Below, piece after piece: positions 1 to 43,868 of a stretch of DNA of 43,868 nt. Made by a program: the position numbers and the translations under genes. The stretch is taken from positions 1-43,868 of IMG/VR virus record IMGVR_UViG_3300024265_000019; one strand, given 5' to 3'. Every line of letters begins with the position of its first letter. The first letter of the stretch is position 1. The notes beneath the pieces were generated by a model that worked only from the letters and a program-made list of their open reading frames with translations, had not been told where the DNA came from and searched no databases. This DNA comes from a virus.

Positions 1-127
1 AACATTGGCCACTATTGCTAATTCAAGTGATCCGACTGCTAGATTTAGGTTGACTGATGAGCTGGAAACCCATGACGGAACTTTTAATATCACATCATTT
101 GGCAAAACTGCAGATGAACAGGATATT
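1..127. repeat. Terminal direct repeat, left copy (circular contig overlap)
   Basis: Identical to 43742-43868 over 127 bases. The tail tube reading frame continues across the join and closes 51 bases later. This fits an assembly overlap of a circular or circularly permuted molecule better than a biological repeat; 127 is a common assembler k-mer length. The unit genome would be 43,741 bp. Confidence 0.95.
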
Positions 128-178
128 GTAAACTTTTCACTAAGCTTGCAAAATTCTGGCGTAGTAACTTATTCATAG
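1..178 (+). CDS. Tail tube (major tail) protein, C-terminal part
   Basis: 3' part of the gene that starts at 43500. The first complete codon is at 2-4, and the frame runs to TAG at 176-178. Joined across the circle point, the gene has 139 codons. This part encodes the segment from TLATIANSSD to the end, including the FRLTDELETHDG and FNITSFGKTADE stretches typical of small TP901-1/HK97-like tube subunits. The protein would polymerise as stacked rings around the tape measure to form the tail tube. It is followed 9 bases later by the next tail gene. Confidence 0.8.
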   Translation, partial: TLATIANSSDPTARFRLTDELETHDGTFNITSFGKTADEQDIVNFSLSLQNSGVVTYS

Positions 179-187
179 GAGTTAATC

Positions 188-529
188 ATGGCTTTATTAT
201 CAATTCAAAAAGTAACCAAATCAAGCGCGGGATTAACTCTTGTGGCTGCTGAGGCTGGTGGAGATACTTTCCCAAATGCTAATGGTACATTTATTCAAGC
301 AGACAAATCAAGCGCTGGCGATGCAACTATAACGATTGTAGCGGTGACAGATCCGTTGATTACATCAGAGGCCGGTAGTTTAGTGGTTCCTGATATTGTA
401 ATTACAGTGCCGGGCGAGGGTAATATACTGTTTTCTGTGCCGCCTTCCCATACTGCTATCGGGATTGCTACAATGACTTATGCATCGGAAACCGACTTAA
501 CTATCGCTGCTGCGGTTGTTGCTCAGTAA
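188..529 (+). CDS. Small beta-rich virion-associated protein
   Basis: 113 aa, started by ATG after AGGAG (178-182). The sequence is rich in Ala, Thr, Val and Gly with alternating hydrophobics. It contains a DTFPNANGTFIQADKSSAG segment and a repeated DATITIV/DLTIAA pattern, so it is likely an all-beta domain without membrane or signal segments. It sits between tail tube and tail chaperone genes and its stop overlaps the next start (TAATG at 527-531), so it belongs to the virion operon. The N-x-G-T-F followed by a beta-strand resembles small decoration proteins of phage heads or tails. The exact role is unknown. Confidence 0.6.
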   Translation: MALLSIQKVTKSSAGLTLVAAEAGGDTFPNANGTFIQADKSSAGDATITIVAVTDPLITSEAGSLVVPDIVITVPGEGNILFSVPPSHTAIGIATMTYASETDLTIAAAVVAQ

Positions 530-1017
530 TGGCCAATAATCGTAAATTAGGCTTAGAAGAGGTTCCTGTTGGCGATGATTTATATTTGTTTAAAGCAGAC
601 TTTAAGTTTCTGCAAAGCTTAAAAGAAAACAGCAGTATCGACCCGATGAAGATGTATGAGTCGTTTTCTGCGGGTGACTGCGACTTAGACTTAGTTGTTG
701 ACATTTTAAGCTTTAGCGTTATCTCAATTAACGGCAAGCCTGTGGTTAAAACAAAAAAAATAGTTCAGGATTTGATTAGTCGCCTTGGCCTTCAACAGTG
801 TTGGTATTTATGTTATAGATTGTTGAGTGACTCCATGATCGGTGATGTAAAAAAGTCAGAGCTGCGATTGGACGAGAAGATCCAGCAGCTAAAAAGGTTG
901 AACATTTCCCTATTGACGAATTTGAAAGAACAGCCATTTTTATGGGTATCTCTAGTATGGATTTTTGGCACATGTCTATGGGTCAATTTCAATCATATAA
1001 GTCAGCTTTTTACTTAA
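529..1017 (+). CDS. Tail assembly chaperone, gpG-like (unshifted product)
   Basis: 162 aa. It lies directly before the tape measure gene, the standard place for the tail chaperone pair of siphoviruses. Residues 1-109 look like a normal soluble, charged protein. After the slippery site at 849-855 the unshifted frame continues for about 53 residues and becomes hydrophobic and Trp-rich (near PFLWVSLVWIFGT), as expected where the coding constraint lies in the other frame. In lambda the abundant unshifted G protein coats the tape measure protein during tail assembly. Recognition is by position, length and frameshift, not by clear sequence similarity. Confidence 0.75.
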   Translation: MANNRKLGLEEVPVGDDLYLFKADFKFLQSLKENSSIDPMKMYESFSAGDCDLDLVVDILSFSVISINGKPVVKTKKIVQDLISRLGLQQCWYLCYRLLSDSMIGDVKKSELRLDEKIQQLKRLNISLLTNLKEQPFLWVSLVWIFGTCLWVNFNHISQLFT

Positions 1018-1127
1018 AGAATGGTCTAGACGAGAAGGGTCGTGATCCAAGCGAAATGACCCTGGATAAATTAGATGAATTAAAAGAACGTATAAAGGCT
1101 AAGAAAAATGGCGCTGAAACTCGGTGA
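529..1127 (+). CDS. Tail assembly chaperone fusion, gpGT-like, made by -1 frameshift
   Basis: A -1 slip on A AAA AAG (849-855) joins codons 529-855 to the frame that ends at TGA 1125-1127. This gives a fusion of about 199 aa. The joined part begins VRAAIGREDPAAKK, contains the segment FPIDEFERTAIFMG and ends in a Lys-rich helix (ELKERIKAKKNGAETR). That frame is open from 846 on and has no good independent start. In lambda the G-T fusion recruits the tail tube protein to the tape measure complex, and a few percent slippage sets the ratio. The 3' end overlaps the tape measure start by 20 bases. Confidence 0.8.
849..890 (+). promoter_or_regulatory. Programmed -1 ribosomal frameshift signal
   Basis: The heptamer A AAA AAG at 849-855 is in the correct zero-frame phase (GTA AAA AAG). 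Four bases later a stem begins: AGCTGC (860-865) pairs with GCAGCT (885-890). It continues after a 3-nt bulge as TGGA (869-872) with TCCA (881-884), and an 8-nt loop closes it. Slippery sequence, spacer and stem all match the canonical arrangement of dnaX-like and tail chaperone signals. Confidence 0.85.
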
Positions 1128-3210
1128 ATTACAGGTAGACATAGGCGCTGACACTACCGATTTAAAAAAAGCCGGTAAGGAAATAGATAAAACCGCCGGC
1201 AGCATGGAGAAATCCTTTAAGCGCGTCGGCTCAGCTATTGCCGCCGCACTATCATTCCAAGCAATAAAATCAACCATCCTATTAGCTGATAGTATGAATC
1301 TTCTCGATTCTCGGATCAGAGCGCTAACTAAAAACGCTAAAGGCTTCAGAGAAATACGTGAGGGGATAAGAGGTGTAGCCAAAGAGACTGGTGGCTCTAT
1401 TGCATCGATTACAGAGCTAGCGCAACGCGCACTAATTGCCAAAGATGCGTTAGGTGCAACCAACGAACAGATCATTGAGATGGTCAACAATGTTCAGAAA
1501 TTAGGTGTAATTGGCGGCGGGTCTCAGGAGAATCTAACCAGGGCAACCGTACAACTAGGTCAGGCTTTAAGTACCCCAAGAGTTCAAGCGGAAGAGCTAA
1601 ATAGTATTTTAGAACAAATGCCATTGCTAGCTAAAGAGATTGAAAAGAATTTAGGATTACTTCCCGGCACGCTAAAACAAGCTGTTGTCGCGGGAGAGGT
1701 TCTCAATACTGATATATTCCAAGCACTCATTAAATCAACGGACGACATAAACAGAAGGTTTAAAGAGCTTCCACTAACTATTGATCGCGCTGGCGGCATG
1801 ATTGAGAACGCTTTTGCGGTAGCCGTACAAGAAATAGATAATGGTTTAGGTATTACTGAAGCAATCGCCATTATGATGAAAGACCTAAGCGAAGTAATTG
1901 AGTCTGACTTAGTACCTGGCGTTGACGCAATAGTTGATGGATTTTCTGATTTCTTATTTATGCTAGATCAGGTAACTGGTGCAACCCAACAAGCAGCCGA
2001 TGATACTTTTGATTTGGGACAGTCTTGGGAAATGGTCAAAAATGCACTTTCATTTATTACCCAGTCAATTATTAATCTACCAGCCAATTTAAAAGCTATC
2101 ACTACCGTAATAGCCGGAGAAGTGTCCCAAGCATTTATTAGTTTAGACGCAATAGCTAATAAGGTTTGGCTATCTATCTCGAATGGCTTTAGTGACGCCA
2201 TGTTCAGCGCAATCAATAAAGTTAAGGCGGGATTTGGTGATCTTGTGGGTAGTGCTCAAAATCTTTTTGGAGTGCTTTTCACTCAACTTGGAGCCAGCGA
2301 TATAGCACGTTCGTTTTTTAATGCGGCAGAAACATCAAAGCAAGTTGCATCAGACCTCGCTTCATTCAATGAAGAACAGCTAATTATTAGGCAGGAGCAG
2401 TTACAAGCCGAGATAGATGCGATCACTGCCAATACTGAGGTAAAGTTAGAAGCGTCTAATATAGCTATTCAGGCTGACCTTGATGAAACTGATGCGCTTA
2501 AAAAGCAGGCTGCAGAACGTAGAAAAACAAGGGAGAAAGAGAGAAAGGATGCCAGAAATAGAGCGGCAGGCATTGTTAAAAACGCTGAGACTGAAATAAA
2601 AATAGAAGTAAAGAAAACGACAGTAAAAAAAGATCTGCAATTGCGACAAGAGCAAAGCTTCTCTAATTCTCTTGGCGTTATATTTGGAATGGAAAAAGAA
2701 GCTGCGATTGCATCGGCCACACTCGGACTAACAAGCGCAATATCAAAAGCTTTTGCTCAAGAAGGCCCGCTAGCATTTGCTTCTATAGCTGCAATAACCG
2801 CTCAGTTTGCTAATCTATTTAGCACAATAAGCAGCGTCAAGGGTGCCGGCAGACAAACTGGTGGCAATGTATCTCAAGGCGTACTGCATCCGGTCAATGA
2901 AAATGGTCAACCAGAACTATTAATTCAAGGCTCTAAGCAGTTTTTATTATCCGGTCAATCTGGTGGTCAAATCGTCTCTGCAAATTCTATGCGTTCTGGC
3001 GGTGGTGGCGGAATGAATGTTACAGTTAACAATAATGCGCCTGACTTGGTTGAAGTGAGTGAACCGTTCGTAACTCAAAACGAGCTAGTGATTTCGATTA
3101 ATCGCGCAGTTACACAAGCGGTAGAGCAGGTCAATAGTAGTCTAGCTAGTGGTCGAGGAGAGTCTTCGGAATCATTGCGTCAAGGGTTTAGTTTAACGAG
3201 GAATATATAA
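1108..3210 (+). CDS. Tail tape measure protein
   Basis: 700 aa, the longest helical protein of the tail cluster, directly after the chaperone pair. The N-terminus (LGELQVDIGADTTDLKKAGKEI) matches the common start of lambda-like tape measures. Residues about 60-250 form the conserved tape measure N-terminal domain, containing AEELNSILEQMPLLAKEI. Residues about 425-520 are a charged coiled coil with the basic run ERRKTREKERKDARNRA, and a Gly-rich hinge sits near 630. The protein sets tail length; at the usual 0.15 nm per residue it predicts a tail of about 100 nm. That number is inference. The gene abuts the next one (TAATGG at 3208). Confidence 0.93.
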   Translation: MALKLGELQVDIGADTTDLKKAGKEIDKTAGSMEKSFKRVGSAIAAALSFQAIKSTILLADSMNLLDSRIRALTKNAKGFREIREGIRGVAKETGGSIASITELAQRALIAKDALGATNEQIIEMVNNVQKLGVIGGGSQENLTRATVQLGQALSTPRVQAEELNSILEQMPLLAKEIEKNLGLLPGTLKQAVVAGEVLNTDIFQALIKSTDDINRRFKELPLTIDRAGGMIENAFAVAVQEIDNGLGITEAIAIMMKDLSEVIESDLVPGVDAIVDGFSDFLFMLDQVTGATQQAADDTFDLGQSWEMVKNALSFITQSIINLPANLKAITTVIAGEVSQAFISLDAIANKVWLSISNGFSDAMFSAINKVKAGFGDLVGSAQNLFGVLFTQLGASDIARSFFNAAETSKQVASDLASFNEEQLIIRQEQLQAEIDAITANTEVKLEASNIAIQADLDETDALKKQAAERRKTREKERKDARNRAAGIVKNAETEIKIEVKKTTVKKDLQLRQEQSFSNSLGVIFGMEKEAAIASATLGLTSAISKAFAQEGPLAFASIAAITAQFANLFSTISSVKGAGRQTGGNVSQGVLHPVNENGQPELLIQGSKQFLLSGQSGGQIVSANSMRSGGGGGMNVTVNNNAPDLVEVSEPFVTQNELVISINRAVTQAVEQVNSSLASGRGESSESLRQGFSLTRNI

Positions 3211-3689
3211 TGGCTGTCGAATACCCTACTAATTTACCTATTCCTTTAGTTACTGGTTATAGTCATCCAGACTCGCAAAAGGTTAGGCGTAATGATGTTG
3301 AAACAGGCCCGCCAAGATTTGAGCTTCTTTCTGAGCATGGACCATCATTTCCAACTGTTAACTGGCTCTTAAGTTCAATTGATTTTCAGGTTTTTGAAGG
3401 GTTCTATAAACACTCGTTAAAATTCGGCGCGATTTCTTTTAATATGAATCTACAGGTCGGCGCAGGGCTTAAGGTACACGAATGTTATTTAAATAAAGCA
3501 TATAAACCTAGTTTGCAAGGAAAGCTTTGGAAAGTCACCGCAAGTCTTGTAACAGTCGAAAAGCAGTATGATACTTTAGCTGATTTCAATGAGGTTCTGG
3601 ATTTGCGTGAAAGCGTTGAGGGAAATCTTAATCAGTGGATTAATCAGTTTAATGATATTGTAGAAATTAGCTTGCCGGACGCTTTTTAA
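3210..3689 (+). CDS. Minor tail protein, lambda gpM-like position
   Basis: 159 aa. The N-terminus (AVEYPTNLPIPLVTGYSH) followed by TGPPRFELLSEHGPSFPTVNW is typical of the small tail-tip protein encoded right after the tape measure in lambda-like and D3-like phages. It is likely a beta-sandwich of the distal tail or gpM type that joins the tube to the tip complex. It ends with TAATGG, coupling it to the next gene. The family is recognised by order and overall pattern, so the assignment to gpM or to distal tail protein is uncertain. Confidence 0.7.
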   Translation: MAVEYPTNLPIPLVTGYSHPDSQKVRRNDVETGPPRFELLSEHGPSFPTVNWLLSSIDFQVFEGFYKHSLKFGAISFNMNLQVGAGLKVHECYLNKAYKPSLQGKLWKVTASLVTVEKQYDTLADFNEVLDLRESVEGNLNQWINQFNDIVEISLPDAF

Positions 3690-4204
3690 TGGCCAGCTTA
3701 GACGAATACAAGAAATTTACCGCCAGTATGCCAGAAGCTCAGCGAGAGTTTAGAACGGTTGAACTATTTCATCCAGACTTCAGTTTATTGAGATTTGTTC
3801 AAGACTTTCAGGATATTAGTTTAACGCTTGAGTCAACAGCTCCAAGGAATCCATCTACTAGCGTTTTGTTTACGGCAATAAGCATGAATATCATTGAGCC
3901 TGGTGAAAATGGTCAAATAGAACAGGTTTTATCGCTTAATCTCGGCGCTGTTGGAAATGAGGTAAACGATGAGCTTCAAAAAATTACTGAAAATGGATCG
4001 CTTACGCCGATAGAGCTAATCTACCGCAAGTATTATAGCGGTGATTTGTCCGAGCCTGTTTTAGTTCTAAATATGTCGGTTGCAGATGTTTCATTTAAGA
4101 GTTATGAGGCTGTGACTTTGACAGGAGAGGATTCGAATTTTGCAATAAAAAGAGCGGGTGAGCTTTACTTAATTGAACGTTTCCCTGGCTTGAGGTTGTT
4201 ATGA
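3689..4204 (+). CDS. Tail tip protein, DUF1833-like
   Basis: 171 aa. The pattern EAQREFRTVELFHPDFS at residues about 16-32 and the C-terminal GELYLIERFPGLRL fit the DUF1833 family, found between the gpM-like and NlpC/P60 genes in many siphoviruses. It would be the counterpart of lambda gpL in the tail tip. Lambda gpL binds an iron-sulphur cluster through cysteines, but this protein has no cysteine, so that feature is not shared. It overlaps the peptidase gene by four bases (ATGA at 4201). Confidence 0.65.
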   Translation: MASLDEYKKFTASMPEAQREFRTVELFHPDFSLLRFVQDFQDISLTLESTAPRNPSTSVLFTAISMNIIEPGENGQIEQVLSLNLGAVGNEVNDELQKITENGSLTPIELIYRKYYSGDLSEPVLVLNMSVADVSFKSYEAVTLTGEDSNFAIKRAGELYLIERFPGLRLL

Positions 4205-4608
4205 TTGATTATAATAATTACATTGGTATTCCATGGGTATGCGGTAAAGCTTCATTTGATGGCGCTGATTGTTGGGGTTTGGTTTCGATGGTCTATATAG
4301 ACCTATTTAATATTCGACTGGGCCATTTCAAAGTTGATGAAATCAATGACCCCGAAAAAACCATGCATAAGATTGAGGCCGTTCGGGATGGTTCGGGTGA
4401 ATGGGAGGAAACCAGCACCCCGAATGATGGTGATGTGGTCATGATGATTAGTAGAAAGACATTTAGACCAGAGCATGTTGGTGTCTATATTGGGAAAGGT
4501 CAGATTTTACATTCAATGACGAGAGAAACGGGGCAATCAGAAATACATCCGGTTAAACTAATGACTAAATTATTCAAACGCTTAGAATATTATCGATATG
4601 TCGGCTAG
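4201..4608 (+). CDS. Tail assembly peptidase, NlpC/P60 family
   Basis: 135 aa. The catalytic cysteine is Cys24 in GADCWGLV and the catalytic histidine is His92 in PEHVGVYIGKG; a polar third residue is likely His104 or His116. This is the papain-like fold of the NlpC/P60 domain of lambda gpK. Unlike gpK it has no JAB/MPN domain, so only the peptidase half is present. It probably helps the tail tip form or cleave cell-wall peptides. It lies between the DUF1833-like and gpJ-like genes and overlaps both, as expected for this module. Confidence 0.88.
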   Translation: MIDYNNYIGIPWVCGKASFDGADCWGLVSMVYIDLFNIRLGHFKVDEINDPEKTMHKIEAVRDGSGEWEETSTPNDGDVVMMISRKTFRPEHVGVYIGKGQILHSMTRETGQSEIHPVKLMTKLFKRLEYYRYVG

Positions 4609-7600
4609 CATTATAATCCATCATGATCCAGAGGGGATCAATAAAAGAGATATTCGCCAGGTAAATGATGGCGATAATTTATTGCTGTGGTTAATCTCTG
4701 AATACGGTGAAAACGGTTTTAGTGTGCCAACTAAGTTATTTTTAGGTGACATTAAAGACGAAAATGAGATTGATCAAAATGTTTTCCAGTCGATAAATCG
4801 AACACTTAAAAAAAACGATATCATTAATATTGTACACAGGCCGCAAGGTGTAGATCTAATTGTTGCTATTGTTATTGCCGTCATAGCCGCTGTAGTTCTT
4901 GCGCCAGATATATCACCACCGCCACAAGTAGAAAATCCGAATTTCCCAAAAACAAACGAATCGCCAAATAATCGTTTAACAGGACAGACAAACTTGGCTA
5001 GGCCGTTGGGCCGAATACCTGATGTTTATGGCCGCATGAGAGTTTATCCAGATTTAGGAACAAAAACAGTAGTTGAGTTTATCAATCATGTAAAATTTGT
5101 TACTGAATATCTAATTATCGGGCGTGGCGAGTACGGGTTTGAGGATATTAAAAGCGGAGAAACGCTGCTAGAAGACATAGCTGGATCGTCGTTCACTATT
5201 TTTGAGCCTAGTGATTTGATTCCTGAACTATTAGACGTTACAGACTCAAACGAGGTTAACGGTCAAGAAGTCAAAGCGTTTAATGATGAGAGTTTATTTG
5301 CCACCACCGCTAGCAATGTTGAGTTTTTGGCGTCTAATTCAACGTTTTCTAGCACTGGTGCGGCTGGTGCTGGATTAGCTGCATTCGAAGGTTTAACTAT
5401 AGGTTCTGATTTTACTATAGCAGGAACCACAAGCAATAACGGCTCTTTTACTTACAGATCTTACAATACAGATTTGGTCACTGCAGAGCCGCCAGACTTT
5501 GAAGGGTTCACAAAATATATCATTGAGGTTGATGAGTCTTTAACAAATGAGACTGTATCAACTGAGGTGGTCTTTGATACCGATTCGTTAGATTCAGATA
5601 TTATAGGTCCGTTTATTGTTCCTGGAGACACGGAGGAAGTCTGGTTTGATATTGTTGCTAGTCGTGGATTGGCAGATAGGCGAGCTGGTGATAGCCTTAA
5701 TGTAACAGTGAATTTTGATTTAATTCTAGAGTTAATTGATAGCTCTGACAATGTGATTAATACAGAAACAACCAGGGTTTCAATTGTTGACAACACGTTA
5801 GACCAAAGGTTTTATACATTCAAAGTCATTCCTGCAAGCCCTGGCTCTCGTTATCAAGCGAAGGTTCAAAGAATAAGCGCCACAGTAAATGATTCATCAT
5901 ATTACGACACTACAAAGTGGACCAGGTTGGGCGGCGTTAAAAGGATAATTAATTTTGATCAAGGAAATGTCACCAGCATACTTTTAACAACACAAGCAAC
6001 CGAACAGGCAACAAAAGCTCAAGAAAGAAAATTTAATGCTGTCGTGACTAGAAAATTAAGAACGTACACCACATCGGGCGGCGTTATTGTTCCCGCATTA
6101 ACCGAAACTACTAGATTTGCCGACGCGTTATTAGAGCACATGACAAATAGCTTTATCGGTAATAAGCCAACATCAGAAATCGATTTAGACGAACTATATA
6201 CAATACAAGAAGATCTAGACACTGACCCGATTTACGGCTCAGTCCTTGGCCGGTTCAGTTATTCATTCAGCAACGAGAAGTCAAGCGTAAAGGATGAGAT
6301 GTTAACTATTGCAAATGCTTGTCGAGTATTCATTAAAAAAAATGGTAGTCTACTTGAATTTAGTCGAGATGAAATAAGGACAACAAGAACAACTCTTTTT
6401 AACACAAGAAATAAAAAGCCAAGATCTGAGAAAAAAACAATTAGAATGCAGAGGCCTAATGATTTTGATGGCGTAGAAGTTCAATGGGTATTTGAAGATA
6501 CTGGTGAATCATTCACCGAAGAATTTAATAATGGAACAGCAATTAACCCTAAAAAAATTGAAGCTGCTGGAATAAGAAATTTTAGACAAGCATGGAATCG
6601 CGGACGAATAGAATTCTTAAAAATAAAGCTTCAAAGAGAATCGGTGAAATTTGAATCCACCAAAGAGGGGTTATTTTCACAGGTGGGGGATAGGGTTGCG
6701 AACGCTGATGGTACGGATGTTTTTGCCCAAAGTGGCGAAGTTAAATCAATTTCAACATTAGATATAGAAACTTATACGCCAATTGATTTTGATGGAAACC
6801 CAAACGCGACCGTTATATTAAGAGATGAGGCGGGAGCGGTTAATACAGAAATAACCGTGACCCCAAGATTAGACGGTATAGATGGCTTTATATTGGCTGG
6901 ACTACCTTCGTTCACTATTCGCGTTAGAGGTGATTTAGATTATCAAGTTGGAACCCTTTATACCTTTGCCTTAACCGGAGAGGAAAAAATAAAGGATTAT
7001 ATATTACAAAGACGAACGCCTAAAGGTGATGCTTATGTGACGCTTGAATTATTAAATTATGATGCTGATGTTTATTCTCCCGATACTGAAACGCCACCGC
7101 CACATGAAACTACATTAACAAAAGTTACTCTAGATCCAGTAGCTAGCGGGAACATAATCGAGGATCTGGGTGTTGCGTTAAGCTTGGCTGCAGCTGAAAC
7201 TTTAGCATGGGATTTGGCGGCTACCGGAACTTATGAAGCTGAGAGTAGTATTGCCTTTGGTAGAGAGGTATTTTTAGTTGATACATTCGGCAACTGGACT
7301 ATAACGGGTACAGGTGACGTTAAGTCAGACAGTGATGCGGGCGATTATAGGCCAAAAGTGGTAGGCGATGACCCTATAAATTACGAGATTAAAATAACGC
7401 AATCTGTCAATTCTGGATCTGGTTCTGTGGTGGCGCTTGGCGGCGTATCATTTGGATCGTTTGTTCAGCTGGACGGCGGCGAAGGAATAAGAGTGTTACA
7501 ATCAACAGCAGGAACAACAAACGTTTCAATCACAGTTGAAATAAGAGAAATAGCGACACCAGCAAATACAACCGGCGTAGCTTCATTTATTTTCGACGTT

Positions 7601-7621
7601 ACAGGTGTAGATCCGATATAG
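4598..7621 (+). CDS. Tail tip central protein, gpJ-like host-specificity protein
   Basis: 1007 aa. The first 80 residues resemble the small ubiquitin-like domain (lambda gpI-like) that is fused to the tip protein in many phages. A hydrophobic stretch follows (residues about 86-103, VDLIVAIVIAVIAAVVLA) as in gpI/TipJ proteins. After it comes NRLTGQTNLARPLGRIPDVYGRMRVYP, the signature N-terminus of the gpJ-like hub. The long middle is beta-rich, and residues about 840-1007 contain repeated Ser/Gly-rich beta domains that may form the receptor-binding end. The fusion explains the absence of a separate gpI gene between the peptidase and this gene. Confidence 0.88.
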   Translation: MSASIIIHHDPEGINKRDIRQVNDGDNLLLWLISEYGENGFSVPTKLFLGDIKDENEIDQNVFQSINRTLKKNDIINIVHRPQGVDLIVAIVIAVIAAVVLAPDISPPPQVENPNFPKTNESPNNRLTGQTNLARPLGRIPDVYGRMRVYPDLGTKTVVEFINHVKFVTEYLIIGRGEYGFEDIKSGETLLEDIAGSSFTIFEPSDLIPELLDVTDSNEVNGQEVKAFNDESLFATTASNVEFLASNSTFSSTGAAGAGLAAFEGLTIGSDFTIAGTTSNNGSFTYRSYNTDLVTAEPPDFEGFTKYIIEVDESLTNETVSTEVVFDTDSLDSDIIGPFIVPGDTEEVWFDIVASRGLADRRAGDSLNVTVNFDLILELIDSSDNVINTETTRVSIVDNTLDQRFYTFKVIPASPGSRYQAKVQRISATVNDSSYYDTTKWTRLGGVKRIINFDQGNVTSILLTTQATEQATKAQERKFNAVVTRKLRTYTTSGGVIVPALTETTRFADALLEHMTNSFIGNKPTSEIDLDELYTIQEDLDTDPIYGSVLGRFSYSFSNEKSSVKDEMLTIANACRVFIKKNGSLLEFSRDEIRTTRTTLFNTRNKKPRSEKKTIRMQRPNDFDGVEVQWVFEDTGESFTEEFNNGTAINPKKIEAAGIRNFRQAWNRGRIEFLKIKLQRESVKFESTKEGLFSQVGDRVANADGTDVFAQSGEVKSISTLDIETYTPIDFDGNPNATVILRDEAGAVNTEITVTPRLDGIDGFILAGLPSFTIRVRGDLDYQVGTLYTFALTGEEKIKDYILQRRTPKGDAYVTLELLNYDADVYSPDTETPPPHETTLTKVTLDPVASGNIIEDLGVALSLAAAETLAWDLAATGTYEAESSIAFGREVFLVDTFGNWTITGTGDVKSDSDAGDYRPKVVGDDPINYEIKITQSVNSGSGSVVALGGVSFGSFVQLDGGEGIRVLQSTAGTTNVSITVEIREIATPANTTGVASFIFDVTGVDPI

Positions 7622-7628
7622 GTAAATT

Positions 7629-8036
7629 ATGAGCCAGTGGTATGACAAAACAAAGACAACTATCGGAAAAGGGAACCTAGATCTAAATTCTCTATCAGAT
7701 CCTAAGATGATTGCGATAGAAGAAGGGCTGTATACTTTTAGCCAAGGTCACGATTTCTTAAACGATATTCCGGTGGGGGCAAGGCTAGCTACCATAGATT
7801 TAACTAACGTGACGTTTGGTGTATCATTAGAGTCATATTTAGACGCCGATAACCCTACGTATTTAACTCCGGCTGTAGGTGTTGTAGTTGCATTTGTTAT
7901 TTTTAATGATACGGCTGTTGAGTCAACAAGCCCTTTGATTTTATTTATCGATTCAGGCGTCACACTGCCTATTACGACTGAATCAGGAAGAGATCTAGAA
8001 ATAACATTTAATGCAAATGGTATAGCAAAATTATAA
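7629..8036 (+). CDS. Tail-associated protein of unknown function
   Basis: 135 aa, starting 7 bases after the gpJ-like gene. The N-terminus (TKTTIGKGNLDLNSLSDPKMIAIEEGLYTFSQGHDFLNDI) follows a pattern seen in small phage structural proteins in which a short DLxxDxxK motif precedes YxFxxxHxFLxDI. The rest is beta-rich, with one hydrophobic strand pair (YLTPAVGVVVAFVIF) that is more likely core beta-sheet than membrane. Given its position between tip protein and fibre, it may connect the two. Function unknown. Confidence 0.65.
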   Translation: MSQWYDKTKTTIGKGNLDLNSLSDPKMIAIEEGLYTFSQGHDFLNDIPVGARLATIDLTNVTFGVSLESYLDADNPTYLTPAVGVVVAFVIFNDTAVESTSPLILFIDSGVTLPITTESGRDLEITFNANGIAKL

Positions 8037-8045
8037 GAGGTTAGC

Positions 8046-11000
8046 ATGGCACTTACAGCAGCAGAATTAGACAGATTAGAAGCCAACATTGCAGCGGCTC
8101 AGGTTTGGGTTGAAGGCGACGAAAATGCCGAAGGAACGGCTGATAATGGCCGAATGTTTGACTCTATAACCAAAGTTAATGCCGCTGCAACGGCAGCTTT
8201 TGACGCTCATATAGCAACCTTAAATATAGTTGATAGAATTGCTTTTAGAACAAGGGTCGACTTACAAGCTGCTGCAGCTGGCCTTCCTGATGGTTTGTAT
8301 CATGTATGGGCTGATTTAAATTTAGGTCGGCTAGGCGCTTATCAAAATACATCGGGCGTCATTGTAAAAACTGGCGGAATAACATTTGATGAACTATCAA
8401 AAACTAGCATAGAAAGATTAAACGATGATCAAAATGTCATAACTCAATCGGCTATTAAATTTTCCCCTACAAAAGATCCAAATACAACATTGCTAAATGG
8501 GGCGCAGTTTTGGGACGGAACCCAAACAGCAGGCGCAACAGCGTCGAGCGGCGGTTTATTTATTGGTACCGGTGTTATTGGTAATGGTTCATCATTAAGA
8601 GCTAGATTTGCAATAAACGCATCCGAATTAGCAAAGATGGGTTCGACCAGGCGAGCAAGATTCGTAATTACACTGGATACTTCTGATGACTGGCTGCAAG
8701 AGAACTCAAACAGCGGTACAGATGATACCGTTTTAACGCCGCTAGTCGATAAGAATTTCTCTGGATCATTTGGCCCAGGTATCGACACGCGCTACGTTCA
8801 GATAGATACTAATACAGTATCAATTGAATTTGATTATGATTTTGACGGTGATGAAACTTCAGTAAGAGCGATCATTCAACTATCTGGATCTGCCGAGGCT
8901 AGCGTAGCTGATAACTTCGCATTTATACGCTCAGCGCAATGGTTTCCTAATGACGCCGAAGGTGTTACTGATGTATTAAATAATAGTATCGCTACAACAA
9001 GCTTTACTGCTGGCGAATTAAACAGTGTAATAATGCCAAGCATGGCACCAGCGGACGGTGCAGTATCAAACGATTTAAAAGATGGTATCGAAATACCTAT
9101 AGGCTCTACTGGTTCGGCTTCTCAGGCTAAATATGAGATGCCTATGTTTGGAACGCCTTCAGGAACAAGGGTTCTACTAACTTATTTCTTTGAAACTTCG
9201 ACAAATATAGATATTGAAACGCCTTTGACTAGAGCGGTTTTTGCTAGGTTAAATGATGGCACAACTATTGACACTGGATTCGTTAGCTCTATTACAGAAA
9301 TAACTTCTACGACATGGGAGGGTAAAGCTGAATACACTTTGGATGGAACGGAAAGAGGAATAGAGTTTTTTGTTTTATTCGATTCTTCTCCATCGGCAAG
9401 AACATCATTGGCAACAATTAAAATAACTGGTGCAGAATACTCTATCGTCTCAACTACAGCAGACCAAAAACCCTTAGAACAAGTGCTGCAATACAGAGAA
9501 TCTATTGAAGTTAATCGAGATAATAGAATTTCTTATAGAGACTCCAATACTGTAGAGGCTGATGGTTCCGGTGATTTTACAACTGTCGTTGCCGGCGTTA
9601 ATGCTAGCGGTGGCGGCATAACATTTAATGAACCAAATGTATCTTTTATCGGTGCTGGCGATTACTTAAATGAAGTTACTGAGTTTGTTGATATAGAACC
9701 TCAATATTTCCAAGACATTAAAACCCTACGCCACGAAGAAGATATAGTTATTGACGGCAGACAAGCGCCCGCAACACCAAATCAAGATTTAATAGAAACA
9801 TTATTTATTAAGCATTCTGGCACATATAGAGGGTTCACCGCTTTAGCTGAAAACTCTCGTTACCCACTTCATATAGAATCTGGAAATAGTAACGATAGAG
9901 CAACGCAGGTTTTTGAAGATATAACCGCTATACATTTTGGTGCCGACGGGTGGTCTAGCCCGAGTGCATTTGGGGTAGGTCATCATGACGGATTAACGCA
10001 AAAATTTAGACGTGTTACAGGTATTGCCCACGATGGCGGCGCTTTTGGATTTCATAATAATTCCGATTGGTTTTTTGGAATGGATTTATTAGTTGAGGAT
10101 TCTCAGTTTTGGTCTGGCGAGACTGACGGAAATGTTTTGTCATGCTCTAGCCTTGGTGCTGGCGTTATGTCATCGGCAACCTTTAGAAACTGCTCAATAA
10201 ACGGAACATTAGTATTAATTAATTCTGGCTGGCTTTCAGCTAAAATAGAAAATCAACCAGCTAATAGGTGGGAATACAAGCTTACATTTGATAATTGCTC
10301 TCCTTTCGATTGGATTGCACCGAATGATGATGCTAAGGCGTTTATATTGCAAAGCTTAAACGCTGCTAATAGTGAGATAGTGCTAGGTGGTGACGCTTTA
10401 CCTTTCTTATTCGGAAAACGCGCAGATATCAGGAAAGGCGGCGTAGGACTTCCAGCTAAGGCTTTTAGTTATCACGCTATAACTACCGATGGAACTGACC
10501 CAGGCGTTGAGCTAGAGGCTAGATTAGGCGATAGAACCACATTACCAACGTTGCAACTAGATATGACTTTTGACGGCGGTTCGCTAATATCAATAACGCT
10601 TGACGAAGATTATACCACGCTAACAAACCCTCAAGTAATCGCATTACTTCAGGCAAAGCTAGACACCGCTCAAGGTGGTGCGACTGGACGTATTTTTGCC
10701 GAAAACTTGGGAGAGTGGCGAAACAATGCGCCAGTATTTCAGCCAAGCAGGGAAGGATTTGAAAAAAATGAAGATACAACAGCTATTTTAAAAGGTCATG
10801 CACTCGCCAAGTCTGCTAATGGTGTAGTCTTAATGACTAGCGCAATGGCTGCTAGTAGGTTTGCTGGAATAGCTTTAAAGAGCGCGGTTGTAGGCGAGCC
10901 TGTCAGATTTCAGGCATCTGGAAGGATTAATGAAGTAATGCTAAGAAGTCCAGTTGGCGCCAAGGTTCTATTTGACACGTGGGAAGTTGGCGGAACGGAC

Positions 11001-11096
11001 GGCCAATTAGTTATAGGTACAACAAACCCGATTCTAAGGATTTTCAAGACACCTTCTTTTGGTACCACTTATGAATTTATAGGGCGTGAGACTTAA
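8046..11096 (+). CDS. Tail fibre or tailspike protein with probable beta-helix domain
   Basis: 1016 aa with RBS AGAGG before ATG. Residues 1-130 are an Ala-rich helical start (virion attachment) with RTRVDLQAAAAGLPDGLYHVWADL, a motif common near fibre N-termini. Residues about 140-480 look like two beta-sandwich domains. From about 490 the segment VEADGSGDFTTVVAGVNASG leads into a right-handed beta-helix pattern, as in pectate-lyase-like tailspikes. The last 80 residues (ILKGHALAKS to FQASGRI) resemble a small beta-barrel like those of capsid decoration proteins. It probably binds or degrades a surface polysaccharide; no catalytic residues can be named. The end overlaps the convergent ninG gene by 20 bases. 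Confidence 0.82.
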   Translation: MALTAAELDRLEANIAAAQVWVEGDENAEGTADNGRMFDSITKVNAAATAAFDAHIATLNIVDRIAFRTRVDLQAAAAGLPDGLYHVWADLNLGRLGAYQNTSGVIVKTGGITFDELSKTSIERLNDDQNVITQSAIKFSPTKDPNTTLLNGAQFWDGTQTAGATASSGGLFIGTGVIGNGSSLRARFAINASELAKMGSTRRARFVITLDTSDDWLQENSNSGTDDTVLTPLVDKNFSGSFGPGIDTRYVQIDTNTVSIEFDYDFDGDETSVRAIIQLSGSAEASVADNFAFIRSAQWFPNDAEGVTDVLNNSIATTSFTAGELNSVIMPSMAPADGAVSNDLKDGIEIPIGSTGSASQAKYEMPMFGTPSGTRVLLTYFFETSTNIDIETPLTRAVFARLNDGTTIDTGFVSSITEITSTTWEGKAEYTLDGTERGIEFFVLFDSSPSARTSLATIKITGAEYSIVSTTADQKPLEQVLQYRESIEVNRDNRISYRDSNTVEADGSGDFTTVVAGVNASGGGITFNEPNVSFIGAGDYLNEVTEFVDIEPQYFQDIKTLRHEEDIVIDGRQAPATPNQDLIETLFIKHSGTYRGFTALAENSRYPLHIESGNSNDRATQVFEDITAIHFGADGWSSPSAFGVGHHDGLTQKFRRVTGIAHDGGAFGFHNNSDWFFGMDLLVEDSQFWSGETDGNVLSCSSLGAGVMSSATFRNCSINGTLVLINSGWLSAKIENQPANRWEYKLTFDNCSPFDWIAPNDDAKAFILQSLNAANSEIVLGGDALPFLFGKRADIRKGGVGLPAKAFSYHAITTDGTDPGVELEARLGDRTTLPTLQLDMTFDGGSLISITLDEDYTTLTNPQVIALLQAKLDTAQGGATGRIFAENLGEWRNNAPVFQPSREGFEKNEDTTAILKGHALAKSANGVVLMTSAMAASRFAGIALKSAVVGEPVRFQASGRINEVMLRSPVGAKVLFDTWEVGGTDGQLVIGTTNPILRIFKTPSFGTTYEFIGRET

Positions 11097-11640
11097 GCTC
11101 TTTTAACTTACCTTTATAGTATTTCTCAATAGCCCTGTAATCATCGGGGGTCCTTTTTACAGTGCCGCCTTTTAAGTTTAAGAGGCGGTTAACTCTTACA
11201 CTTCCTATTTTCTTAATTAATCTCTCTTTATATTCCCCTGAATCTCCACCTTTGAAATAATTACAGTGCAATCTCTGTCCGTGAATATTATCTTCGTCAT
11301 AGCGAATCTTAGGGTTGTTTCCTGACTCAAGAAAATGACCAGCTTGAAAGTCTTTACCTAAAGGCTCTCCGCAACAACTGCAGCCTTTTCCTGAGTCTCT
11401 AGCTCTAATAAAATCATGACAAGCTTTCTTTGCTGCATCTTTTCTAGTCTTAAGATTGTTTTTCTTCGCTTTGTTAATAGCTTTACGTTCGACTTGCTCA
11501 ATCTTCTTTCTTCCCTTGGATTGATTTTGAATGGCATATTGGATAGCGTGCTCCCTATTACAGAAAGCGCTCAAATTAGGTATAAACATAGTTTCGCGAA
11601 TCTTACTTACACCGCAAAATTTACATTTTCTTCTACCCAT
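11077..11640 (-). CDS. ninG: NinG/Rap-like recombination endonuclease
   Basis: 187 aa from ATG at 11640. An upstream ATG at 11682 is less likely because it lies inside the preceding gene. Zinc-type cysteines are at 6, 9, 27 and 87, 89, 90. The HNH-like core is AGHFLESGNNPKIRYDEDN followed by HGQRLHCN (about 100-127). This matches lambda NinG (Rap), a structure-specific endonuclease acting on Holliday and D-loop junctions in Red-type recombination. Its functional partners are probably the RecE/RecT-like genes at 19.4-21.1 kb. The start overlaps the HNH endonuclease stop by 8 bases (ATGGGTAG). Confidence 0.9.
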   Translation of the reverse strand: MGRRKCKFCGVSKIRETMFIPNLSAFCNREHAIQYAIQNQSKGRKKIEQVERKAINKAKKNNLKTRKDAAKKACHDFIRARDSGKGCSCCGEPLGKDFQAGHFLESGNNPKIRYDEDNIHGQRLHCNYFKGGDSGEYKERLIKKIGSVRVNRLLNLKGGTVKRTPDDYRAIEKYYKGKLKELKSHAL

Positions 11641-12124
11641 GATTACAGAACCCTTCGTGAATATTGATTCTCGCTTTTTCAACCTCTAATTTGGCACGCC
11701 TTATATCTTTAAATAACCCTAGATAAATATGCTCGCTGTTATGGTTAATATAAGCTCTCCACTTTTTAGCAGGCTTATGCCAACTAACGCCTTTTATTCC
11801 TGATGTATTATCAGATCGCGTTTTCGAGTTTCTGACATTTTCAGAAATAGTACACTCTCTAAGATTTTTAATCCTATTGTTTGAAGAATCATTATCAATG
11901 TGATCAATAAAATCAGGCAAATAACCATGAAACATCAGAAATATTAACCTATGATTTAAATATTTTTTGTAGTTTATTCTGGTTTGCATATAACCATCAG
12001 CTCTAGCGTAACCAGCAGCCGCACCTACCTTGCATTTTGACCCTCTAGATTTTCTATTGGTTAACACGCCAGTTTCTGTATTGTAGTGGAACAAGTCTTT
12101 TACTTGATCTTGTGTAATCATCAT
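11633..12124 (-). CDS. HNH homing endonuclease with AP2 domain
   Basis: 163 aa. The HNH core spans residues about 56-100: NHRLIFLMFHGYLP, then DHIDNDSSNNRIKNLR and the final Asn in SENVRN. Residues 107-155 (SGIKGVSWHKPAKKWRAYI to the LGLFKD-type end) form an AP2 DNA-binding domain, the usual fusion in phage homing endonucleases. Such genes are mobile and cut intron-less or gene-less alleles. It lies inside the leftward operon just before ninG. A short preceding gene ends at its start (AGATGATG), so it is coupled rather than free-standing. Both ATG codons at 12124 and 12121 could start it. Confidence 0.93.
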   Translation of the reverse strand: MMITQDQVKDLFHYNTETGVLTNRKSRGSKCKVGAAAGYARADGYMQTRINYKKYLNHRLIFLMFHGYLPDFIDHIDNDSSNNRIKNLRECTISENVRNSKTRSDNTSGIKGVSWHKPAKKWRAYINHNSEHIYLGLFKDIRRAKLEVEKARINIHEGFCNHG

Positions 12125-12285
12125 CTTTCACGCCTCTTGTATTCGGTACACTTAACAATTATAGCTACACCAGAATAAGTATAAACCGGCTTCATACTCT
12201 CAAATTTTAACTTGCTGCAATCTTTGCCATTCACTACGCATCGCGTGCATTGGTATTGATGAGGGTGAGAAGGCAATTCAATCAT
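12121..12285 (-). CDS. Small cysteine-containing protein
   Basis: 54 aa, short and easily missed. ATG at 12285 overlaps the previous stop by 8 bases (ATGATTGA), and its TGA overlaps the ATG of the HNH gene. It has four cysteines (13, 16, 23, 46), and QYQCTRCVVNGKDC could bind a metal ion together with His7 and His9. The C-terminus is basic (KCTEYKRRER). The exact start/stop coupling on both sides is the main evidence that it is translated. Function unknown. Confidence 0.65.
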   Translation of the reverse strand: MIELPSHPHQYQCTRCVVNGKDCSKLKFESMKPVYTYSGVAIIVKCTEYKRRER

Positions 12286-12685
12286 CAGAATCTCTCTTAG
12301 TAGGCCATGGCACGTGAATACCGAACTCAGATAGCTTGAGGTTAATCGGTTCGAATATCTCCTGATACTGCCCCCTTAAAGGCTTGGTTGTTGATTCTTC
12401 GTTAAAGTAGACCCTTTGAACTGGTCGCCACACCTCATCCTTTACGATATCCATAGTCCACTTGACATCAATTCCTTGTTTAAAAAACATATTAAAAGTT
12501 ATCCCTTTCTCATTTAGCACTTCAGAGACTTGCTTGCAATAAACCTGCAAAGCTTTTCTCTGTTTATCGCTTCTTTGCTTACCTGTTTTAGTGTCAGTCC
12601 TGAGATGCTTATGCTTTTTAAATTGAGAGCGCAGGTAATCAATGTGATCATAGAGAGACTTTTCGCTGTTAATTATGGTTTTCAT
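12278..12685 (-). CDS. Conserved phage protein of unknown function (NinB-like position)
   Basis: 135 aa. TGKQRSDKQRKALQVYCKQVSEVLNEKG (35-61), followed by GIDVKWTMDIVKDEVWRPVQ (71-90) and the ending FGIHVPWPTKR, forms a pattern I recognise from many phage proteins of about this length that are usually left unnamed. Position two genes before ninG suggests a recombination or replication role, like lambda ninB. Sequence similarity to NinB itself is not clear. It overlaps the previous gene by four bases (ATGA). Confidence 0.7.
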   Translation of the reverse strand: MKTIINSEKSLYDHIDYLRSQFKKHKHLRTDTKTGKQRSDKQRKALQVYCKQVSEVLNEKGITFNMFFKQGIDVKWTMDIVKDEVWRPVQRVYFNEESTTKPLRGQYQEIFEPINLKLSEFGIHVPWPTKRDSDD

Positions 12686-12870
12686 TTGCTGTCAGTTTTA
12701 TGGATTTTTCTATCGTTATCTATAAAGCTAATGCAGTCAGAGACAACACCTAGAGCAACATAAACCTTGTTGCCTTGAGTAAAATAACCCTCCGGTAAAT
12801 CATCTATATAAAGGCCTTTCATGTTGTCGTGATATTTTGCCCCTTCAAATTCATAAGTTTCAATTCTCAT
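12682..12870 (-). CDS. Hypothetical small protein
   Basis: 62 aa from ATG at 12870 (TGATG overlap with the previous stop; GAGGG lies 6 bases upstream). A GTG three bases earlier is possible but too close to the RBS. The sequence is acidic to neutral with no recognised domain, and contains YIDDLPEGYFTQGNKVYVALGVVSD. Part of the tightly packed leftward operon between an XRE regulator and ninG. Function unknown. Confidence 0.6.
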   Translation of the reverse strand: MRIETYEFEGAKYHDNMKGLYIDDLPEGYFTQGNKVYVALGVVSDCISFIDNDRKIHKTDSK

Positions 12871-13097
12871 CACTCGCCCTCTATTAATTCTTCTATGCTT
12901 TTACAAATATTTGCAATTATGCAATTCATACGTGGATCACCATCGTTAATGTCTATTTGATCGTAATAGGAGTCAATTAGCTCTTGTATCTTGGCGTTAG
13001 GTGTTGAGTTTATAGTAAGCTCAACATACTCATCTGTACTAATACAAACTTTATCCGCTTTAACGCACTGTATACATAAATATTTATCACTCATCAT
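12870..13097 (-). CDS. Hypothetical small acidic protein
   Basis: 75 aa. Starts with two ATG codons (13097 or 13094) overlapping the preceding stop. It has CIQCVKADKVC near the N-terminus (three cysteines in a CxxC-x6-C arrangement) and two further cysteines near the C-terminus, and is strongly acidic overall. A metal site is possible but not clear. Function unknown; operon member. Confidence 0.6.
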   Translation of the reverse strand: MMSDKYLCIQCVKADKVCISTDEYVELTINSTPNAKIQELIDSYYDQIDINDGDPRMNCIIANICKSIEELIEGE

Positions 13098-13350
13098 TAA
13101 TACCTATTAACTGCTTTAAATCATAAGCTGCAAAGGCGTAAGCCTCTTGTTCGTATGGCGGTCTTTGAGGGTCTTTCTCTCGCTTTTCATATTTAACAAT
13201 AAGCTTTTCAAGTTCGGCGTTAGATATTGAGTTTTTAATTCTTGCGCTAGCTCTCCTGTATACCGCGTGCCTTTGTGTTTTATCAATAGTTGTATCACCC
13301 CAGACATCAATCGGCATGTTTAACACACCATGCAACATAATATCACTCAT
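13087..13350 (-). CDS. Hypothetical protein
   Basis: 87 aa from ATG at 13350, which has AGGAG 8 bases upstream and overlaps the previous stop by four bases (ATGA). An upstream GTG at 13356 sits too close to that RBS. It is predicted helical and basic in the middle (VYRRASARIKNSISNAELEKLIVKYEKREKD). No recognised family. Operon member between a 60-codon gene and a Cys-rich small gene. Confidence 0.6.
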   Translation of the reverse strand: MSDIMLHGVLNMPIDVWGDTTIDKTQRHAVYRRASARIKNSISNAELEKLIVKYEKREKDPQRPPYEQEAYAFAAYDLKQLIGINDE

Positions 13351-13529
13351 CCCCACAACTCCTTTTCATTGCCAATCCTATCAATAATCTCGCAGTCTTT
13401 CTCGACCCGATAACCATCAAATATAAATATACCACCCATGAACCAAGCCAGAGCCGAACCACCATTATAAGCAACTAAGTATCTAGTTCTCTCGACGGGT
13501 GTTATAAACTCAAAGCCTGGCTGGTTCAT
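13347..13529 (-). CDS. Hypothetical small protein
   Basis: 60 aa; the start overlaps the upstream stop by four bases. It contains an aromatic, Gly-rich middle (NGGSALAWFMGGIFIFDGY) that could be a short membrane-associated or beta segment. No family recognised. Supported by coupling at both ends within the operon. Confidence 0.55.
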   Translation of the reverse strand: MNQPGFEFITPVERTRYLVAYNGGSALAWFMGGIFIFDGYRVEKDCEIIDRIGNEKELWG

Positions 13530-13726
13530 TTAACTATTTCATCAATTAAAAATACCGCGCAAATAGATAAAAGAGTTAGATATATGCTAAAAACCCCAGT
13601 AATTACGGCGATCAAAGCGCTATTCATTCCTATCGTTAATTGATCAATTCCAAAAAACATAAAAACTACAGTTACCATTGACATAATAACCACCACAGCC
13701 ATACTTAAAACTTTATTGTAATTCAT
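13526..13726 (-). CDS. Small membrane protein, two transmembrane segments
   Basis: 66 aa. Two hydrophobic helices, residues about 8-26 (SMAVVVIMSMVTVVFMFFG) and 37-61 (SALIAVITGVFSIYLTLLS and following), are separated by a short loop. A hairpin topology with both ends on the same side is likely. It overlaps the 131-codon gene by 14 bases. Such small membrane proteins in early regions may act in superinfection exclusion or host takeover, but nothing in the sequence decides this. Confidence 0.6.
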   Translation of the reverse strand: MNYNKVLSMAVVVIMSMVTVVFMFFGIDQLTIGMNSALIAVITGVFSIYLTLLSICAVFLIDEIVK

Positions 13727-14108
13727 GCTCTAGACTCCACGTTGCATAACCGCTAACAATATGGTTGATAATTTCTTTTGAATCAATACGACCATTAACG
13801 GCAATAAACCCTCTAAGCTGACTCACAGATAACTCGAGATCAATTGAAATCCAACGAACTAATAACGGCGATAACTCACAAAATTGATTAAATTCGTCAC
13901 CACCAAAGTCATTTTGAATTATCACTTGATTAAACGTCAAAAATAAATTTTCTAAATCGTGGCTACATCCACCTAAAACACAAGATTTAACCAATACATT
14001 CGACACTTGATTAGCCTTATATTTAGAACCAAGCAATTTAGCGATATTGTGATTGCATCCATACTTATCGCATAATTGATTATATTTATTAGCTAGTAAT
14101 GCGTTCAT
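13713..14108 (-). CDS. Hypothetical protein
   Basis: 131 aa. Helical and Asn/Leu-rich, with five cysteines (CDKYGC near the start, CVLGGC near residue 45, one further on). Starts by four-base overlap with the XRE-type gene (ATGA), so the two are probably co-translated. This pairing with a regulator could mean a regulator partner or antitoxin-like arrangement, but no known toxin or antitoxin motif is visible. Function unknown. Confidence 0.6.
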   Translation of the reverse strand: MNALLANKYNQLCDKYGCNHNIAKLLGSKYKANQVSNVLVKSCVLGGCSHDLENLFLTFNQVIIQNDFGGDEFNQFCELSPLLVRWISIDLELSVSQLRGFIAVNGRIDSKEIINHIVSGYATWSLEHELQ

Positions 14109-14323
14109 TGCTTTAACCCCTCTAATGACTTTTCTTGCCTAGGAAACACCGTGAACACATCAGCCCCCAAGTAATCAGCTATTGCATAACACTTGTAAAT
14201 TGAAGGGTTCTCAATAATTCCTTTCTCAACATCAAAGATATAACTCTTGGATGAGTCGGTTTTATCCGCCAACTCTTGAAGAGTACAATCAATAGATCGC
14301 CTTAACTTTCTTAAATTATTCAT
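14105..14323 (-). CDS. XRE-family helix-turn-helix transcriptional regulator
   Basis: 72 aa from ATG at 14323, preceded by AGGTG. Upstream in-frame codons lie between promoter and RBS and are not used. NNLRKLRRSIDCTLQELADKTDSSKSYIFDVEKGI is a standard Cro/C1-type HTH with the recognition helix near SSKSYIFDVE. The remainder (IYKCYAIADYLGADVFTVF) completes the five-helix fold. There is no C-terminal cleavage or oligomerisation domain, so it is Cro-sized rather than a full CI repressor. It is first in the second leftward operon, behind its own promoter with repeated operator-like sites, so autoregulation is likely. Confidence 0.85.
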   Translation of the reverse strand: MNNLRKLRRSIDCTLQELADKTDSSKSYIFDVEKGIIENPSIYKCYAIADYLGADVFTVFPRQEKSLEGLKQ

Positions 14324-14339
14324 ACTTACACCTATTGCG

Positions 14340-14379
14340 ATAACGAACTTAATTATAGTATAGCGAACCAATAAAGCAA
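14340..14379 (-). promoter_or_regulatory. Promoter and repeated operator-like sites for the XRE gene
   Basis: On the minus strand a -35 TTGCTT (14379-14374) and a -10 TATAAT (14357-14352) are separated by 16 bases. Two copies of ATARCGAAC (plus strand 14340-14348 and 14360-14368) lie exactly 20 bp apart and bracket the -10 box. Two-turn spacing suits cooperative binding of a small HTH regulator on one DNA face. Confidence 0.7.
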
Positions 14380-14380
14380 G

Positions 14381-14749
14381 TTAATTTTTTCTTAATTTCT
14401 GTTCTTCATACCATTTTATAGCATCTTCATCACTCATCTTATCACTATCCACATTATGAGCCTCTACAGCTTTCTCATGAGCATTCTCAGATCGATTGGC
14501 AATATCTTTAGCCCTCTTTTTGTCTAATTCTTCACTAGCGCTATTATCTGGCTTTGGCAAATCCTCACCATGCATGCCTTTAAACATCCTTGTAAATGTC
14601 GAATTAGCATCTTTAACTGGCTTGTTATAGTTTTCCCTGATGAATATTCGTCTAACGTGGTTGAATTGCTTAGAAGAGAATCCTCGACGCTTTAAAGAGT
14701 CTCTTGTTTTATCGCAAGGTATCCAATTTTGATCAACGGTTGTTATCAT
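14381..14749 (-). CDS. Hypothetical protein, possibly DnaT-like
   Basis: 122 aa with GAGGA six bases before ATG. The N-terminal half (NWIPCDKTRDSLKRRGFSSKQFNHVRRIF) resembles the short helical ssDNA-binding domain at the C-terminus of primosomal DnaT, where a Trp-x-Pro is followed by LxxxGxxxxF. The C-terminal half is a charged, likely disordered or helical tail (DEDAIKWYEEQKLRKN). If the likeness holds it would be a replication initiation helper, the only one in this genome. The match is weak. Confidence 0.45.
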   Translation of the reverse strand: MITTVDQNWIPCDKTRDSLKRRGFSSKQFNHVRRIFIRENYNKPVKDANSTFTRMFKGMHGEDLPKPDNSASEELDKKRAKDIANRSENAHEKAVEAHNVDSDKMSDEDAIKWYEEQKLRKN

Positions 14750-14780
14750 AATAAATCCTCGTTACAGGTTGCTAGGTTAA

Positions 14781-15263
14781 TCATATTTTTGAGTTATTAA
14801 GCTTATCTCTTTCAAGCAAAAGTAAGCCAGATTGAGTGTCAATTAATATAGTTAAAGCTTCGCATGCTTTATCTATCTGCTTATTCCATTCGACTTGGCA
14901 TTCACGCTCATTATTAAAAATAAACAACGGATTACCTGGACGTTGACGAAATCCAGTGTTATCAACGGGTGATATAATTCTTGAGGTTATTTTCCCTGAC
15001 TTGCTTACTGGCCTAAAATGACACTTCGAATAATACACAGTTTTATTTTTTGGCAAATCATCGTTACTGAACACTTTGACTTCTGTTGGCGGAACGTTTC
15101 TTAGTGCTTTTTTTGCTAGATCTGGCCTTAAATAGTGGCACATTTTAACTTTTTTAAATAATTTGTGAGTAAGCGCCTCATACTCCAGCCGCTCTTTATC
15201 ATCAAAACCGTCAATTTGACTTTGAATTACTTCTTTTAGATTAATTAAATCTTGTTTGTCCAT
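14781..15263 (-). CDS. Hypothetical protein
   Basis: 160 aa. ATG codons at 15266 and 15263 are both possible; the second has better spacing from AGAGGA. It has a helical N-terminus (DLINLKEVIQSQIDGFDDKERLEYEAL), a central basic and Pro-rich part with KCHFRP and GFRQRPGNPLFIFNNERE, and a helical end. No family recognised. It lies between the coiled-coil gene and the DnaT-like gene in the leftward operon. Confidence 0.55.
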   Translation of the reverse strand: MDKQDLINLKEVIQSQIDGFDDKERLEYEALTHKLFKKVKMCHYLRPDLAKKALRNVPPTEVKVFSNDDLPKNKTVYYSKCHFRPVSKSGKITSRIISPVDNTGFRQRPGNPLFIFNNERECQVEWNKQIDKACEALTILIDTQSGLLLLERDKLNNSKI

Positions 15264-15292
15264 CATTCAATCCTCTTAATTTATAACTGTGT

Positions 15293-15661
15293 CTAATTGA
15301 TTTTAAGGTTCATCATTTCAATATCGTACTGAATTGATTCCATGCACTCGGTTAAATGTTTAACTTGCTCATTAAGGGCTTCGAAGTAACTCTTTAAGTC
15401 GTTAATTTCAGTCCTCATGCCCTTTTTAACATTTAGTATCTTATCGTTACCACCTAGAATATCAGCTAGCTTGTGGACACCTTTAGCTTTCTTAAACCAG
15501 TTTTTATTTCCATTCAGCTTTAATGTGCCAGTAGTAGGCCAAATGTCACCTATACCGTTTAATCTAATATGTTTTGGGTATTCGTGTGTACCATCTAATA
15601 TCTCGTAATCAGCCTTATAGCAAAGCTCTTTACATATATGCATTATTTCTTGTTTATTCAT
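15293..15661 (-). CDS. Hypothetical protein with C-terminal coiled coil
   Basis: 122 aa; AGGGG lies 9 bases before ATG at 15661. The N-terminal 70 residues (HEYPKHIRLNGIGDIWPTTG) look like a compact alpha/beta domain. Residues about 80-120 form heptads (INDLKSYFEALNEQVKHLTE) suggesting a coiled coil. It is the first protein gene after the tRNA/structured RNA region in the direction of transcription. Function unknown. Confidence 0.6.
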   Translation of the reverse strand: MNKQEIMHICKELCYKADYEILDGTHEYPKHIRLNGIGDIWPTTGTLKLNGNKNWFKKAKGVHKLADILGGNDKILNVKKGMRTEINDLKSYFEALNEQVKHLTECMESIQYDIEMMNLKIN

Positions 15662-15990
15662 TGAGTCTGACCCCTACTGTGAATGTTAAAATTTAAAGTT
15701 AATTATGGCTACTTCCCCTTTAAAGCCTATCAAAGCTACCATTGCTGGCGGGTACTAGATATAGAATGTCAGTGTTGCTTCAACCAATCAATCTATGTAA
15801 AACGTTAAAGTGATAAATCTAACGAGTCCTTTAATAAGGGGATAACTCTCAATGACAAAGCCCAGTATCCATGAGTTACACAATAATCAACTATCCTTAG
15901 TTAATACCATTTTAAATCTAGCGTGATTGTCGATTCATTTGTGCTGTTAAGAATTAATCTTTATAAGGACTTTAATTAGTATAGATAAAT

Positions 15991-16080
15991 TGGCAGAAGG
16001 TATGGGATTTGAACCCATGTGACACAATGGTCGCACTCCTTAGCAGGGAGGCCCGATAAACCAGACTCTGGCAACCTTCT
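15991..16080 (-). tRNA. tRNA-Ser (anticodon GCT)
   Basis: 90 nt including encoded CCA (15991-15993). The acceptor stem AGAAGGT pairs with ACCTTCT, and the discriminator base is G. The anticodon stem-loop has loop CTGCTAA, giving GCT. It has a long class II variable arm and a T arm ATGGG-TTCAAAT-CCCAT. It reads AGC/AGU serine codons. It lies six bases from the second serine tRNA. Confidence 0.93.
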
Positions 16081-16086
16081 GTAATT

Positions 16087-16176
16087 TGGCGGAAGACCTG
16101 GGGTTCGAACCCAGAAGACCAACTAAGGACTGACGGTTTTCAAGACCGCTGCAATTGCCATTTCTGCCAATCTTCC
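16087..16176 (-). tRNA. tRNA-Ser (anticodon TGA)
   Basis: 90 nt including encoded CCA (16087-16089). The acceptor GGAAGAT pairs with GTCTTCC and the discriminator is G. Anticodon stem GCGGT/ACCGT with loop CTTGAAA gives TGA, which reads UCA and related serine codons. It has a long variable arm and a canonical T arm (CTGGG-TTCGAAC-CCCAG). Together with the neighbouring GCT species it covers both serine codon boxes. Confidence 0.93.
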
Positions 16177-16633
16177 ATTTATCTATACTAACTATCTGAG
16201 GAAGTGTTTATATGAAGGGGAGCTAGTAACTAAATCTAGTACGGATTTTCACCGCGTAACTCCGAGTTGGATAAGTATTGGTTAACTCATTCCTAGAGAA
16301 CCGTCTGCCAAGGATTTTGCCAGCTCTCACGGTCACTTACCGCCTTGGTCGTGCGACAGATAGTTAATCTGTAAACTCCACCACATATAAACACTTATTG
16401 CTTTGAAGGGTGTCCAGACTATCTCTTGTTACATATACGGTGATTTCTCATAGCCGCGATAGTCCAGACATAAAAAAAGCCCTTAACTTAAAGCAAAACC
16501 TCAGTTGGAATCGGCCAATTTAGTTAAAAAAGTAGACAAATAAACTAAGGCTTCTGAAATATTGCTCTAAGTTAAAGACTTTATGTCTGTCTACTTTGTA
16601 ATAAAAACACTGATTCCACTCAGCCCCTAGATC

Positions 16634-16840
16634 TTATATCACCTCCTTTTTATTATCAAGTTTATTTAACTCTTTTAGCGCCTCAACTGCATCTTCATGT
16701 ATAATTAGCTCTGCATAATTATCGCTACCAATACCAAAAATATAACTTCTATGTTCTGGCGTTCTAGTTTGTTTTGTTGGCGCTTGCGAGCATTGTTTAC
16801 CCTCAACCATCATTGTTAGCAATTTCTCGTCAGTAGTCAT
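16634..16840 (-). CDS. Hypothetical small protein
   Basis: 68 aa; GAGGA seven bases before ATG at 16840, which overlaps the previous stop (ATGA). No recognised domain; contains RSYIFGIGSDNYAELIIHEDAVEAL followed by a Lys-rich end. Its last codons (AAG GAG GTG ATA) form a perfect anti-16S Shine-Dalgarno sequence just upstream of the structured RNA region. Function unknown. Confidence 0.55.
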   Translation of the reverse strand: MTTDEKLLTMMVEGKQCSQAPTKQTRTPEHRSYIFGIGSDNYAELIIHEDAVEALKELNKLDNKKEVI

Positions 16841-17070
16841 CCGTTTATCCTCTTGTAGCTTATAAATTCTTTCTTGCTTGGAAACTTAAACTTAGCTACG
16901 CTTTTATTATAGAAACGCTCTTTCCTTTCCTTGCATTTAACGCACAAATCCTTAAATCCAATACCGTTTGTGAAGATTAATGTTAGCTTGTCAAAGTAAT
17001 TATTGCAGTGATCGCATTGACATCCATCAGGGAATACGTACTTAGTAACCATGCCTGCAAACTTATTCAC
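16837..17070 (-). CDS. Small zinc-ribbon-like protein
   Basis: 77 aa from GTG at 17070 with AAAGGAG upstream. CQCDHC (17-22) and CVKC (43-46) form two knuckles about 20 residues apart, as in small zinc ribbons. The C-terminus is very basic (KERKERFYNKSVAKFKF). It may bind nucleic acid or a host protein. It overlaps the next gene by four bases. Confidence 0.6.
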   Translation of the reverse strand: MNKFAGMVTKYVFPDGCQCDHCNNYFDKLTLIFTNGIGFKDLCVKCKERKERFYNKSVAKFKFPSKKEFISYKRING

Positions 17071-17071
17071 T

Positions 17072-17230
17072 CTATTCTCCTTTGTTGTCTAGTTTATTTT
17101 CATAATAGGTCTTAATAAACCCAGTCATGTGATCAAGATTATTGAAAACACCCAGCACAACAGATGCATATCCAGGCATTAAGTTATCTTCATAAATAAT
17201 CCAGCCATTACACACTTTTTCAATTCTCAC
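17072..17230 (-). CDS. Hypothetical small protein
   Basis: 52 aa from GTG at 17230, with AGGAG nine bases upstream. It overlaps the 3' end of the 79-codon gene and ends two bases before the next GTG start. Sequence features are aromatic (CNGWIIYEDNLMPGY and FIKTYYENK) with no recognised domain. The good RBS and gap-filling position support translation. Function unknown. Confidence 0.6.
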   Translation of the reverse strand: MRIEKVCNGWIIYEDNLMPGYASVVLGVFNNLDHMTGFIKTYYENKLDNKGE

Positions 17231-17459
17231 TATTTATTCTCCTATTTATTTCGTATAATTCCATTACAGTTAATATCTGCATGCGTTTTCCAGAATCCTG
17301 GCATGCTAACTTATTATTAATAATTTCATAATCATTCGTCTTATACTGACTCTTCTCACACCTTTCAATATTTAGCCTATCGTGTCTTATCTGAATAAGA
17401 ACATATATCGCAGCTATAACAAGTAAGAATCTCATCCAATATAAAAGGAAGCCTTTCAC
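17220..17459 (-). CDS. Small single-pass membrane protein
   Basis: 79 aa from GTG at 17459 (GTGA overlap with the preceding stop). Residues about 3-22 (GFLLYWMRFLLVIAAIYVLI) form one transmembrane helix. The remainder is polar with two cysteines (IERCEKSQ, LACQDSG), probably exposed on the far side of the membrane. No family recognised. Confidence 0.6.
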   Translation of the reverse strand: MKGFLLYWMRFLLVIAAIYVLIQIRHDRLNIERCEKSQYKTNDYEIINNKLACQDSGKRMQILTVMELYEINRRINSEN

Positions 17460-17617
17460 TTTTGATTGTTTTTTGCCTCCGAAATCATACAGCCATCAAT
17501 AAAGTCTAAAATTTTAAATCCAAAGAAGCCAAGTAGAAATAACAAAACAAACCCCAATACAATTGCCGCCGATAAAGTAATTGAAGATATGTCTTGTATT
17601 GCTACCGAATATTTCAT
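17456..17617 (-). CDS. Small membrane protein
   Basis: 53 aa from ATG at 17617, overlapping the previous TAA (TAATG). Residues about 13-37 (SITLSAAIVLGFVLLFLLGFF and onward) are strongly hydrophobic. The gene is coupled to both neighbours: its TGA overlaps the following GTG. Together with the next gene it forms a pair of small membrane proteins; function unknown. Confidence 0.65.
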   Translation of the reverse strand: MKYSVAIQDISSITLSAAIVLGFVLLFLLGFFGFKILDFIDGCMISEAKNNQK

Positions 17618-17769
17618 TAGAATTTCTGCACTACCACGTACATATCTAGATCTCTAATGGCTTTTCTAACCGCGACACGATCAAGCTCGAACTGCTTTAC
17701 CTTTTCCTTCAACCTCATAGCTTCAAGCAATAATTCAGTAGGATCTAAATCCTTTAATTCACTACTCAC
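17617..17769 (-). CDS. Hypothetical small helical protein
   Basis: 50 aa from GTG at 17769, with GGGAG upstream and overlap with the previous frame (GTGAGTAG). Predicted almost fully helical, with alternating charge (EAMRLKEKVKQFELDRVAV), perhaps a short coiled coil. The stop overlaps the next ATG. No recognised family. Confidence 0.6.
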   Translation of the reverse strand: MSSELKDLDPTELLLEAMRLKEKVKQFELDRVAVRKAIRDLDMYVVVQKF

Positions 17770-17929
17770 AATGACTCTCCCTGCTTTTCATTGTCTCTTT
17801 GGCTGTCGGAGGTCTATTGCCAGAACCCTTAACAGAGCTGACCATTGAAACCTTTGGTATAAAGGGTGTGTTTTTTATTGTTCTTTCGGCTGTTTTAGTG
17901 CCAGCACTCTTAAGTCTTAAGCATGACAT
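17762..17929 (-). CDS. Hypothetical small basic protein
   Basis: 55 aa from ATG at 17929, overlapping the previous TAA by one base, with AAGGA upstream. Basic and Ser/Thr-rich (KSAGTKTAERTIKNTPFIPKV and GSGNRPPTAKETMKS), likely disordered. No family recognised. It is supported by an RBS and coupling at both ends; composition alone would not prove it. Confidence 0.5.
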   Translation of the reverse strand: MSCLRLKSAGTKTAERTIKNTPFIPKVSMVSSVKGSGNRPPTAKETMKSRESHCE

Positions 17930-18114
17930 TATTTACATTCCTTTAAGCCGAATAATTTAGAAAGATGATCAATTATCTCTACCGCTTGCTTTTTATTTAT
18001 CCATACGGAAGAATCGTGTTCGCAAGAGCCGCATTCAGCTTCAATTTCAACCTCTGAATCGTGATCAACGATACCGGATATTTCAATTTGTCCGATTATA
18101 AGCGGTTTCATCAT
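17929..18114 (-). CDS. Hypothetical small acidic protein
   Basis: 61 aa from ATG at 18114 (or 18111), overlapping the previous stop (AAATGATG). CGSCEHDSSVWINKKQAVEIIDHLSKLF contains a CxxC and His that might bind metal and then an amphipathic helix. The N-terminal half is a beta-like acidic segment (IEISGIVDHDSEVEIEAE). Function unknown. Confidence 0.6.
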   Translation of the reverse strand: MMKPLIIGQIEISGIVDHDSEVEIEAECGSCEHDSSVWINKKQAVEIIDHLSKLFGLKECK

Positions 18115-18275
18115 TTAAACTCCTTTCTAACCAACTCATCAATAACACGACCGTTAGCCTCATGCTTACTATCTAAGTGTTTCATTGTCTCAGGGCTAAC
18201 AGTTGTAATTAGCTGGACACGCTTTAATTTTTCGGATACCGGTGGGCGTCCTCGTTTAAATTTATCTTTCTTCAT
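18111..18275 (-). CDS. Candidate ribbon-helix-helix DNA-binding protein with AT-hook
   Basis: 54 aa from ATG at 18275. The N-terminus carries the AT-hook-like core KRGRPP (8-13). It is followed by a beta-strand (VQLITTVSP, 20-28) and two short helices (ETMKHLDSKHEANG, RVIDELVRKEF), the layout of a ribbon-helix-helix monomer. Such proteins dimerise and bind short repeated operators. It is the first gene of the leftward operon and lies next to the divergent promoter region with two 11-bp tandem repeats, so it may regulate that region. The fold assignment is inference. Confidence 0.6.
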   Translation of the reverse strand: MKKDKFKRGRPPVSEKLKRVQLITTVSPETMKHLDSKHEANGRVIDELVRKEFK

Positions 18276-18300
18276 AATGGCCTCGTTGTTAGTGGAATAA

Positions 18301-18428
18301 CCCCATACTAAGTTAATTTAACCCTCATTACAAGCAATATTAAAATAATATTAAAATAACTTGCAATCTAAATTTATGCGCGTATATTGGAGTGACTGAA
18401 ACGAAACGCTAACTAAGAGGAAAGAAGA
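18301..18428. promoter_or_regulatory. Divergent early promoter/operator region
   Basis: This AT-rich gap separates leftward and rightward operons. It holds two exact tandem copies of AATATTAAAAT (18336-18346, 18347-18357), one helical turn each, bounded by imperfect inverted TTRCAAG arms (18328-18335, 18359-18366). The palindromic TTGCAA at 18361-18366 can be a -35 box in both directions; leftward it has TTAATA (18343-18338) 17 bases away. Confidence 0.65.
18361..18388 (+). promoter_or_regulatory. Rightward early promoter
   Basis: -35 TTGCAA (18361-18366), 16-base spacer, -10 TATATT (18383-18388). The gene at 18429 begins about 35 bases downstream of the expected start site, with GAGGA before its ATG. 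It probably drives the rightward early genes through the terminator-containing leader at 18657-18920. Confidence 0.65.
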
Positions 18429-18656
18429 ATGACGGACTTAGAAACTATTCAAAAGCTATCTGCAAAACTTAAATTAACAGAGGGAAATTTTCCAAGCGTA
18501 ATTGATGATAAATATAAGTTGGAAAATGATGATTTTGATAAACGTGCTTATGAGTCCGACAAGTCTTTGTATTTTCAAGATGTTGACTGCTTGGTTAAAG
18601 CGTTATCTTTTTTCAATGAAAAGATAGCTGTTGAACGGGCGTTAAGTATTATTTAG
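18429..18656 (+). CDS. Hypothetical small acidic protein, first rightward early gene
   Basis: 75 aa, acidic and predicted mostly helical, no recognised family (LETIQKLSAKLKLTEGNF, then FQDVDCLVKALSFFNEKI). As the promoter-proximal gene followed by a terminator, it occupies the position of early regulators or host-takeover proteins, but nothing in the sequence identifies a function. Confidence 0.65.
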   Translation: MTDLETIQKLSAKLKLTEGNFPSVIDDKYKLENDDFDKRAYESDKSLYFQDVDCLVKALSFFNEKIAVERALSII

Positions 18657-18676
18657 TTAATTCACCAGTACCCATT

Positions 18677-18707
18677 AAGCCCGTACTATTAGATTAGACG
18701 GGCTTTT
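18677..18707 (+). terminator. Rho-independent terminator or attenuator
   Basis: AAGCCCGT (18677-18684) pairs with ACGGGCTT (18698-18705) across a 13-base loop, with a short T tract (18704-18707). It lies 20 bases after the stop of the first early gene. The T run is short, so partial termination or readthrough is possible. Confidence 0.65.
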
Positions 18708-18811
18708 GAGGTGCTGCCATTCTGAGTGAAAAGCAGACTACGATAAAGGTAGAGATAAGCTCAAACCGCAATTGAGGACAATAAAATGATAGCGCAGGGG
18801 TAACGCCCTAA

Positions 18812-18871
18812 ATGTTGAAAGTGAAATTTAAACGGTGGAGGTTGACAACCTGTGAGGCCGGACATTCCTAG
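18812..18871 (+). CDS. Possible 19-residue basic leader peptide
   Basis: An ATG frame encodes a short basic peptide (KVKFKRWRLTT core) with AGGGG about 12 bases upstream. Its TAG (18869-18871) touches the stem of the following terminator. This is the geometry of a translation-dependent attenuator or of a small RNA-binding basic peptide. Evidence is positional only and the RBS spacing is poor. Confidence 0.25.
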   Translation: MLKVKFKRWRLTTCEAGHS

Positions 18872-18890
18872 CCCCTTAATTGGGGTTTTT
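18870..18890 (+). terminator. Rho-independent terminator in the early leader
   Basis: CCCC (18872-18875) and GGGG (18882-18885) close a 6-base TTAATT loop. A GU and an AU pair can extend the stem, and five T residues follow (18886-18890). It lies 31 bases before the next gene, so the downstream operon would need antitermination, readthrough or a second promoter. Confidence 0.65.
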
Positions 18891-18920
18891 GGGTGCAAGC
18901 ATTAAAACAAGGGAATAACA

Positions 18921-19256
18921 ATGTTAAAAGAATATGTAAAGCAAGAATTCTTAGACCTGCCGGTGAAGCTTTGGCCTGACGTTATGGTAATAGAATTTAT
19001 CATCAAAACTATTGAGCTCGACACTGATGTTTATGATTCTATCGTTAATATTGATCACGCAGACCTGTATCAACATATGGCAGAGAATGCAAACTACAAA
19101 ACTCAAAGAGAAATAAATGAGATTAAAAACGCGATGATTGTTAACGCTAAAAATCAAATCAGTCTAATTATTGAAGAAATTGAGGAAGATTTAGAGGGTG
19201 AAGAAACAGATCACGGAATGAATAACAGTGATTTTTTAATGAAAGAATATCTATGA
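18921..19256 (+). CDS. Hypothetical acidic helical protein
   Basis: 111 aa, AGGGAA upstream of ATG. Mostly helical, with aromatic N-terminus (YVKQEFLDLPVKLWPDVM) and an acidic stretch near the C-terminus (LIIEEIEEDLEGEETDHG). No family recognised. It starts the run of recombination genes after the terminator-containing leader. Function unknown. Confidence 0.6.
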   Translation: MLKEYVKQEFLDLPVKLWPDVMVIEFIIKTIELDTDVYDSIVNIDHADLYQHMAENANYKTQREINEIKNAMIVNAKNQISLIIEEIEEDLEGEETDHGMNNSDFLMKEYL

Positions 19257-19266
19257 GGGCGGGATA

Positions 19267-19377
19267 ATGAAAAAGCAAGATTGGCGGGAGTTAGGTTGGG
19301 CGGTTGTGGTAATAGCTGCGTTCTTAGGGTTGGTTGCTATGGAATTTGCTGTTATGGATGGAGTATGGCCGTTATGA
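19267..19377 (+). CDS. Small membrane protein
   Basis: 36 aa; ATG at 19267 after GGG-rich sequence. One hydrophobic segment (LGWAVVVIAAFLGLVAMEFAV) follows a charged start (KKQDWRE). Its stop overlaps the ATG of the exonuclease gene by four bases (ATGA at 19374), which supports real translation. Function unknown. Confidence 0.6.
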   Translation: MKKQDWRELGWAVVVIAAFLGLVAMEFAVMDGVWPL

Positions 19378-20210
19378 GTAACGAAAGAGTAGAAGTTATT
19401 ACAGATATGGATAATGAAAAATATCATTCATTAGATTCATTTTCGTCAAGCCAGATAAAGGATTTTATTAATCATCCGCCGGCTTATTTTAGAGCTAAAT
19501 ATATTACTAAAACACTTGACAGGAAAGAAACTGATGCTATGAAGATGGGTACAGCTACCCATACTGCATGGATGGAGCCAGAAAAATTTGATTTAGAATA
19601 TGCTGTCGAGCCGATTTGTGATGGCAGGACAAAAGCAGGAAAAGAAATCAAAGCAATTTTCGCAATGGAATCTGAAGGAAAAATAATCCTCACATCAAAG
19701 CAAGGCTCTAAATTAATTAAGATGTGCAGATCTTTAGACAATAATAGAAACGCAAGAAAATTACTCAAAAATACAGACATTGAAAATAGTATCTTTTGGA
19801 CTGACCAAGAAACAGGGTTAGACCTAAGGATTAGACCTGATATTTGGAGAAAAGAACATTATATTGCCGACTTAAAAACCACTAGAGACGGTTCTATAGA
19901 AGGATTTTCAAAAGTTATTTATGACTTCGGATATCACATCTCTGCGGCTATGTATTTAGACGGTGCGAGTAAGTTAGGTGTAGAGATAGAAGACTTCATT
20001 TTCATTTGTGTAGAAAGCAGTCCTCCTTATTTAACTTCGGTTTACACACTTTCTGAGGCGGCTTTAGAGATTGGTAGGAACGCATATAAAAAAGCACTTT
20101 TAGGTCTTGCATATTGTATAGAAAATAATGACTGGAAGGGTTACAACGATGACCAAGTAGCAGAAATTTCACTTCCATTATGGGTAATTAACAGGGAGTT
20201 ATCATTATGA
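19374..20210 (+). CDS. RecE-like PD-(D/E)xK exonuclease
   Basis: 278 aa from ATG at 19374; upstream in-frame codons overlap the small membrane gene and are not likely used. It contains SSSQIKDFINHPPAYF, KMGTATHTAWMEPEKF (His63), RPDIWRKE (Asp156), ADLKTT (Asp166, Lys168) and FGYHISAAMYLDGA. These are the ordered motifs of the phage RecE C-terminal nuclease family (DUF3799-like). It would degrade one strand of linear dsDNA to give the 3' tails used by the RecT-like protein encoded next, with which it overlaps by four bases. Confidence 0.9.
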   Translation: MSNERVEVITDMDNEKYHSLDSFSSSQIKDFINHPPAYFRAKYITKTLDRKETDAMKMGTATHTAWMEPEKFDLEYAVEPICDGRTKAGKEIKAIFAMESEGKIILTSKQGSKLIKMCRSLDNNRNARKLLKNTDIENSIFWTDQETGLDLRIRPDIWRKEHYIADLKTTRDGSIEGFSKVIYDFGYHISAAMYLDGASKLGVEIEDFIFICVESSPPYLTSVYTLSEAALEIGRNAYKKALLGLAYCIENNDWKGYNDDQVAEISLPLWVINRELSL

Positions 20211-21070
20211 ATGATTTAGTAAAATCAAAATCAAAAGACATTTTTTCGTTTGACGGCGGAAACATGGTTGAAAATATGAAGATGGCTGAGATGATATCTA
20301 GCTCTGAAATGGTCCCTAAAGCATACAAAGGTAAACCAGGTAATGTAATGGTAGCAGTTCAAATGGGCCAAGAAGTTGGATTGAAGCCAATGCAGGCACT
20401 ACAAGGTATTGCTGTAATTAACGGAACTCCGTGTATTTGGGGGGACGCTTTGATTGGCTTGGTTCGAAGCAGCCCTCTTTGTAAAAAAATAACTGAAACA
20501 TTCGACAGTCAATCTATGACGGCTACATGTAGCGCGATTAGAGATGGCGAAGAAGAGAAAACCACTACATTCGACAAAGGCGATGCAATACAGGCGGGGT
20601 TATGGGATGAAAGACCACAAATTACCTCATACGGAAAACAAATGTCCAACCCTAGCCCGTGGTTTAAATATCCAAAAAGAATGCTTCAAATGAGAGCTAG
20701 AGGGTTTTGTTTGAGGGATTTATTTGCTGATGTATTAAAAGGTTTGTCGGTGGTTGAAGAAATTCAAGAAGTACAGCCGATGAAGGAAGTTAACGAAGCG
20801 CCAACAAAGAGCGAAAAAGCAAGTAAAGTCACATCATTCCTTCAAGATGAACCAGAAGATGCTGAAGAAGTGATTGAGTCAACAGGTGAGGTTATTCGAT
20901 TTGCTGATTACAGCGATCAAATAGAATGCTGCACATCAATTGAAGAGTTAGTTGGGTTGGGTAAAGAATTGGCAAAAATTCCAGAATGCGACGAACGACA
21001 AGAATTGATGGATCAATATAACTCTAAAGGAAAATCACTTACATCAACAAAAAATGGATCGGTAAAATGA
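20207..21070 (+). CDS. RecT-like single-strand annealing protein
   Basis: 287 aa. The region NVMVAVQMGQEVGLKPMQAL, INGTPCIWGDALIGLV and PWFKYPKRMLQMRARGFCLRDLFADVLKG is the clear RecT/RedB-type core (residues about 45-190). The acidic, variable C-terminal part (about 195-287) is common in this family and may contact SSB or nuclease partners. It pairs with the exonuclease just upstream to catalyse strand annealing in phage recombination or replication. It overlaps both neighbours by four bases. Confidence 0.9.
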   Translation: MNDLVKSKSKDIFSFDGGNMVENMKMAEMISSSEMVPKAYKGKPGNVMVAVQMGQEVGLKPMQALQGIAVINGTPCIWGDALIGLVRSSPLCKKITETFDSQSMTATCSAIRDGEEEKTTTFDKGDAIQAGLWDERPQITSYGKQMSNPSPWFKYPKRMLQMRARGFCLRDLFADVLKGLSVVEEIQEVQPMKEVNEAPTKSEKASKVTSFLQDEPEDAEEVIESTGEVIRFADYSDQIECCTSIEELVGLGKELAKIPECDERQELMDQYNSKGKSLTSTKNGSVK

Positions 21071-22074
21071 GTGAAATAGCATTAGTTGAAGTGAAAAAAG
21101 ACCAAAGACTAGCTGTGTTGACAACAGGATTAGATCCGTTGATCGACAAAATAAAACAAGCGGCAGAGTCTTCTAGCTCGGATATTGACACAGCGAAAGG
21201 CCGAAAAGAAATAGTTTCCAATGCGTTTAAAGTAACAAAAACAAAAACGTACTTGACAGAGCAAATCAACAACCTAATTGAAGAGAAAAATAAGGAAATT
21301 GAACCGACACTGAAGATTATATCGCTATTAAAAGATAATCAAAAAATAATGGAGTCTCAATTATCTAGATTATCGAAGGATACCCGTAAAACCGTTACAG
21401 ACTGGGAGGAAACCGAAAAAGAAAAACTTCTTGCTGAACAAGAAAAAATAAGAGATGAAAAATTGGCTGAAGAAAAAGATCGAGATCATGAAATAGCCAA
21501 CTTTATGCATGATAATTTTTGTAGGGAACAGGCGGAAGCCATTGAAGCTGAAAGAATTGAACAAGAAGCTGTTGCTGCAAAAGCTAAATCTGATCAAGAA
21601 ACGCGAGATAAGAAGATAGCTGATGATGCTACAGCCAAAGCAAAGTCTGAGGCCGAAGAAGAAAAGAAGCAAGCAATTCAAGATAAAGTCGATGCTGAAG
21701 AGCGAGAAAAGCAAGCTGAGATAAGCAAGTTAGCTGCAGAAAAATCTGAGAGACAACAAAAAATTCAAGCCGAAAAAGATGCGGCGGACGCGAAAATTCA
21801 AGCTAAGAAAGATTCTGATGCTGCTGCTGAGCAAGCCAGACTTTCGGAAGTAAAAAGGCAGGACGATCAAAAGGCGGCTGTCGAGGCGGAACGATTAAAG
21901 ACTGAAGCCAATACGAAGCATGTAGGATCTGTAAGGCGCGAAATTAAAGAGCATTTAATGACCACTTGCAAAATAGATGAATCCTTATCTATAAAAATAG
22001 TTAAAGCCTTATTGAAAGCTCCGAGAGTGACAATTAATTATCAAATAACAAAGAGTATGCAAGATGAATATTAA
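21067..22074 (+). CDS. TolA-like coiled-coil protein of the recombination module
   Basis: 335 aa. Residues 1-100 form a helical domain (KIKQAAESSSSDIDTAKGRK, TYLTEQINNLIEEKNKEI). Residues about 105-285 are a long Glu/Lys/Ala coiled coil without membrane segments. The last 50 residues (HVGSVRREIKEHLMTTCKIDESLSIKIVKALL) form a small conserved domain found at the end of similar phage proteins. Proteins of this layout often follow RecE/RecT genes and get TolA-like names from the coiled coil alone. A structural or SMC-like role in DNA handling is possible; function not established. Confidence 0.7.
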   Translation: MSEIALVEVKKDQRLAVLTTGLDPLIDKIKQAAESSSSDIDTAKGRKEIVSNAFKVTKTKTYLTEQINNLIEEKNKEIEPTLKIISLLKDNQKIMESQLSRLSKDTRKTVTDWEETEKEKLLAEQEKIRDEKLAEEKDRDHEIANFMHDNFCREQAEAIEAERIEQEAVAAKAKSDQETRDKKIADDATAKAKSEAEEEKKQAIQDKVDAEEREKQAEISKLAAEKSERQQKIQAEKDAADAKIQAKKDSDAAAEQARLSEVKRQDDQKAAVEAERLKTEANTKHVGSVRREIKEHLMTTCKIDESLSIKIVKALLKAPRVTINYQITKSMQDEY

Positions 22075-22408
22075 AAGCATTATAAACCCTTTAATATTTG
22101 GACGAGAAGGTATTGATGATAATGCGTGGAAGATAAGGACTAGCGTAACAAATAGCAAGTTAATGTCGAACCTTAGAATTCGGTGTCAGAACACTTATTT
22201 ATTCATATCAGAACAAGGTATTAGAAAGCCAAATATCTTTAATCTAATATTGTTAATTGATGAGCCAGGTGATTTTTACTTCAATAGGATTACGCTTGGA
22301 AAAGGTCAGATAAACAACCAAGAACACCGAGTTATAGTGAAAGGTATTTTGTACGACCTTTTTAGAAAATCAATTGAAGATAAGCTACAAGGAATTGACA
22401 CAAAATGA
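22064..22408 (+). CDS. Hypothetical protein
   Basis: 114 aa; start overlaps the coiled-coil gene by 11 bases. Mixed alpha/beta, with NTYLFISEQGIRKPNIFNLILLID and DFYFNRITLGKGQINNQEH suggesting beta strands, then a helical end (VKGILYDLFRKSIEDKLQ). It ends in GIDTK, where Gly-Ile-Asp is encoded by the first GGAATTGAC leader repeat. No family recognised. Confidence 0.6.
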   Translation: MNIKSIINPLIFGREGIDDNAWKIRTSVTNSKLMSNLRIRCQNTYLFISEQGIRKPNIFNLILLIDEPGDFYFNRITLGKGQINNQEHRVIVKGILYDLFRKSIEDKLQGIDTK

Positions 22409-22548
22409 AACTTCTTATAGATGCGCTTATTTTATGCGGGTTACTCCTTAATAGAGATAACATTGACCCAGATATTTATTTTATATTTATAATGTTTGGA
22501 GCGTTCTTTTTAGGCTACCACTTAAGAGAAGTACTAATTCAGGATTAA
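22405..22548 (+). CDS. Small membrane protein
   Basis: 47 aa; ATG at 22405 overlaps the previous TGA and has the GGAATTGAC leader in front. Two short hydrophobic segments (KLLIDALILCGLLL and IYFIFIMFGAFFLGY) suggest a membrane hairpin. It is too short for a confident family. Function unknown. Confidence 0.6.
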   Translation: MKLLIDALILCGLLLNRDNIDPDIYFIFIMFGAFFLGYHLREVLIQD

Positions 22549-22566
22549 CCAATAGGAAAAGACTAA

Positions 22567-22845
22567 ATGGCTACATCAGAAGAAATTATAAATAAAGTAT
22601 TTTCAACAACAGGATCAAAGATCACTGAAAAAGATATTAGTCTTATTGTGTACTTGGCAACCAAAAATAAAAGCGACAAAGAAATAATTGATGCCACGGT
22701 TCAAGCGGTCGAACATTTGCAACATAAACTTAAAAATCAACCCGATTCTATAGTGGATATTTTCCACACTGAGAATGAACGAATTCTTGTAGATGCAAAG
22801 AAAGTAGTTAATCAGATATTAAAATACATTAAAAGCAACCAATAG
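22567..22845 (+). CDS. Hypothetical helical protein
   Basis: 92 aa after the variant leader GGAAAAGAC. Predicted helical throughout (SEEIINKVFSTTGSKITEKD, IIDATVQAVEHLQHKLKNQ, ERILVDAKKVVNQILKYIK). No recognised family. Its start region (ACTAAATGGCTACAT) resembles the conserved ACTAAATGGACTACAT start of other genes in this cluster. Confidence 0.6.
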   Translation: MATSEEIINKVFSTTGSKITEKDISLIVYLATKNKSDKEIIDATVQAVEHLQHKLKNQPDSIVDIFHTENERILVDAKKVVNQILKYIKSNQ

Positions 22846-22856
22846 GAATTGACTAA

Positions 22857-23144
22857 ATGGACTACATACCAAAATTCTGCGCCTTGTGTATTGATGATGA
22901 AGAAACTATCGGTTTTTCAGGTTGTGGAGATACGCCAGAGGAAGCATTTCAAGAATTCATAAGTAACGGCGAGTTTGAAGATCAGTGCGCTGATTGGATT
23001 GCCGCTCCAGGTGATGACGTTGATATATACATTTATTCTGTGGTTGATGTTAAAGAATCTGATTGGCCTGAAGAAGCTATAAATCCTAAATGGGAATGGT
23101 GTCTCGACAAGAAAGTAGAGACAAGAACTACTGAAGCAGTTTAA
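22857..23144 (+). CDS. Hypothetical acidic protein
   Basis: 95 aa, strongly acidic, with five cysteines (PKFCALCIDD, SGCGDTPEEAFQEF). The segment DTPEEAFQEFISNGEF is a helix-like motif seen in small phage proteins where a beta-hairpin precedes xTxEEAxxxF. It shares its first 4 residues (MDYI) and leader with the gene at 25795 and with the aborted frame at 23361. Function unknown. Confidence 0.6.
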   Translation: MDYIPKFCALCIDDEETIGFSGCGDTPEEAFQEFISNGEFEDQCADWIAAPGDDVDIYIYSVVDVKESDWPEEAINPKWEWCLDKKVETRTTEAV

Positions 23145-23162
23145 CAATAGGAATTGACTAAG

Positions 23163-23360
23163 ATGAACAATAAAGACGTATTTACATTTAGCCAAGGTGT
23201 CGTTCAGGGTAGAGGGGAGGTAGTTCTCAAAATTAAAGATATTATTTCCACTCAAATCTACGATCATCAAATTGAAACATTACATCAAAAGTTTAACTAT
23301 CACCGAGCATATAATAATTTAATGGGTGATTTAGAAAAGTTAACGCAAGGAATTGACTAA
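23163..23360 (+). CDS. Hypothetical protein
   Basis: 65 aa from ATG at 23163, which has AGGAA about 10 bases upstream; a TTG at 23154 lies inside the leader repeat. The protein is helical in its second half (HHQ-type heptads in HQIETLHQKFNYHRAYNNLMG) and ends LTQGID, where the last three residues come from the next leader repeat. Function unknown. Confidence 0.55.
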   Translation: MNNKDVFTFSQGVVQGRGEVVLKIKDIISTQIYDHQIETLHQKFNYHRAYNNLMGDLEKLTQGID

Positions 23361-23378
23361 ATGGACTACATAGGGTGA
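23361..23378 (+). other. Aborted five-codon frame (MDYIG) coupled to the methyltransferase start
   Basis: After a full leader repeat, ATG GAC TAC ATA GGG TGA begins exactly like the genes at 22857 and 25795 but stops after five codons. The methyltransferase GTG (23375) overlaps this stop (GTGA). It appears to be a retained gene start behind which the methyltransferase was inserted, now acting as a coupling minicistron. Confidence 0.6.
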
Positions 23379-24436
23379 AAGTTTTAGATTTATTTTCAGG
23401 CATTGGCGGCTTCTCTCTTGGGTTGGATAGAGCGGGATTTGAAACAGTTGCTTTCTGTGAAATTGAAAAATATCCCCGCAGCGTACTAAAAAAGCATTGG
23501 CCAGATGTACCGATCGCTTTAGATATTAGAAAACTAAGTTACAACTTTAAAACCAAACAACTTTTTTACAAGTATAAGGTGATTTATGTCGGATCAATTG
23601 AACTTATTTGCGGAGGATTCCCCTGCCAGCCATTTAGTATTGCCGGAAAGCAAGCGGGCAAAGAAGATGACCGTCACCTCTGGCCAGAAATGTTTAGGCT
23701 TATTAAGGAGGTCAGGCCCAGTTGGGTTATTGGCGAAAATGTTGCTGGGTTCATACCAATGGCACTCGACAATGTGTTATTTGACTTGGAAGGCGAAGGC
23801 TACGAAACACAATCATTTGTTATTCCAGCTTGCGCCGTCGGCGGTATCCATAGACGCGATCGGGTCTGGATTATTGCCAACACCGACAACGATGCATCGA
23901 GACTTAAGTTTGGGGGCTGCGCAAAGAGCGAAAAGCAAAGGTCAGCAAGTTCGACTTCAGGGCGCAGTGAAAATGCTCCAGACTCTGACCGCTGCGCCGA
24001 TGGGGAGCAACATTTGCATGAGGCGAGTTCGCAATCAAACTACGGTAAAAGAGCGGTTCATGATGTGGCCAACTCCGAATACGGGAGACGGCGTAAGAGG
24101 CGCGAGGATTCCAGGCGGAAAGCGCGGGGCGTTGTTGACGGATGTTCTGGGCAAGCACAAAGCATTATGGCCAACGCCAACGACCAGAGATTACAAAGGG
24201 AGCAGGTCGCCAGAGGCAATGAAGGCGTCGGGGCGAGATCCAATGACCAACAGTTTGCCGGATGCGATGGTTCACAGCCATTCAGACCCATCGAGCCACC
24301 GACTGAACCCGCTGTTCGTCACAGAGATGATGGGCTTCCCGATAACGTGGCTAGATTAAAAGCTCTTGGAAATGCGGTTGTTCCCCAGATACCAGAAATG
24401 ATTGGTAGGGCAATAATGGCGATAGAAGCTGATTAA
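23375..24436 (+). CDS. DNA cytosine-C5 methyltransferase
   Basis: 353 aa from GTG at 23375. Motif I is DLFSGIGGFSLGL (5-17). Motif IV GGFPCQPFS (80-88) has catalytic Cys84, motif VI is ENV (121-123), motif VIII is HRRDRVWIIA, and the C-terminal motifs IX-X include LKALGNAVVPQIPE. All catalytic elements are present, so it should be active. It would protect phage DNA from host restriction or mark it. Residues about 170-320, the recognition region, are low in hydrophobics and Arg/Ser/Asp-rich; here the DNA also encodes a second protein in another frame. No partner nuclease gene is visible, so it is a solitary enzyme. Confidence 0.92.
   Translation: MKVLDLFSGIGGFSLGLDRAGFETVAFCEIEKYPRSVLKKHWPDVPIALDIRKLSYNFKTKQLFYKYKVIYVGSIELICGGFPCQPFSIAGKQAGKEDDRHLWPEMFRLIKEVRPSWVIGENVAGFIPMALDNVLFDLEGEGYETQSFVIPACAVGGIHRRDRVWIIANTDNDASRLKFGGCAKSEKQRSASSTSGRSENAPDSDRCADGEQHLHEASSQSNYGKRAVHDVANSEYGRRRKRREDSRRKARGVVDGCSGQAQSIMANANDQRLQREQVARGNEGVGARSNDQQFAGCDGSQPFRPIEPPTEPAVRHRDDGLPDNVARLKALGNAVVPQIPEMIGRAIMAIEAD
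23586..24359 (+). CDS. Conserved protein encoded in another frame inside the methyltransferase gene
   Basis: 257 aa; ATG at 23586 has AAGGTG five bases upstream. The N-terminus (SDQLNLFAEDSPASHLVLP), the middle (GSYQWHSTMCYLTWKAKATKHNH, QLAPSAVS), three PTP repeats (LLPTPTTMHRD, MWPTPNTGDG, LWPTPTTRDYKG) and the end (HRLNPLFVTEMMGFPITWLD) match a family I know from many phages and bacteria next to or inside dcm-type genes. The PTP repeats are read from the same bases as the ANxD-type repeats in the enzyme's variable region. Function unknown; a role with the methyltransferase is inference. Confidence 0.75.
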   Translation: MSDQLNLFAEDSPASHLVLPESKRAKKMTVTSGQKCLGLLRRSGPVGLLAKMLLGSYQWHSTMCYLTWKAKATKHNHLLFQLAPSAVSIDAIGSGLLPTPTTMHRDLSLGAAQRAKSKGQQVRLQGAVKMLQTLTAAPMGSNICMRRVRNQTTVKERFMMWPTPNTGDGVRGARIPGGKRGALLTDVLGKHKALWPTPTTRDYKGSRSPEAMKASGRDPMTNSLPDAMVHSHSDPSSHRLNPLFVTEMMGFPITWLD

Positions 24437-24484
24437 CGGCTTTCCGCTGAAATAAACAACTAATTTTAAATACAGGAATTGACC

Positions 24485-24742
24485 ATGAACGTGTATAGAT
24501 TAAATGATGTTGATTGGTATATGGCTGAAACACTTGAAGCGGCAATACTGGCTTGTGAGGCTGATGTCGGAGAGAGTAGAGAAGAGATTATTAGCGAGCC
24601 ATATAAATTAACCGATGAAGAATTAAAAACTAGTGAGTTTAATTTTGAGGACGGTACTAAGGTTTCATTTAAAGAATATCTTGAGGCATTTATTGAACGT
24701 AATGATATAGAGCCTCAGTTTTTCGCAACAACAGAGTTTTAA
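24485..24742 (+). CDS. Hypothetical acidic protein
   Basis: 85 aa from ATG at 24485 after leader repeat AGGAATTGACC. The sequence begins NVYRLNDVDWYMAETLEAAI, similar in layout to small phage proteins with a W-[YV]-x-A-x-[ST]-x-E-x-A start. It continues acidic to the end (FKEYLEAFIERNDIEPQFF). No established function. Separated from the methyltransferase by about 50 bases. Confidence 0.6.
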   Translation: MNVYRLNDVDWYMAETLEAAILACEADVGESREEIISEPYKLTDEELKTSEFNFEDGTKVSFKEYLEAFIERNDIEPQFFATTEF

Positions 24743-24758
24743 ACAGGAATTGACACAG

Positions 24759-25016
24759 ATGACACTTAGCGAACAAACACCAATAGGACTAGATGCTTTA
24801 ACGCTCTGTCGATATATAAAAAGTTGCGTGACTTTAGATCAACTAAAGGTTTGCGACAATATCCTTTGGAATTTCAGGCGCAAATATAAAGGTGAATCGG
24901 AAATAAAAGTAATGCTATTTGGAAATACTTATTTATCTTGGTTTTCTTCGCTTGTTGCGCAGTATGACTCCAAAGCCCACGACCTTATCATTAAAGGAAT
25001 TGACACAGATGATTAA
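24759..25016 (+). CDS. Hypothetical protein
   Basis: 85 aa from ATG at 24759, behind leader repeat AGGAATTGACACAG; the TTG inside the repeat (24750) is a poor start. Helical and Trp-containing (ILWNFRRKYKGESEIKVM, YLSWFSSLVAQYDSKAHD). It ends KGIDTDD, partly encoded by the next leader repeat. Function unknown. Confidence 0.6.
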   Translation: MTLSEQTPIGLDALTLCRYIKSCVTLDQLKVCDNILWNFRRKYKGESEIKVMLFGNTYLSWFSSLVAQYDSKAHDLIIKGIDTDD

Positions 25017-25218
25017 ATTAAACGTAGAACTAATACCTTTTAATATCCCTAACTACGTGATCGTTAAGCGTCCACCAAGACCAAGAAATCAAGGCTTTGA
25101 AGAAGGACCGAAATATCACATATCTGAATTAGATGAGGATACATTGAACCAACTTTGCGATCAGTTTAAATCTGATGTATTAGCCAAAGCCAGAGCAGGA
25201 AAAGACCAGGATGAGTGA
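25009..25218 (+). CDS. Hypothetical small protein
   Basis: 69 aa from ATG at 25009, overlapping the previous gene by 8 bases and preceded by the leader repeat. The N-terminal beta segment (KLNVELIPFNIPNYVIVK) is followed by a proline/arginine turn (RPPRPRNQGFEEGP) and an acidic helix. A longer frame upstream lies inside the preceding gene. Function unknown. Confidence 0.6.
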   Translation: MIKLNVELIPFNIPNYVIVKRPPRPRNQGFEEGPKYHISELDEDTLNQLCDQFKSDVLAKARAGKDQDE

Positions 25219-25426
25219 AAACAACATTTATACATACGTGGTTAATCATGGTGACGAATCGCCTTCTGTTGGCGCTGGCTCTGATGTTAACGGAGGTAAA
25301 TTGCAAGCGGTTATGTTTGATGATGCTCTCTTAAAGCTTGAAAAAATGGAAGAGTTTCTAAATGAGCTGAGAGAAGAAACTGATTGCAATAAGACTCAAT
25401 ATTCTATTGACGATTTTTTGAATTAA
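25211..25426 (+). CDS. Hypothetical small acidic protein
   Basis: 71 aa; ATG at 25211 overlaps the previous stop by 8 bases. Acidic, with SVGAGSDVNGGKLQAVMFDDALLKLEKMEEFLNEL giving a Gly-rich turn followed by a helix. No family recognised. The next gene has its own RBS (AGGAG at 25427-25431). Confidence 0.6.
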   Translation: MSENNIYTYVVNHGDESPSVGAGSDVNGGKLQAVMFDDALLKLEKMEEFLNELREETDCNKTQYSIDDFLN

Positions 25427-25437
25427 AGGAGTATATG

Positions 25438-25794
25438 ATGAAAAGTGAATTAGCAATAAAGCGGGAAGCATGGTTTAAAAGTGATGAAGCTATTAAGTGC
25501 TTAAATACCGCAACTTTAACTGCGGGTCCATATCTTAAGCATAGGTTAGAACGAGCATTCTTAGCTGGGGCAAAAGCAATGGATGATAAGCGGAGCGATA
25601 GTTTTGAAGCGGCTTTAAAGCCTGCAATAGAGTACCTAAAAGGCTGCCACCCGCATTGCTCCGTTATCGTTACATCACTTCACGCAGAGCTGTTAGAGGG
25701 TGTAGAGGTTATTAATGAAGAGGTTCCAGAGCTTTTTGAAGGTACACTAGAAAGCCTAAATAAGCTAACTCATAACTTACAGGTAAAAGACTAA
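25438..25794 (+). CDS. Hypothetical protein
   Basis: 118 aa; ATG codons at 25435 and 25438 are both possible, and the second has better spacing from AGGAG. Helical, with AIKREAWFKSDEAIKCLNTA and LKHRLERAFLAGAKAMDDKR in the first half. The second half contains HPHCSVIVTSLHAELLEGV. The arrangement ExAFxAG in the middle is common in small phage proteins of unknown role. Function unknown. Confidence 0.6.
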   Translation: MKSELAIKREAWFKSDEAIKCLNTATLTAGPYLKHRLERAFLAGAKAMDDKRSDSFEAALKPAIEYLKGCHPHCSVIVTSLHAELLEGVEVINEEVPELFEGTLESLNKLTHNLQVKD

Positions 25795-25998
25795 ATGGAC
25801 TACATACCGGAACCGATAGAAATAGAGGCTGAATCAAAAAGGCTTGTTTCAATATTTGGCGATTTAGCCGAAAAAGTCTGTGATGAGATATTGGATAAAG
25901 CTATTAGTGGTTATGACTGGGACGCAGAACACGAACTTCCACTGTACCAAGGCGTTAAATTATATATCAAAAAACAGCAAGGAATTGACCGTGATTAA
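25795..25998 (+). CDS. Hypothetical small acidic protein
   Basis: 67 aa. Starts MDYIPEP, sharing its first codons and the ACTAAATGGACTACATACC context with the gene at 22857 and the aborted frame at 23361. It is acidic and helical with FGDLAEKVCDEILDKAISGYDW and ends QQGIDRD, encoded by the last leader repeat. Function unknown. Confidence 0.6.
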   Translation: MDYIPEPIEIEAESKRLVSIFGDLAEKVCDEILDKAISGYDWDAEHELPLYQGVKLYIKKQQGIDRD

Positions 25999-26194
25999 GT
26001 TATTAGAATCAATTTTCAATATCAAAATAATTAAACGACACAACTTTGATCTGTTAAAGCAAAGCGTTGATAACGTAGCTAAAATATACAAAGTTAAAGC
26101 GGGAGACTCCTATCATAATTGGGACTCTAAAGCTGAATTTAAACTAACTGATATTTCAGATATTTGCGTTGCTGAAAACATACTAAGCGATTAG
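25991..26194 (+). CDS. Hypothetical small protein
   Basis: 67 aa from GTG at 25991, overlapping the previous gene by 8 bases behind the leader repeat. Basic first half (FNIKIIKRHNFDLLKQSVDNVAKIY) and mixed second half (SYHNWDSKAEFKLTDISDI). No family recognised. It is followed by an AT-rich gap of 106 bases with no clear promoter beyond a TTGACT hexamer at 26228-26233. Confidence 0.55.
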   Translation: MIKLLESIFNIKIIKRHNFDLLKQSVDNVAKIYKVKAGDSYHNWDSKAEFKLTDISDICVAENILSD

Positions 26195-26300
26195 CGGCTT
26201 TACTGGTAACTCAATAACCATCAGTGCTTGACTATATGTTTTAATAGGTTTAAGGTTAAGTTATGTAGTAAATAGTTAAGAAAACAAAGGTTTGACATAC

Positions 26301-26897
26301 ATGGCATTAGAGCATTTAATCACTAAAAAAGGGCGGGACTGGTTATTCAAAATAACTAAATTAGATAGCCCTTGGTATTTTCGCGACTGGTGTTTATTGG
26401 CCTTCTTTATGGGTTCACCTTGTACGATATTAGAGTTAAACAAAATCACTATTTCAGATGTATTAAGTGGAGATATAATTAATAAAAAATTCACTATTCG
26501 AGGTGATAAGGCATTAAACGGCGAATACAGAATAATGTACATCAATGAGGATCTTACTAAGTTGCTAAGAAATTATATTAAATCGATGGCTAATGTATAT
26601 GAAAATGAACTCTTATTTAGAACCTTAAAAGGTGAAGGGTTTGCAATAACAAAAGTTAAAGGCAAGGAGAGAGCAGACTCTCTAACCCGTCATATATTAG
26701 ATCTTTTACGTGAGTCTGGTATAGAGCAGCCAAGCGCAAAATCAGGCCGCAGAACGTTTGCTACGACAGCTTATAGAAACGGAATACACGTATCTGTAAT
26801 CCATCATTTACTAGGTAATAAAATGCTTAAAACGACTGAGCGATTAATTAATAGCGACCCGTTGACTATGGGCGAAGTATCCATTAACGCTTATTAA
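26301..26897 (+). CDS. Tyrosine-recombinase-fold protein lacking catalytic residues
   Basis: 198 aa from ATG at 26301. The layout is that of a phage integrase catalytic domain: FFMGSPCTILELNKITISDV (box I region), SGRRTFATTAYRNGIHVSVIHHLLGNKMLKTTERLI (box II region). By alignment to the usual pattern the box I Arg is Thr42, the box II His is not conserved, Arg150 is kept, the LGH histidine is Asn173, and the nucleophile Tyr in the TxRY position is Leu182. There is no N-terminal core-binding domain. It is therefore unlikely to cut DNA and may be a DNA-binding relic or regulator. Confidence 0.75.
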   Translation: MALEHLITKKGRDWLFKITKLDSPWYFRDWCLLAFFMGSPCTILELNKITISDVLSGDIINKKFTIRGDKALNGEYRIMYINEDLTKLLRNYIKSMANVYENELLFRTLKGEGFAITKVKGKERADSLTRHILDLLRESGIEQPSAKSGRRTFATTAYRNGIHVSVIHHLLGNKMLKTTERLINSDPLTMGEVSINAY

Positions 26898-26909
26898 CTG
26901 GAGATAGAA

Positions 26910-27074
26910 ATGAATGGTTTTCAAGAAAAAGTAGTTGAGAGAGCAGAAAGAAATATTCATGCGCTGTCAACTTGGGAGTGTGAATTTATCGAAAGTTTGC
27001 AGGATAAGCCTGATAATTACGAACTCACCGATAAGCAGAACCACATTTTAAATAAGATATCTGAAAAGGTTTAA
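26910..27074 (+). CDS. Hypothetical small protein
   Basis: 54 aa; GGAGA six bases before ATG. Helical and charged (FQEKVVERAERNIHALSTWECEFIESL and LTDKQNHILNKISEKV). The ending LTxKQxxILNKI resembles the tail of several short phage proteins that may bind nucleic acids. No assignment. It lies between the integrase-fold gene and a YopX-like gene. Confidence 0.55.
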   Translation: MNGFQEKVVERAERNIHALSTWECEFIESLQDKPDNYELTDKQNHILNKISEKV

Positions 27075-27076
27075 TC

Positions 27077-27469
27077 ATGAAAATTAGATTTAGAGTGTGG
27101 GATCATCAAGAAAACCAGTTCGTGACAGAGCCTGTTTATGTTGGTGAAAACGGCATTGTTCTTGAGTGTGAGAAAGAATTCACCGATTGTGCTGACCCTG
27201 ACAGGCTGGAAGCCTCGCAGTTTACAGGGCTTAATGATGGTACGCAGTGGATGCTTAGGCCAGAAAAGTACATCGACATTAAAGAGGAAGACTGGAAAGG
27301 AATACCAATTTTCGAGGGTGACAGAGTTCAATGGGTTAATGGAGATACTAAACAGCAAGAAAGCGCTATTGTTGATTGGGATGATGAGTATGCAGGTTTT
27401 GGCTTTCAATCACATTGCTTGGACTGGAATCACGCGCTTAAAGTTATCGGCAATATTTACGAAAAATAA
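27077..27469 (+). CDS. YopX-family protein
   Basis: 130 aa. KIRFRVWDHQENQFV at the N-terminus, ASQFTGLNDG in the middle, GIPIFEGDRVQW (about 76-87) and LKVIGNIYEK at the C-terminus are the ordered hallmarks of YopX proteins, which are common in phage early regions and have no proven function. Compared with the usual pattern, about 20 residues (QWMLRPEKYIDIKEEDW) are inserted between QFTGL and the IFEGD loop. Confidence 0.82.
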   Translation: MKIRFRVWDHQENQFVTEPVYVGENGIVLECEKEFTDCADPDRLEASQFTGLNDGTQWMLRPEKYIDIKEEDWKGIPIFEGDRVQWVNGDTKQQESAIVDWDDEYAGFGFQSHCLDWNHALKVIGNIYEK

Positions 27470-27487
27470 TTACAGGGAAGCTATAAC

Positions 27488-27841
27488 GTGACCGAATGGA
27501 TAACAATCCCATGGTTTTTAAGAGGTAAATTTAAGATGAATGAATTAATTATTAGATCGATTAAGAACGCGCTCGGTACAAAAATACATGACTTCAAGAT
27601 CAGGCTGGATGAAGTGCTAGTAGATGATGATATCTATTCTGCCACATTTTCTTTTGAACCTAAACCAATCGACCATCCTGAAGTTAAACTGGTTAATGCT
27701 AATAAACACATCTTTCAGTTTGATGTTGATAAAGATGATAACAATGTTTATATGATTTGGGGTGAAGACGACCAAATGGAAGTAATAGCCGCAAACATCT
27801 ATGCGTCATTATATTGGTATCAAATAACCGAGTCGGTGTAA
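27488..27841 (+). CDS. Hypothetical protein
   Basis: 117 aa from GTG at 27488 with AGGGAAG upstream. An internal ATG at 27536 with its own AGAGGT could give a 101-residue form; both starts look usable. The mature-looking part is alpha/beta (RSIKNALGTKIHDFKIRLDEV, SATFSFEPKPIDHPEVKLV, IWGEDDQMEVIAANIYASLYWY). No family recognised. Confidence 0.55.
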   Translation: MTEWITIPWFLRGKFKMNELIIRSIKNALGTKIHDFKIRLDEVLVDDDIYSATFSFEPKPIDHPEVKLVNANKHIFQFDVDKDDNNVYMIWGEDDQMEVIAANIYASLYWYQITESV

Positions 27842-27856
27842 ATAGGGAAACTTAAA

Positions 27857-28060
27857 ATGAACAGAGAATCATACGATGAAGGCTATAAAAAAGGGAAAAA
27901 CTGGAAGCATAACTATGTTCCTGGTGGCCCGTTCGCCTGTGATGCTGAGAGTCGAGAAGAGAGAAAAGTTTGGCTTGAAGGGTTTCATGATGGGCTAGAG
28001 GTAAACCGATACAAAAAAACCGATAACGTCAAAGAGCTACTTAGTTCACTTAGCAAATAG
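27857..28060 (+). CDS. Hypothetical small protein
   Basis: 67 aa. ESYDEGYKKGKNW and REERKVWLEGFHDGLEV contain the Y-x-x-G-x-x-x-G and WLxGFxxG patterns of small phage proteins related to ribosome-modulation-factor-like sequences, where a G-x-x-A/W-W-L-x-G-W motif is typical. The similarity is limited and the function unknown. Preceded by an AGGGAA leader. Confidence 0.55.
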   Translation: MNRESYDEGYKKGKNWKHNYVPGGPFACDAESREERKVWLEGFHDGLEVNRYKKTDNVKELLSSLSK

Positions 28061-28071
28061 GGAAAGTTTGA

Positions 28072-28395
28072 GTGAACGTTGAGCTAATAATATCGGCATT
28101 GAGAAATTCAGACCGCTATATTGAAGCGATCTATTCTCAGGGTAGTTGTTACCAATTTCATTTGTTTCTAAAGGTTGTATGTCCTCAAGCGACCCCTTTA
28201 ATTAACGCCGCAAAGGATCATGTGATTACAGAAATAGACGGCTATTACTACGACATAATAGGTTTTGTTGATAGTGATGGCTTTACCCCTATGACGGCTG
28301 AAGATATGGAGGAAGCAAAAAACTGGAGTTTTTCAAGGTCGATGGCTTTATCAATAGGTGAGTGCCAACACTGTGAAGAGCCAATACTAATCTAA
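28072..28395 (+). CDS. Hypothetical protein
   Basis: 107 aa from GTG at 28072. Middle part LFLKVVCPQATPLINAAKDHVITEIDGYYYDIIG describes a compact alpha/beta domain that resembles a small phage family in which an F-x-x-x-L-K-x-x-[FC]-P segment precedes HxxxxIxxxYYDIxG. The C-terminus ends CQHCEEPILI with a CxxC. Function unknown. Confidence 0.6.
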   Translation: MNVELIISALRNSDRYIEAIYSQGSCYQFHLFLKVVCPQATPLINAAKDHVITEIDGYYYDIIGFVDSDGFTPMTAEDMEEAKNWSFSRSMALSIGECQHCEEPILI

Positions 28396-28410
28396 CCAAG
28401 GGAAGTTAAA

Positions 28411-28578
28411 ATGATTATCAAGCTAGAAAATAGACCAAGATTAATAGCAGACAAATCCGTCGATAGATGGTTTGTTGTTGGATCAAGTAATTTATCGGGT
28501 TTTTGGCCAACCTTCGAAGGTGCAAAAGAATGTCTTGAAGAAGAAGGTAAATCAGCCGTTAGATCAGATAACCAATAA
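28411..28578 (+). CDS. Hypothetical small protein
   Basis: 55 aa behind AGGGAAGTTAAA. IIKLENRPRLIADKSVDRWFVVGSSN followed by GFWPTFEGAKECLEEEGK gives a beta strand set and a helix beginning W-P-T-F-E-x-A, similar in layout to small proteins that modify or bind nucleic acid, but unassigned. Confidence 0.55.
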   Translation: MIIKLENRPRLIADKSVDRWFVVGSSNLSGFWPTFEGAKECLEEEGKSAVRSDNQ

Positions 28579-28594
28579 CCTCGGAATTTTTGAC

Positions 28595-28768
28595 ATGAAT
28601 ATATTATCGTTCAAAAAGAAGGGTTTATTTCAAGTTCATTGGCAAGTAAAAGCCACTGGATTTAAAAGTTGCGGCCAACCCGTTAGTGAAAACTGTGCTA
28701 ACGCAAGCGCCAATTATGCGAACGCACAACACCCTGATATTTTACATTGGGTTGAACCCGCTAATTAA
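28595..28768 (+). CDS. Hypothetical small protein
   Basis: 57 aa from ATG at 28595 with CGGAAT upstream; a longer in-frame ORF upstream overlaps the previous gene and is unlikely. FQVHWQVKATGFKSCGQPVS and CANASANYANAQHPDILHWVE give two cysteines and an Asn/Ala-rich middle. The second half resembles a repeated N-A motif. Function unknown. Confidence 0.5.
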   Translation: MNILSFKKKGLFQVHWQVKATGFKSCGQPVSENCANASANYANAQHPDILHWVEPAN

Positions 28769-28785
28769 TATAGGAATTTTTAACC

Positions 28786-28866
28786 ATGAAGCAATCTAAT
28801 TTATGGCATTATTTTGGGATTATTGGCGATTCTACTCCTGCCCCATGCAACTGCAGCCAAACATAG
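28786..28866 (+). CDS. Possible 26-residue peptide
   Basis: Short frame after TAGGAA and a 7-base spacer; ends CNCSQT with a C-x-C. It has a good RBS but is too short to be sure. No known relative. It may be a remnant gene start in the leader-repeat cluster. Confidence 0.3.
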   Translation: MKQSNLWHYFGIIGDSTPAPCNCSQT

Positions 28867-28949
28867 GGAAGGTTGATAATTTGTATCTGTCAAGCTAATT
28901 GATTATAATAAAGATTCAAATTAACTAAGAGTTACGAAATGTTAATAAA

Positions 28950-29108
28950 ATGTATCATATCGTGCACAGGGATAATTGCTGGCACATACTCAAAGGAACT
29001 GACGTTGTTCTATTTGGGTTTGGCAGCATCGAGACAGCCGTAAGAATTGCGCGCTTGAACGACATTTTATTGACTTTTGAAAACTGCGAACTGGAGAAAG
29101 TAGCATGA
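28950..29108 (+). CDS. Hypothetical small protein
   Basis: 52 aa. HIVHRDNCWHILKGTDVVLFGFGSIETAVRIARLNDILL has a W-x-I-L-K-G strand and a T-A-x-x-x-A helix, similar in layout to short phage proteins of the DUF2188 type. RBS is weak. Its stop overlaps the next ATG (GCATGAGT), which supports it. An overlapping 34-codon frame starting at 28939 is less likely. Confidence 0.45.
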   Translation: MYHIVHRDNCWHILKGTDVVLFGFGSIETAVRIARLNDILLTFENCELEKVA

Positions 29109-29167
29109 GTGGAAACGATAAACCTCAGCCGCCACCACCAAAACCAAAGAAGAAGTCTAAGAAATGA
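29105..29167 (+). CDS. 20-residue Pro/Lys-rich peptide
   Basis: ATG at 29105 has GGAGAAAG upstream and overlaps the previous stop; its TGA overlaps the next ATG (ATGA at 29164). The product is a run of PPPPKP followed by KKKSKK, so it is basic and unstructured. The double overlap and RBS make it likely to be translated despite its size. Function unknown. Confidence 0.5.
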   Translation: MSGNDKPQPPPPKPKKKSKK

Positions 29168-29715
29168 TTTCGTTTTTTGAATGGTTATTTAATCACGATC
29201 AGTACACTACAGGCTGCGCGATTGCGGCCTTTTTTCTATTTTTCTATTCAGTTAAGCCTAAATCATTATCGATGCTTATTTTGTTATTAGAGTTTTCTGC
29301 CTGCAAGATAGTGGCGGTCGCGGGATTAAAGACTACGAGCCTGCTGGATAATTCTGGACTATTTTTAGCTTACTCACTGATACAAGCTGTCGCAATTTAT
29401 TCCCTATACATGTCTGCAAAGAAAGGTTACGAAATCTCTATATTAGTAACGGTATTAATATCTCTTGCTGCAATATACAACATTTTAATGATCGCCCCAT
29501 ACCACGGATACGCTGTTTTTGGCTTTTCTGGCGAACAAATGTATAATGTTTATTCAAATTTATTAGGTTTTATTATGTTAATGCAGTTATTTTATATGGC
29601 GTCTTACAACAAATTGCTGATAAGCAAGCTAGGGAAGCATGCAAGAACTTATACCGTATTTACTGACCGGTTTTATATGTCTTATTGTCGGCCTTGTGTT
29701 GGGGGTGTTATGTGA
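29164..29715 (+). CDS. Polytopic membrane protein of the lysis region
   Basis: 183 aa with about five transmembrane helices (near residues 18-33, 37-56, 65-84, 90-111 and 132-150). Loops are short and the C-terminus is basic with several Cys and Arg (LGKHARTYT, YMSYCRPCVGG). Too long and too many segments for a standard holin. Position just before the lysis genes suggests a lysis or exclusion role. No family recognised. Confidence 0.6.
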   Translation: MISFFEWLFNHDQYTTGCAIAAFFLFFYSVKPKSLSMLILLLEFSACKIVAVAGLKTTSLLDNSGLFLAYSLIQAVAIYSLYMSAKKGYEISILVTVLISLAAIYNILMIAPYHGYAVFGFSGEQMYNVYSNLLGFIMLMQLFYMASYNKLLISKLGKHARTYTVFTDRFYMSYCRPCVGGVM

Positions 29716-29812
29716 GCAAAAACGAAGACTCGGAGAAAGGCACAAGCGAAACATTAGAAAAATTAATCAGTCTGATGTCCGCGAGAGAACTAGCCCAAGG
29801 TGTAAGGGATGA
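29639..29812 (+). CDS. Possible overlapping small membrane protein
   Basis: 57 aa in a third frame, overlapping the ends of two other genes; AGGGAAG precedes ATG at 29639. Residues about 5-25 (IPYLLTGFICLIVGLVLGVL) form a clean transmembrane helix followed by a very basic tail (EQKRRLGERHKRNIRKIN). This charge pattern is typical of real single-span membrane proteins. It competes with two overlapping genes, so it is only a candidate. Confidence 0.4.
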   Translation: MQELIPYLLTGFICLIVGLVLGVLCEQKRRLGERHKRNIRKINQSDVRERTSPRCKG

Positions 29813-30107
29813 ATTGGCAGAAAAAAGAACTGTAAAAACAGATGATAAAATAGACACCCTAGTTAGCGCCGTAAACACGCTGACAATATCACATACAGAA
29901 TCACAGAGAGACAATAAAGAAATCTTTAAGGCTATTGAACGATTGGAGGAAAACCAAAAGCAGCAAGGCGTAAAACAGTCGGCTCAAAGCGAGGTGCTAG
30001 CAGTACATGAAGTTAAGATTAACGGCTCGAAATCAGTGTTAAGAGAAGCGGGTGGAGTCATCACCGCAATCATAGCCGCGGTTCTAATAGGTAAGTTTTC
30101 AATATGA
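29712..30107 (+). CDS. Holin-like or XhlA-like protein with coiled coil and C-terminal membrane helix
   Basis: 131 aa from GTG at 29712 (GTGA overlap with the membrane protein gene, GGGGGTG upstream). Residues about 40-100 form a charged coiled coil (EIFKAIERLEENQKQQGVK), and the last 20 residues (GGVITAIIAAVLIGKFSI) are one transmembrane helix. This arrangement resembles XhlA-like lysis accessory proteins. It directly precedes the endolysin gene with four bases of overlap, so a part in lysis is likely. Confidence 0.65.
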   Translation: MSKNEDSEKGTSETLEKLISLMSARELAQGVRDELAEKRTVKTDDKIDTLVSAVNTLTISHTESQRDNKEIFKAIERLEENQKQQGVKQSAQSEVLAVHEVKINGSKSVLREAGGVITAIIAAVLIGKFSI

Positions 30108-30430
30108 GATTCAAAGACGCATCAATAGGTCTACAGAGCCTATGCCCTCAAATTGTTCTAGCTCTAATTATTGTCGATCAGATAATGAAACAGGCGGGGC
30201 AAGAAGCGCTTATAACATCAATCAACGATGCCAAGCATGGCAAGTCATCATTGCATTATAGTGGTGCAGCCGTTGATCTAAGGTCTAAATGGTTTACTCA
30301 TCCAGAACAAGTGATAGCATTATGTAAGGAAGCTCTTGGAAATAGCCCTGATTATGACATGATTTACGAAGGTAAGGGTAAGATTTACGAACATTTTCAC
30401 CTTGAGTATCAACCAAAAAGGAAAGATTAA
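30104..30430 (+). CDS. Endolysin, M15-type (VanY-like) peptidase
   Basis: 108 aa. SSLHYSGAAVDLR gives the zinc ligands His51 and Asp58, and EHFHLEY gives the third His (97 or 99) with the catalytic acid nearby. This is the SxHxxGxAxD...HxH layout of LAS/M15 peptidases that cut peptide bridges of peptidoglycan. No signal peptide, so it depends on a holin to cross the membrane. Smaller than T5-type lysins (about 137 aa) and without a wall-binding domain, as usual for phages of Gram-negative hosts. Confidence 0.88.
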   Translation: MRFKDASIGLQSLCPQIVLALIIVDQIMKQAGQEALITSINDAKHGKSSLHYSGAAVDLRSKWFTHPEQVIALCKEALGNSPDYDMIYEGKGKIYEHFHLEYQPKRKD

Positions 30431-30540
30431 TGAAAGACGATTATAACCCTATAAAGCATGGTCACGGTGATGCAATAAGCCCTGATTGGAATGTAATCTC
30501 TAAGGTTGGTGCTGGTAGCGGTGGAATATCAACAGAGTAA
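30430..30540 (+). CDS. Hypothetical small protein
   Basis: 36 aa; ATG overlaps the endolysin stop (TAATG). Gly/His/Asp-rich (KHGHGDAISPDWNVISKVGAGSGG). The overlap is the only strong evidence. No known relative. Situated between endolysin and holin candidate. Confidence 0.4.
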   Translation: MKDDYNPIKHGHGDAISPDWNVISKVGAGSGGISTE

Positions 30541-30547
30541 GGTTAAT

Positions 30548-30748
30548 ATGGACTGGTTAAAGAAACGATTAAAATCAAAAACTATCTGGCTAACTTCAAT
30601 AGCGCCAAGTATTTTAGTTTTCATGGGTATGTACTCTGATGCTCTAAAAGAGATGCTGGCAGGCAACTATAATTATGTATTTATGGCATTTGCTGCGCTT
30701 GCTTTCTACTCTAGAGAAACAACCGATTCAAGCCTGGATGATAAATAA
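30548..30748 (+). CDS. Holin candidate
   Basis: 66 aa from ATG at 30548, AAGG upstream; an earlier in-frame start overlaps the preceding gene. Basic N-terminus (DWLKKRLKSKTIW), two hydrophobic segments (LTSIAPSILVFMGMYSD and YNYVFMAFAALAFY) and a polar C-terminus (RETTDSSLDDK). The KSKT-x-W start and the R-x-T-x-x-x-L-x-D-K ending fit a common class of small phage holins. It lies directly before the spanins, consistent with a holin-spanin block. Confidence 0.7.
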   Translation: MDWLKKRLKSKTIWLTSIAPSILVFMGMYSDALKEMLAGNYNYVFMAFAALAFYSRETTDSSLDDK

Positions 30749-30993
30749 TGTTTTCTAATATGAAAATAGCCGCTGCTGCTGTGGTGTTATTTATGGGGTA
30801 CTGGATAAAGTACTTATTATCTAAAAATGCAAGGCTTGAGCATAAAGATAAAATTAACGATAAGCTAAATGCAATTAGAGAAAACCAAGAAGTATTTAAA
30901 GATAAGGCGTTAGTAGATGAAAAGATTCGAATCGATGAGAAAATTAAAACTGATAATGATAAGTCTATTCGTGACGAGCTTAACGGCCTGTAG
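30748..30993 (+). CDS. Inner-membrane spanin (Rz-like)
   Basis: 81 aa. N-terminal transmembrane helix (KIAAAAVVLFMGYWIKYLL) followed by a periplasmic coiled coil rich in Lys, Asp and Glu (NARLEHKDKINDKLNAIREN). It is short compared with lambda Rz (153 aa). The 3' 77 bases overlap the outer spanin gene in the +1 frame, the classic Rz/Rz1 arrangement. With the outer partner it fuses the two membranes in the last step of lysis. Confidence 0.82.
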   Translation: MFSNMKIAAAAVVLFMGYWIKYLLSKNARLEHKDKINDKLNAIRENQEVFKDKALVDEKIRIDEKIKTDNDKSIRDELNGL

Positions 30994-31249
30994 CTCTATA
31001 GAGTTAGCTCATGTATCCGTTGATTGTCTCGGCCAGCCAAAAGTAAGCCTCAACTTCACCAATGAAGAGGCAGCTAGATTTGTTATAGCTGATGATGAGC
31101 TGGAAAGGCTGGAAATGACAAGAGAAGAGGCTGATGAATTTGAAAGCAACATGCAACTAAAAATCAGAAAATTCGCTGTAACATTAAGGGAAAGGGTCAA
31201 TACTCAATGTAAGCTCAACAAAGAACATGACGAGCTCCATAAAAACTGA
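30917..31249 (+). CDS. Outer-membrane spanin lipoprotein (Rz1-like)
   Basis: 110 aa. A signal peptide with lipobox LTAC|SS (Cys25 from this start) follows a basic n-region; AAGG lies nine bases before ATG at 30917, and an internal ATG at 30935 is also possible. The mature part is acidic and helical (EEAARFVIADDELERLEM), longer than lambda Rz1. Overlap with the inner spanin in a different frame supports the assignment. Function requires an outer membrane, so the host is Gram-negative. Confidence 0.85.
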   Translation: MKRFESMRKLKLIMISLFVTSLTACSSIELAHVSVDCLGQPKVSLNFTNEEAARFVIADDELERLEMTREEADEFESNMQLKIRKFAVTLRERVNTQCKLNKEHDELHKN

Positions 31250-31640
31250 TTTAGATGAAGTTAGAGAAATTAGGCGTAAACGCTATTTAAAGCGTAATAA
31301 AGAACGTCAAGAAAAATTGTCCCATCCAGAGAAAAAGCAAGCTTTACATAGGCAACAAAACATGCCATCATATCCCTGTAATATAATAATTAAACGGGAT
31401 GCTATGAAAGCTCACACAATATCACTAATCATCAAAGGTTACACTCTAGAAGAAGGGTTAGCGGTTCTCAATATGGGCAAGCGAACCTATTACCGATGGG
31501 CTGTAGAAAAGCCTGAAGAATTATCATCTAGGATTGAGAAATTAAAAAGGCGGGCGAGTAATGGTTATTTGACAATCAACAATCCTATCCGTTTTCAATA
31601 CCAAGAGAAGCTATTACATATTAATTTAGGTGATATATAA
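31227..31640 (+). CDS. Hypothetical DNA-binding-like protein
   Basis: 137 aa; overlaps the end of the outer spanin gene by 23 bases. Very basic N-terminal third (REIRRKRYLKRNKERQEKL), then a likely helix-turn-helix (IIKGYTLEEGLAVLNMGKRTYYRWA, about 67-92) of the kind found in terminase small subunits and transposase-like HTH domains, then a basic helix (RIEKLKRRAS). Could be a regulator of late genes or a packaging accessory, given its place before the terminase genes. Confidence 0.6.
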   Translation: MTSSIKTDLDEVREIRRKRYLKRNKERQEKLSHPEKKQALHRQQNMPSYPCNIIIKRDAMKAHTISLIIKGYTLEEGLAVLNMGKRTYYRWAVEKPEELSSRIEKLKRRASNGYLTINNPIRFQYQEKLLHINLGDI

Positions 31641-31747
31641 GTAGAGCTAAAAATTTGTCATTTTAAGGTGCACCGAGACTTGATTGAGGTACTTCCCGTA
31701 TGCCATAAGACTCACCCATATGCTATCCCAATAAAAAAAGAAGATAT

Positions 31748-31755
31748 GTTATACT
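31748..31755 (+). promoter_or_regulatory. Possible extended -10 promoter
   Basis: TGTTATACT (extended -10 with TATACT at 31750-31755) lies just before the gene at 31764. No good -35 is visible. Transcripts would start only a few bases before the ATG, which would leave the GAGG RBS out. It is therefore weak as the promoter for that gene but might serve the terminase genes. Confidence 0.3.
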
Positions 31756-31763
31756 GAGGCTAT

Positions 31764-32042
31764 ATGAATATATTATGTAAGATTTTTGGACACAGGCAAC
31801 ACTTTGATACAGGTTCTTGCTTATCATCTTCAACATGCAAAAGGTGCGGTAACAAAGAGCCTGGGTTTGTCACAAATTATCCAATGCCAAAAGTTAAACC
31901 ACCGAAAGCTGAAGTTTCAGATAATTTAAAGCGCTACATTTGCCAATTAGAGCAAGAAAATGCAATTTTAAGGCATGCTTTAGAAAGCCGCACTACAAAC
32001 GAACCAGATTTAGATATTGCGGCACCAGAGATAAGATATTAA
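31764..32042 (+). CDS. DUF1660-like small zinc-binding protein
   Basis: 92 aa. CKIFGHRQHF near the N-terminus and CLSSSTCKRCG give the Cys-His-Cys-Cys spacing of the phage DUF1660 zinc-ribbon type. The C-terminal half is a short coiled coil (LKRYICQLEQENAILRHALE). It lies in front of the small terminase gene, separated by a terminator. Function unknown. Confidence 0.65.
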   Translation: MNILCKIFGHRQHFDTGSCLSSSTCKRCGNKEPGFVTNYPMPKVKPPKAEVSDNLKRYICQLEQENAILRHALESRTTNEPDLDIAAPEIRY

Positions 32043-32071
32043 AGAATTCCCCGGCCAGTGATGGCAATTTA

Positions 32072-32098
32072 GCCGCATGAAGTTTAGTGGCATTTTTT
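32072..32098 (+). terminator. Rho-independent terminator before the terminase genes
   Basis: GCCGC (32072-32076) and GTGGC (32087-32091) pair across a 10-base loop and are followed by A and six T residues (32093-32098). It would end transcription of the lysis/early region before late genes, or be overridden by late antitermination. Confidence 0.7.
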
Positions 32099-32111
32099 AT
32101 TTAGAGGCGAC

Positions 32112-32585
32112 ATGAACGCACCTGTAGGAAATCAATTTTGGAAAGCTAGAAGCAAGCATGGCAGAAATAAAATATTTGCCACTCCAGATATATTGTGGGA
32201 AGCAGCATGTGAATATTTCCAATGGGTTGATGATAACCCACTATTAAAAGGCATCGTTTACCAAGGCTCAGTAAGCAAGGATAGTGAGTCAATCATGAGG
32301 CCTATGACTATAGGTGGATTGTGTTTATTCCTTGGTGTTCACACTGAATATCTTGCTGGGTTCGAATCTGACTTAAACCTTGACACTCAAGAAGGTAAAG
32401 ATTATTCCCAGATCGTAAAGGACATCAAGCAAATAATATACGAGCAAAAGTTTGCTGGAGCCACTGCAGGCCTTATGAATCCTAACATTATAGCTAGAGA
32501 TTTAGGTCTTGCAGACAAGAAGGACTTAACCTCAAGCGATGGCTCAATGGCCCCTAAGTCGTTCAATGATTTCTACCAAAAGTAA
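32112..32585 (+). CDS. Terminase small subunit
   Basis: 157 aa. GNQFWKARSKHGRNKIFATPDILWEAACEYFQWVDDNPL at the N-terminus, MTIGGLCLFLGV in the middle and YEQKFAGATAGLMNPNIIARDLGLADK near the C-terminus match a widespread family of phage small terminases (DNA-packaging proteins) that recognise the packaging start site. The C-terminal tail may bind the large subunit. It overlaps the large-subunit gene by 20 bases. Confidence 0.9.
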   Translation: MNAPVGNQFWKARSKHGRNKIFATPDILWEAACEYFQWVDDNPLLKGIVYQGSVSKDSESIMRPMTIGGLCLFLGVHTEYLAGFESDLNLDTQEGKDYSQIVKDIKQIIYEQKFAGATAGLMNPNIIARDLGLADKKDLTSSDGSMAPKSFNDFYQK

Positions 32586-33978
32586 ACCTACAGAAAAAGC
32601 CAGCCTTAATCCAGCGCTAAAGGATTTTTGGCAAACAAAAGCAGATACCAAGATTCTAAAAGGTGGTCGAATATCATCTAAGACTTGGGATTGTGCTGGG
32701 TTCGCTATATTTCTAGCCTCTAATTACACTGTTAAATTCTTATGTATGAGGCAATTCCAAAATAAAATAAAAGAATCCGTCTATGCTGTATTGAAAGTGC
32801 AGATAGAAAGATTTGGCCTTTTGGACCAGTTCGAAATATTGGCGACAGAAATAAGGCATCGAGAAACCGGCTCATCATTTCACTTTTATGGTATTCATAG
32901 AGACATAGCAGAGATAAAAGGCTTTGAAGGCGCTCACATTGGCTGGATGGAAGAAGGGGAAGGTTTGACTAAGGAACAATGGTCTATCATTGAGCCAACG
33001 CTAAGAAATGAAGGCGCTGAATGTTGGATATTATACAATCCTCGACTAGTATCTGATTTTGTTGAAACATTCCACCACGACCCAGAAAACGGCACGATAG
33101 TCAGGCATATAAATTATGATGAAAATGAATTTATCTCGCAAACCGCACTAAGGAAGATTAATCGACTCAAAGAGCAGGATTATGAAGAGTATGAGCATTA
33201 CTATTTAGGTGTGGCCAGGAAAGACGATGATAACGTAATTATTAAGCGCTCTCATATTGAAGCGGCAATTGATGCTCATATTAAGCTTGATATTGAGCCT
33301 AGTGGCGATAAAAGGTCTGGTTTCGATGTGGCAGACGGCGGAAAGGATTTGTGCTCGCACATTTATGCTCATGGCATTGTTGCATTATGGGGTGAGCATT
33401 GGAAGGCTAAAGAGGATGAGCTTTTAGAGTCATGCAAGCGAGTTTATTCAAAAGCTTTATCATTTAACTCCCATATCGATTATGATTCTATTGGTGTTGG
33501 TGCCGGGTCTGGAGCAAAGTTTAAAGAGCTAAACGATGAGCGAAAAGGTATACCGGGATATTATGAGATTAAATACTCAAAGTTCATAGCGGGTGCAGGC
33601 GTTGCTAATCCTGATGACTATTACGTTGATACCGACGAAGAAAAGATAACAAACAAGGATTTCTTTGAAAACTTAAAGGCTCAATCATGGTGGATAATAG
33701 CCGAAAGGTTTAGAAATACCTATAACGCTATCACGAAAGGTCAAAAATTTGAAGAGCATGAATTAATCAGCATCAGCTCAGACATGCCAAATCTAGCCAA
33801 TTTAATCACAGAACTATCAACACCTAGGCGAAAATTCAGCAAAACGGGTAAAGTTATGGTTGAATCAAAAGAGGATTTGGCAAAGAGAGAAGTTAAATCA
33901 CCAAACGATGCAGATGCGTTTATTATGGCTTATTGCCCAAGAGTTAAAAGCCAAATAGTCAGGGCAGGTGGATTTTAG
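32566..33978 (+). CDS. Terminase large subunit
   Basis: 470 aa from ATG at 32566; a start at 32539 would add nine residues. Walker A is GGRISSKT (33-40), Walker B HIGWMEEGE with catalytic Glu (about 124-132), and a coupling motif lies near WILYNPR. The C-terminal nuclease has acidic residues in SGFDVADGGKD, HIDYDSIGVG and PNDADAFIMA. This is the DNA packaging motor that cuts concatemers and pumps DNA into the prohead through the portal. The circular assembly is consistent with headful packaging, but cos ends are not excluded. Confidence 0.94.
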   Translation: MISTKSKPTEKASLNPALKDFWQTKADTKILKGGRISSKTWDCAGFAIFLASNYTVKFLCMRQFQNKIKESVYAVLKVQIERFGLLDQFEILATEIRHRETGSSFHFYGIHRDIAEIKGFEGAHIGWMEEGEGLTKEQWSIIEPTLRNEGAECWILYNPRLVSDFVETFHHDPENGTIVRHINYDENEFISQTALRKINRLKEQDYEEYEHYYLGVARKDDDNVIIKRSHIEAAIDAHIKLDIEPSGDKRSGFDVADGGKDLCSHIYAHGIVALWGEHWKAKEDELLESCKRVYSKALSFNSHIDYDSIGVGAGSGAKFKELNDERKGIPGYYEIKYSKFIAGAGVANPDDYYVDTDEEKITNKDFFENLKAQSWWIIAERFRNTYNAITKGQKFEEHELISISSDMPNLANLITELSTPRRKFSKTGKVMVESKEDLAKREVKSPNDADAFIMAYCPRVKSQIVRAGGF

Positions 33979-34035
33979 TCATAGATTAAAGCTATAATAC
34001 TCAATAATGTATAAACTATGATTAATTGAGTCGCC

Positions 34036-35412
34036 ATGAAATCCAAGGTAGTTAATATCACAGAAAAAGATACAGCTATCGGCCGAATGGTTAACTCATT
34101 CCAGCATACGCTTAGAAGACTAAGCGCATCACTAAATTTCGGTATCTCACCAGACGGTAAGCGAAACTACAATACAATTTTTGGATATGGTGAGCAACTA
34201 TCCTATTCTGATTATTTTGGTATGTATGAGCGTTCTGCGCTTGGTAATGCAGTAGTATCAAAAGTCACAAAAGCCTGTTGGAACGAAATCCCTAAAGTCA
34301 CATCAAGCGATACACAAATACTCGAAGAAGAATTAGACACCCTGAATAAAATGGGTTTCTTTAGAGCTTTAGAGCGCGCCGACACTTTAAACCGTATTGG
34401 TAATTTTAGTGTTTTATTGATTGGCGTACCTGATGGAATGCAGTTAAACCAGCCTTTAGGAACCGCCAATAGCATGGAAGAGTTATATTTCAATCCTTAT
34501 AATTTTGACGGCATTGAAATATTAAAATGGGACAATGATCCTATTTCTAAAAGGTTCGGGCTACCTATCGAATATCAATTGCAAACAACCAGCTTTGGCG
34601 AGAAACAAAAAGATATTCAAACATCAGCCATAATTGTTCACTTTTCAAGAATTATTCACTTAGCTGAAGGCGCGTTAGATAGCAGTGTTGAAGGCTCAAG
34701 TTCTTTGCAGCCAATTTGGAACAACCTAATAAACACATTAAAGATTGTTGGCGGTAGTGGTGAAGCTTATTTCAGAAATGCTAGACAGCAATTAGCTTTA
34801 GAGGCTGATAAAGAATCAAGTTTAGAACCTGGTAGCCAGGAGTTAGCCGCACTGAAAGATAATATTGAAGCGCATGGCAACGGATGGGAAAGCACGCTCA
34901 GGCTTCAGAACATGAAGGCTCATAATCTTCAAATACAAATGATTAGCCCTAGAGACTCATTTGATACGAACACTGAAGAGATTAGCGGCCAAACTGGAAT
35001 ACCTATCAGGATATTAACCGGGAAAGGCGGCGGTCAAACTACAGGTTCAGAAGATAGAGCAAGCTGGAATTCAGTCATATCGGATAGGCGAACTACCGAA
35101 TGTGACAATTATTTGTTTCAGGGTTTAGGAATATTGCAAGAAGCCGGACTGCTTGAATTGCCTGATGACGCTGTTGTTGAGTGGCCGCCACAAGCCGCAT
35201 TGAATGAAAAAGAACAAGCGGAAGTTAACGAAAAGAAAGCTAGTACATTTGAGAAAATTGTTACTGCATTAGCTAAGCCTGTGGGTGATGAGGCTGATAT
35301 TGAAACCGTCTTAGAAGCTGTTGGTTTAGAAGATATTGAAATAGACGAGTCTGAAATAGACGACAAAGACATTGATAGTATTGACCCAGAGGATCTAAAC
35401 GATGACAACTAA
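34036..35412 (+). CDS. Portal protein (DUF1073-like)
   Basis: 458 aa. SALGNAVVSKVTKACWNEIP, LERADTLNRIGNFSVLLIGV and IPIRILTGKGGGQTTGSEDRASWNSVISDRR follow the layout of DUF1073-type portals. The C-terminus is very acidic (IDESEIDDKDIDSIDPEDL). It forms the dodecameric ring at the packaging vertex and binds the terminase and head-tail adaptor. It overlaps the next gene by 11 bases. Confidence 0.92.
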   Translation: MKSKVVNITEKDTAIGRMVNSFQHTLRRLSASLNFGISPDGKRNYNTIFGYGEQLSYSDYFGMYERSALGNAVVSKVTKACWNEIPKVTSSDTQILEEELDTLNKMGFFRALERADTLNRIGNFSVLLIGVPDGMQLNQPLGTANSMEELYFNPYNFDGIEILKWDNDPISKRFGLPIEYQLQTTSFGEKQKDIQTSAIIVHFSRIIHLAEGALDSSVEGSSSLQPIWNNLINTLKIVGGSGEAYFRNARQQLALEADKESSLEPGSQELAALKDNIEAHGNGWESTLRLQNMKAHNLQIQMISPRDSFDTNTEEISGQTGIPIRILTGKGGGQTTGSEDRASWNSVISDRRTTECDNYLFQGLGILQEAGLLELPDDAVVEWPPQAALNEKEQAEVNEKKASTFEKIVTALAKPVGDEADIETVLEAVGLEDIEIDESEIDDKDIDSIDPEDLNDDN

Positions 35413-35788
35413 AAGAATTGAAAAAGAGGCTTTAGTGGCCGCAACAATTATATTCGATCAAGATGGTGGAGCCACAGACGGCCCTAACCCAAGCTTTCCG
35501 AATTGTACTATTGATGTAATCGGTTTAACAGCCTTAGAAGGCGTTCCCGTTATTCCTGGTGCTGGAACATTTGCTATTTTTTATAAAACAGATGTTGACG
35601 GTGGATTTAAGGCCGCAACAACTAACCCAACATTAACCGCGGCTCAATCAGGCGGCTCCGCTAGTGCTGATGGTGCTGCAGCTAGCTCAAAGTTCACGGA
35701 CTTACCTATTGAAATTAAAGTAGTTCCTGCCGGCATTACAACCGCAGTTGCCTATCGCGTTTTAGTAAAGCAAACAAGCGATCAGTAA
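35402..35788 (+). CDS. Virion protein, short member of a tandem duplicated pair
   Basis: 128 aa. Beta-rich, with KEALVAATIIFDQDG, IDVIGLTALEGVPVIPGAGTF and KTDVDGGFKAATTNPT. The next gene's first 128 residues align to it along the whole length (same GTFxIxxxTDxDGGFK core, same VAYRVxxKQxS end), so it is a tandem duplicate that lacks the C-terminal domain. Probably a structural protein on the head. Function unknown beyond that. Confidence 0.7.
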   Translation: MTTKRIEKEALVAATIIFDQDGGATDGPNPSFPNCTIDVIGLTALEGVPVIPGAGTFAIFYKTDVDGGFKAATTNPTLTAAQSGGSASADGAAASSKFTDLPIEIKVVPAGITTAVAYRVLVKQTSDQ

Positions 35789-36973
35789 ATGGCCGTTAAG
35801 CGTGTTAGCAAGGAAGCTTTGATTGGGGAGACGATCCTATTCGTTAATAGTGACAAAGAAAATGAACTTGAATCTATCAGCCCTTCATTTATGTCTAATC
35901 AAATCGATATAATTTCGTTAGATGGATTAAAGGGAAGTCCTGCTTTACCAACTGCAGGTACATTCAATATTTACGCTCGCACCGACATAGATGGCGGCTT
36001 TAAGCTGGTGACCACAAACAGTTCGATGAGTGCTATTAGAGCAGGCGGTTCATTGCTTGATGATGGTGTAGCAGAAGGTGCCACGTTTATCGGTTTCCCT
36101 CTTGAAATTAAGATTGTGCCAGTTGGCGTCGATGTGGCTATTGCTTACCGTGTGGATATTAAACAATCAAGCGTTCAGTTGGATACTCCTAATTTATCTA
36201 GTGATTATTCTGCTGAAATGGCAAAAGGTAATGTCCCAGGTAGCAGCCCTCGCGCCATTATTATGAGAAACCCATCCTGTTCAAATACGGATTTCACTGA
36301 TATTTGGGGCGGAGGTGGCGCTACACATGATAATATGATTATGCCAACAGTAGCAGAAAGTTGGGAAGTTTTAAGTGACAGCGACGACGATATTGCTGGC
36401 GGTGCAGGATGCAGGTCTGTTTTAGTAACTACTCTTGATGATGACTATGGACCTCAAGTACCTGAGATAGTCGATATGGATGGTCAAAATCCGGTGGCGA
36501 TACCAGGTACGCATTTTAGACCTCACCACCTTACAAGCACAAGCGGCTTATTTGCTTTGACCGCTGGACCTGTTGGAGGCAACCCTCACGAAAGTAATAT
36601 AGGTACTATAATAGTTAGACGGGTTAGCGATGGCGCTATCAGGATGACGATGCTTCCTGAATTTGGTAAATCAGAAGATAGTCAAGTGTCCGTCCCTGCT
36701 GGATTTACATTACTTACATGGAAAGCAATTATTACATGGAGCAAAGGTCAGGATGGGCAGGTTGTGTCAACTGTGAAACCGTTTGGCACCGATACCGCAA
36801 GGATATCGAGTGGTAAGGTTGACTCATATCAAACACCTCTAGTTTTAGATTTTCAAATGAAATTTAGATCAGGCGAAAAAACAGATAGAGTTGCAAGAGC
36901 GAAGTCGAGCAATGATGGTGCTGAAGTAACGTTTATTCAAGAATTTGAATTGATAGATAACAACTTTTTGTAG
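35789..36973 (+). CDS. Virion protein with duplicated N-domain and adhesin-like C-domain
   Basis: 394 aa. Residues 1-130 repeat the fold of the previous gene product. Residues about 150-394 (SEWEVLSD-type entry SWEVLSDSDDDIAGGAGCRSVLVTTLD, then NIGTIIVRRVSDGAIRM and SQVSVPAGFTLLTWKAI) match a beta-rich family common in marine phage virions, in which SSSxxDxxxGxGxRxVxVxGLD precedes a TVPAG motif. It may form fibres or decorations on the head; binding to particles or cell surfaces is inference. Confidence 0.7.
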   Translation: MAVKRVSKEALIGETILFVNSDKENELESISPSFMSNQIDIISLDGLKGSPALPTAGTFNIYARTDIDGGFKLVTTNSSMSAIRAGGSLLDDGVAEGATFIGFPLEIKIVPVGVDVAIAYRVDIKQSSVQLDTPNLSSDYSAEMAKGNVPGSSPRAIIMRNPSCSNTDFTDIWGGGGATHDNMIMPTVAESWEVLSDSDDDIAGGAGCRSVLVTTLDDDYGPQVPEIVDMDGQNPVAIPGTHFRPHHLTSTSGLFALTAGPVGGNPHESNIGTIIVRRVSDGAIRMTMLPEFGKSEDSQVSVPAGFTLLTWKAIITWSKGQDGQVVSTVKPFGTDTARISSGKVDSYQTPLVLDFQMKFRSGEKTDRVARAKSSNDGAEVTFIQEFELIDNNFL

Positions 36974-36979
36974 GCTGGT

Positions 36980-37324
36980 ATGACTGAATCTATAGACAGA
37001 AATCGAAACACCAATGACGCACCAACGGTCACAACCGTTACGCTTAATAGTGTTACGGCAACGACGATTTCTGCAGCTAGGGTAAGACGCATTAGTTTAG
37101 AGGTTTGCTTGGATGCTGGCGTATCTGATGTTAACGTTTTCATCAGGCCTTATCCTGCGATACAAGATAACTTAAAGCGAGGCGAGGTTTTGACTCGGTT
37201 CCTAATGGGTACTGCTACATTCTTTAGGCCGTCATGGCGCTCAATGGAAGACACCATCATGACCTCTGAATATTCAGCAATCACTGACATCGGCGAAGTC
37301 GATGTACATGTAACGGAAGGTTAA
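36980..37324 (+). CDS. Small beta-rich virion protein
   Basis: 114 aa. Starts with Thr/Val repeats (APTVTTVTLNSVTATTISAARVRRISLEVCLD) and continues VNVFIRPYPAIQ, a pattern of small structural proteins that form an immunoglobulin- or jelly-roll-like sandwich. It lies in the virion block between the duplicated pair and the MuF-like gene. Likely a minor head protein. Confidence 0.6.
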   Translation: MTESIDRNRNTNDAPTVTTVTLNSVTATTISAARVRRISLEVCLDAGVSDVNVFIRPYPAIQDNLKRGEVLTRFLMGTATFFRPSWRSMEDTIMTSEYSAITDIGEVDVHVTEG

Positions 37325-37326
37325 TC

Positions 37327-37635
37327 ATGGCAACAACTAGCGGAACGCTGAACACTAACGATGATAAATCTAATGGTGTTGGTATGGCGCTGACAACCGA
37401 AACTTCACTAACATTAATTGTGAAAGCTAAATCAGGCAGCCACAATAATCATGCTATTTGTTTGGAATTATCAGGCGGCAACACTTCTGGGGGGGTTTTC
37501 GTTGACATTCCTGAGTCGATAATAGTGGGTGCTGGTATTAGGACTGTGCGGCATAATGGCGGCTATGTAAAAGCTAAAGTACACAAGCCTGAAAACGACA
37601 CAAGCGAAGCTGATGTATGGGTAGTAGCTAAATAA
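37327..37635 (+). CDS. Small beta-rich virion protein
   Basis: 102 aa. Low-charge beta-rich sequence with NNHAICLELSGGNTSGGVFVDIPESIIVGAGIRTVRHNGGYVKAKV, again a decoration- or attachment-type pattern. Starts 3 bases after the previous gene and overlaps the MuF-like start by one base (TAATGG). Probably a partner of the preceding gene. Confidence 0.6.
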   Translation: MATTSGTLNTNDDKSNGVGMALTTETSLTLIVKAKSGSHNNHAICLELSGGNTSGGVFVDIPESIIVGAGIRTVRHNGGYVKAKVHKPENDTSEADVWVVAK

Positions 37636-38522
37636 TGGCGATATCAGATAATCCAACTAAAACGCGAGGAATTGAAAAGGCGTGGAATCGTGAAATAAAT
37701 AAAAGGTTTCTAGCCTTTAGAAAGTCCGTTATAGGTGAATTAAAAAGAATCAATCAATTAACCGTCAATGAATTTAATGTGGACCCGGATCAATTAAGAG
37801 CTTACATGATATTCTTTCAACGAGAGCTTGATACTTTTATCGTTGGCGATTGGCAGGAACAATACCAGAGACGGTCTTATGAATTAGCTATAGAAAGAAC
37901 AAATCAAGAGCTTAAGCGCCAAGGGGTTGCATTAACCTCTTTAGAAGAAGGCGCAGCATTGACGGCATTAGAGCTAAGCGCTGTAATCGCCTCGTTTGAT
38001 TCCATAGCGCCAAATCTATTTAATCCAGTACACCAAGAGGCATTATCTTTCTTATTTACTCGGTCATTTGAAGCGCTATCAGGAATGTCTCAGGAAATGG
38101 CTAGGACCGTTAGAACTATATTATTTAATGGCGCTCAACAAGGTATAGGCATCAATGAATTAGCTAGGCAAATCAATGATCGCATTAATGTTGGTCGGTC
38201 TAGAGCTAGACTTATAGCTCAAACCGAGACTATCCAAGCATTTCAAAGAGGGACCATCAATCAGGCAGCTTTAGCCGGTGAATTTTTAGGCGAAGAAGTC
38301 GGATTAAGGTGGTTGACCAGGCGAGATAATAAAGTTAGGCATTTGCACGCCGGTTGGCATGGTAAAGTTTTTACCAAAGAAAATGCATTTAAGAATATCA
38401 ATATCAGTCCGTGGAATTGCCGATGTGGATTATCACCAGTTATCGAAGAAGCTGACACCCAAAAGAAGCGCGACAAGTTCACAAAAGAAAGAAAGCAATT
38501 AAGGAATTTGACGAACCCATAG
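37635..38522 (+). CDS. Head morphogenesis protein, Mu gpF-like
   Basis: 295 aa. Helical N-terminal half. The C-terminal minor head domain has RSRARLIAQTETIQAFQRGT, LRWLTRRDNKVRHLHAGWHG and NISPWNCRCGLSPV, the zinc-binding-looking His/Cys pattern of Mu gpF proteins. These are carried in the head near the portal and may be injected. No fused toxin is seen at the C-terminus. Confidence 0.92.
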   Translation: MAISDNPTKTRGIEKAWNREINKRFLAFRKSVIGELKRINQLTVNEFNVDPDQLRAYMIFFQRELDTFIVGDWQEQYQRRSYELAIERTNQELKRQGVALTSLEEGAALTALELSAVIASFDSIAPNLFNPVHQEALSFLFTRSFEALSGMSQEMARTVRTILFNGAQQGIGINELARQINDRINVGRSRARLIAQTETIQAFQRGTINQAALAGEFLGEEVGLRWLTRRDNKVRHLHAGWHGKVFTKENAFKNINISPWNCRCGLSPVIEEADTQKKRDKFTKERKQLRNLTNP

Positions 38523-38547
38523 TAATAAAATATAATTACGCTAAGAT

Positions 38548-38582
38548 AATAGTTAAGTTTAATGTTATAGAGCATAACTATT
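38548..38582. repeat. 8-bp inverted repeat in an AT-rich intergenic gap
   Basis: AATAGTTA (38548-38555) and TAACTATT (38575-38582) are reverse complements across 19 bases, just before the protease gene. It could be an operator or a weak RNA hairpin; there is no T run for termination. Confidence 0.5.
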
Positions 38583-38600
38583 ACAGCATTGAGAGAATCT

Positions 38601-39929
38601 ATGTATATATCAATCAATACTCGAACCACCGGAAAATTCAAGAGAGAAATGATTAATAATCGCTCTCATCTTGTTACTTCAATGATGCCTATTCGCGGCG
38701 ATATTTCAATGAATGGGATTCTATACCCTAATCAAGAAGTTAAAGATTCTTTTCAGCAACTTCACGATTTACCGGCACCTAACGGACACCCTGTAATTAA
38801 TGGCGTCCATGTAAGCGCATTTAAGCCGGTCAGTATGAATGCTTTTAATGTTGGCGGCTTTATTCGCAATCCAAAGATGAAAGGTAAAGAGGTTTTTGTT
38901 GATTTTGTGATTGATGAAACGGTTGCTAATAATACTGATGATGGCAAAGAGATTATTAAGCGTATTGAAAACGGCGATCAAATTGGCGTTTCTACTGGGC
39001 TAAATATTAATCAATTGGCACCAAAAAAAGGCGAAGATGATTTTGGTGAACCATTCGATAGAGTTGGATCAGGCTTTAATTTTGACCATGTGGCTATATT
39101 GTTAAACGAAAAGGCTGCGGGCGCACACGCTGGCACTGAATTAGTCTTAAATACTGCTAATAAAGATGATCCGATACACATTGTTAATTTAGTGACAAAT
39201 GGCCCTGGCCAGCTAGAAATAAATTTAAAAACTAATATTTTAAGTGCGATGGATATTCACGATCAACTCAATAGATTAATTGCTACTGATAATGATCAAA
39301 TATTTAAACATGTAATAGATTTTTTCCCTGAAGAGAAGAAATTCCTATTTTCAATGTCCAATGACAACGACAGAAAGATATTTGAGCAATCATACGCAGT
39401 CGGAAACGATATGATTGCCTTAGTTGGTGAGCCCGTCGAGGTTACACTAACGCAAAAAATTACACCTGTAATGCAAACCAACGAGGAAAACGACATGAAC
39501 AAAGAACTAATGATTCTTGCGATTATCGCTAATACTCATAACGCCTTCACTGGTGATGATAAAGTGCGCCTTGAGGCGATGTCTGAATCTCAACTGGTTG
39601 GTGCGTTATGTTTAGAAGTGAATGAAAAACAAGCTAAAGAAGTTTTAACGGCTAATGGATTCAATTTTGAAGGCTATGAAAATTTCACAGTCAACGAGAA
39701 AGACTTTAAAGCTTATCAAGAAGCCGAAATGGAAAGACTGGACGAAATAAGAAAATCCATTCTTGAGGCAAATTCAGACTATACCGCCGAATTATTGGCC
39801 GATAAGTCAGAAAAAGAATTACTTGTTATCAATAAAATGATTACGGGTAGTAAGCATGTAACACGCGCGCCGGAAGGTAAAGCACCTGTTACTCACAATT
39901 CAGCGCAAGCTGATGATTACAGCATGTAA
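38601..39929 (+). CDS. Prohead protease with scaffold domain, DUF2213-like
   Basis: 442 aa from ATG at 38601 with GAGAG upstream (an in-frame TTG at 38589 is unlikely). Residues 1-200 are the DUF2213 protease: LPAPNGHPVING, GDQIGVSTGLNINQL and GFNFDHVAILLNEKAAG. The Ser in GVSTG and His in FDHVA are candidate catalytic residues. The rest is a helical, charged scaffold. Mature heads of this kind need cleavage of scaffold and sometimes capsid N-termini. A strong internal start at 39495 may make the scaffold alone. Confidence 0.87.
   Translation: MYISINTRTTGKFKREMINNRSHLVTSMMPIRGDISMNGILYPNQEVKDSFQQLHDLPAPNGHPVINGVHVSAFKPVSMNAFNVGGFIRNPKMKGKEVFVDFVIDETVANNTDDGKEIIKRIENGDQIGVSTGLNINQLAPKKGEDDFGEPFDRVGSGFNFDHVAILLNEKAAGAHAGTELVLNTANKDDPIHIVNLVTNGPGQLEINLKTNILSAMDIHDQLNRLIATDNDQIFKHVIDFFPEEKKFLFSMSNDNDRKIFEQSYAVGNDMIALVGEPVEVTLTQKITPVMQTNEENDMNKELMILAIIANTHNAFTGDDKVRLEAMSESQLVGALCLEVNEKQAKEVLTANGFNFEGYENFTVNEKDFKAYQEAEMERLDEIRKSILEANSDYTAELLADKSEKELLVINKMITGSKHVTRAPEGKAPVTHNSAQADDYSM
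39495..39929 (+). CDS. Nested in-frame scaffold protein
   Basis: 144 aa in the same frame as the protease gene. ATG at 39495 has AGGAAA 8 bases upstream, a better RBS than chance would give inside a gene. The product is helical and charged (DKVRLEAMSESQLVGALCLE, FKAYQEAEMERLDEIRKS). Nested scaffolds are known in lambda (Nu3 within C) and Mu (Z within I). Here it is inferred from the internal RBS and the domain boundary. Confidence 0.6.
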   Translation: MNKELMILAIIANTHNAFTGDDKVRLEAMSESQLVGALCLEVNEKQAKEVLTANGFNFEGYENFTVNEKDFKAYQEAEMERLDEIRKSILEANSDYTAELLADKSEKELLVINKMITGSKHVTRAPEGKAPVTHNSAQADDYSM

Positions 39930-39941
39930 CGGGAGCTTATC

Positions 39942-40415
39942 ATGGCAGATCCAGCACAAGTAATACAAGCGCTAGGCGGCATTAATGGTGAACCCGTTAA
40001 TAATGAAGCATTAGCAGCAGCGGCTACGGCTATTAAGCCTGGTCATTTAGTAGAAGAACTTGCAGCCGGTACGGTGCGAGAGCATGCGGGCGCAGGTCTA
40101 AACGCACAAAAGTTAGTAGCATTAACCGATACACCGGTGGGTGGGACGATTGATGATGCTTACACGGCAGCGGCTACAGTTCGATATGGCGCATTTAATA
40201 CCGGTCAAAAAGGTTTTTTGCGCGTAGCGGCATCAGCAACGGCCATTGTTATTGGTAACGCTCTAGAAAGTGACGGCGACGGCACAGTGAGGGTTTTAAC
40301 CACAGACGCAGCAACAGACGACACTCAGCGTGATTCGATTGTTGCTTACGCGGTCGAAGCGGTTGACAACAGCGGCGGCGGTACTGAAGTTTTCATTGAA
40401 GTTCGATTTGCTTAG
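39942..40415 (+). CDS. Capsid decoration protein-like
   Basis: 157 aa between protease and major capsid protein, the usual place of the decoration protein. KPGHLVEELAAGTVREHAGAG followed by ALTDTPVGGTIDDAYTAAATVRYGAF and a beta-rich end is a small-beta-barrel pattern of head stabilisers. Ala/Thr/Gly-rich, no cysteines. It would bind at the capsid surface after expansion. Confidence 0.75.
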   Translation: MADPAQVIQALGGINGEPVNNEALAAAATAIKPGHLVEELAAGTVREHAGAGLNAQKLVALTDTPVGGTIDDAYTAAATVRYGAFNTGQKGFLRVAASATAIVIGNALESDGDGTVRVLTTDAATDDTQRDSIVAYAVEAVDNSGGGTEVFIEVRFA

Positions 40416-40426
40416 GAGGCATTGAA

Positions 40427-41515
40427 ATGGGTAAATTAATAACATCATTCGGTGAATCAAGAGCCGAACACGCAGCAATGATTGCAATGCATGGTAACAA
40501 CTGGAATGGCTACGAGTTATTCCATAACGACTTATTTGCAGAGCATAATTTGAACAAATATCACCTTATCGACGCAGAAGGTAAGCTCATTACTAATGGC
40601 GATGATAAACAGGCTTTAGTCACTAACGCTAACGGCACGGTGCGACACGAAGATTTTTTAGTTATTCGCGACATGGTTATCGAAGTTAGACGCCGTGATT
40701 TACATGCGATTTCAGACTTACGTGAAGCTGGTTTATCGTTTACCGTAGCAATTGGCGAGCAATTAGTCGGGTTTGAGTCTGTTAACGAGTTCCAGACGGC
40801 TAAGCAGGAAATGAACCCCAATAGCTTTGACAACAATGACACGACTTTCACAGAGACGTTTGTTCCTAACCCGATCACTCATAGCACATTTAGTGTGCCA
40901 TGGCGGCAAGAAGGGTTTAACTATAAGCGGTCTTTAGCTTTAGCTGAGTCTTTACGCCAAGTATCTGAAAGATTGGAAGAAACAACTACTAACGGCAATG
41001 CGAGTGTGGTGGTTAATTTCAACGATACCAATCATGGAATTTTTGGCTATACCAATGATCCAGATCGTGGCACGGGCACTATCTCTGATTGGACGCTTGA
41101 AGCGAACCGCGACAAGATTATAAATGAGCTGATTGAGCAAATTGGTGCCATGTGGAACACACAGGGCGGTGTTAAAAACGACTCTGTAATGGTTTATGTT
41201 GCCAATGATATCTGGACTATTCTTCAAAAAGATTACATCACTGGTCAAGTCAGTGAGTCGATCGCAGAAAGAATAATGAAGGTGTCTCAAGTTAAAGGCG
41301 TTAAGCCTCTTGAAAAGCTGGCTTCAAAGCAAGTTGTTTTGGTTGAAATGGATAGACGTACCGTTGAGCTAGGTGTTGCAAGCGATATTATTATCACGCC
41401 TCACACTAAGACCAATATAATGAAGCCTCAAGTAATGACTACTTACGCCGCTATGGTTCACAAGATCAAATCGGATAGTAAGGGCAATACTGGTATCAGA
41501 CACCTAACCATTTAA
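40427..41515 (+). CDS. Major capsid protein
   Basis: 362 aa. RDLHAISDLREAGLSFTVAIGEQLVGFESVNEF, FNYKRSLALAESLRQVSERLEETTTNGNASV and TNHGIFGYTNDPDRGTG match the encapsulin-like/DUF6260 group of HK97-fold capsid proteins. AGGAGG lies about 8 bases before ATG, giving a strong RBS as expected for the most abundant protein. A terminator-like hairpin follows the gene. Confidence 0.9.
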   Translation: MGKLITSFGESRAEHAAMIAMHGNNWNGYELFHNDLFAEHNLNKYHLIDAEGKLITNGDDKQALVTNANGTVRHEDFLVIRDMVIEVRRRDLHAISDLREAGLSFTVAIGEQLVGFESVNEFQTAKQEMNPNSFDNNDTTFTETFVPNPITHSTFSVPWRQEGFNYKRSLALAESLRQVSERLEETTTNGNASVVVNFNDTNHGIFGYTNDPDRGTGTISDWTLEANRDKIINELIEQIGAMWNTQGGVKNDSVMVYVANDIWTILQKDYITGQVSESIAERIMKVSQVKGVKPLEKLASKQVVLVEMDRRTVELGVASDIIITPHTKTNIMKPQVMTTYAAMVHKIKSDSKGNTGIRHLTI

Positions 41516-41521
41516 TCGTTA

Positions 41522-41545
41522 AGGGAGGGTAAACCTCCCTATTTT
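41522..41545 (+). terminator. Terminator or attenuator after the major capsid gene
   Basis: AGGGAGG (41522-41528) pairs with CCTCCCT (41534-41540) across GTAAA, followed by ATTTT. A partial terminator here would raise capsid mRNA relative to the downstream tail genes. Confidence 0.75.
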
Positions 41546-41556
41546 GGAGAATAAAA

Positions 41557-42057
41557 GTGGCTAACACTAAAGATTATATTGTGACAAAGAAAGGCTGTTG
41601 TTTAAAAGGTATTAAGGAAGAAGAGGTTGGCGCAAAAGTCAAGCTTACCGATGAAAAAGCGAAAGCAATGTCTGGTAAGGTTGAGCTGATGAAGGGTTAT
41701 CAAAAGTCCGGCCCATCAGAGCAAGAATTGATTAAGGCTAACGCTAAGCTTTTAAAGCGAGTTGAGGAACTTAAAGGTTTGGAGAGATCTAGTGAGGAAC
41801 TGGACAAACTTAAGTCCGAAGGCGAAATTTTGGAAGCAAAAGGAAAAGAGCTTGCGAGTGAAAACGCCAATCTACTTAAATCCTTAAGCAAATCAAGCGA
41901 AGATATGGAGAAGCTAAGGAGCGACTGCGATACTTTAGAAGCTGGATTAAAGGAGCTTGAAGATAAAAACACCAAGCTAGAAAAGCAATCTGAAGAATTA
42001 ACTGCTCAGTTAGACGAAGCCACTAAGCCAACCAAGCCAACTAAAAAGGGTAAGTAA
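41557..42057 (+). CDS. Head-associated protein with coiled coil
   Basis: 166 aa from GTG at 41557, GGAGA upstream. The first 50 residues form a small domain (DYIVTKKGCCLKGIKEEEVGAKVKLTDEKA). From about 55 on it is a heptad coiled coil with repeated SSEELDKLKSEGE/SSEDMEKLRSDCD units. The end is KPTKPTKKGK. Often a short protein of similar start lies here after the capsid gene, but the coiled coil is unusual. Could brace the capsid or join the adaptor. Confidence 0.65.
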   Translation: MANTKDYIVTKKGCCLKGIKEEEVGAKVKLTDEKAKAMSGKVELMKGYQKSGPSEQELIKANAKLLKRVEELKGLERSSEELDKLKSEGEILEAKGKELASENANLLKSLSKSSEDMEKLRSDCDTLEAGLKELEDKNTKLEKQSEELTAQLDEATKPTKPTKKGK

Positions 42058-42410
42058 TGGCGCGAGTTACGGATGCAGAAGTTAAGGCAATTAAAGCGGT
42101 TAGCATTGATACAACACCATTTATCGATGCAGCCAATTTAATTGTTAGCGATATTAACTCGAAGTGCGGCAAGTCTTTTGATGAAACTAGACTAACGCAA
42201 ATTGAGTTATATTTATCTGCTCATTATGCTGGTACTTTTGCGCCAGAACTTGTTAGTGAAAAGTTTGAGAATGGAACTAATGTGTACCATGTTGGCTCAA
42301 GTTCTCTGTCTGGCGTGATGTCGGATAAATACGGTCAGATGGCTAACATGTTGTCCGAAGGCTGTTTGGCCGAGTTAGATAAATCACCTGCGACGGTTGA
42401 TTTTTTATGA
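42057..42410 (+). CDS. Head-tail adaptor (DUF4054-like)
   Basis: 117 aa. TTPFIDAANLIVSDINSKCG, TQIELYLSAHYAGTF and LSGVMSDKYGQMANMLSEGCLAEL give the helix layout and the end Y-G-Q-x-A-x-x-L of gp6/gp15-type adaptors that ring the portal. Start overlaps the previous stop (TAATGG); its end overlaps the next gene (ATGA). Confidence 0.8.
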   Translation: MARVTDAEVKAIKAVSIDTTPFIDAANLIVSDINSKCGKSFDETRLTQIELYLSAHYAGTFAPELVSEKFENGTNVYHVGSSSLSGVMSDKYGQMANMLSEGCLAELDKSPATVDFL

Positions 42411-42724
42411 GTAAGTTTAGGTTGCCTCAAGAGGTTACTTTCTGGATACCGATAACCAATAACGGTACGGGCGGTAAAACTTGGGAGGGTGGAGTTAAAA
42501 CGGCTGCGAGAATAGCGCCAACAAGTGACACTGTATTTACAGCAGAGGGTAAGGAGATTCGAGCCAACAAAGCAGTTTATACGCGCGTTGATTTACCTGA
42601 AGGTGCTTATGTGATTGAAGGTGATAATTCTTCAGCTACAGAGCCGGTTAGTGGATCACAGCAAGTTATTAAAGCTGCTAGCAACCCAACTATGACCGAT
42701 ATGTTTAGAGCGCTATTGCAATGA
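42407..42724 (+). CDS. Head closure (stopper) protein
   Basis: 105 aa, beta-rich with VTFWIPITNNGTGGKTWEGGVKTAARIAP and EIRANKAVYTRVDLPEGAYVIEGDN. Small SH3-like or beta-barrel protein in the connector position, between adaptor and gp10-like genes, hence likely the stopper (gp16/gpFII-type). Sequence match to a family is not certain. Confidence 0.68.
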   Translation: MSKFRLPQEVTFWIPITNNGTGGKTWEGGVKTAARIAPTSDTVFTAEGKEIRANKAVYTRVDLPEGAYVIEGDNSSATEPVSGSQQVIKAASNPTMTDMFRALLQ

Positions 42725-43098
42725 CTAGAAAGAAAGCTATTAAAGTTAAGGGTTTAGATAAGGTTTTGAAGACCTTCAATAAGAAAGTTGATTTCACTAA
42801 CGACAACGTTAGAAAAGGGCTTCAGGCTGCAGGTTTATTTATCAAAGCTGAATCAAAAGAAAATGCACCTCACGACACAGGACTACTAATAAATTCACAT
42901 TTTTTTAGTACCGCTAAGATTGGAAAAAAGTGGCTTTTGAGAATAGGTTCAACAGCAGAATATGCGCCTATTGTACATGAAATGCCAGAGACTAATAATT
43001 TCTCTAAGCCTGGAACGGGGCCGAAATTCTTATTTAATGCCGTATTCGATAATGTACGAAAGATTATAGAAATAATTAGAGCTAGGTCTAAATTTTGA
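42721..43098 (+). CDS. HK97 gp10-like tail completion protein
   Basis: 125 aa. AIKVKGLDKVLKTFNKKV, ENAPHDTGLLINSHFFST and IGSTAEYAPIVHEMPE are the characteristic HK97 gp10/T1-like motifs (APxDTGxLxxS and YAxxVHE). It completes the tail-neck joint. It overlaps the stopper gene by four bases. Confidence 0.88.
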   Translation: MTRKKAIKVKGLDKVLKTFNKKVDFTNDNVRKGLQAAGLFIKAESKENAPHDTGLLINSHFFSTAKIGKKWLLRIGSTAEYAPIVHEMPETNNFSKPGTGPKFLFNAVFDNVRKIIEIIRARSKF

Positions 43099-43487
43099 AC
43101 GCTGTTAGTTTTGACATAATGACCTTATTATCAAATAACACTCTAGGTACTATCGGTACTGATTTGGGCGCTATGGCGTGGCTAGAAGGTGTTGACGAGC
43201 AAGTCATTATTATTGATACCGGAAGTATAGACAGAGATTTAGCTTTACAATCAGAGCAGCCTACTTTCCAGATTTTGGCGAGAGGCGAAAAGAACGATGA
43301 TTTAAAAGTGACCCATGATAAACTAAGGGCAATACACGAGTTTTTATTACCATTAAGCACAACAGTTATTAATGGTGAAGATTACCTAAGCTTTTTCCCG
43401 ATTAGCATACCAACGGGAGTAGGCAGAGATAAAAACGATAGGGCGGTGTTTACTGCTAATTATTCAACTTTCAGAAACCCGCTATAG
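43095..43487 (+). CDS. Tail terminator protein
   Basis: 130 aa, probably from TTG at 43095 (TTGA overlap with the previous stop); ATG at 43119 would drop eight residues. DIMTLLSNNTLGTIGTDLGAMAWLEGVDEQVIII and QPTFQILARGEKNDDLKVTHDKLRAIHEFLL match the minor-capsid/tail-terminator family that caps the tail tube (lambda gpU-type). Located before the tail tube gene, as expected. Confidence 0.78.
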   Translation: MNAVSFDIMTLLSNNTLGTIGTDLGAMAWLEGVDEQVIIIDTGSIDRDLALQSEQPTFQILARGEKNDDLKVTHDKLRAIHEFLLPLSTTVINGEDYLSFFPISIPTGVGRDKNDRAVFTANYSTFRNPL

Positions 43488-43499
43488 GAGGCCGTCAAA

Positions 43500-43868
43500 A
43501 TGGCAGCAAATAACTTACAGGGCCGCACGTTACTACTTGAGATATTCGATGGTGGAGTATTTAAGGAAATCGGCGGCATTAATACAAAAGAATTTACGCG
43601 TGATAATCCAGTGTCAGACGCAACCAGTCAATCGACTACAGGCAATGAAACAGAGGCTTGTTATGTTGGTTTTTCGACAGTTACATTGTCTGGTTCAGGT
43701 GTTGTTGATAAGCGCTCAGACGCAGCATTAATCGCCTATAAAACATTGGCCACTATTGCTAATTCAAGTGATCCGACTGCTAGATTTAGGTTGACTGATG
43801 AGCTGGAAACCCATGACGGAACTTTTAATATCACATCATTTGGCAAAACTGCAGATGAACAGGATATT
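43500..43868 (+). CDS. Tail tube (major tail) protein, N-terminal part
   Basis: Starts ATG at 43500 with AGGAGG 8-9 bases upstream and runs off the window; the gene finishes at position 178 of the window. This part (123 codons) begins AANNLQGRTLLLEIFDGG and includes DKRSDAALIAYKTLATIANSS. The complete protein has 139 aa, with N-terminal RTLLLEI and a VxLSGSGVVDK segment typical of phage tail tube proteins with a split beta-barrel fold. Confidence 0.85.
   Translation, partial: MAANNLQGRTLLLEIFDGGVFKEIGGINTKEFTRDNPVSDATSQSTTGNETEACYVGFSTVTLSGSGVVDKRSDAALIAYKTLATIANSSDPTARFRLTDELETHDGTFNITSFGKTADEQDI
43742..43868. repeat. Terminal direct repeat, right copy
   Basis: Identical to 1-127; see the left copy. 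The duplicated bases are inside the tail tube gene, and the reading frame is unbroken across the join, so the right copy should be removed when the genome is closed. Confidence 0.95.

Follow-up and report, generated by a model that had tools for sequence, protein, structure and literature searches.

Sequence comparisons indicate that positions 15662-16633 of the window (the whole stretch of viral DNA analyzed, 43,868 nucleotides) encode a large folded non-protein RNA carrying two tRNAs, and that this RNA is a member of a previously unrecognised, widespread family of large structured phage RNAs built from modules. It combines the traits of that family, namely two nested helices (P1 and P2) crossed by a third one (P3), a portable arm (the alpha module) whose outer and inner stems covary, and a promoter at the 5' end (a consensus match). 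The locus comprises ~970 bases separating two minus-strand genes. The initial annotation had described it as a protein-free, densely structured RNA candidate of minus-strand orientation, in which long complementary segments, several of them crossing, surround two serine tRNAs, and our results agree on each of these points. No ORF of at least 60 aa lies within 15662-16633, the longest overlapping one (48 aa) running across the tRNAs. Both tRNA-Ser, located by tRNA search, are on the minus strand and have an encoded CCA, one with anticodon GCT (15991-16080) and the other with anticodon TGA (16087-16176). Inverted repeats are many and long, and several cross each other; they include repeats of 39 nt at 77% identity and 21 nt at 86% identity, a perfect 10-nt repeat (100%, 16529-16538/16588-16597), and an 18-nt repeat at 94% which frames the tRNA pair. 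Missing from the initial annotation were the RNA's own promoter, the 5' pseudoknot with its terminator-like U-tract, the exchangeable modules, and the status of the tRNAs as optional passengers.

The minus-strand RNA has a predicted folding energy of -274.5 kcal/mol, versus -240.5 +/- 10.2 kcal/mol in dinucleotide shuffles (z -3.35, a score that takes in both tRNAs), and the plus strand yields z -4.87. As the z-score covers the tRNAs and the plus strand scores lower still, folding energy alone proves little, and we regard covariation among homologues as the decisive evidence for a structured RNA. The covariation test that had been proposed with the initial annotation, conducted on phage homologues through arm-swap permutations and alignment shuffles, provides strong support. 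The excess of G-U over A-C pairs (61 vs 11) in the stems of alpha modules identifies the minus strand as the RNA strand.

Homologues were identified through several routes (L-numbers denote the phage contigs compared with the locus). A terminase search yielded 40 related contigs, in one of which (G003/L045) a comparable gap contains this tRNA pair as well, and a search with the downstream 122-aa protein led to L044, which has no tRNA and whose 3' part is common with the locus at 75% identity. Scanning relatives for long gaps revealed a 1.2 kb noncoding stretch in L067 that shares an internal element, AUGUGGUGG...CCCCUUCAU, within a stem, and a pattern of conserved P3 bases detected seven further viral contigs with the same 5' domain. 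BLAST of the gap against cultured phages returned tRNA-Ser similarity only, and relatives were reached solely via other members. The large gaps of L058, L059, L063, and L080 were discarded as relatives, as they look coding or unstructured.

At the 5' end, a sigma70-like promoter (TTGATA, 17 nt, TAAGAT; minus strand, 16631-16659; consensus match only) lies just upstream of the RNA. Promoter-like sites with at least 9/12 matches are found at most 48 nt from the RNA 5' end in all 11 copies, versus 5% of random positions. Because the promoter of the locus sits within the end of the upstream 68-aa ORF, the start of the RNA is probably close to 16623 and not at the edge of the gap.

The 5' domain (minus strand, 16469-16623) is an H-type pseudoknot followed by a U-tract; it scores 88.7 bits with our model R1 (the locus itself being in the seed), and its stems covary. 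P1 and P2 are nested, and the 5' arm of P3 lies in their loop and pairs downstream, just before a U6-U8 tract. On the minus strand of the window, the P1 5' arm GGAATC (16612-16617) pairs with GATTCC (16507-16512), as supported by arm swapping, and the P2 5' arm AAAGTAGACA (16588-16597) pairs with TGTCTACTTT (16529-16538), as supported by the inverted repeat and by arm-swap tests, so that P2 crosses P3. The P3 5' arm, with a conserved TTTCAGA bulge and CCTTAGTT (16543-16580, alignment A1), faces the 3' arm AACTGAGG...AAGGGC (16479-16506, alignment), immediately 3' of which stands a terminator-like U7 tract (16472-16478). Next to it are a P4 hairpin (16411-16470, an inverted repeat with analogous hairpins in L045, L096, and L113) and, by inspection, CACCCTTCAAAGCAATAA (16395-16412), a near-repeat of the usual P3 5' arm which may serve as an alternative partner for the P3 3' arm. 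P4/P1 immunity leader RNAs have a seqA-seqB-seqC arrangement, in which two near-copies of one strand flank the complementary strand. Similarly, the P3 5' arm and CCCTTCAAAGCAA flank the complementary P3 3' arm, but here there is no sign of a processed trans-acting antisense RNA, and L112 and L118 lack the third element. These two contigs also exhibit extra short hairpins, GGGCTGTTTGCCC and AGTCTTCTAAGACT, between promoter and 5' domain, which are reminiscent of nut/put-type elements.

For P1 and P2 together (S1), own arms form duplexes of -24.7 kcal/mol versus -12.0 kcal/mol for swapped arms, and among 40,320 pairings only the true one does as well. In an automatic version of the S1 test, with divergent 5' domains and long search regions, the difference was weak (own -21.2 vs cross -18.9), and it was replaced by a stronger test on P2 windows picked by inspection, hence not blind: among 19 homologues, four of them from cultured Vibrio phages, own arms give a longest helix of 9.6 bp on average versus 5.8 bp for swapped arms (0/200,000). 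In the alignment of P1-P3, 80% of cells are paired and 14 pairs are altered on both sides (0/500 shuffles). The permutation tests do not include a phylogeny model; relatedness makes swapped arms pair better and thus works against the result. A tract of T6 or longer follows P3 in all eight homologues of the first set, the U-tract being absent from the search pattern. Termination at this site does not seem universal, as the tract is only T5 in vB_VnaS-L3 and is absent in HS5. Eight contigs without U-tract that matched the pattern GCCTTAGTT..ACTGAGG were rejected, as they look protein-coding.

Downstream of the 5' domain, the family carries portable arms, which consist of an 11-12 bp outer stem and the conserved bulged AUGUGGUGG/CCCCUUCAU motif (or a second one) and enclose tRNAs, tRNA-like domains, or other inserts. 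The alpha module of the locus (minus strand, 16203-16395; pattern search, arm-swap tests) has a 9 bp outer stem, AUGUGGUGG/CCCCUUCAU, a weaker inner stem (4/7 paired), and a 157 nt insert. We searched viral contigs with TATGTGGTGG and CCCCTTCATA at set spacing and no condition on the flanks, which means that the search pattern itself accounts in part for the nine-base motifs being invariant. The resulting set contains 32 distinct modules in 30 contigs, with inserts of 55 to 166 nt. Their sequences vary, the 9-bp flanking stem is fully paired in 28 of the 32 modules (minimum 7), and the inner stem is paired too. Outer stems average 8.84 of 9 bases paired with their own arms and 6.40 with swapped arms; the corresponding values for inner stems are 6.28 of 7 and 4.68 (0/100,000 permutations in both cases). 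In L113, which was found independently via its 5' domain, the alpha motif reads AUGUAGUGA/UCCUUUCAU, with two compensatory changes from G-C to A-U. As a control, the same pattern was applied to 84,980 bacterial and archaeal genomes and gave seven matches, which were rejected because their flanking stems of 0-2 bp are at chance level. Matches in L138 and L153 were likewise attributed to chance, and L123 and L124 failed the stem test.

A second type of arm, the beta module (TGAGAGTAAAG...CACTCTCTT), occurs in L067 (twice), L139, L148, L149, and L152. Its 11-bp outer stem covaries, all six copies being paired at 11/11 positions despite altered sequences, and L142 carries, by inspection, a variant beta module with a tRNA inside. 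Alpha modules also occur alone between protein genes with no visible 5' domain, at L132 2071, L133 2084, L143 321, L144 3193, L145 255, and on the minus strand of L148 (1308-1412), often just upstream of a start codon. Such solo copies suggest that the alpha module can spread or act alone.

Some arms enclose tRNA-related sequences: tRNA models match the alpha inserts of L102 (34.2 bits) and L100 (25.9 bits), and inspection reveals a T-arm-like sequence adjoining the inner stem in L131, L142, L148, and L149. tRNAs located outside arms sit in clamp stems. At the locus, the clamp is an 18 bp stem around the tRNA pair, with its left arm at 16177-16194 and its right arm at 15973-15990 (minus strand; inverted repeat, arm-swap test). 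Among eight such slots, own arms pair at -11.2 kcal/mol versus -4.9 kcal/mol for swapped arms (11/40,320 permutations). L125, a near full-length relative, has an equivalent 17 bp clamp (by inspection) whose content is accepted by no tRNA finder, the L121 slot holds a weak Leu-like domain (17.9 bits with the tRNA model), and nearly all tRNA-model matches of these phage contigs fall within or beside this RNA. For these reasons, clamp slots look like sites where tRNAs get captured and may decay. Leu-like tRNA domains with a CCA or acceptor/T-arm, and an anticodon arm that has been replaced or enlarged, are found in L121 (3273-3400), L101 (172 nt), and the L100 insert; ARAGORN rejects them.

The 3' domain of the locus (type I; minus strand, 15662-15972) is common to L125, L045, and L044 by sequence comparison, with 78% identity over 178 nt in the case of L125. 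It contains a hairpin, AACUAAGGAUAGUU (15889-15902; minus strand, sequence and pattern search), and a stem-loop, SL3 (15842-15879; minus strand, arm-swap test), with a 7-bp stem and a conserved GGAUAYC...GUCA loop. The SL3 stem covaries in five RNAs, the true pairing being the best of 120. Matches to the pattern CTAAGGATRGTT..ATGGATA beyond L044 and L045 were dismissed as coding or chance. No clear terminator follows the 3' domain in window-type copies. 3' domains are interchangeable, as other family members carry other ones. For example, L147 combines a window-type 5' domain (model R1, E 3e-14) and an alpha module with another 3' domain, which matches those of L130 (E 5e-62) and of the cultured Pseudoalteromonas phage HS5 (E 5e-11).

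BLAST searches started from family members also reach cultured phages. The 5' domain is present in Vibrio phages 1.110.O, 1.240.O, 1.242.O, 1.275.O, Seahorse, BT-1011, vB_VaM_H2, and 242E40-1, and parts of the 3' domain in 36 Vibrio and Pseudoalteromonas phage records. Annotation of the RNA is mostly lacking in those cultured phages that we examined, save for tRNAs and a few small ORFs labeled hypothetical. Neither tRNA nor arms are present in the copies of L044, L112, and L118, nor in those of cultured phages 1.003.O (V. lentus), vB_VnaS-L3 (V. natriegens), and HS5, these last three copies being core-only versions of roughly 500 nt; the 1.275.O copy also has no tRNA. Our literature search, which reached few preprints and subscription papers, found no published description of this RNA family. 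Related phages also carry shorter noncoding RNAs that we did not place in the family (L094 6126-6750 and L083 3353-4012), which end in strong intrinsic terminators; the former includes two T-arm-like pieces, apparently decayed tRNAs. Vibrio phage 1.210.O (L122, MG592580) has a ~930 nt noncoding stretch at 14221-15150, with a tRNA-Pro, a promoter-like start, long folded arms, and a 3' terminator-like hairpin followed by T7; no alpha module or 5' domain is visible in it, and it is possibly a separate large RNA.

The initial annotation had proposed either a diverged member of the GOLLD or ROOL classes or a new class, and suggested an Rfam scan. In Rfam 15, only tRNA matched 15662-16633 at the gathering cut-off (HEARO, OLE, group I/II introns, T-box, and others being unmatched), and relaxing the search to E ≤ 10 added only matches far below that cut-off. 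Those of microRNA type reflect a long AT-rich hairpin. The suggestion of a new class is supported. GOLLD (RF02032) had no match at E ≤ 10 in the locus and no credible one in 27 relatives, in a search where control genomes matched only below cut-off, and with another 30 contigs of the family there was none at E ≤ 1, control genomes being unmatched as well. ROOL (RF03087) had no match at E ≤ 10 in the locus and no credible one in the 27 relatives, its sole match among them (7 bits, E 2) being in another phage. GOLLD is a large RNA of phages and prophages, often near tRNAs, which sometimes lie in its linker region, and it has a conserved 3' region and a more variable 5' region (PMC12286853). The present RNA resembles it in size, phage location, tRNAs lying inside, and variable 5' part with a conserved 3' domain; a tRNA within the linker is a GOLLD-type trait that the locus exhibits, as shared architecture and not as proof of membership. 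It differs from GOLLD by the lack of a covariance-model match, a distinct 5' pseudoknot with U-tract, portable repeated arms, and exchangeable 3' domains. In view of these differences and of the unmatched models (the GOLLD search having no strong positive control), a diverged GOLLD or ROOL RNA is highly improbable. ROOL is also a large multi-pseudoknot phage RNA found near tRNA islands. GOLLD forms a 14-mer nanocage and ROOL an octameric one. Other large noncoding RNAs, the ~800-nt lncRNA of Vibrio phage ICP1 and the lncRNAs of phage K, are highly expressed in infection (PMC7567579, PMC9241854). Kinship with the ICP1 lncRNA was not supported, since by eye its gap (80097-81107) has neither 5' pseudoknot/U-tract nor alpha module.

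The phage of the locus has a lambdoid layout (RecE/RecT, a CI/Cro-like regulator, a tyrosine-recombinase-like protein, and NinG). Genes next to the RNA are swapped between phages: the 68-aa gene is common with L096, a 77-aa gene with L121, and the 122-aa gene with L044 and L118. As both upstream and downstream neighbors are swapped, the RNA is not linked to any particular gene. In the copies examined, a co-directional gene lies just downstream of the RNA. The RNAs of Seahorse and vB_VaM_H2 are followed by terminase-region genes, and tRNAs start there a few nt after the U-tract.

What this RNA does we infer from its sequence. Our first-choice reading, held with middling confidence, is a trans-acting structural scaffold RNA that plausibly works like GOLLD and ROOL, and we prefer it because neighbors vary while core and arms persist. 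The RNA would be made from its own promoter, and the pseudoknot with its U-tract would be a conditional terminator setting the amount of full-length RNA. By analogy with GOLLD and ROOL, full-length RNA would act in trans as a structural scaffold in infection, by folding into a multi-arm, perhaps multimeric, structure. Genuine tRNAs held by the slots would be excised by normal tRNA processing and then used, while degenerate tRNA-like inserts would be remnants or mimics. Since several copies carry no tRNA, supplying tRNAs cannot be the core function. Against the scaffold reading, the locus has no terminator after the 3' domain and has a co-directional gene downstream, which fits a long leader too, and the solo alpha modules between genes (L132, L133, L143-L145) are left unexplained by a single scaffold. 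It is also conceivable, if rather unlikely, that the RNA is a modular machine, whose core (5' pseudoknot and 3' domain) and interchangeable arms would form a multi-armed particle presenting tRNA mimics to host factors (e.g. tRNA-cutting defences or translation factors). In this reading, every arm would share a standard stem of 11-12 bp and a standard bulged joint, and would display a tRNA or else a tRNA-like domain whose anticodon region is altered.

In the lambda pR'-6S RNA-tR' late leader, a promoter is followed within about 150-200 nt by a terminator-like site, ahead of an operon. The same succession of promoter and terminator-like site ahead of an operon is seen here, and a giant regulated cis-acting leader, in which a short RNA from a constitutive promoter would stop at P3-U7 and antitermination would give access to tRNAs and downstream operon, is possible though doubtful. 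It would account for the promoter in 11/11 copies with a stem and U-tract about 150 nt downstream in all copies of the first set, for the P1/P2 helices holding the P3 5' arm in their loop, so that helices compete as in attenuators, and for the position of the copies ahead of co-directional genes, including the terminase-region genes of Seahorse and vB_VaM_H2. Unlike in the lambda leader, however, the pseudoknot spans the terminator stem and is followed by hundreds of nt of structured RNA, which are conserved past the terminator despite differing downstream genes; moreover, the U-tract is lost in HS5, and the comparable noncoding RNA of Vibrio phage 1.210.O (not an established homologue) has its own 3' terminator. 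A tRNA precursor scaffold, in which long stems would be stalks for processing of the RNase III or RNase P type, helping to excise tRNAs and to separate them from neighboring messages, seems quite unlikely: clamp stems around tRNAs, the concentration of tRNA-model matches in or beside the RNA, the resemblance of ~20 bp arms with asymmetric internal loops to RNase III sites, and solo modules between genes would all fit, but L044, L112, L118, 1.275.O, 1.003.O, and vB_VnaS-L3 have no tRNA, many inserts are not tRNAs, and a simple processing stem needs neither a pseudoknot nor a conserved 3' domain. Finally, inverted repeats, solo modules between genes, and (by inspection) proximity to replication-type genes in some phages could point to an element acting as DNA, such as origin, packaging, or recombination palindromes. 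This is very improbable given the excess of G-U over A-C pairs in module stems, the promoter at the 5' end, and the genuine tRNAs that lie in register on that strand.

Large ornate phage RNAs, among them GOLLD and ROOL, are abundant and conserved yet enigmatic, and the new family adds to them. Phage tRNAs would here be passengers clamped into an RNA scaffold, and one portable arm is used dozens of times across the family. Since the family is modular, comparing core-only and armed versions should separate core from accessory function, and since some members belong to cultured phages whose hosts are tractable (one infects Vibrio natriegens), deletion, expression, and structure are testable.

Two minor observations concern protein genes. 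In L096, a small ORF (11067-11230, about 54 aa, hydrophobic) lies inside the RNA locus, between alpha module and 3' part. The HNH endonuclease of the window (11633-12124) has family members with 45-50% identity to it in L044 (5358-5858), L125 (1547-2029), L096 (11882-12361), and L045 (2987-3448). Their distance from the RNA is about 1 kb or less in these four relatives, compared with 3.5 kb in the window.
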